Source of the DNA: a virus
DNA length: 28,239 bases
Direction: 5' to 3' (one strand)
Virus record (IMG/VR): IMGVR_UViG_3300032240_001551
Coordinates: 1 to 28,239 of that record
The translations under genes were made by a program, and so were the position numbers. Positions within the stretch are counted from its first letter, which is position 1; each line of letters starts with the position of its first letter. Of this stretch, positions 1-28,239 are shown one piece after another. The notes below the pieces were generated by a model. That model made no database searches, had not been told where the DNA came from, and saw nothing but the letters and a program-made list of their open reading frames with translations.

Positions 1-4
1 GTTT

Positions 5-346
5 ATGAAGAATACGACAAAGGAAAGTACATCAAATTGCTCTCCGAATATATTAGAACATTTGTTAGAGATAAACTGGAACTCTATGGAACCAAGTAAA
101 GAATTAGAACAGGCAATAGAGGACAAATTTCTAACTCCTTCCAAGTTTGCACTGGAAGTAGAGAAAATTGTTGCGGAAGAAAAATGTAATTATATTGATG
201 CAATCGTTCATTATTGTGAAGTAAATGGTATTGAAGTAGATTCAATTACGAAACTTGTATCAAAACCACTTAAGGAAAGATTGAAGTATGATGCTATCAA
301 TCTAAACTTTATGAAGAAAACATCGAGAGCAAAATTGCCACTATGA
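5..346 (+). CDS. 33: gp33-like late-transcription co-activator
   Basis: T4 gp33 bridges host RNA polymerase and the gp45 sliding clamp and, with the sigma factor gp55, activates late promoters. The protein is 113 aa (T4 gp33 is 112). The central and C-terminal part lines up with my memory of T4 gp33: a VEKIVAEE segment, then NYIDAIVHYCEVNGIE (T4 has a similar SYLEA...LEENSIPE stretch), then SKPLKERLKYDAINLN. The C-terminus ends RAKLPL, not the acidic/hydrophobic clamp-binding tail of T4. The start is the first ATG in the window; the frame stays open to the left edge, so a start outside the window cannot be excluded. It overlaps gp59 by 4 bases (ATGA), indicating translational coupling. The many late promoters in this window fit its role. 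Function is inferred from family resemblance. Confidence 0.82.
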   Translation: MKNTTKESTSNCSPNILEHLLEINWNSMEPSKELEQAIEDKFLTPSKFALEVEKIVAEEKCNYIDAIVHYCEVNGIEVDSITKLVSKPLKERLKYDAINLNFMKKTSRAKLPL

Positions 347-933
347 GTCCTTTTGAGACATATCAACATTATCTTTCGCTCAAAAGTCATTTCACAAATC
401 CAAAATATGATTTCTTCAAGTATGGTGGAAAGTCTAGGGCAACTCTAACTTCTTTTAACAAACGCAAAGATAAATATTTTTTTGAAAAATCATCAAGAAA
501 ATATTCTGATAAAGAAATTGTAGATTTTCTTGTATCAAATTTTGTTGCCACAGATAACCCACAGAATATATGGATTGGCGAAATTATAAATTCTGGAGAA
601 AGAACATACACAGAGTGGATGAAACGACAGCAGAGTTTGACCTACTTGTTCAAAGAACAATCAGAAGAATTGTTCTCGCAGACAAAATTAGAGGATGCTT
701 TCAACTGCTCGAAAGGTCATCCACCAGTTCTAAAAAAATTCCTGGGCGGGAAGATTTCACCTGAAGTACTGGTGATTTATGATATAATCTTCCTGTTCGG
801 GAATGTATTTGATAAGAAACTTTTGGACCCAGTGTGGGAAACCGTAAGTTTAAAAATCAAGAAGTACAAACCATTTCTAAATATTGATAAGTTTCAGTAC
901 AAAAAACTTTTGCGGGAAATTGTCAATGAGTAA
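343..933 (+). CDS. 59: gp59-like loader of replicative helicase gp41
   Basis: gp59 loads the gp41 helicase onto gp32-coated single-stranded DNA at forks. The 196-aa length is close to T4 gp59 (217 aa). Recognisable features are the N-terminal YQHYLSLKSHF segment, the KYDFFKYGGKS motif (T4: KYDVIKYN), the RKDKYFFEKSSRKYS block (T4: RRDKYFFQKLSEKY), an IWIGEI segment, and a C-terminal half ending with a VWETVSLKIKKYKPFLNID stretch that matches T4's VWNNYSIKLKAYRKILNID. The start codon overlaps the gp33 stop. The order gp33-gp59-(DUF1825)-gp32 keeps the helicase loader next to its partner gp32. The 3' end overlaps the next gene by 8 bases. Confidence 0.93.
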   Translation: MSPFETYQHYLSLKSHFTNPKYDFFKYGGKSRATLTSFNKRKDKYFFEKSSRKYSDKEIVDFLVSNFVATDNPQNIWIGEIINSGERTYTEWMKRQQSLTYLFKEQSEELFSQTKLEDAFNCSKGHPPVLKKFLGGKISPEVLVIYDIIFLFGNVFDKKLLDPVWETVSLKIKKYKPFLNIDKFQYKKLLREIVNE

Positions 934-1258
934 ATTCTTTGATTCCGAATTGATTCAGGAAGAACTTGAAGAAATTAATGAACTTCAAAAGTTCATTTAT
1001 GGAAGCATCCTGTCTTTTGGATCGATGACCCGTGAAGATAAACTGGAACATATTGAAAAAATGACTTTGTTGCTAGAAAAGCAACGTATTATGTACACAA
1101 GACTTTCTCTTTCTGATGATCCACAAGCGATTGAGATGAAAGAGAATCTTCGTAAATCTGTGGCAATTATGGGATTCCCTCCCGACACAGATATGAATTT
1201 ACTTTTCAATAGCATGACTAAAACAATTGAGTCTCTCAAGCAATTTATTGACAAGTGA
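926..1258 (+). CDS. DUF1825-like protein of cyanobacterial type
   Basis: This is a 110-aa, mostly helical, charged protein of unknown function. The opening MSKFFDSELIQEELEEINELQ and the later MTREDKLEHIEKMTLLLEKQRIMYTRLSLSDD segment look like the DUF1825 family found widely in cyanobacteria (a typical opening is FFDSE.VQEE followed by a helical EQM..L...YR..M.R..LS.D region). I placed the start at the ATG at 926, which overlaps the gp59 stop by 8 bases; the upstream in-frame ATG at 884 would add 14 residues lying entirely inside gp59 and would lose the family-like N-terminus. There is no catalytic motif. It is likely co-transcribed with gp33-gp59 and sits just before the gp32 promoter, whose -35 box lies in its last codons. 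A role in replication or host control is only suggested by position. Confidence 0.75.
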   Translation: MSKFFDSELIQEELEEINELQKFIYGSILSFGSMTREDKLEHIEKMTLLLEKQRIMYTRLSLSDDPQAIEMKENLRKSVAIMGFPPDTDMNLLFNSMTKTIESLKQFIDK

Positions 1259-1276
1259 GACTATCCTTGCTATACT
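1248..1276 (+). promoter_or_regulatory. sigma70-type promoter for gp32
   Basis: TTGACA at 1248-1253 and TATACT at 1271-1276 are separated by exactly 17 bases, a near-consensus promoter for host vegetative RNA polymerase. The -35 box overlaps the last codons of the DUF1825 gene. Transcription would start near 1283, leaving a leader of roughly 37 bases before gp32 at 1320. gp32 can thus be made early and independently of gp59. Confidence 0.8.
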
Positions 1277-1319
1277 ATCCAAGTAAATCCAAAACATCCA
1301 ATTTACACAACGAATCCAA

Positions 1320-2237
1320 ATGTCTTTTTCCGATCTTAAAAAACAATCTAAACTTGGTTCCCTGACTGCCAAACTGGTCAAGGAAGTCGAAAAAATGAAT
1401 AACAACACATCATCTGGTGATGATCGTGTATGGAAACTCGAATGCGATAAGAGCGGCAATGGTTATGCCGTCATTCGTTTCCTTCCTGCTCCGAACGGTG
1501 AAGATCTGCCGTTTGTAAAACTCTACAGTCACGCATTTCAAGGTCCTGGTGGTTGGTATATTGAAAACTCTCTGACTACTCTGGGTCAGAAGGATCCTGT
1601 GTCGGAACTGAACTCTGAACTCTGGAACAACGGAACTGATGCTGGTAAAGAAGTTGCCCGTAAGCAAAAGCGTAAACTGACTTATGTGAGCAACATCTAT
1701 GTGGTCAAGGACCCTGCTAATCCTGCCAATGAAGGTAAAGTCTTTCTGTTCAAATACGGTAAGAAAATCTTTGATAAACTGACTGCCGCAATGCAACCTG
1801 AGTTTGAAGATGAGCAAGCAATCGATCCATTTGACTTCTGGCAAGGTGCCAACTTCAAACTGAAAGCAAAGAATGTTGCTGGTTATCGTAACTATGATTC
1901 CAGTGAGTTTGCCGCACAAGGTGCTCTACTGGATGACGATGACGCAATGGAAGCAGTATGGAAGAAGCAGTATTCTCTTGCAGAACTCGTTGCTGCTGAC
2001 CAGTTCAAGTCCTATGATGAACTGAAGAAGCGTCTTGACTATGTTCTCGGCACCAAAGGTTCTCGTCGTGTGGATGAAGAAGTTGCTGAAGAGGAAGAGT
2101 ATTCTCGTGGTCCAGTTCGTGACCTTGATGAAGATCTTCGCACTGAACTCAAGAATCTGACTCCTACTCGTTCTTCTTCAGTTGATGAAGATGAAGACGA
2201 TGATACTCTGTCCTACTTCGCAAAGTTGGCAGAATGA
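1320..2237 (+). CDS. 32: gp32 single-stranded DNA-binding protein
   Basis: gp32 coats single-stranded DNA cooperatively and organises replication, recombination and repair. The 305-aa protein (T4: 301) has the N-terminal basic 'LAST'-type segment (KQSKLGSLTAKLVKEVEK, residues 8-25) used for cooperativity, a core OB-fold region (about 35-230) and a strongly acidic C-terminus (VDEDEDDD near 290) of the type used for partner binding. The T4 zinc site (His64, Cys77, Cys87, Cys90) aligns here with His71, Ser84, Asp92 and Ser95, so the three cysteines are gone and zinc binding is not expected. It has its own sigma70-type promoter and a downstream hairpin terminator. Its DNA is visibly richer in G+C than the tail genes, perhaps reflecting selection for high expression. 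Confidence 0.96.
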   Translation: MSFSDLKKQSKLGSLTAKLVKEVEKMNNNTSSGDDRVWKLECDKSGNGYAVIRFLPAPNGEDLPFVKLYSHAFQGPGGWYIENSLTTLGQKDPVSELNSELWNNGTDAGKEVARKQKRKLTYVSNIYVVKDPANPANEGKVFLFKYGKKIFDKLTAAMQPEFEDEQAIDPFDFWQGANFKLKAKNVAGYRNYDSSEFAAQGALLDDDDAMEAVWKKQYSLAELVAADQFKSYDELKKRLDYVLGTKGSRRVDEEVAEEEEYSRGPVRDLDEDLRTELKNLTPTRSSSVDEDEDDDTLSYFAKLAE

Positions 2238-2267
2238 TACTTTAGGGATTTGATGCCCTAGTATTTT
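2237..2267 (+). terminator. Terminator after gp32, in the gp53 3' end
   Basis: The arms ATAC-TT-TAGGG (2237-2247) and CCCTA-GTAT (2256-2264) form a 9-bp stem with a two-base bulge and an 8-base loop, followed by a short T run (2264-2267). The hairpin begins in the gp32 stop codon. Most of it lies within the last codons of the convergent gp53 gene, so one structure may end both transcripts. The T run is short, so strength is uncertain. Confidence 0.65.
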
Positions 2268-2898
2268 CCGTTCTAATCAAATTAGGATTCACATACTGCG
2301 ATGACTTGTCATAAGTCATCGCTTTTCTCATATCTGATATAAATTGCTGCAGATATATTTTCTTCAGCACATAGATTCCGCGCTTCTTATTATTCTTTTC
2401 AACTTCATATTCATAATTACTAATGCCAGAAACAACCTGACTTTGAGTTAAATTCTGAGTTGGTATGCTTGGATTTGGAATTGTAAAAGTTGAATCGACA
2501 ACTTTACCTGCTGGAAGAATTAAACGACCTTTTGAATCTTTGATTTCTTGAGTTTCATAATGATGAATGTCATTTAAAGATGCCCCATAAATTGATTCTG
2601 CATAATTATAAACATCTCTATCAGAAAGTGGCCATTGGTCTCTGACTCTTGTAATTCCAGCACTGATTAATACGACCCAATCATATTGACTGCTTCCATA
2701 AAGTTCTTCTGCTACAGTGTCTGGGCGAGCGCCATCTGGAATTTGATATTTGTCAAAGAGAGTAAAGACATTCTGCAAATCATCACGAAGTTTGGCACGA
2801 CGAAATATATTCTTTACAACAACATATTCATCAGATGCTTGTCTGCTTGATAAGAATGATTGATATTCTAAATCTGGTAGTTCTCTGAAATAAGTCAT
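2242..2898 (-). CDS. 53: gp53 baseplate wedge subunit
   Basis: gp53 joins neighbouring wedges around the central hub in the T4 baseplate. The 218-aa protein opens MTYFRELPDLEYQSF and contains the family-typical segment PDTVAEELYGSSQYDWVVL with DQWPLSDRDVYNY following; the pattern of a LysM-like middle with 'YG.....W.I...N/I' is characteristic of gp53. The length fits T4 gp53 (196 aa). It is the last gene of a four-gene minus-strand block; its ATG overlaps the gp48 stop by one base (TAATG), so the two are translated together. Its 3' end carries the terminator shared with gp32. Confidence 0.9.
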   Translation of the reverse strand: MTYFRELPDLEYQSFLSSRQASDEYVVVKNIFRRAKLRDDLQNVFTLFDKYQIPDGARPDTVAEELYGSSQYDWVVLISAGITRVRDQWPLSDRDVYNYAESIYGASLNDIHHYETQEIKDSKGRLILPAGKVVDSTFTIPNPSIPTQNLTQSQVVSGISNYEYEVEKNNKKRGIYVLKKIYLQQFISDMRKAMTYDKSSQYVNPNLIRTENTRASNP

Positions 2899-3803
2899 TA
2901 GTATCCAACTCCGGTTTTGCCTTGACCACTTTCGTAATCTTCTGCGTAAATAGGTGTTAATTCTTGGAAAGATAAAGTTAATTGCATATGAACTGGTGTT
3001 GCATCAGAGTATGTTGCATAAGTTCCAGATGCAGTATAATTCACACTCATACTTGTAAGAGCACAAATCTTAAATTTATTCAAGAATGGATGTTGTTTAT
3101 TTCCACTCATATATTGTATACGAAAAACTTCTGGTGATTTGAGAAAGAGACCAGCAGCAGCTCCAGTGTTTAAACCTTTCTTAGCAGCAGAATAATATTT
3201 AAAGTTACGAATAATTTGTTTGATTTCTTCTGATTCCGAATCATCTCTAGGAACCATATCAAATTGAAATGTAACTGGAGATCTCAATTGAATTCCAGAA
3301 AATAAGAGTTCAATATTTTGATTGAAAGTAACTCCCTGCGCTCTTGAAATAATTGATCCAGCATCTTGTTTTCCTAATGCTGCTTGAACAGCGGCAGCAG
3401 CAAATCCTCCTTGAATTGCTCCTTGCCCAACTCCAGTTTGCGCTGCGTTTGCAACTTTAGCAAGCGAATTTAAAGCAGATTGAACACCTTTCTGAAGTCC
3501 ACCAGTAATTCCACTTATTGCACCTTCATATAATCCACTTTCTAATGGATTTAGAGTTCCAGTTCCCCATTCAGCAGAATTTTGGTCACCAATTGATTCG
3601 GGAATTGGTAATATCACACTTCCTAGAATATCCTGATTTCCTTTCCCAGCATATATCTGTGCATATGTTTGGTCTGATGAATTCAAAGCAAAAGAATTCC
3701 CTTGAGTTCCAAGTCCCGGAGGTTTATAACGAATGAAATCAATCTTTAAATAATCATCATTGTCACGAAGTTTTGCTTTTGGATATCTATATGAGAAAGC
3801 CAT
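2898..3803 (-). CDS. 48: gp48-like baseplate tail-tube cap
   Basis: gp48 sits on the hub and, with gp54, forms the platform on which the tail tube polymerises. The 301-aa protein opens MAFSYRYPKAKLRDNDDYL, typical of the T4-like cyanophage gp48 group, has an Ala/Gly-rich middle (about residues 90-150), and ends with a tube-protein-like beta region (HPFLNKFKICALTSMSVNYT, then HMQLTLSFQELTPIY). T4 gp48 is 364 aa. A late-promoter octamer GATAAATA on the minus strand lies 17 bases upstream. It is followed without a gap by gp53. Confidence 0.85.
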   Translation of the reverse strand: MAFSYRYPKAKLRDNDDYLKIDFIRYKPPGLGTQGNSFALNSSDQTYAQIYAGKGNQDILGSVILPIPESIGDQNSAEWGTGTLNPLESGLYEGAISGITGGLQKGVQSALNSLAKVANAAQTGVGQGAIQGGFAAAAVQAALGKQDAGSIISRAQGVTFNQNIELLFSGIQLRSPVTFQFDMVPRDDSESEEIKQIIRNFKYYSAAKKGLNTGAAAGLFLKSPEVFRIQYMSGNKQHPFLNKFKICALTSMSVNYTASGTYATYSDATPVHMQLTLSFQELTPIYAEDYESGQGKTGVGY

Positions 3804-3814
3804 TTATATGTTTT

Positions 3815-4162
3815 CTAACTATTTATCCGTATTCTCCCATAAGGAATCTTTCTTAAATCTCCAACTTCGTTTCTGTCTACTATATGTAATGGTCCGATGA
3901 CTTCTTCCATTGTATATTGCCTCTGCTCTCCCCAGTGAAAGTTAATTCCAACAAATCCCCACGAATAAACTTTTGTGACAGCAACTAATGGATTTGCATC
4001 ATATCTAATTCTTGGTGTCTTTGGTCGATAGACGAATGTATAAAACTTACCTGCTTCTGCTTTATTTGTAGTTTCTTTTAAAACATCTAAAATTTCCAGC
4101 ATCAAATCATCTGGATTCTCAGTTCCAATAAGTTTTTTAACCAGACCTTTGACGCGATTCAT
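3815..4162 (-). CDS. Conserved phage protein of unknown function
   Basis: I do not recognise a named family. The 115-aa protein is soluble-looking with no signal peptide or membrane segment: a basic N-terminus (MNRVKGLVKKL), a helical first third, then a beta-rich half with YTFVYRPKTPRIRYDANPL, VTKVYSWGFVGINFHWGEQRQY and a basic C-terminus. Its ATG overlaps the gp4 stop by 4 bases (ATGA) and it is followed by gp48, so it is made together with head-completion and tail-cap proteins. The aromatic- and Arg-rich second half could be a virion interface or a nucleic-acid contact. A head or tail completion role is inference from context only. Confidence 0.72.
   Translation of the reverse strand: MNRVKGLVKKLIGTENPDDLMLEILDVLKETTNKAEAGKFYTFVYRPKTPRIRYDANPLVAVTKVYSWGFVGINFHWGEQRQYTMEEVIGPLHIVDRNEVGDLRKIPYGRIRINS
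3820..3827 (-). promoter_or_regulatory. Late promoter GATAAATA for gp48-gp53
   Basis: Read on the minus strand, 3827 to 3820 is GATAAATA, one base from the T4 late consensus TATAAATA. It ends 17 bases before the gp48 ATG and lies in the last codons of the 115-aa gene. It matches the other late motifs in this window in form and in distance to the start codon. Confidence 0.7.
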
Positions 4163-4593
4163 ATTCCTAGTTCGTTTTCTGTAATTAATTTAAACTCATA
4201 ACCTCTGTCAATACACCATTCTCTTGCTGCTTCCCACTTTGCTTGATTCTTTGCATATTCATATACTTCGCTGATATATCTTTTCGTTTGTCTTTGTGGT
4301 TTTTGTGGAGGAGCAGTTTGTTTTTTAGGTTTAATCTCAATCATATATTTCTTAATTGCCCCATTAGATTCCTTGACTTTTATAAGGAAATCTGGAAAAT
4401 ATCTATGCACTTTACCATCTATAGGAGACCTGTAACCAATACACATTTCTTCACTTTGCCACTCTAAAATTCTTTCATTTGTATCACAATAAACACAAAA
4501 TTTGCGTTCCCAAAGAGAGCGGTAGATTATATTCGTGGGGTCTCCTTTATATTTTTCTGGGTGAGAAGGTTTGTATTTTCCTTTATATGACAT
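4159..4593 (-). CDS. 4: gp4 head-completion protein (PD-(D/E)XK fold)
   Basis: T4 gp4 (also called gp50) is needed to finish packaged heads so that tails can join. The 144-aa protein (T4 gp4 about 150) shows the nuclease-like core: SLWERKF with Glu29, YFPDF with Asp68 and MIEIKPK with Glu86 and Lys88, which is the arrangement of a TnsA-like PD-(D/E)XK nuclease. All four expected residues are present, so an endonuclease trimming role at the packaged end is possible, but this is inference. It is the first gene of the minus-strand block, with a late promoter (TCTAAATA on the minus strand) 33 bases upstream. Confidence 0.9.
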   Translation of the reverse strand: MSYKGKYKPSHPEKYKGDPTNIIYRSLWERKFCVYCDTNERILEWQSEEMCIGYRSPIDGKVHRYFPDFLIKVKESNGAIKKYMIEIKPKKQTAPPQKPQRQTKRYISEVYEYAKNQAKWEAAREWCIDRGYEFKLITENELGI

Positions 4594-4600
4594 CTAAATA
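4593..4600 (+). promoter_or_regulatory. Late promoter TCTAAATA for gp54
   Basis: TCTAAATA on the plus strand ends 33 bases before the GTG start of gp54. It is one half of an inverted pair with 4626-4633. The C in place of the A of TATAAATA is also seen at 23485-23492, so it looks like an accepted variant in this phage. Confidence 0.65.
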
Positions 4601-4625
4601 CTTATAATTAAAAGTCCATAAAAGG

Positions 4626-4633
4626 TATTTAGA
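4626..4633 (-). promoter_or_regulatory. Late promoter TCTAAATA for gp4 block
   Basis: On the minus strand this is the same octamer TCTAAATA, pointing left to gp4 (start 4593). The two octamers face each other and are separated by 25 bases, so the two transcripts would overlap at their 5' ends. Confidence 0.65.
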
Positions 4634-5503
4634 GTGGTAAGACCTCGTAGAATATCGGATATCAAACCATTAATAACTAATCTTGCTCAAACTTCTCACT
4701 ATCAAGTGCAGTTTGGCAGCCTTCCTCCTGAATTAAGTTCATATCTTTTAGGAAAAGGAGTTGATTCTAGATTTATTGCAGAAGATGCTGGTCTTTTATG
4801 TTACTCTGCAATTCTTCCTACAACAAGCCTTGCAACTGCAAATATTAGTGGGAACTTTACTGGAATTACAGAAAAATTTGCTCATACGAGACAATATGAT
4901 TCAATATCTCTTGATTTTTATGTTGATAAAAATTACAGAGCTCTGAAATTTTTAGAATGTTGGATGGAATTTATTGCAAGTGGATCTACAAATCCAGTTG
5001 GTTTGGCCAATGAAAATGCGCCGATAAGTGTGAATGCTAATAATTATTTTATTCGAATGCAGTATCCCACATTTTATAAAGCAAATTCGGTAAAGATTGT
5101 CAAATTTGATAGGGATTATAATAGAGAAATTGAATATAATTTCAGAGGATTATTTCCTTCTGCGATTAGTTCTATGCAAGTTAGTTATGTTTCTTCTGAT
5201 ACTTTAAAAATGTCTGCTACATTCCAGTATGATCGTTATATTGCTGGTAGAGCGACAAGTTTAAGTCAATTAATTGGCAATAATAATAATCTAAATCCCA
5301 ATAACCCACAAGTATCACAATCTAATATTAATTCTGTACAATCTTTAGATGATATTAGTAAAAAGATAATCGATTCTCAGAAGCAAGTTTTTAGCAACGA
5401 TTATTCCAAAGTTTTTAACACCCCACCATCCTCTCCTAATAACCCTTCTCTAAGTAATCAATCAAATCAAACTACTGTAAGTGATTGGTGGAGAGCACTT
5501 TGA
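4634..5503 (+). CDS. 54: gp54-like baseplate tail-tube initiator
   Basis: gp54 forms the ring above gp48 on which the first gp19 tube ring assembles. The 289-aa protein (T4: 320) contains tube-like beta segments: SHYQVQFGSLPPELSSYL near the N-terminus, KFAHTRQYDSISLDFYVDKNYRALKFLECWMEFI in the middle, and QVSYVSSDTLKMSATFQYDRY toward the end. The last 80 residues are an Asn/Ser/Pro-rich, probably disordered tail ending WWRAL. It starts with GTG at 4634; no ATG is available near the N-terminal homologous region. An AAAAGG stretch lies just upstream. It is transcribed rightward, away from gp4. Confidence 0.85.
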   Translation: MVRPRRISDIKPLITNLAQTSHYQVQFGSLPPELSSYLLGKGVDSRFIAEDAGLLCYSAILPTTSLATANISGNFTGITEKFAHTRQYDSISLDFYVDKNYRALKFLECWMEFIASGSTNPVGLANENAPISVNANNYFIRMQYPTFYKANSVKIVKFDRDYNREIEYNFRGLFPSAISSMQVSYVSSDTLKMSATFQYDRYIAGRATSLSQLIGNNNNLNPNNPQVSQSNINSVQSLDDISKKIIDSQKQVFSNDYSKVFNTPPSSPNNPSLSNQSNQTTVSDWWRAL

Positions 5504-5511
5504 TATTTGAG

Positions 5512-5519
5512 AATAAATA
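5512..5519 (+). promoter_or_regulatory. Late promoter AATAAATA for the 18-kb tail operon
   Basis: AATAAATA lies in the 42-base gap between gp54 and the gp26-like gene, 26 bases before the ATG at 5546. No further gap of useful size exists until 23490, so this promoter is likely to drive the genes up to the long fiber. Confidence 0.7.
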
Positions 5520-5545
5520 ATCATAACTGAATTTTATAGGTTATT

Positions 5546-6265
5546 ATGCCTTTACCAAAGATTGCCACACCAACATATGAGTTGGAAATTCCTTCGATTA
5601 AAAAGACAATCAAATATCGCCCCTTTCTTGTGAAAGAAGAAAAGATTCTGATTATTGCGATGGAGAGTGAGGATCCAAAGCAAATTACTGAAGCAGTAAA
5701 AACAGTAATCGGGAATTGTGTTCTTACCAAAGGAATTAAGATTGAACAACTTTCTACATTTGATATTGAGTATTTGTTCTTGAATATTCGTGGAAAGTCA
5801 GTAGGTGAGCAAGTTGATGTTCTTATCACTTGCCCAGATGATGGAGTAACTCAAGTTCCTGTAAGTATTAATCTTGATGATATTAAAGTTCAAGTAAGTG
5901 AAATTCATACTAGAGATATTAAACTTGATGACATTCTGACATTGAGAATGAAGTATCCTTCTATGCAAGAGTTCATTAAAAATAATTTTAATAATGAATC
6001 TGAAATTAGTGTTGATGATACTTTTGATATGATTTCCTCTTGTGTAGAACAAATCTACAGTGAAGAAGAATCTTGGTCTACATCTGATGTGACCAAAAAA
6101 GAACTCATTGAATTTCTTGATGGATTGAGTTCGAAGCAGTTTAAGGATATTGAGAAGTTTTTTGAAACGATGCCTAAACTTTCTCATACAATTAAAATCA
6201 AAAATCCAAATACTGATGTGGAAAGTGAAGTAGTTCTTGAGGGTTTAACATCTTTTTTCGCGTAG
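5546..6265 (+). CDS. 26: gp26-like baseplate hub / tail assembly chaperone
   Basis: The 239-aa protein resembles the T4 gp26 group annotated as baseplate hub subunit in cyanophages (T4 gp26: 208 aa). It opens MPLPKIATPTYELEIPS with TIKYRPFLVKEEKILIIAME, the usual signature, followed by an 'IEQLSTFDIEYLFLNIRGKSVGE' type segment and a CPDDG turn that may pair with other Cys residues. The C-terminal third is helical and acidic. It lies directly before the tape-measure-like genes, the position of G/GT-type tail assembly chaperones in other phages. Near its end the codons TTT TTC preceded by T (6253-6259) form a canonical -1 slippery heptamer; a slip would carry ribosomes past the TAG at 6263 into the next ORF. 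Hub membership versus chaperone role is unresolved. Confidence 0.85.
   Translation: MPLPKIATPTYELEIPSIKKTIKYRPFLVKEEKILIIAMESEDPKQITEAVKTVIGNCVLTKGIKIEQLSTFDIEYLFLNIRGKSVGEQVDVLITCPDDGVTQVPVSINLDDIKVQVSEIHTRDIKLDDILTLRMKYPSMQEFIKNNFNNESEISVDDTFDMISSCVEQIYSEEESWSTSDVTKKELIEFLDGLSSKQFKDIEKFFETMPKLSHTIKIKNPNTDVESEVVLEGLTSFFA
6253..6259 (+). promoter_or_regulatory. Candidate -1 ribosomal frameshift site (T TTT TTC)
   Basis: In the gp26-like reading frame the codons are TCT TTT TTC GCG TAG. The heptamer T TTT TTC has the X XXY YYZ form needed for simultaneous slippage. After a -1 slip, reading continues CGC GTA GGA ATG into the 57-aa ORF at 6268 without a stop. The slip site is two codons before the zero-frame stop. 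I did not find an obvious stimulatory stem in the next bases. Confidence 0.55.
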
Positions 6266-6267
6266 GA

Positions 6268-6441
6268 ATGGCGCATGAGGATCTTGCGTCATACTACAAA
6301 ACTAATTTTGCTTTGATTCAGCATCATAAATATTCTTTAACAGAGCTGGAAAATATGATTCCTTGGGAAAGGGAAATTTATATTGGTCTTCTCCAGCAAT
6401 ACATCGAAGAAGAAAATCTGAAAAATCAAGCAAATGGCTGA
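6268..6441 (+). CDS. Small tail assembly chaperone partner (57 aa)
   Basis: This ORF starts ATG two bases after the gp26-like stop and ends at TGA 6439-6441, overlapping the next gene by 8 bases. The protein is acidic and helical: MAHEDLASYYKTNFALIQHH, a YSLTELENMIPWEREIYI core, then a charged tail. The 'sLxElexmPWeReiyixLL' pattern resembles the C-terminal part made by frameshifting in G/GT tail chaperones, and small ORFs of this kind follow gp26 in T4-like cyanophages. The purine-rich TAGGA touches the ATG, which is poor spacing for independent initiation, so expression by coupling or by the -1 frameshift upstream is likely. Function is inferred. Confidence 0.75.
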   Translation: MAHEDLASYYKTNFALIQHHKYSLTELENMIPWEREIYIGLLQQYIEEENLKNQANG

Positions 6442-7942
6442 TATGGATCCTGTAGCGATTGCCCAGAGTGGGGTTGACCCCATTACAGGATCCCCCCTGT
6501 CTTCAGAAGTTCGCAAAGCACTTTTTAAAAAAACAGTTGTACCAAGTGCCATATTTGGTCGTGGCGGAGCACTTGTAAAAAGAGATGAAGGTGCTCTCGT
6601 TGCTCAACAAACAAACCAACAGATTGTATCTCTTCAGAATCAAATACAAACTGTTAATGTTCAAGTTATAAATCTGACTAATGGATTGAATAATATCGCT
6701 GCACAACTAGCAGCAGATAGTGCTTTAGAGAAGCAGCAGATTTTAGCGGATAGAGAGAATGACCGAAAGTTAAATGAAAGAAAGGTTAGAATTGGCAGAG
6801 AAAGTCAATTAGAAGCAAAAATTACAAGTGCTCTTTTAAAACCAATAGCATCTATTCAACAAAAAGTTGGTGGTGTATTCTCAAGAATAATGAGCGCCAT
6901 TGAGATTTTATTTCTTGGATGGTTGACTAATCAAGGAATTGAAGCACTTAAAGCAAATGCAGCAGGAAATAAAACAAAATTACAAAAAATATTCCAAGCA
7001 ATTATTAATGGAGTTGTTGCTGCTGGCAGATCATTTTTACTTGTTGGGAGAGTAATTGGGAATATTACAAGATTAGTTACTAAGATTACCGTAGGAATTG
7101 CCAAATTAACTGCTGGATTGATTGGTGGAATCTTTCGTGGTATTGCTAATCTTACCCGAATGGGAATTGATGGAGTTAAAAGTCTTCTTGGAATTGGTAA
7201 AGTGGCAAGAACTGCAGAAGCAGGAGTGGATGCTGCAAGAGTAGGTGGAGGTTTATTAAAAGCAGGTGGAAAGGCAGGTTTAAGATTTGCTCCTGCTGCG
7301 GGAGCTGCGCTAGATTTTGCTTCTTCCTATCAAAATTTTAAAGAAGGTGATATTGGTGGAGGTGCTCTTGCCGCAACTTCTGGGGTATTGAATGTAGCAT
7401 CTTTAGCATTTCCAGTTTTAGAAATTCCCGCTCTTGCAGTTACTGGTGCTTCCATAACGCATGATTTAACTAAACCTTCTACTCCACCACCTACAACTAA
7501 ATCAAAGGCAGGTGCTTATCCACAAACAAAAGCTGTTCCACAAAAAAATACAAAATCATCTAAAAAACCACAAGCACCATCTCAACCACAAGCAACAGTT
7601 GCACCGACTATTAATAATTTCCAGTTAGGAATGGACAATTCTGCAACACAAACTGCTCAGACACCAACTAGCACAACTCCACAAGAACAGTCACCACAAA
7701 CTTTACAATTTAATATTCCTCAAGCACAAGTTCAAACTCCACAAATTACACCACCGAATGTTGGAGCACTTCCAGAAGCAAAACCAAATCTAATTATGGC
7801 ACAATCTGCAGTTGCTGCAAATAATCAACCTCAAACTCCACCATCATCAAAACCATTAACTGATGTTCCTTTGATTAATTCATCAAATCCTGATAATTTC
7901 TATACATTATATTCTCAAGTCAATTATAATGTGGTGATGTGA
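6434..7942 (+). CDS. Tape-measure-like tail protein 1
   Basis: The 502-aa protein has the layout of a tail tape measure or hub protein. Residues about 55-125 are a Gln/Asn-rich predicted coiled coil (LQNQIQTVNVQVINLTNGL) ending in RENDRKLNERKVRIGRESQLEA; residues 140-265 are long hydrophobic and amphipathic helices (AIEILFLGWLTNQGIEAL, then LVGRVIGNITRLV and repeats of that style); residues 270-345 are Gly/Ala rich; residues 345-480 are a Pro/Gln/Thr-rich linker. It directly follows the chaperone pair, the usual place for a tape measure. In T4 the tape measure is gp29 (590 aa); I see no gp29 motif I can name, so homology is not claimed. It shares a layout and a 'GAYP' element with the next gene. 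Virion location is inferred. Confidence 0.72.
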   Translation: MADMDPVAIAQSGVDPITGSPLSSEVRKALFKKTVVPSAIFGRGGALVKRDEGALVAQQTNQQIVSLQNQIQTVNVQVINLTNGLNNIAAQLAADSALEKQQILADRENDRKLNERKVRIGRESQLEAKITSALLKPIASIQQKVGGVFSRIMSAIEILFLGWLTNQGIEALKANAAGNKTKLQKIFQAIINGVVAAGRSFLLVGRVIGNITRLVTKITVGIAKLTAGLIGGIFRGIANLTRMGIDGVKSLLGIGKVARTAEAGVDAARVGGGLLKAGGKAGLRFAPAAGAALDFASSYQNFKEGDIGGGALAATSGVLNVASLAFPVLEIPALAVTGASITHDLTKPSTPPPTTKSKAGAYPQTKAVPQKNTKSSKKPQAPSQPQATVAPTINNFQLGMDNSATQTAQTPTSTTPQEQSPQTLQFNIPQAQVQTPQITPPNVGALPEAKPNLIMAQSAVAANNQPQTPPSSKPLTDVPLINSSNPDNFYTLYSQVNYNVVM

Positions 7943-7943
7943 T

Positions 7944-9836
7944 ATGGCAATAGCATCTCCTCTCAACATAGGAAATTCTACAAATTCATTAAGATCTGTT
8001 GGTGGAGCAGTTTCTGGTGCAAATAGAACGATTAAAAATATTGGTGGGATTATATTTCGTAGAACTAAATTTAAAAGAGAATCAATTGCAACTTCAAAGA
8101 CCTTAACGAATAGAAGAATTGAAAATGAGGATAGGGCAGATAGAGAAACTGAATTAGAAGCACCAAATCTTACAAAAACTCCAACTGGGGCATCAAATTT
8201 AGCAAATCAATCTGGGGGTAGTTTTTTAGATAGAATTATTGGATTCTTAGGATATACGACTGCTGGATGGATTTTGAATAATCTTCCAACTTGGATTGGG
8301 ATGGGTAAAGAATTTATTGCCAGATTACAAAAGGCAGGGCAAATTATTAGTTCTGTTGCTAGTGATGCAATTAATATAGTTGGTGGATTTGGTAATGTAT
8401 TGGGAGCAGTTGGAAAAGATATTCTCTCATTTGATATATTTGATAGTTCAAAGCGTTTACAAAATGCAGTAGGAGATTTGAACTCTACATTTGAAGATAT
8501 GGGTAAACAATTTAATGATGGATTTAAATTAGTTTCTACTCCATTAACTGATAAAACTGGAAAAGGAACTTATAGTGAAGCAAATATTCCACCTAAAGGA
8601 ACACCTTCTACTAATGAGGGTGCTTATCCAGAAACTCCTATGCCTTCTGGTGGTGGAGGAGGATTTGGTGGAGGTGGTAATGCAAATCAATTGGCTGCAA
8701 GTGTTGCAAAACGTTTGATGAGTGATTTTGGATTGACCGATTACCAAGCAGCTGGAGCTGTAGGAAATCTATTAAATGAAGGCATGGCATATGGAACAGG
8801 TGATATCATTCAGGGTGGAAAAAAAGGTGCTCCAAGATATAATGCATCAATAACGGAGGGTTACGGATGGGCACAATGGACTAATACTGAGGGTGGTGGA
8901 CCAAGAGATAGATTAAACAGAGCACTTATCTATCTTGGAATGAAAGATAATCCAAGACCTTGGAGTAATGATGATAATTACAAAGTTCTCAAATGGGAAC
9001 TTCAAAATGACAAAAAATATGTTATTAATAATTTAAAAAAAGCCAAATTTGTTGATGAAGCTGCAATGATTTGGCTTACTAAGTTTGAAGGAATTAATGA
9101 TGGAACTGGTCCAAGAAGAATTGCATCTGCTAAACAAGTTCTTCCAAAAATAGCACAAGCATCATTTACATCATCAACAAAACAAGCACAAGTTTCTTCA
9201 ACGCCAGGATCAAATGCATCTATTAAACCTCAAAATAAAGGAAATCTATTATCAGAATATATTACTGGAGACCCAAATAATTCCCATTATAGTAGAGATC
9301 ATGGTGGTCCTGGATACTATGACAACTATCATGACCATCTTGCATTTAAAGACAAAGAAACTACATTAAATGCTTTTAATTTCTTTAAATCTAAAGGATT
9401 TAAGGTTACAGAATTTGGTGTTAGTAGTGGTCATTCTGATGGATCTCTTCATTATTCTGGAAGAGCATTTGATATTCCTGGATATCAGTGGGGTGGTAAA
9501 AAGGGAACTCCTGCAGGTCCAAAAGAATTTGCTGGGTCAGCAAAAGTTAGAGCAACACTCGCACAATTTTTAGGAAGTTCTTCATCTTTGGGAAGTTCTT
9601 CAAATCCTGCAGCACAAGTTGCATCAACACCGTCATCATCGGGGCAAATGCAACAACAACTAACACCAGAAAGAACGGGGCAGGATATACTTGTCTTTGA
9701 TACTAGTGCTGGTCAATCTCCACCTCCTGCAGCACCTTCTGGTGGGGGTGGAGGAGCACCTATTTCTCCTGATGATTCTACTATGGTAAATAACTTTATC
9801 AAGAAAAAACTTCTTTTAGATTTGGTGTATCTATAA
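7944..9836 (+). CDS. Tape-measure-like protein with lysozyme and M15-like domains
   Basis: The 630-aa protein seems to carry cell-wall-cutting activity of the tail tip. Residues 1-170 repeat the layout of the preceding gene: a basic/acidic RRIENEDRADRETELEA segment, then hydrophobic FLDRIIGFLGYTTAGWILNN. After a Gly-rich linker (about 232-245), residues 250-410 look like the phage tail lysozyme family (Phage_lysozyme2): GAVGNLLNEG with likely catalytic Glu279, then EGYGWAQWT and a WELQND...AAMIWLTKFEG core. Residues 435-530 contain SLHYSGRAFD (501-510), an exact SxHxxGxAxD zinc motif of M15/VanY-type peptidases, with His503 and Asp510 as ligands; a third ligand may be in NYHDHLAF (His463 or His465). 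The C-terminus is Ser/Pro/Gly-rich. Activity is inferred from motifs. Confidence 0.85.
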   Translation: MAIASPLNIGNSTNSLRSVGGAVSGANRTIKNIGGIIFRRTKFKRESIATSKTLTNRRIENEDRADRETELEAPNLTKTPTGASNLANQSGGSFLDRIIGFLGYTTAGWILNNLPTWIGMGKEFIARLQKAGQIISSVASDAINIVGGFGNVLGAVGKDILSFDIFDSSKRLQNAVGDLNSTFEDMGKQFNDGFKLVSTPLTDKTGKGTYSEANIPPKGTPSTNEGAYPETPMPSGGGGGFGGGGNANQLAASVAKRLMSDFGLTDYQAAGAVGNLLNEGMAYGTGDIIQGGKKGAPRYNASITEGYGWAQWTNTEGGGPRDRLNRALIYLGMKDNPRPWSNDDNYKVLKWELQNDKKYVINNLKKAKFVDEAAMIWLTKFEGINDGTGPRRIASAKQVLPKIAQASFTSSTKQAQVSSTPGSNASIKPQNKGNLLSEYITGDPNNSHYSRDHGGPGYYDNYHDHLAFKDKETTLNAFNFFKSKGFKVTEFGVSSGHSDGSLHYSGRAFDIPGYQWGGKKGTPAGPKEFAGSAKVRATLAQFLGSSSSLGSSSNPAAQVASTPSSSGQMQQQLTPERTGQDILVFDTSAGQSPPPAAPSGGGGGAPISPDDSTMVNNFIKKKLLLDLVYL

Positions 9837-11176
9837 TGTCAATTAAAAGGTCTATATTTGAAGAACTATTATTAGAATCAAACGATCAAAGCAGAACGAT
9901 TGATGTTTCTGGCGGAGCAATATCGATTGATTATTATGAAGATATTTTTTCTCCGATGATTACTGCAACAGTTAAAGTTGTGAATACTGGAAGTTCAATT
10001 GCTCCAGAAGATAATAAAGATGGAGAAAAGCAATCCATTTATAATGGTCTTCCTTTAAGAGGTGGCGAAAGAATTTCGATGAAGATTTCTGGAAATTCTG
10101 CAACCAATAAGGGACTAGATTTTTCAAAGAACGAAAAGGATTATTTTTATGTCTCTAGTATTACTGATGTAATTTCAGAAACTCAACAAGAAAGTTTCAC
10201 TCTTCATTTAGTATCAAGAGAGGCAATCACAAATCTGACAACAAGAGTTGCAAAGAAATATCCAACATCATTGACAATTGATGAATCAGTTCGTAAAATT
10301 TTAACTGATTATTTGAAGACAGATAAAATTGGAACTCTTGAAAAATCTTCAAACAAGTATGGATTTATTGGCAATCTAAGAAAGCCATTTACAGTTTTAA
10401 TCTGGTTGGCATCAAAAGCAGTTCCAGTAAGTTCTGGAAATGGAACTGCTGGATTTGTTTTCTATCAAACTCAAGAAGGATTTCAGTTTAGATCAATTGA
10501 TGGATTAATTCAACAAAAACCAAAAGCAACTTATACTTATAGTCAAGCAACAGTTAATTATGATGAGGAAAGTGGAAAAGTTGAGAATGATTTTAAGATT
10601 TTAAATTACATTACCGAAAGAAATCAAAATTTAATTGAAAAACTTCAATTGGGAACTTATTCAAGTCATAGAATGTTCTTCAATCCATTAGATTTTTCAT
10701 TCTCAAAATATGAAGAAGGTATTTTTAAACTTGAAGATTATGCGGGTAAAGCAAAAAATCTGGGAAGTCAACTCAAACTTCCAAAAATTTCAAGTACTTC
10801 AAATCAAACACTAGGTGACACTCCAACAAGAATTCTTACTGCAATTCTTGATGTGGGCACAATGGAAAAAGATGCATCAACAGATATAAACTCTGATCCA
10901 AAATTAAATCAATCACAATCGTTGATGAGATATAACATTTTATTCACTCAAACTTTAAGTGTGATTGTTCCCTGCAATACCAATTTAAAAGCTGGAGATA
11001 TTATTGAGTGTCAGTTTCCAAGAATTTCTGAATCTGAGACCAAAGAATATGACAAGGAGCAAAGTGGTCTATATATGATTAAGGAGTTATGCCATCATTT
11101 TGATTCGGAGAATTCTTATACATCGATGAAATTGGTAAGAGATACTTTCGGAATTAATGTGGAGGAAAAGAAATAA
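9836..11176 (+). CDS. 27: gp27-like baseplate hub subunit
   Basis: The 446-aa protein fits the hub ring that in T4 (gp27, 391 aa) links the central spike to the tube. It opens MSIKRSIFEELLLESNDQ and has the early 'ISIDYYEDIFSPMITATVKVVNTG' segment seen in hub proteins of this group, then an all-beta tube-like domain (FYVSSITDVISETQQESFTLHLVSRE) and a helix-rich middle (RKILTDYL), and near the end NLKAGDIIECQFPRI with GLYMIKELCHHFDSENSYTSMKLVRD, a pattern typical of gp27/gpD-like hub proteins. It overlaps the previous gene by one base (TAATG) and abuts the OB-fold hub protein, its expected partner. Confidence 0.83.
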   Translation: MSIKRSIFEELLLESNDQSRTIDVSGGAISIDYYEDIFSPMITATVKVVNTGSSIAPEDNKDGEKQSIYNGLPLRGGERISMKISGNSATNKGLDFSKNEKDYFYVSSITDVISETQQESFTLHLVSREAITNLTTRVAKKYPTSLTIDESVRKILTDYLKTDKIGTLEKSSNKYGFIGNLRKPFTVLIWLASKAVPVSSGNGTAGFVFYQTQEGFQFRSIDGLIQQKPKATYTYSQATVNYDEESGKVENDFKILNYITERNQNLIEKLQLGTYSSHRMFFNPLDFSFSKYEEGIFKLEDYAGKAKNLGSQLKLPKISSTSNQTLGDTPTRILTAILDVGTMEKDASTDINSDPKLNQSQSLMRYNILFTQTLSVIVPCNTNLKAGDIIECQFPRISESETKEYDKEQSGLYMIKELCHHFDSENSYTSMKLVRDTFGINVEEKK

Positions 11177-13453
11177 ATGATTGATCAGTCATCACTTAAA
11201 AGTAATTTTATAGGAAGAGATGGATTTAGATGGTGGATTGGGCAAATTCCACCACTATCTTCTATGGGAAAACAGGTAGAAGGTAGTGGTTGGGGAAACA
11301 GATTTAAAGTTAGAATAATTGGATATCATCCTTATAGTGCAGCAGAACTTCCCGATGAAGATTTACCTTGGGCACAATGCTTAATTCCAACAACTGCAGG
11401 AAGTGGAGCGGCAAACTGTACAACTGGTGTTCAATTACAGCCGAGTGATATAGTTCTTGGATTCTTTTTGGATGGTGATAATGCACAAATTCCGGTAATT
11501 CTTGCTACATTTGGTAGAAGCAATTCAGTTCCATCTACGGATTATTTGGGACCATTTGTTCCTTTTACTGGATACTCTGATAAGATTCAGAAGAATGGCG
11601 GTTTAACACCAAATGAATCTAGTGAAGTAAAGAAAACATCAAATCCATCTCCAAGAGATGTTTCTCCCGAACAAGCAAAACAAATTTCCCCCAATGAAAA
11701 ATCAATAAGTGATGCTGTTGGTTCGGAAGTAATTCTTGCAAATACAATTAACAATACAAAAGTTGCAGGAATTAAAAATGAAGTTAATAATTTGTTAAAA
11801 AAAATCCAAAGATTTTTAAACAAAGCAATAAATGTTGCTCAAAAAATCAAACAAGAAATTAAAAAATCTGTAGATAAAATTGTATCAATTGCAAATGATT
11901 TTGTCGGAAGTTCATTTAATTTTCTATATAAGCAACTAGAAAAATTACTCAAGAAAGGATTAGATTTATTATATAAACAAGTTTTTGCTGCAGTTCTGGC
12001 TGCTACAGCAAATCCTGCTGCAGCACATCTTGCTGGTGTTGCTGCTCAAACTGCTATGGTTGGACCCGTAACAATTTTAGAAAAAGCAATTTCTTGTGTT
12101 GCTGGAGCAGTCATAAGTGGATTAAAAAGTGTAGTTTCTGGATTACTTAATTCTGTTGTTGATAATATATCAAGATTTGTAGGTTGTGCTGCAGAGCAAT
12201 TTACTGGATCATTATTGAATAGTATTATTGATAGAATTGAAAGTGGTCTTTCTAGTGGAATTGGTGGTGTTCAAAAACTTTTACAATTTTTCTCTAACTT
12301 TAGTGTTGGAAATGTTATAAGAAGTGCAGTTGATGCAATTAAATCAATCGGATCTGCTTTTGACTGTAATCAAGATAAGAGTAGTTTCCAAGGATTGGTA
12401 AATGAATGGGTAGTTGGATCTGGTCCAAAATATAGTGATGCCGATCCTTTCCAAAATATCTTACAGGCAATTAATATACAAAATAATACAAAACCAATTA
12501 CTGAATTTAATCTAGCACCAACGGATAGTATTGTTCTTAATAATTTACTATCCACAGTAAAAATTGCCTCTAATGTTGCTATTAACGATACTGCAATTAA
12601 TCTTCAATCTTTAGATAATATTTCTTCTGGTGGATTATTAACTTCTGAATATGAGATTATGAAGATTAATTCAGTAAATCAATCTACAAATCAAGTTGTG
12701 GTTCAGAGAGCATATAGTGGAATTACAACTACCTATAATAGTGGATATAATTTGAATGTAGTTGATAATAGGGTAGAACAGAAAAATACTACAACTACCA
12801 TAAAACAATCTCCCACAGATTCATTCAAAAACTCTCTAGGTAATTGCTTTACTGGTGTTCCAACAAATTGTAGTGCGCCAATTGTTAATATCTTTGGTGG
12901 AGGAAGTTCTGGATCTGGTGCAACTGCAATTCCATTATTTGGATCTATCGTTGGAAATACTGCAAGTATTATGGGTGTTCAGGTTACAAACGGTGGTTCT
13001 GGATATACTTATCCACCATTTGTAGAAATTGTTGATAATTGTGGTCAGGGATATGGTGCTGTTGCAAGGGCATTAATCAATGATGCTGGGCAAGTTGAAT
13101 CGATTTATATTGTTTCTGAAGGTGAAAATTATCCTATAGAAAATTATTCTACAGAAAATGTAGAAAATGTAGGAGGTATTTCCGAATATTCAATATCAAA
13201 TGTCATCATTGAGTTTGGTGGATCTGGATATGAGAATGGAGATATAGTAATTGACAATCTTGGAAATACATATTCAACACAAATTGTAAATGGATCAATC
13301 TATCAAGTTACGCCTCTAAATAATGTAGTTCAATCTCCTCCTGTTCTGACTGTTCAAACAAAAACTGGATCTGGAGCAGTTCTTCGTCCATTATTTACAG
13401 CACCAAACTTTACAGGTAAAGTTCAACAAAGTATCGATTGTCTTACAAAATAA
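11177..13453 (+). CDS. 5: gp5-like hub protein with N-terminal OB fold
   Basis: T4 gp5 carries an OB fold that docks in the gp27 ring, a lysozyme and a needle. This 758-aa protein has the OB-fold part only: residues 1-125 contain GNRFKVRIIGYHP, LPWAQCLIPTTAGSG and the 'PSDIVLGFFLDGDNAQIPVILATFGR' strand-turn-strand that marks gp5/VgrG OB folds. Residues about 190-410 are long amphipathic and hydrophobic helices with several Cys; residues 425-520 are a beta domain (TSEYEIMKINSVNQSTNQVVVQRAYSG); residues 600-758 hold 'GGSGY' beta modules that recur in the protein at 14025. There is no lysozyme segment; that activity is in the 630-aa gene upstream and the needle is the next gene. The extra helical domain is of unknown role. 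Confidence 0.78.
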   Translation: MIDQSSLKSNFIGRDGFRWWIGQIPPLSSMGKQVEGSGWGNRFKVRIIGYHPYSAAELPDEDLPWAQCLIPTTAGSGAANCTTGVQLQPSDIVLGFFLDGDNAQIPVILATFGRSNSVPSTDYLGPFVPFTGYSDKIQKNGGLTPNESSEVKKTSNPSPRDVSPEQAKQISPNEKSISDAVGSEVILANTINNTKVAGIKNEVNNLLKKIQRFLNKAINVAQKIKQEIKKSVDKIVSIANDFVGSSFNFLYKQLEKLLKKGLDLLYKQVFAAVLAATANPAAAHLAGVAAQTAMVGPVTILEKAISCVAGAVISGLKSVVSGLLNSVVDNISRFVGCAAEQFTGSLLNSIIDRIESGLSSGIGGVQKLLQFFSNFSVGNVIRSAVDAIKSIGSAFDCNQDKSSFQGLVNEWVVGSGPKYSDADPFQNILQAINIQNNTKPITEFNLAPTDSIVLNNLLSTVKIASNVAINDTAINLQSLDNISSGGLLTSEYEIMKINSVNQSTNQVVVQRAYSGITTTYNSGYNLNVVDNRVEQKNTTTTIKQSPTDSFKNSLGNCFTGVPTNCSAPIVNIFGGGSSGSGATAIPLFGSIVGNTASIMGVQVTNGGSGYTYPPFVEIVDNCGQGYGAVARALINDAGQVESIYIVSEGENYPIENYSTENVENVGGISEYSISNVIIEFGGSGYENGDIVIDNLGNTYSTQIVNGSIYQVTPLNNVVQSPPVLTVQTKTGSGAVLRPLFTAPNFTGKVQQSIDCLTK

Positions 13454-14023
13454 ATGGCAGAAAGACCGAATCAAAATATCTACAAAAGACAATTAATTAG
13501 TTTCAATCCTAATTTTAGAATTGATGCTGCTAATCCTCAAATGGGATTGAGTGGTAGTGACATTTATAAGATGTATGGAGTTACTGATGATGGAAATCAG
13601 TCGTCCATTTCGTTAAGTAGCAGCGGAAAGGCTTCTTTTTTAAATGATAGAACGATTGAAATTGTTGCAGGAGAAAAAAACGAAGGAAAGAGCGTTGATA
13701 TAGTTATTGTTGGTAAAAATGGTGATGTTTGCATCACGGCAGAGCGAACTGGAATGGTTCGTATTAAGGCAAATAATATTATGCTTGATGCTGATGAAGA
13801 TATTCACTTAAAGGCAGGAAGAAGTATTAATCTGAATGCAGGATCTGGTAGAATCTTACAGAAGGCAAATAAAATTGATGTAAGTGCAACAACAGGAACT
13901 CTGATGCAAGCTATGGGTCAGAGTTTTGTTAGTAGTGTATTTGAAGGAAGTTTTGTTGGACCTGATGTAATTAAGGCTTCAATTGGTGGAATCTTAAAGG
14001 CAGCAATCGATACGGTACTCTAA
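13454..14023 (+). CDS. Central spike needle (gp5 C-terminal beta-helix type)
   Basis: The 189-aa protein has a short N-terminal docking part (to about residue 55) and then short-period beta strands rich in V/I, G and D/N: IVIVGKNGDVCITAERTGM, VRIKANNIMLDADEDIHLK, AGRSINLNAGSGRILQKANK. This is the pattern of the trimeric triple-stranded beta-helix that forms the gp5 needle and VgrG tips ('I.I.A...I.L.A...I'). It ends in a Gly/Ala/Ile hydrophobic tail. It directly follows the OB-fold protein, so the two probably assemble into one spike. A separate PAAR-like tip was not found in the window. Confidence 0.75.
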   Translation: MAERPNQNIYKRQLISFNPNFRIDAANPQMGLSGSDIYKMYGVTDDGNQSSISLSSSGKASFLNDRTIEIVAGEKNEGKSVDIVIVGKNGDVCITAERTGMVRIKANNIMLDADEDIHLKAGRSINLNAGSGRILQKANKIDVSATTGTLMQAMGQSFVSSVFEGSFVGPDVIKASIGGILKAAIDTVL

Positions 14024-14024
14024 A

Positions 14025-17000
14025 ATGGCAGATATTACAGTAACCGGTAATGAGTCTTATTTTAACGAGGATGCCAAGTTCTTTAAAGATGTTTATATTT
14101 ACGGAAATTTATATTACAATTTTGCATCATTTTCAGACCCAATCAAATTTGGAGATATTGATGTACAAGGTCATGCAAATTTTGCCAATGATGTATATTT
14201 TGAACAAAATGTATCGGTTGGAATTTTAACAGTAAGAAAAAGGCTTGATGTTGGTGTTGGTGGAACTATATTAACAACTTCTGGCGGAAATATTGGCATA
14301 GGAATAACAAATCCCAGACAATCATTGGATATTAATGGTAATGAAATTATTAGTGGGCAAATTGGTATTGGTAGTATATCTCCAGAGCAAAAATTAGATG
14401 TTTCTGGAAGTGTAAAAATATCTAAAGATATATACGATTCTTTAAATAGTCCTGGAAATATTGGAGGATTTTTAACAAAGGATGCTCAAGGAATTAAATG
14501 GACTGATTTCACACCATCTTTTTCTGAGGGTATTTTTGTTTATAATGAAGGAACATTAATTGGTGTTAGTTCCTTTAGAGGTCTTAATTTCATAGCTGGA
14601 GGTATTGCTACTACTGGAATTAGAAACTATTCATCGGGATTGACTGTAGGTATAGTAACTGATTCCATACAAGCATTTGCAAATTCATCAAATCCCAATA
14701 TTGCGGATGTATATACTTTTGATATTTGGGAATTAGTTCCTAATTCAGTAAATGTTTATAGAAACTCTAAAGTAGGAATTAAAAATTCAAATCCATTATA
14801 TGACCTTGATGTAACCGGAACTACAAATATAACACAAACTTTAGATGTTGCTGGTGCTACAAGATTAAATCTAACATTAGATGTTTACAGTACGACTACT
14901 CTTGGCAGCACATTAGATGTTACGGGAGCAACATCGATTAATAGTACTTTAAAAGTTGGTAGTGCTACTACTCTTGGCGGAACTCTGACTGTTGGTGGAG
15001 CTGCAGCAATTAATAGTTCTTTAGGAGTTACTGGTGCTACAACTCTTGGCAATATATTGAATGTTGGTGGTGCAACTACTCTTGGCAGCACTTTAGGAGT
15101 TGCTGGTGCTACAACTCTTGGCAATACCTTAGGAGTTACTGGTGCTACAACTATTAATAATACTTTAGGAGTTAATGGGGCAACATCTCTTAATGACACC
15201 TTAAGTGTTAGTAACTCCACAACTCTTAGTAGTACTTTAGGAGTTACTGGTGCTACAACCCTTTCTAGTACCTTAAATGTTGGTGGAGCTACAAGCATTT
15301 CTGGAGCAACATCTCTCAATTCAACTCTTCAAGTTGGAGTGGGTGGGACAGTTATTACAACTACTGGAATTGGATCTGTTGGCATTGGAACTAATACCCC
15401 GATTAAAGATATTGATTTAGCAAAAGCAGTTTTACTTCGAAAAGCACTTTATGATAATAATCGTAATGTAGGATATGACACTAATTTTTATCAAGTTCCT
15501 AGAGCAGTATTAACTCAGGTTGGAGTTGGAACGACTGGTGAAATTATTGGTGGTAGATTCTTTGATGCTGCTAATATGATTCGTTTGAATCTTGATTTTA
15601 TTGCAAATGAAGCAATTGGATTTTTAACAAGTACAGATTATAAGAATCCTGCGTTTGTAGTTCCTGGTGTGGGTGGAGTTTCAACTTGTAGGTCTGACAT
15701 TAAAAAAATTCTAAAGGCAATCACTCTTGACATTACTAAAGGAGGAAACTCACAATCTGTTGGTGCTGGTTTATCATATTATAATGGACCTTCACTGATT
15801 CATATTACTGGAAATGATACTAATGGATATTCAATCAAAGATGCCACGATTGTTGCAATTACATCTGCGGCACAAATAGCAAGATATGTAATTAATAATG
15901 TCTCACTACCAAAATCATATCAAAATGGAGTAAGCAGCATTCGCCAAATTAAAGATTTGACTTTACAAAATGATGCCGCTGTTGGATTTAATACAAGTTT
16001 AAGTGGATGCTCAAATGTAGTATCTGCAATTACTGTTTGTGCTGGCATTGTAACCACAATTATTGGTGGAGGTCCATCAGCATCGCCAAATATCACTTAT
16101 CCTGATGGTAAGGTAATTTGGGCACCTGCAGGAGCAGATTCCAGAAACTTAATTTGGGTTTCTAAGTATGGTAATGATGATAATACTGGAAGTACCGAAG
16201 GTGATGCAAAATTAACAATTGCTGCTGCATGTGAAATTGCTCAACCAGGTGATACTGTTATGGTTCGTTCTGGTGTTTATTATGAAAATAATCCAATTGG
16301 ATTAAGAACAGATGTGTCTGTGAGTGGGCAAGATTTGAGACTTGTTACAATTGTTCCTAAAAATTTGGCTAAAGATGTCTTCCATGTAAGAAGAGGATGT
16401 TTAATTGAAAATATGAACTTTGCCTGCGATACTGGGCAATCAAATCCTGGTGGTGGCGCATTAGCATTCCCACCAACAACTACAGATATAGCGTCTGGAA
16501 AATCTTATGGTGCCGTATCTGGTTACACGGCACCTGGACCTGCAACAGAAGGAACAAGTGGAAGGTGGAGATCTCCATATGTAAGAAACTGCACTAACTT
16601 CATGCCATTAAGTATTGGTATGAAGATTGATGGTAATCATGCAACAGCATCTACAATTGGTGCTGACCTGAAATGTATGGTTTGCGATTCCTTTACACAA
16701 TATAATGAGGCAGGTATTGGGGTTTCTATCACAAATAATGGATATGCACAGTTAGTTTCTATCTTCACAATTAACTGTGATAAAGCAATTTATGTTGACA
16801 GTGGTGGGCAATGTGACCTTACAAACTCTAACTCGTCATTTGGTAATTATGGTTTATATGCTGTTGGATTAGGTGCAACAGAATTTACTGCTAAAGTCAA
16901 TACGACAACAACTGCAGAAAGTGATGTAATTGTTTTCAAAGATGTAAAGGATTCTTCATTAAACATAAGAAGACCATATGATGGTCAAGCACTTTTCTTT

Positions 17001-17726
17001 AAGATTAATCTTTCAAATTATAATACTGGGCAAACTGGAATTATTACTGCACCGATGCAGAGATTGAAGAGAATTGATATTATTAATGGTGGATCTGGAT
17101 ATAGTTCAGTTGCTCCTCCAGATATTACAATTTACGATTCAAATACCAACGGAACAGATCCATTAGGTCCGGAAGGAATCGTTGCTGAACTTTCACCAAC
17201 GATTAGCGATGCTGGAGCAATTACTGCGGTGGATTTGGTGAATAGTGGAAGAAATTATCTTTCATCACAAAACATTAAAGTCAGAATTAATGGCGTTGCG
17301 ACAAATGATTTGTCTGCGGTTATGGAACCAATTTATTATACTGTTGGTGCTGCAACATCAACATCACCATCTGGAATCAGTACCGTAACATTAAATGAAT
17401 TTGTTCCCTATCTTGTTTATGCTGATGATGCAATTGAAATGAAAAGAATTAGTAGAATTCTTACAAGTGGGCATTCATTTGAATATATTGGATCTGGTAC
17501 AGACATAAATACTTCAACTCCTTTGAAGGGTGCTGTACCTAATAAGGATAATGAAGTTGTTGCTTTAGATGGAGCCCAAATACCTTACACAAGTACAGAC
17601 CAAAAGGGTAATTTTAATATTGGTGAAGGTATTCAGGTCAATCAAACAACTGCAACAATTAGTGGAAGAGATTTTAGTAAAGCAATTCAGGCACAAGTTA
17701 CACCTTTAATTCTTGCATTGAGATAA
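14025..17726 (+). CDS. Large beta-helical virion structural protein
   Basis: The 1233-aa protein is a modular beta-rich tail or fiber-like protein. Residues 1-100 form a start domain (YFNEDAKFFKDVYIYGNLYYN). Residues about 95-150 carry 'GIGITNP..SLDING' modules. Residues 272-440 are about 13 tandem copies of a 12-residue unit (consensus TLGVTGATTLGN). Residues 455-690 are a mixed domain (LAKAVLLRKALYDNNRNVGYD onward). Residues about 705-1000 resemble a pectate-lyase-type right-handed beta-helix, opening NLIWVSKYGNDDNTGS with AQPGDTVMVRSGVYYENNP. 'GGSGY' modules follow near 1020-1090. I infer a baseplate-attached fiber or wedge-type protein; no catalytic residues can be named. It lies between the spike and the distal fiber genes with 1-base gaps. 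Confidence 0.7.
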   Translation: MADITVTGNESYFNEDAKFFKDVYIYGNLYYNFASFSDPIKFGDIDVQGHANFANDVYFEQNVSVGILTVRKRLDVGVGGTILTTSGGNIGIGITNPRQSLDINGNEIISGQIGIGSISPEQKLDVSGSVKISKDIYDSLNSPGNIGGFLTKDAQGIKWTDFTPSFSEGIFVYNEGTLIGVSSFRGLNFIAGGIATTGIRNYSSGLTVGIVTDSIQAFANSSNPNIADVYTFDIWELVPNSVNVYRNSKVGIKNSNPLYDLDVTGTTNITQTLDVAGATRLNLTLDVYSTTTLGSTLDVTGATSINSTLKVGSATTLGGTLTVGGAAAINSSLGVTGATTLGNILNVGGATTLGSTLGVAGATTLGNTLGVTGATTINNTLGVNGATSLNDTLSVSNSTTLSSTLGVTGATTLSSTLNVGGATSISGATSLNSTLQVGVGGTVITTTGIGSVGIGTNTPIKDIDLAKAVLLRKALYDNNRNVGYDTNFYQVPRAVLTQVGVGTTGEIIGGRFFDAANMIRLNLDFIANEAIGFLTSTDYKNPAFVVPGVGGVSTCRSDIKKILKAITLDITKGGNSQSVGAGLSYYNGPSLIHITGNDTNGYSIKDATIVAITSAAQIARYVINNVSLPKSYQNGVSSIRQIKDLTLQNDAAVGFNTSLSGCSNVVSAITVCAGIVTTIIGGGPSASPNITYPDGKVIWAPAGADSRNLIWVSKYGNDDNTGSTEGDAKLTIAAACEIAQPGDTVMVRSGVYYENNPIGLRTDVSVSGQDLRLVTIVPKNLAKDVFHVRRGCLIENMNFACDTGQSNPGGGALAFPPTTTDIASGKSYGAVSGYTAPGPATEGTSGRWRSPYVRNCTNFMPLSIGMKIDGNHATASTIGADLKCMVCDSFTQYNEAGIGVSITNNGYAQLVSIFTINCDKAIYVDSGGQCDLTNSNSSFGNYGLYAVGLGATEFTAKVNTTTTAESDVIVFKDVKDSSLNIRRPYDGQALFFKINLSNYNTGQTGIITAPMQRLKRIDIINGGSGYSSVAPPDITIYDSNTNGTDPLGPEGIVAELSPTISDAGAITAVDLVNSGRNYLSSQNIKVRINGVATNDLSAVMEPIYYTVGAATSTSPSGISTVTLNEFVPYLVYADDAIEMKRISRILTSGHSFEYIGSGTDINTSTPLKGAVPNKDNEVVALDGAQIPYTSTDQKGNFNIGEGIQVNQTTATISGRDFSKAIQAQVTPLILALR
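14838..15344 (+). repeat. Tandem 36-bp coding repeats, about 13 copies
   Basis: Degenerate 36-bp units encode the 12-residue pattern T-L-x-V-x-G-A-T-T-L-x-x. The last unit but one is shortened. Copies differ mostly at third positions and at three variable residues, so the array is old or under selection for the fold, with some neighbouring copies nearly identical (for example around 15020-15160). Confidence 0.85.
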
Positions 17727-17727
17727 G

Positions 17728-18390
17728 ATGGCAGTCGCACCAGTCAATAAGTTTATAACTCTTGCAGTTCCAGTTGCACCAGGAGAGCAGACAATTTACT
17801 CTACACCAACTGGAGTTTCGGCAATTGTTCTTTATGCTCAGGTGGCAAATGTTTCGACTGGAACAACTTATCCAACAGTAACTTTTACTCATAGAAGAAA
17901 ATCAAATAGAACAGGAAATGTAAGAAATATTAGAGTTATAAAAGGAACAGAAGTTCCACCAAATGACAATCTAATTATCATTGATGGTAGATTAGTTTTA
18001 GAAAGAACTACACTTGTTTCCGATTCGATTGTAATTGAAGGAACTCAATCGGGAATTGTTACAGTTACAAATTGTTTATACAATAATAATACTGGAGTAA
18101 CTACGGTTACTACATTAACTCCTCACAATTTTACTGCTGGCAGTGAAATTACTATGAGTGGATTGGCTTTTACCTGTAGTGCATCTACTGGAATTACAAC
18201 AACGATATTTCCATCTCCACAGTCATCATTTACTGTAACTTCAATTACTGGAAGTGTGGGAACATCACTTACATTTACAACAAATACTGGCGTGATTTCT
18301 GGTATTGCACATACTTATGTAAGTGGTGGTAAGGTTGGACCACTTCAGATGGAATTTATTTGTAGTATTCTGGAAAATAGTACAGTATAA
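17728..18390 (+). CDS. Probable virion structural protein (220 aa)
   Basis: I do not recognise a named family, but small beta-rich proteins of this kind sit between the large structural protein and the tail fiber in cyanophages. The N-terminal half (VNKFITLAVPVAPGEQTIYSTPTG, then VTFTHRRKSNRTGNVRNIRVIKGTEVPPND) is a compact beta domain with a basic loop; the sequence VPPNDNLIIIDGRLVLERTTLVSDSIVIEG resembles decoration or joining proteins. The second half is Thr/Ser/Gly rich with short beta strands. There is no signal peptide or membrane segment. It is translated with its neighbours (gaps of 1 and 2 bases). A connector between baseplate and fiber is inferred only. Confidence 0.68.
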   Translation: MAVAPVNKFITLAVPVAPGEQTIYSTPTGVSAIVLYAQVANVSTGTTYPTVTFTHRRKSNRTGNVRNIRVIKGTEVPPNDNLIIIDGRLVLERTTLVSDSIVIEGTQSGIVTVTNCLYNNNTGVTTVTTLTPHNFTAGSEITMSGLAFTCSASTGITTTIFPSPQSSFTVTSITGSVGTSLTFTTNTGVISGIAHTYVSGGKVGPLQMEFICSILENSTV

Positions 18391-18392
18391 TA

Positions 18393-21300
18393 ATGGCAAA
18401 GTACGGTAGTGGAAGTAAAAAGGTAACTCCTAATGTTGGTTTACGAACCAACAGATATCAATATCTAGCATTAGAAGATGCTGAACCTAATTTAGGTTTT
18501 ACCAGTGAAAAAGTATTACCACTTAAAGATTATTATTATCAGTTAGTATCTTTTGATGGTGGTACGGTATATGATAGATATTGGCAAGTAGCCCCAGCTG
18601 GAATTATTACTGGTATTTCCGTATTTGATGAAGGTGGTATTGTAGGTACAGGAAATAGTATTAATAAACTTGATTTTCGTGGGAATATTATCACTGCTAC
18701 TGCAAATAATTTTGGAACAATTTCAACAATTACTGTCGCACCACCAGGAAATGACACTCAACTTATCTATAATTCTAGTGGGAATTTTGCAGCATCAGCA
18801 AATCTAACATTTTCCTCAAACATACTTTCTGTCACTGGGATTGGAAGTTTTTCTCAAGGCTCTTATAATCAATATGTGAGAGTTGGAGTTTCAAGTAATA
18901 ATGTAATTGATACAACAAGTGGTAATTTAGTTCTTAATGCCAATAGTGGTATTACTTCGATTAAGAGTGTTCTACTGGCAGGAATTGCTACATTTAGTGG
19001 ATCTAATTCATCAAATCTAGTTACACTTTCCCAAACTGGATCTGGTAATGCTTTATATGCAAATGGAACTGTAATTAGTGGAGTTGGATCGATAGGAATT
19101 GGAACCACAATTCCAACACAGGAACTTGATATAAATGGGGATATTCGTTTAAGAGGAACAATTTATGATTATAATAATTTGCCTGGAGTAAATGGGCAAA
19201 TTCTTTTAAAAAATAGCCTTGGTGGATTAGATTGGGTAAATGTGAGCACAGTTCAAACTGGTGCTGGTGGTACATATACAAATATTCAGTATCAAACCTA
19301 TGCTGGACTTCTAGGAGGATCTTACAATTTTGTATATGAACCCATTAATGCCAGAGTAGGTATTGGAAGCACATTACCGCAATATCTTTTAGATGTTCTT
19401 GGATATTCTAGATTTACTGGTCAAACTGAAATTGATAATTTAAGAGTTACTGGTGTCGGTACTTTTACAAATCTAGTTGTTACTGGACTTTCTACAACTA
19501 AAGATTTTAGAGTCACTGGTGTTGCTACTGTAGCAACATTGGGAGTTACTGGACTTTCTACGGCTCAGAATTTAATTATAACTGGTGTTTCAACTCTTGC
19601 GACATTAGGAGTTACTGGACTTACCACAACTCAAAATCTAATTGTAACTGGTGTCTCTACAATTGCAACATTAGGTGTTACTGGACTTACCACAACTCGA
19701 AATCTAATTGTAACTGGTCTTTCAACATTAACTGGAGCAAGAATTAATAATGTATATGTTGGAACAACAGATAATAATACAATCAGTACTCCTACTGGAA
19801 ATTTAATACTCGATTCTTCTGGTGGAACGACACAAATTAATGATATTCTTTTTGTAAATGATACAACAGCAACGACAAATATAACTAATGGAGCACTTGT
19901 TGTTAATGGTGGAGTAGGAATCAAAAGTGATATTAATATTGGCGGATATATTGGTGTTGCCGGAACTGCAAGATTTTCGTCAAATGTAACAATTGATTCT
20001 ACTGCATCTTTATTGATTTCAAATACAACACAATCCACAAATAAAGATAGTGGATCTGCAATCATTGAGGGTGGAGTAGGAATTGAAAAGAATTTGAATG
20101 TTGGTGGTGCCTCATCTATCACAGGTATTGCAACATTTGGAGATAAGATTCTTCCTTATAATAGTGGAATTCAAGATATTGGAAGTTTATCTCAAAAATG
20201 GAATAATCTTTATGTCAATACAGTTAATGGAAATATTATTGGTTATGCATCTTCAATAGCAGTTCAATTAGATTCTGCTAATCTCAATAGATATATTCCA
20301 TTCGTAGATATTAATACTGGTTTAACGACTGTAAGAACTGATGATTCATTAATATGGAATCCATCTAGTAATTCATTAGTTATTAATGCTACATCATTAA
20401 CAGGAACAGCATCACTTCAAGTTACTGGTAATACTTATGTTTCTGGATTAATAGGTGTTGGAATTGCAAATCCAACATCAAAACTTCATGTAGTTGGTGA
20501 TGGATATTTTACTGGTGTAGTAACTGCTACAACTTTCTATGGAAATCTAAATGGTTATGCTAATAATGCTGGAGTAGCGACTTATGCAGTTAATGCTGGA
20601 GTAGCGACTTATGCTGGGAATGCAGGAGTAGCAACTTATGCAACTAATGCAGGAGTAGCAACTTATGCAACCAATGCTGGAACATCTACAAGTGTTATTG
20701 GTGGTATTGGCAATATTACACAACTTCAAGTTACTGGAGTTTCTACATTCCTCAATGGTCCCGTATTGATTGGTAGTGCAACTTCAACGGGAACAATAGG
20801 ACAAGTTTTTCAAGTTGCTGGCATTAACAGTAGTGCTTATATTGGTGGAAACTTGGGTATAGGAACCACAAATCCAGCATATAAATTAGATATTATTGGT
20901 AGTGGGCATTATAGTGGAAATCTGACAGTTGATGGGACACTTAATGCAACTATTAATGGAAATGCGAGTAGTGCTACAAAATTACAGACCGCAAGATCCA
21001 TTACTGCCACTAACGATATATCTTGGTCAGTTACTTTTGATGGAACTACTAATGTATCAGCAGCAGCAACTTTATCAAATACTGGTGTTGCTGCAGGAAC
21101 TTATGGATCTTCAACTCAAGTTCCAGTATTTGCTGTAGATACTAAGGGTCGCGTTACATCAGTAACAAATACGGGAATTAACTTTAGTGCTGCAACAGTT
21201 CAAAATGCTGATAATATTAAAACAGTATCAACGGCAATAAATGCTTCATTCTATCCAACATTTGTCGATACTAATAATGGCACTGCTGCTTATGCGGCAC

Positions 21301-23489
21301 TGTACACTGATTCTGGAATTTCTTATAATCCAAATACAAATTTACTTACTGTAACAGATTTAACCGCATCAGGAACCGCAACATTCAATGGTAATGTAAC
21401 TTTTGGAGATGCTACTACTGACACTGTAAGTTTTACTTCAAGAATTAGCAGTTCAGTATTGCCATCCACTAATGCATCATCTAACACTGATGTTAATGGT
21501 AAAGATTTGGGTGGCACTTCAAATTATTGGCGTAAAATATATACTAAAGAAATTGTAGGATCTGTCACTGGTAATGCTGATACTGCAACAGCATTGCTAA
21601 ATTCTAGAAATTTTAGCATTACTGGAGATGTAACCGCTCCTTCAATATCCTTTAATGGCACTGGAGATGTAAGTTTATCGAGTACATTACAAAATACGGG
21701 AGTTGTTGCAGCAACTTATGGATCTTCTACATCCATTCCACAGATTGTTGTAGATTCTAAAGGTAGAATTACATCAGCATCTAGTGTTGGCGTTAATTTT
21801 AGTGCTGCAACTGTTGCTCAGGCAGAAAAAGTTGCAACAATAGCAACTGGAACAAACGCATCATTCTATCCAACATTTGTCGATACTAATAATGCAAGTA
21901 GTGATTATGAATTATTATATACTGATTCTGGAATTTCTTACAATCCAAGTACTGATTTACTTACTGTAACAGGTCTAACTGCGTCAGGCACAGCAACATT
22001 TAATGGTAATGTAACTTTTGGAGATGCCACTACTGACACTGTAAGTTTTACTTCAAGAATTAGTAGTTCAATATTGCCATCTACAAGCGGTAATTTAAAT
22101 CTTGGTGGTAATAGTAATACTTGGAATAATGTCTATGCTAATACTTTTGTAGGTGCCGTTACTGGCAACACTGATACTGCTACAAAATTACAGACCGCAA
22201 GATCTATTACTGCCACTAACGATATATCTTGGTCCGTTAATTTTGATGGATCTGCCAATGTAACTGCACCAGCAACATTAGCAGCTTCTGGTGTTGCCGC
22301 AGGAACTTATGGATCTTCAAGTCAAGTTCCAGTATTCGCAGTAGATTCTAAAGGAAGAGTTACATCAGTAACCAATACTGGAATTAACTTTAGCACTGCA
22401 ACTGTTGCACAATCAGATACGGTTAAAACAACATCAACCTCAACAAATGCATCATATTATCCAGTTTTTGTTGATTCAGATAATGGAACTGCTGCATATG
22501 AATCATTATATACTGATGCTGGAATTTCTTATAACCCAAATACAGATTTATTAACTGTATCAAAAATAAGACCATCACAATTATTAGATATATCTGGAGG
22601 AACTGGAACTTTAAATTATGTTTTAACTGCAAATGGTTCTGGTGGATTTACTTGGCAGTCAGTAACTTCTACTGGTGCAATTGCTGCGGTTACAGTAACT
22701 CAAACTGGATATGCATGTGCAGCTCCAATCACAACATCGGGTGGAACAATTACCATTTCATCCAGTAGTAATGCTTTTGGTAGAAAATTTGTTTCCACTA
22801 CTGATCCAACACTTTCTGGAACTATTTGTGATGGTGACATTTGGTATAATCCTACTGATACATCAAGTGATAGTGGAGGATTTCCCGCAGGAACTACATT
22901 ACTTTTCTATCAAGCATCTGCTCCAACAGGTTGGACTAAAGTAACAAGTCATGATAATAAAGCATTAAGAGTTGTATCTGGAACTGGTGGTGGTTCTGGT
23001 GGTTCTAGTTCATTTACAAGTGTTTTCACTTCCAGAACTCCACAAGGTAGTGTAAGTGGAGGGAGTATATCTGTAAATGTTAGTGGGTATACTAGAGATA
23101 CATCACTCTCCGTATCACAAATTCCAGCTCACTACCATGGATTGGGTAATCATACTCACGGTATTACTGACAATCAACACGCACATTCATTTACCGATGC
23201 TTTTAATGTTAGTTATAATGTTTTTAATTCAGGTAATGGTTGGGCAGCAGGAAATCGTTGGGCATACACACAAGGAAATGGCACATATCCTGCGTCTACT
23301 GGAATCTCAATACAAGGTGCATCTGGCACTACTGACAATGGTAGTACTTATGGATTATACGGTCAAGGACACAATCACCAAATTGATAATATTTCGGGTA
23401 GTGGAAGTTTAAGTAATGCTATACTTAATGGCAGTCCAATGGACTTTGCAGTCCAGTATATTGATGTTATCCTTTGCAGCAAGAACTAA
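18393..23489 (+). CDS. Long tail fiber with phage collar domain
   Basis: The 1698-aa protein is a fiber. Residues 1-110 are an attachment domain (NRYQYLALEDAEPNLGFTSE). The shaft has 'GIGTTIPTQELDING' modules (about 230 and later), nine 11-residue repeats (350-448), four 9-residue NAGVATYA repeats (725-760), and three long related modules of about 130-200 residues (about 850-1393) each with a GTYGSS..VP.. VD.KGR.TS segment and a SFYPTFVD...YTDSGISYNP segment. Residues about 1490-1698 are a phage tail collar domain: FPAGTTLLFYQASAPTGW, an IPAHYHGLGNHTHG metal-binding-type His cluster, GHNHQ, and the final FAVQYIDVILCSKN, as in T4 gp12 and microcystin-type collar proteins. It probably binds the host surface. 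The assembly chaperone is likely one of the next genes. Confidence 0.88.
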   Translation: MAKYGSGSKKVTPNVGLRTNRYQYLALEDAEPNLGFTSEKVLPLKDYYYQLVSFDGGTVYDRYWQVAPAGIITGISVFDEGGIVGTGNSINKLDFRGNIITATANNFGTISTITVAPPGNDTQLIYNSSGNFAASANLTFSSNILSVTGIGSFSQGSYNQYVRVGVSSNNVIDTTSGNLVLNANSGITSIKSVLLAGIATFSGSNSSNLVTLSQTGSGNALYANGTVISGVGSIGIGTTIPTQELDINGDIRLRGTIYDYNNLPGVNGQILLKNSLGGLDWVNVSTVQTGAGGTYTNIQYQTYAGLLGGSYNFVYEPINARVGIGSTLPQYLLDVLGYSRFTGQTEIDNLRVTGVGTFTNLVVTGLSTTKDFRVTGVATVATLGVTGLSTAQNLIITGVSTLATLGVTGLTTTQNLIVTGVSTIATLGVTGLTTTRNLIVTGLSTLTGARINNVYVGTTDNNTISTPTGNLILDSSGGTTQINDILFVNDTTATTNITNGALVVNGGVGIKSDINIGGYIGVAGTARFSSNVTIDSTASLLISNTTQSTNKDSGSAIIEGGVGIEKNLNVGGASSITGIATFGDKILPYNSGIQDIGSLSQKWNNLYVNTVNGNIIGYASSIAVQLDSANLNRYIPFVDINTGLTTVRTDDSLIWNPSSNSLVINATSLTGTASLQVTGNTYVSGLIGVGIANPTSKLHVVGDGYFTGVVTATTFYGNLNGYANNAGVATYAVNAGVATYAGNAGVATYATNAGVATYATNAGTSTSVIGGIGNITQLQVTGVSTFLNGPVLIGSATSTGTIGQVFQVAGINSSAYIGGNLGIGTTNPAYKLDIIGSGHYSGNLTVDGTLNATINGNASSATKLQTARSITATNDISWSVTFDGTTNVSAAATLSNTGVAAGTYGSSTQVPVFAVDTKGRVTSVTNTGINFSAATVQNADNIKTVSTAINASFYPTFVDTNNGTAAYAALYTDSGISYNPNTNLLTVTDLTASGTATFNGNVTFGDATTDTVSFTSRISSSVLPSTNASSNTDVNGKDLGGTSNYWRKIYTKEIVGSVTGNADTATALLNSRNFSITGDVTAPSISFNGTGDVSLSSTLQNTGVVAATYGSSTSIPQIVVDSKGRITSASSVGVNFSAATVAQAEKVATIATGTNASFYPTFVDTNNASSDYELLYTDSGISYNPSTDLLTVTGLTASGTATFNGNVTFGDATTDTVSFTSRISSSILPSTSGNLNLGGNSNTWNNVYANTFVGAVTGNTDTATKLQTARSITATNDISWSVNFDGSANVTAPATLAASGVAAGTYGSSSQVPVFAVDSKGRVTSVTNTGINFSTATVAQSDTVKTTSTSTNASYYPVFVDSDNGTAAYESLYTDAGISYNPNTDLLTVSKIRPSQLLDISGGTGTLNYVLTANGSGGFTWQSVTSTGAIAAVTVTQTGYACAAPITTSGGTITISSSSNAFGRKFVSTTDPTLSGTICDGDIWYNPTDTSSDSGGFPAGTTLLFYQASAPTGWTKVTSHDNKALRVVSGTGGGSGGSSSFTSVFTSRTPQGSVSGGSISVNVSGYTRDTSLSVSQIPAHYHGLGNHTHGITDNQHAHSFTDAFNVSYNVFNSGNGWAAGNRWAYTQGNGTYPASTGISIQGASGTTDNGSTYGLYGQGHNHQIDNISGSGSLSNAILNGSPMDFAVQYIDVILCSKN
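19440..19736 (+). repeat. Nine 33-bp coding repeats in fiber shaft
   Basis: Each unit encodes 11 residues of the form L-x-V-T-G-(V/L)-S-T-x-x-x. Alternate copies are more alike, giving a 66-bp higher-order repeat (for example LGVTGLTTTQN followed by LIVTGVSTIAT). Likely a beta-structured trimeric shaft. Confidence 0.88.
20565..20672 (+). repeat. Four 27-bp coding repeats (NAGVATYAx)
   Basis: Four consecutive 27-base units encode NAGVATYA plus one variable residue, followed by a decayed fifth unit (NAGTST). The DNA copies differ at only a few positions, so copy number could change by slippage without breaking the frame. Confidence 0.9.
20938..22570 (+). repeat. Three large related modules in the fiber
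   Basis: Related modules start near 20938, 21580 and 22150. Copies 1 and 3 share almost identical DNA at 20974-21033 and 22178-22237; copies 1 and 2 share almost identical DNA at 21383-21466 and 21998-22081. All three encode the same order: ARSIT/RNFSI start, TYGSS..., VD.KGR.TS, FYP.FVD, YTD(S/A)GISYNP. Copy 3 lacks the FNGNVTFGDATTDTVSF end piece. Confidence 0.85.
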
Positions 23490-23501
23490 ATATGCTATAA
23501 T
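23473..23501 (+). promoter_or_regulatory. Composite late / sigma70-like promoter
   Basis: ACTAAATA at 23485-23492 is a late-type motif overlapping the fiber stop codon, 22 bases before the next start. The same stretch holds TTTGCA (23473-23478), 17 bases, then TATAAT (23496-23501), a sigma70-like arrangement with a weak -35 box. Either could serve the genes at 23515 and 23856. Confidence 0.5.
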
Positions 23502-23514
23502 ATAATTTTTAACT

Positions 23515-23859
23515 ATGCCTAAAATGAAGCCGGGGGATTTTTGCCCTCTTATTAAAAAAGATTGTATGGGAATCAAGTGCTCTTGGTTTACTCAAATGCG
23601 AGGAACTAATCCAAATACAGGTGAACCAATGGATGAATGGGGATGTGCCGTGGCTTGGATGCCATTTATGGCTGTAGAAATTGCACAAAAATCCAATCAA
23701 ACTGGTGCTGCTGTTGAATCTTTTAGGAATGAAGTTGTAAAAGGAAATAAACAAAATCAACAACTTTATGTTCAGGCACTTCAGCAAGGAGTTGTTCCAG
23801 CACAAATAACCCCACTGAATTCACCACTAAATATTTTAGAAAAACAAAAAAAAGAATGA
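23515..23859 (+). CDS. Conserved four-cysteine phage protein
   Basis: The 114-aa protein has a Cys-rich first half: GDFCPLIKKDC, GIKCSWFTQM and EWGCAVAWMP, with Cys10, Cys17, Cys22 and Cys44 able to make a four-ligand metal site. A conserved RGTNPNTGEPMDEW turn lies between the third and fourth Cys. The second half is helical (AAVESFRNEVVKG) with a Gln-rich tail. Proteins of this type occur near fiber genes in marine phages, function unknown. Iron-sulfur or zinc binding is inference. The 3' end overlaps the next gene by 4 bases. It begins 26 bases after the fiber stop, behind the composite promoter. Confidence 0.75.
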   Translation: MPKMKPGDFCPLIKKDCMGIKCSWFTQMRGTNPNTGEPMDEWGCAVAWMPFMAVEIAQKSNQTGAAVESFRNEVVKGNKQNQQLYVQALQQGVVPAQITPLNSPLNILEKQKKE

Positions 23860-24353
23860 TTGTAATTATTGATGTTTTACAAAAAATTATTAGAGTTGGG
23901 ATGGAAGAATTTTTTATACCAACACAAGATTTTTCTTGGATTCCATCAAATATAACTAATGTTAGATGGCATGGAACTAACGGACAAATTCAATATGCTC
24001 CTAATGAGGATGGAAGTGTTGCAGTAGAATTCATTAGTGAACTTGGAATTTATGAAAAAGCAATTGAAATGTTTAATAATGAAAAGCAAAGAATCGCTGA
24101 TGAACAAAAAGCACAAGAAGAAGCAATAGAGGCAGCAAGAGATTACTGGGCAGAATTAAGATATTTAAGAGACCAAAAACTTTTAACTTGTGATTGGACT
24201 CAAGGAAATGATTCTCCATTAAGTGAAGAACAAAAAACTGCTTGGAAAGTATATCGCCAAGAACTTAGAGATCTTCCAGAAAGTATTAGTGACCCAAAAC
24301 CATTGGTAAAAAATCTTGATGATTCTAATTGGCCAATTCCTCCAAATAAATAA
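23856..24353 (+). CDS. Phage tail/fiber assembly chaperone (APC-type C-terminus)
   Basis: The 165-aa protein has an N-terminal domain of the kind FIPTQDFSWIPSNITNVRWHG, a helical linker, and a C-terminal domain with LRYLRDQKLLTCDWTQ, SPLSEEQKTAWKVYRQELRDLPE and a final NWPIPP. This 'R..RD.LL..tDWTq...pLs.eqk.aW..YRq.LRdlp' pattern is the phage tail assembly chaperone family (Phage_tail_APC type) seen beside many fibers, where it helps fold or load the fiber. The listed start gives an ATGA overlap with the previous gene; the ATG at 23901 (MEEFFIPTQ) is an alternative and would match the first clearly domain-like residue. Its likely client is the 1698-aa fiber or the downstream fiber proteins. 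Confidence 0.83.
   Translation: MIVIIDVLQKIIRVGMEEFFIPTQDFSWIPSNITNVRWHGTNGQIQYAPNEDGSVAVEFISELGIYEKAIEMFNNEKQRIADEQKAQEEAIEAARDYWAELRYLRDQKLLTCDWTQGNDSPLSEEQKTAWKVYRQELRDLPESISDPKPLVKNLDDSNWPIPPNK
24345..24352 (+). promoter_or_regulatory. Late promoter AATAAATA before S74 gene
   Basis: AATAAATA overlaps the stop codon of the chaperone gene and ends 21 bases before the ATG at 24374. An AAAGGA ribosome binding site follows at 24359-24364. Confidence 0.68.
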
Positions 24354-24373
24354 TTATTAAAGGATAAAATAGT

Positions 24374-25087
24374 ATGCCAACATATATTAGAGATGGGGGA
24401 ACATGGAAACAAGTTGGTAGTTCAGGAGGTGGAAGTGGAAGCGGATTAACAGTTTCTGCTAGTGCAACAAATTCTAATTTTTATCCAACATTTGTTGCTG
24501 GCATTTCTGGAAGTCAACTTGTTTATGTTGATAGTGATTTATCATATAATCCATCTACAAATATACTCAATGTTTCGAAGATTAATCTAACTAATATTCT
24601 TTCTGGAAGCACTACTATTTGCACTTATAGCACTAGTGGCGAACAAGTTACTTCCTTTGGTGTAGGAACTGCTCCTTCAGGAACTACTGGTGAAATTCGT
24701 GCAACCAATAACATTACTGCATTTTATTCTGATGAACGATTAAAAGAAAATATAAAACCAATTCCAAGTGCTCTCTCAAAACTTCTTCAATTGAGGGGAG
24801 TTACTTTTAATAGTAATAAACTTGCAGAAAAATATGGATATATTGATAAGAAAGAGCAAGTTGGTGTAATTGCTCAAGATGTTGAAAAAGTATTACCTCA
24901 AATTGTAGTTCCTGCTCCATTTGATATTGCACAAGATGAAGATGGAAATGAATATTCAAAGAGTGGTGAGAATTATAAAACCGTTCAATATGATAAACTT
25001 GTTCCTCTTTTAATTGAAGCGATTAAGGAACAGCAAGAAACAATTATAAATCTGCAAAGAAGAATCGAATCTTTGGAGAATCAGTAA
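24374..25087 (+). CDS. Short fiber protein with S74 chaperone domain
   Basis: The 237-aa protein ends in an intramolecular chaperone of endosialidase (Peptidase S74) type, which helps a trimeric fiber fold and then cuts itself off. The domain runs from about residue 117: FYSDERLKENIKPI with the Ser119/Lys124 dyad, a LLQLRGVTFNSN segment, GVIAQDVEKVLPQIV, and a C-terminal coiled coil (LLIEAIKEQQETI...LQRRIESLEN). Residues 1-25 are an adaptor (MPTYIRDGGTWKQVGSS, then Gly/Ser) often seen at the start of fiber ORFs. Residues 28-75 share the NFYPTFV and SYNPSTNILNV segments with the long fiber. So it may be a minimal fiber, or supply a swappable end. Confidence 0.87.
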   Translation: MPTYIRDGGTWKQVGSSGGGSGSGLTVSASATNSNFYPTFVAGISGSQLVYVDSDLSYNPSTNILNVSKINLTNILSGSTTICTYSTSGEQVTSFGVGTAPSGTTGEIRATNNITAFYSDERLKENIKPIPSALSKLLQLRGVTFNSNKLAEKYGYIDKKEQVGVIAQDVEKVLPQIVVPAPFDIAQDEDGNEYSKSGENYKTVQYDKLVPLLIEAIKEQQETIINLQRRIESLENQ

Positions 25088-26524
25088 ATGGCATTACCTT
25101 GCCCTGGACCTGCCCCCATCAGTCTTTTGGATATTCAGAATGAATTTGGTGGTTCTTATCTTGATGGAACTTATACTCAAATTAAAGAATATTATCGTGG
25201 TGGCGGTTATGTGGTAAATAATACAACGAATAACAATATTCCTACAAGTGGTCAAATAAGTTTTAATCAATTTTTTTGTTCATCTGGAGAAATTGTTGTT
25301 TATATCACACAAGACACTGCAAATGTTGACGTTAGTTCTTTATTTGGTCTCAATTGGACCAGTCTCTTTCGCAAGCGATTAGTTATTAATTCAGGAGTTA
25401 GAGTATATAATACAAATCCTTATGCAATATCCAATCTTGCCGGATATGCTATGAGAATTTATGACACCTTTAATGGGCAATTAACAATTCAAAATTATGG
25501 ATCAATTCAGGGAGCAGCAGGTCGTCGAGGTGGTGATACGATTCTTGCTGGAGAATCAAGGACTAATCAATCTAATGGCGGGCAAGGAGGAAATGCAATT
25601 TATATTGGACCAACTACATATGGAACTAGTGGAAATGGAAAAATTGTTTATATTGATAATCAAGGAACAATTTATGCAGGTGGCGGTGGCGGTGGAGCAG
25701 TTTCTAATTCTTTTACATATAGTTTTTTTGTTCCTGCTCAACAATCTGGAGGATATAATGTTACTTTTTCTGGTAATGTTTCTGGTATAGGGGGATTTGG
25801 GCAGGGATACAATCAAACAAATACTGCAGGTAGTATTATTGCAGACAGTTCTATTGGCATTTCAGGATCTGCAGTTAATCCGAATCCCATATATTATTAT
25901 GTTGCAAATAATGCAACTATGTCAATATCATTCGGCATAAATTATTCATATTTGAATGTGGGTAATGATTCCACCATACCTTATCTTTATGTAAATTACG
26001 CTTATAATCGAATAAGTGTGGGAAATGGATCTAATATTCAAAGTTCTGTTATACAGAGCTCCTATAATACGATTAATATTGGTAACAATTCTACTATTAA
26101 GATTACTGTACAAGGTTCTTATAATACGTTTAATATAGGAAGTAATGTAAGTGGATCTATTACTGTACAAGGTTCTTATACTACGCTTAATATAGCAAGT
26201 ACATCTATTAGTATAAGTGGCAATGCAATTACTATAGGAAACTTAACTATTAATAATATTGGTTCATACAATACAGCTAGAACTAATCAACCGGAACAAA
26301 ATATAGTTACCAACTATACAAATACATATGTTTATGTTCCAGTAACCAATTCCACTTATTCCGTACCAAATGGCACTGCTGGAGGAAATGGTGGAACTTT
26401 TGGAAATCCTGGTGATAGTGTGCAAAATGGATTTCCTGGAGGACCATCTGGTTATGCAATTGCAAATAGATCGCAATATGTGAGTTATATAAATCAAGGA
26501 ACAATTGCTGGTCAAACCACATAA
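25088..26524 (+). CDS. Glycine-rich fiber/adhesin-like protein
   Basis: The 478-aa protein starts with the common phage fiber head MALPCPGPAPISLLDIQNEFGG and an ISFNQFF segment. Residues about 65-145 form a beta domain (VVYITQDTANVDVSSLF, then NLAGYAMRIYDTFNGQLTIQNYGSIQG). Gly-rich loops follow: GRRGGDT, SNGGQGGNA and a GGGGGG run near 200, then late GGNGGTFGNPGDS and GFPGGPSG. Such Gly islands between aromatic/Asn beta strands resemble T-even gp38-type and other phage adhesins. Residues 286-382 are about five copies of a 19-20 residue unit (Y-N-T-x-N-I-G-x-N-S-x-I...). A receptor-binding role is inferred from this pattern and from position beside the S74 gene, which it follows without a gap. 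Confidence 0.7.
   Translation: MALPCPGPAPISLLDIQNEFGGSYLDGTYTQIKEYYRGGGYVVNNTTNNNIPTSGQISFNQFFCSSGEIVVYITQDTANVDVSSLFGLNWTSLFRKRLVINSGVRVYNTNPYAISNLAGYAMRIYDTFNGQLTIQNYGSIQGAAGRRGGDTILAGESRTNQSNGGQGGNAIYIGPTTYGTSGNGKIVYIDNQGTIYAGGGGGGAVSNSFTYSFFVPAQQSGGYNVTFSGNVSGIGGFGQGYNQTNTAGSIIADSSIGISGSAVNPNPIYYYVANNATMSISFGINYSYLNVGNDSTIPYLYVNYAYNRISVGNGSNIQSSVIQSSYNTINIGNNSTIKITVQGSYNTFNIGSNVSGSITVQGSYTTLNIASTSISISGNAITIGNLTINNIGSYNTARTNQPEQNIVTNYTNTYVYVPVTNSTYSVPNGTAGGNGGTFGNPGDSVQNGFPGGPSGYAIANRSQYVSYINQGTIAGQTT
25943..26233 (+). repeat. Five 57-60 bp coding repeats in adhesin-like gene
   Basis: Units begin with Tyr (YSYLNVG, YNRISVG, YNTINIG, YNTFNIG, YTTLNIA) and repeat every 19-20 residues. Units 3 and 4 share ITVQGSY with nearly identical DNA. 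A beta-solenoid with Asn ladders is plausible. Confidence 0.8.
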
Positions 26525-26530
26525 TAAATA
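26523..26530 (+). promoter_or_regulatory. Late promoter AATAAATA
   Basis: AATAAATA overlaps the stop codon of the adhesin-like gene and ends 21 bases before the ATG at 26552, the same spacing as at 24345-24352. Confidence 0.65.
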
Positions 26531-26551
26531 AAAATAAATTATCATTTGTTC

Positions 26552-26980
26552 ATGAATATTACATATACTTGGAACATTCAATCAATACATGTTATACCAT
26601 CTTTAAGTGATGATGGGTATAATAATATCGTTAAAAAGATTTATTGGTCATTGAGTGCTGCAAATGAACAATTTGTGAGTGATTTTATTGCTGATGTGGC
26701 AACTGTTGATATTTTTTCTGATAAATCAAATTTCATAAATTACTCCGATTTAACTCAAGAACAAATTATTTCTTGGATTCATGAGATTTTAGGAGAAGAA
26801 AAAATTAATGAAATGAAAAAAATTCTTGAAGATAGGATTCAAAGTACTCTTGATCATCCAACGGTTATGTTTCCTTTACCATGGGTTAGTTATTTGCCAC
26901 AAGAGGTTATAACTTCAGAATTCTTACCAGAAGTATTACCAGAAGCAACAAAAGAAGAACCAGAAGCAGAAAACCCTTGA
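26552..26980 (+). CDS. Small tail-associated protein common in marine phages
   Basis: The 142-aa protein has a beta-rich first half (MNITYTWNIQSIHVIPS, then NIVKKIYWSLSA) and a helical second half with FINYSDLTQEQIISWIHEILGEE, ending in PLPW and a Pro/Glu-rich tail. The scheme 'beta domain / W at the pivot / F..Y.dLTeeqvi.Wi...lg / P.vv.pPLPW' recurs in a family of small proteins near fiber genes of phages with no known activity. I chose the ATG at 26552; a TTG two codons earlier (26546) is in frame but lacks support. The promoter AATAAATA lies just upstream. Its stop codon overlaps the next promoter's -35 box. Confidence 0.74.
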   Translation: MNITYTWNIQSIHVIPSLSDDGYNNIVKKIYWSLSAANEQFVSDFIADVATVDIFSDKSNFINYSDLTQEQIISWIHEILGEEKINEMKKILEDRIQSTLDHPTVMFPLPWVSYLPQEVITSEFLPEVLPEATKEEPEAENP

Positions 26981-27005
26981 CAGGAGGCACCAGATGCCCT
27001 ATAAT
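26977..27005 (+). promoter_or_regulatory. Consensus sigma70-type early promoter
   Basis: TTGACA (26977-26982), a 17-base spacer and TATAAT (27000-27005) match the host vegetative consensus at every position. The -35 box overlaps the stop codon of the previous late gene. Transcription would start near 27012, 19 bases before the ATG at 27031, and would read into the antitoxin-like gene and the tRNA region. Confidence 0.88.
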
Positions 27006-27030
27006 ACTCAGGTAATCAACACAAGACCAC

Positions 27031-27222
27031 ATGCCTGCCAACACCGAAGAGTTTCTGTCCCGCTGTGTCGTGGATACTCTGGCACGAAAGTTCTATCTTT
27101 ATTCCAGTGAAGGTAGTGAAAAAGTTGTAGAATGCGAAACCGTTGACGAGTTCATGAATGTACTGGAAGTAGTGCGAACTCAGGTAAGTGATGATTGCCT
27201 TGCATACACTGACCCCCTTTGA
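27031..27222 (+). CDS. Small hypothetical early protein (63 aa)
   Basis: I do not recognise a named domain. The protein is MPANTEEFLSRCVVDTLARK followed by FYLYSSEGSEKVVECETVDEF and a helical end (MNVLEVVRTQ) closing with YTDPL. The beta-turn-beta then helix layout and acidic character suggest a small soluble regulator. It follows a consensus early promoter, so it is likely made soon after infection. The next gene starts 4 bases after its stop. Codon use is richer in G+C than the fibers, like gp32. Function is unknown. Confidence 0.75.
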   Translation: MPANTEEFLSRCVVDTLARKFYLYSSEGSEKVVECETVDEFMNVLEVVRTQVSDDCLAYTDPL

Positions 27223-27225
27223 GAA

Positions 27226-27399
27226 ATGGAAGTTTTTACTGTCGAAGAATTTCAAGAGCGTTTTGACGAACTTATGGAACGGGTAGAAAACGGAGAAAGT
27301 TTAGGAATAATAGATGAAAATGGTAAGGCAGCGGTTATGGTGCCTGCGGATGATGACTTTGTTCGAATACACACTGAGTATAATAACGAAGCACAATAA
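27226..27399 (+). CDS. Phd/YefM-like antitoxin, no toxin partner
   Basis: The 57-aa protein reads MEVFTVEEFQERFDELMERV, then ENGESLGIIDENGKAAVMVP and a short acidic tail. This is the Phd/YefM N-terminal pattern: a beta-strand, 'S/T-x-x-E-F-x-x-x-x-x-x-L-x-x-V-x-x-G-E', then 'I-x-x-x-G-K-x-x-A-V-x-V-P'. Full antitoxins have about 20-30 more residues to hold the toxin; here that part is missing or reduced to about 12 residues. No toxin ORF (Doc, YoeB or similar) lies next to it. It may act as a DNA-binding regulator, or interfere with a host toxin-antitoxin system; both are inference. It shares the early promoter at 26977. Confidence 0.78.
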   Translation: MEVFTVEEFQERFDELMERVENGESLGIIDENGKAAVMVPADDDFVRIHTEYNNEAQ

Positions 27400-27406
27400 T
27401 CCGCAA

Positions 27407-27494
27407 GCGAGTGAGACTTGGTAGTCAGAGGAGTCTTATAAACTCTTTCCGCCAGATTAGCGGCTTTGACCTGGTTCGAATCCAGGCACTCGTA
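27407..27494 (+). tRNA. tRNA-like gene, class II form, UAU anticodon loop
   Basis: A 7-bp acceptor stem (GCGAGTG with CACTCGT, first pair G-T) encloses a 5-bp anticodon stem (GGAGT/ACTCT) with loop CTTATAA, so the anticodon would be UAU (Ile, AUA codons). The T arm is perfect (CCTGG-TTCGAAT-CCAGG) and the discriminator is A. The D arm is poor: GAC/GTC with the loop TTGGTA and one base missing before it. A 4-bp hairpin (CCGC/GCGG, 27449-27463) sits where a long variable arm would be, but 6 bases separate it from the T stem. CCA is not encoded. It could be a degenerate tRNA, an unusual tRNA-Ile, or a Leu-type body with an altered anticodon. Confidence 0.6.
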
Positions 27495-27496
27495 TT

Positions 27497-27519
27497 GCTA
27501 TTCGTTATTTGCGAATAGC
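27497..27519 (+). promoter_or_regulatory. Hairpin 1 after the tRNA-like gene
   Basis: GCTATTCG and CGAATAGC form a perfect 8-bp stem with a 7-base loop, starting 2 bases after the tRNA 3' end. No T run follows, so it is more likely an RNA-processing or stability element than a terminator. Confidence 0.6.
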
Positions 27520-27521
27520 GA

Positions 27522-27546
27522 ATACACCTATTATAAATAGGTGTAT
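27522..27546 (+). promoter_or_regulatory. Hairpin 2 containing a late promoter
   Basis: ATACACCTAT and ATAGGTGTAT form a perfect 10-bp stem with the loop TATAA. TATAAATA at 27532-27539, identical to the T4 late consensus, covers the loop and the start of the 3' arm. An AGGTG Shine-Dalgarno-like element (27539-27543) is also in the 3' arm, followed by ATG at 27545, which opens a 7-codon ORF ending TAATG at the HNH start. Confidence 0.65.
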
Positions 27547-27567
27547 GTATAGTTTCATAACACCATA

Positions 27568-27999
27568 ATGCTTACTACTATTACTACTTGTCAAGGTTGT
27601 GGATGTGTTATTCTTAATGAAAGAATAACAAAGGGGCGACTAAAAAAATGGTGTAGTAATGCGTGTAGGCAAAAATGGCGTTATAAAAATGATCCTGTTG
27701 TAATTAACAGGGATACTTACACAGAACAAAAAGCAAGAGGTTACTCTAATAAATGGGAATCCCTTCAATATAAAGGTGGTAAGTGTCAAACTTGCGGTGA
27801 AAGTAGACCAGCAACTCTATGTTTTCATCACAGAGACCCATCTCAAAAAGAGTTTAATCTTGATGGGAGAAGTTTCGCAAACAGAAAATGGGATCTCATC
27901 AAAGAAGAAGTTGATAAATGCGACCTTCTTTGTCATAACTGCCACCATATGCTACACTATGGGGGAAGTTGGGAAGAGTTCCTAAACGAGCAGGTTTAG
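27568..27999 (+). CDS. Free-standing HNH endonuclease
   Basis: The 143-aa protein has an N-terminal zinc ribbon (Cys8, Cys11, Cys29, Cys33), a linker, and an HNH domain from about residue 70: KCQTCGESRP (Cys73, Cys76), LCFHHRDPSQKEFN with His87/His88, a middle helix, and LLCHNCHHMLHY with Cys122, Cys125 and His126. This is the form of phage and intron-borne HNH homing endonucleases, which cut DNA and promote their own spread. It is flanked by tRNAs but no intron borders are evident. The stop codon lies in bases 8-10 of the following tRNA. A late promoter in a hairpin precedes it. No Shine-Dalgarno sequence precedes the ATG. Its cleavage site cannot be told from the sequence. Confidence 0.92.
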   Translation: MLTTITTCQGCGCVILNERITKGRLKKWCSNACRQKWRYKNDPVVINRDTYTEQKARGYSNKWESLQYKGGKCQTCGESRPATLCFHHRDPSQKEFNLDGRSFANRKWDLIKEEVDKCDLLCHNCHHMLHYGGSWEEFLNEQV

Positions 28000-28063
28000 C
28001 TCTCTGGTCGAAAGCACCGAACTCATAATTCGGCTAAGGTGGGTTCGATCCCCACAACCTGCA
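27990..28063 (+). tRNA. tRNA-Met(CAU) (or Ile with modified CAU)
   Basis: Acceptor GCAGGTT/AACCTGC with discriminator A; D arm starting GCTC; anticodon stem CCGAA/TTCGG with loop CTCATAA, anticodon CAU; variable CTAAG; T arm GTGGG-TTCGATC-CCCAC. The structure is complete; CCA is not encoded. A tRNA-Ile with lysidine at C34 has the same DNA anticodon and cannot be ruled out. The first 10 bases overlap the end of the HNH gene. Confidence 0.9.
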
Positions 28064-28064
28064 C

Positions 28065-28093
28065 TTGACCACTACAACTCTTTGAGTTATAAT
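28065..28093 (+). promoter_or_regulatory. Sigma70-type promoter for tRNA-Leu
   Basis: TTGACC (28065-28070), a 17-base spacer and TATAAT (28088-28093) lie in the 42-base gap between the two tRNAs. The start would be near 28100, just before the tRNA-Leu 5' end at 28106. Confidence 0.82.
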
Positions 28094-28105
28094 GGTCTTA
28101 TACAC

Positions 28106-28188
28106 GGGCGTATGGTGAAATTGGTAAACACACGACACTTAAAATGTCGCGGGAGTCTCCCTTGTCGGTTCAAGTCCGACTACGCCCA
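28106..28188 (+). tRNA. tRNA-Leu(UAA)
   Basis: Acceptor GGGCGTA/TACGCCC with discriminator A; a Leu-like D loop (AAATTGGTAAA); anticodon stem CGACA/TGTCG with loop CTTAAAA, anticodon UAA; long variable arm GGGA/TCCC; T arm GTCGG-TTCAAGT-CCGAC. It resembles cyanobacterial tRNA-Leu(UAA) but without an intron. CCA is not encoded. UUA codons are common in the AT-rich late genes here, which gives it an obvious use. Confidence 0.95.
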
Positions 28189-28192
28189 TTAA

Positions 28193-28200
28193 AATAAATA
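28193..28200 (+). promoter_or_regulatory. Late promoter AATAAATA for the next gene
   Basis: AATAAATA ends 19 bases before the ATG at 28220, the same spacing as the other late motifs in this window, so the gene running out of the window is probably late. Confidence 0.6.
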
Positions 28201-28219
28201 TAAGATACGGGAAACCCCA

Positions 28220-28239
28220 ATGTCTTATCAAATCAGTCA
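28220..28239 (+). CDS. Start of a further gene, cut by the window end
   Basis: ATG at 28220 opens a frame reading MSYQIS to the window edge. Too short to identify. It follows a late promoter motif by 19 bases; a GGGAAA stretch at 28209-28214 could serve as a weak ribosome binding site. Confidence 0.5.

Follow-up and report, generated by a model that had tools for sequence, protein, structure and literature searches.

The tail assembly chaperones (TACs) gpG and gpGT of phage lambda, together with their relatives, were reportedly described by Xu, Hendrix and Duda in 2004. The junction analysed here lies in a 28,239-nt stretch of DNA from an uncultured cyanophage (IMG/VR record IMGVR_UViG_3300032240_001551, hereafter the window) and shares with the lambda system two overlapping open reading frames, a slippery heptamer in register near the end of the first frame and, as we propose, a -1 slip into the second. 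The lambda locus is situated between the tail tube and tape-measure genes; in the window, the gene downstream is tape-measure-like by position and composition only. Unlike the lambda site, the heptamer here consists of a poly-T run accompanied by a Shine-Dalgarno (SD)-like element and a hairpin, and the likeness comes without any sequence relation that we could find. The second frame here also differs from its lambda counterpart in often keeping an ATG, which has led to its annotation as a separate gene. In the dnaX cassette of Escherichia coli, an SD-like element about 10 nt upstream of a slippery heptamer is combined with a short spacer and a stem-loop. The junction has comparable parts, with GAGGG 9 nt upstream and a hairpin 8 nt downstream of the heptamer, but the analogy is one of parts only: the gene is a different one, and the heptamer is T TTT TTC here and A AAA AAG in dnaX.

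In 2022, Vladimirov, Gautam and Davidson are said to have identified gp26 and gp51 of phage T4 as tail assembly chaperones; that these are the two genes concerned is what we take from our reading of the citations and from domain comparison. In T4, the short and long forms each have a full gene of their own, and these genes lie on opposite strands, whereas a single locus is involved here. According to the PRFect paper (PMC10885494), which draws on Vladimirov 2022, some T4-like phages dispense with frameshifting and carry one short gene plus a longer, fused one. PMC12846349 attributes to the same study the finding that T4-like TAC-N genes contain polyT slippery sequences. It also describes a conserved -1 TAC frameshift in phage Adele (Vandenendeviridae/Andersonviridae), with a poly-T GTTTTT at the end of TAC-N; as at our locus, the ORF that follows has been entered as a gene in its own right (there a hypothetical one). 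The Adele-type TACs belong to other phage families, and the available part of PMC12846349 describes neither a hairpin nor an SD element for them.

Our analysis indicates that the gp26 and gp51 ORFs of the window very probably form a single TAC gene with two products, the longer one made by programmed -1 frameshifting. An earlier reading of this DNA from its sequence alone (the sequence-only reading) had tentatively placed a G/GT-type chaperone switch in a T4-like tail module. We support that placement; it is not new in principle, given the report of Vladimirov et al. 2022. In the open literature that was searched, no explicit earlier account of frameshifting in cyanophages was found. The principle of a G/GT-like pair in T4-like phages has thus already been published; the case for this locus is well supported, and its frameshift signals are unusually complete. 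The result corrects the annotation of a near-core locus: many genomes have the second ORF down as a separate baseplate catalyst, start it wrongly at an internal ATG, or miss it. It also offers a comparative system in which related phages obtain the same protein pair in one of three ways, namely frameshifting, duplication of the gene (T4), or fusion (contig L008, below).

The junction in the window

The gp26-like gene (5546..6265, + strand) encodes 239 aa with clear matches to PF12322 (E = 3e-74) and phrog_150 (E = 9e-81), and represents the putative short form of the chaperone (TAC-N, lambda-G-like). It directly follows the tail tube gene (4634-5503; PF23849, phrog_45). Its 3' end reads GAG GGT TTA ACA TCT TTT TTC GCG TAG, in which T TTT TTC at 6253..6259 (+) stands in the X XXY YYZ register of the gene. 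The sequence-only reading had given this heptamer and its phase exactly; its register and its conservation mark it as a candidate site for a -1 slip of tandem tRNA-Phe. The frame-0 stop TAG (6263..6265, +) is located 3 nt past the heptamer, and among relatives the stop is TAG, TAA or TGA while the -1 phase is maintained. After a slip, the ribosome would read CGC GTA GGA ATG GCG CAT, and this frame was confirmed to be that of the 57-aa ORF at 6268-6441, as had been claimed. The -1 extension (6259..6441, +) therefore comprises RVG plus 57 aa as the putative C-terminal part of the long form, and the predicted frameshift product has about 298 aa, 238 from frame 0 and 60 from the -1 frame. Over the 8061 codon positions in the 19 ORFs of the window, TTTTTTC in register occurs once, at the end of gp26; TTTTTTN occurs in register five times and any XXXYYYZ 54 times.

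The 57-aa ORF carries a match to phrog_634 (E = 6e-27), the baseplate hub assembly catalyst T4 gp51, and is annotated in RefSeq records of relatives as a separate gp51 of that name. The sequence-only reading had given it a G/T-like helical core, but what it matches is the C-terminus of T4 gp51, and no similarity to lambda T was shown. The ORF also matches the C-terminal end of phrog_150, which hints at a gp26/gp51 fusion elsewhere.

Conservation of the heptamer among relatives

Homologous junctions were gathered from IMG/VR and from annotated phages, giving 225 distinct junctions. T TTT TTN is present in register, 0-6 nt ahead of the frame-0 stop, in 222 of them, and the -1 frame is open into the gp51 segment for 41-72 aa beyond the stop in every heptamer-bearing junction. 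Among the heptamer-bearing phages are Kyanoviridae, Straboviridae of Aeromonas, Vibrio and Cronobacter, and Rhizobium phage RHph_I9 (Pootjesviridae) with a relative, the Rhizobium phages having the variant TTTTTTG. For some of these relatives, identity to the window protein is as low as 20-33%.

Third-base changes in 162 cyanophage gp26 genes were counted by parsimony on a tree whose construction left out the last columns. The three heptamer codons showed 0, 0 and 1 changes, compared with a gene median of 43 (237 columns) and with 7-44 changes in ten other conserved Phe columns. No synonymous break of the heptamer was found among the 162 genes. The codon ahead of TTT varies among Ser, Ala, Asp and Asn codons, yet its third base is invariably T. 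The last frame-0 codon encodes Ala, Gly, Val, Glu or Ser, yet it is GNN in 78 of 79 genes, and this first-base G retains Arg (CGN) in the -1 frame. The heptamer and the -1 phase, whose conservation the sequence-only reading had left as a question, are thus kept beyond codon constraint. Neither a heptamer broken by synonymous changes nor a small ORF in another frame, which it had named as counterexamples, was found apart from one fusion and two distant non-canonical groups.

The same T run might act on transcription instead, with RNA polymerase gaining or losing a U to give mixed mRNAs. The homopolymer is in the right place for this, and 7-9 T are present in some relatives of the L098 group. 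However, transcriptional slippage generally needs 8-9 T, and in 132 close relatives the run is shorter, exactly six T, with C, G or A in front and never a further T. TTTTTTG in the Rhizobium phages and TTTTTTC elsewhere suit tandem tRNA slippage. We therefore regard transcriptional slippage as highly improbable and prefer programmed frameshifting by the ribosome.

The fusion was found on a 236-kb metagenomic contig (L008:1501-2393), where gp26 and gp51 form a single in-frame ORF of 296 aa. An apparent 2-nt deletion joins the two ORFs, and the heptamer is lost. If the fusion is real, this locus would yield the long form alone in such a phage; as the fusion is represented by a single contig, it could in principle be an assembly error.

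The two distant groups are the Ackermannviridae and Vibrio phage K382, in both of which the canonical heptamer was sought and not found. The gp26-like genes of Ackermannviridae (L085, L270-L287) end in GAR ATT TTC ATY TAA. Their -1 frame enters a conserved gp51-like ORF of 50-54 aa (LIFEIDLLSYFVMCDELK...MPWHLD), which is unannotated in STML-13-1, and this junction may use a non-standard slip or some other form of recoding. In Vibrio phage K382 (L087:3200-3420), the junction reads A CTT TTC AAG TAA TGG and the -1 frame is open into an unannotated gp51-like segment; a scan found no relatives of this phage.

Flanking elements and start codons of the second frame

The spacing of an SD element is subject to a rule in dnaX-like frameshift stimulation. 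The SD-like GAGGG of the window (6239..6243, +), a proposed stimulator, is positioned 9 nt upstream of the heptamer and encodes a Glu-Gly that is conserved as protein in the cyanophage genes. Codon bias is also evident: GAG is used for this Glu in 127 of 160 cyanophage genes, whereas its share is 8-35% in nine other columns of conserved Glu.

Beginning 8 nt past the heptamer, a hairpin with an 8-bp stem and a 9-nt loop is predicted at 6268-6275/6285-6292 (6268..6292, +). For the window stretch, the folding energy is -16 kcal/mol (z -4.35), a value that none of 200 shuffles equalled. Among 54 close relatives, pairing holds in 96.8% of the cells, and the pair 6273-6287 is G-C in 25 sequences, U-A in 25, A-U in two and G-U in one, with position 6273 being the synonymous third base of an Ala codon. 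The observed covariation score was reached by none of 500 shuffles and slid controls were far lower; the covariation comes mainly from one pair, and three pairs are invariant in the 54 sequences. The hairpin is lineage-specific: the window's GCN subgroup (median z -3.3) and part of the MA10 group have it in strong form, whereas most members of the S-RIM2-like, PX29, Rhizobium and L098 groups show a weak one or none. When all 132 close junctions were folded to a consensus, no shared structure emerged, because the hairpin differs among subgroups; the subset of 54 shows it. In an MA10-type relative (L101), the corresponding place past the heptamer is occupied by a hairpin of 10 bp whose sequence differs (ATGATGCAC...GTGCATCAT). 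GAGGG and the hairpin probably assist slippage.

Nucleotide-level constraint next to a hairpin is also what a regulatory or processing signal unrelated to decoding, such as a terminator-like element or an RNase site, could display. We give hardly any credence to this explanation. The T run precedes the hairpin, which is the wrong order for an intrinsic terminator, and the constraint tracks the codon register. Furthermore, the heptamer is kept where the hairpin is absent and is lost exactly in the fused L008 allele. A role in frameshifting is the reading that we retain for these elements.

The ATG of the small ORF (6268) lies within the 5' arm of the hairpin and is directly abutted by AGGA, so that the sequence-only reading was right to call its initiation signals poorly spaced. 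The hairpin may also block separate initiation of gp51. A separate 57-aa gp51, made by termination and reinitiation at this ATG with the heptamer being incidental, would nevertheless agree with several observations: in almost all of the 80 closest relatives, 2 nt separate the gp26 stop from the gp51 ATG, an ATG is present in 128 of 133 close relatives and in all 53 members of the L098 group, and RefSeq treats the ORF as a gene of its own. Since an ATG starts the small ORF in this window, some separate gp51 could be made. However, 26 junctions have no ATG between the heptamer and the conserved -1 part, and 19 of these also lack GTG and TTG. The ATG-less junctions belong to the S-RIM2-like (13 of 16), ACG-2014j-like (4 of 4) and PX29-like (4 of 4) groups and to the window's own group (5 of 133). 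Their -1 reading, FFRIALLHTNL... or FFRLTLVNDSI..., aligns with FFRVGMAHEDL of the window. Reinitiation also leaves unexplained the invariance of the heptamer, the L008 fusion and the gp26-like domain in T4 gp51. We consider it very unlikely as the main route, and frameshifting into the gp51 segment remains our interpretation.

Five annotated genomes (L091, L092, L093, L094 and L095) have no ATG at the junction. Among them, the gp51 segment is unannotated in Cronobacter LPCS28, Synechococcus ACG-2014b and ACG-2014j, and Aeromonas AS-yj, and in S-RIM2 gp51 is annotated from an internal ATG 50 nt beyond the gp26 stop.

Relation to T4 gp51 and proposed mechanism

T4 gp51 (249 aa) has a PF12322 domain at residues 1-201 (E = 4e-52), followed by the gp51 C-terminal segment. 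T4 gp26 has the PF12322 domain only, and the window gp26 belongs to the same Pfam family (T4_baseplate). Both phrog_150 and phrog_634 are matched by T4 gp51 and by the L008 fusion. Cyanophage gp26 is thus the homologue of T4 gp26, and gp26 plus gp51 together are the counterpart of T4 gp51. Because T4 gp51 consists of a gp26-like domain and a C-terminal piece, the cyanophage 'gp51' can be read as the frameshifted tail of the long chaperone. Cyanophage gp51 has been described as being without the first ~200 residues (Sullivan et al. 2010, PMC3037559); a frameshift that joins gp26 to it would explain these seemingly missing residues. The G/GT-type interpretation made in the sequence-only reading gains support from several lines: the ATG-less relatives, the fusion, the SD-like element, the covarying hairpin and the architecture of T4 gp51.

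The structure of the L008 fusion was modelled with a mean pLDDT of 84.6 and a pTM of 0.74, the C-terminal part having low confidence. The model resembles predicted phage hub chaperones. A Foldseek search against the PDB gave no match at E<=0.001; among the matches listed, the HK97 TAC gp13 (PDB ID 2ob9) had the top probability (0.41, target TM 0.42) with a non-significant E of 1.7. A profile search of solved structures returned nothing useful. The gp26 proteins of non-cyanophages have paired Cys (CPKCG near the C-terminus) and further conserved Cys in the middle of the protein, which suggests zinc binding. The C-terminal CxxC is absent from the cyanophage gp26 proteins.

In the mechanism that we propose, most ribosomes would terminate at the frame-0 TAG and release gp26, the 239-aa short form. 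In a fraction of ribosomes, tRNA-Phe in the P and A sites on UUU UUC would re-pair one base back on UUU UUU, a slip probably promoted by the downstream hairpin and by base-pairing between GAGGG and 16S rRNA. The slipped ribosomes would read RVG and then the gp51 segment, giving the 298-aa gp26-gp51 long form. If lambda G/GT and T4 gp26/gp51 are a guide, both forms may coat or hold the tape measure or hub during tail assembly and depart before the virion is completed. Slippage and its rate, its stimulation by the SD-like element and the hairpin, and the role of the products as chaperones in this phage are inferred. More tentatively, and with somewhat more doubt than confidence, we suggest that frameshifting and not gene duplication is ancestral for the chaperone pair of T4-related myophages and has been kept in cyanophages, in several Aeromonas, Vibrio and Cronobacter phages and in Rhizobium phages. 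In some cyanophages, the covarying hairpin might then bury the gp51 start, so that the small protein would be made almost only within the fusion.

Trypsin is predicted to cut at the junction (SFFR|VGMAHEDL), giving the peptides ...LTSFFR and VGMAHEDLASYYK. Together with the absence of T4 gp51 from finished particles (PMC3004832), this makes virion mass spectrometry the wrong test for the long form.

Downstream of the junction, the 502-aa gene at 6434..7942 (+) is called tape-measure-like from its position and hydrophobic composition only, and no confident family match was found for it by Pfam/PHROG-type profile comparison. The second gene past gp51 (7944-9836) encodes a 630-aa protein with a Phage_lysozyme2 domain (PF18013, E 2e-18), and by this domain it is a predicted tail lysozyme adjoining the tape-measure-like gene.
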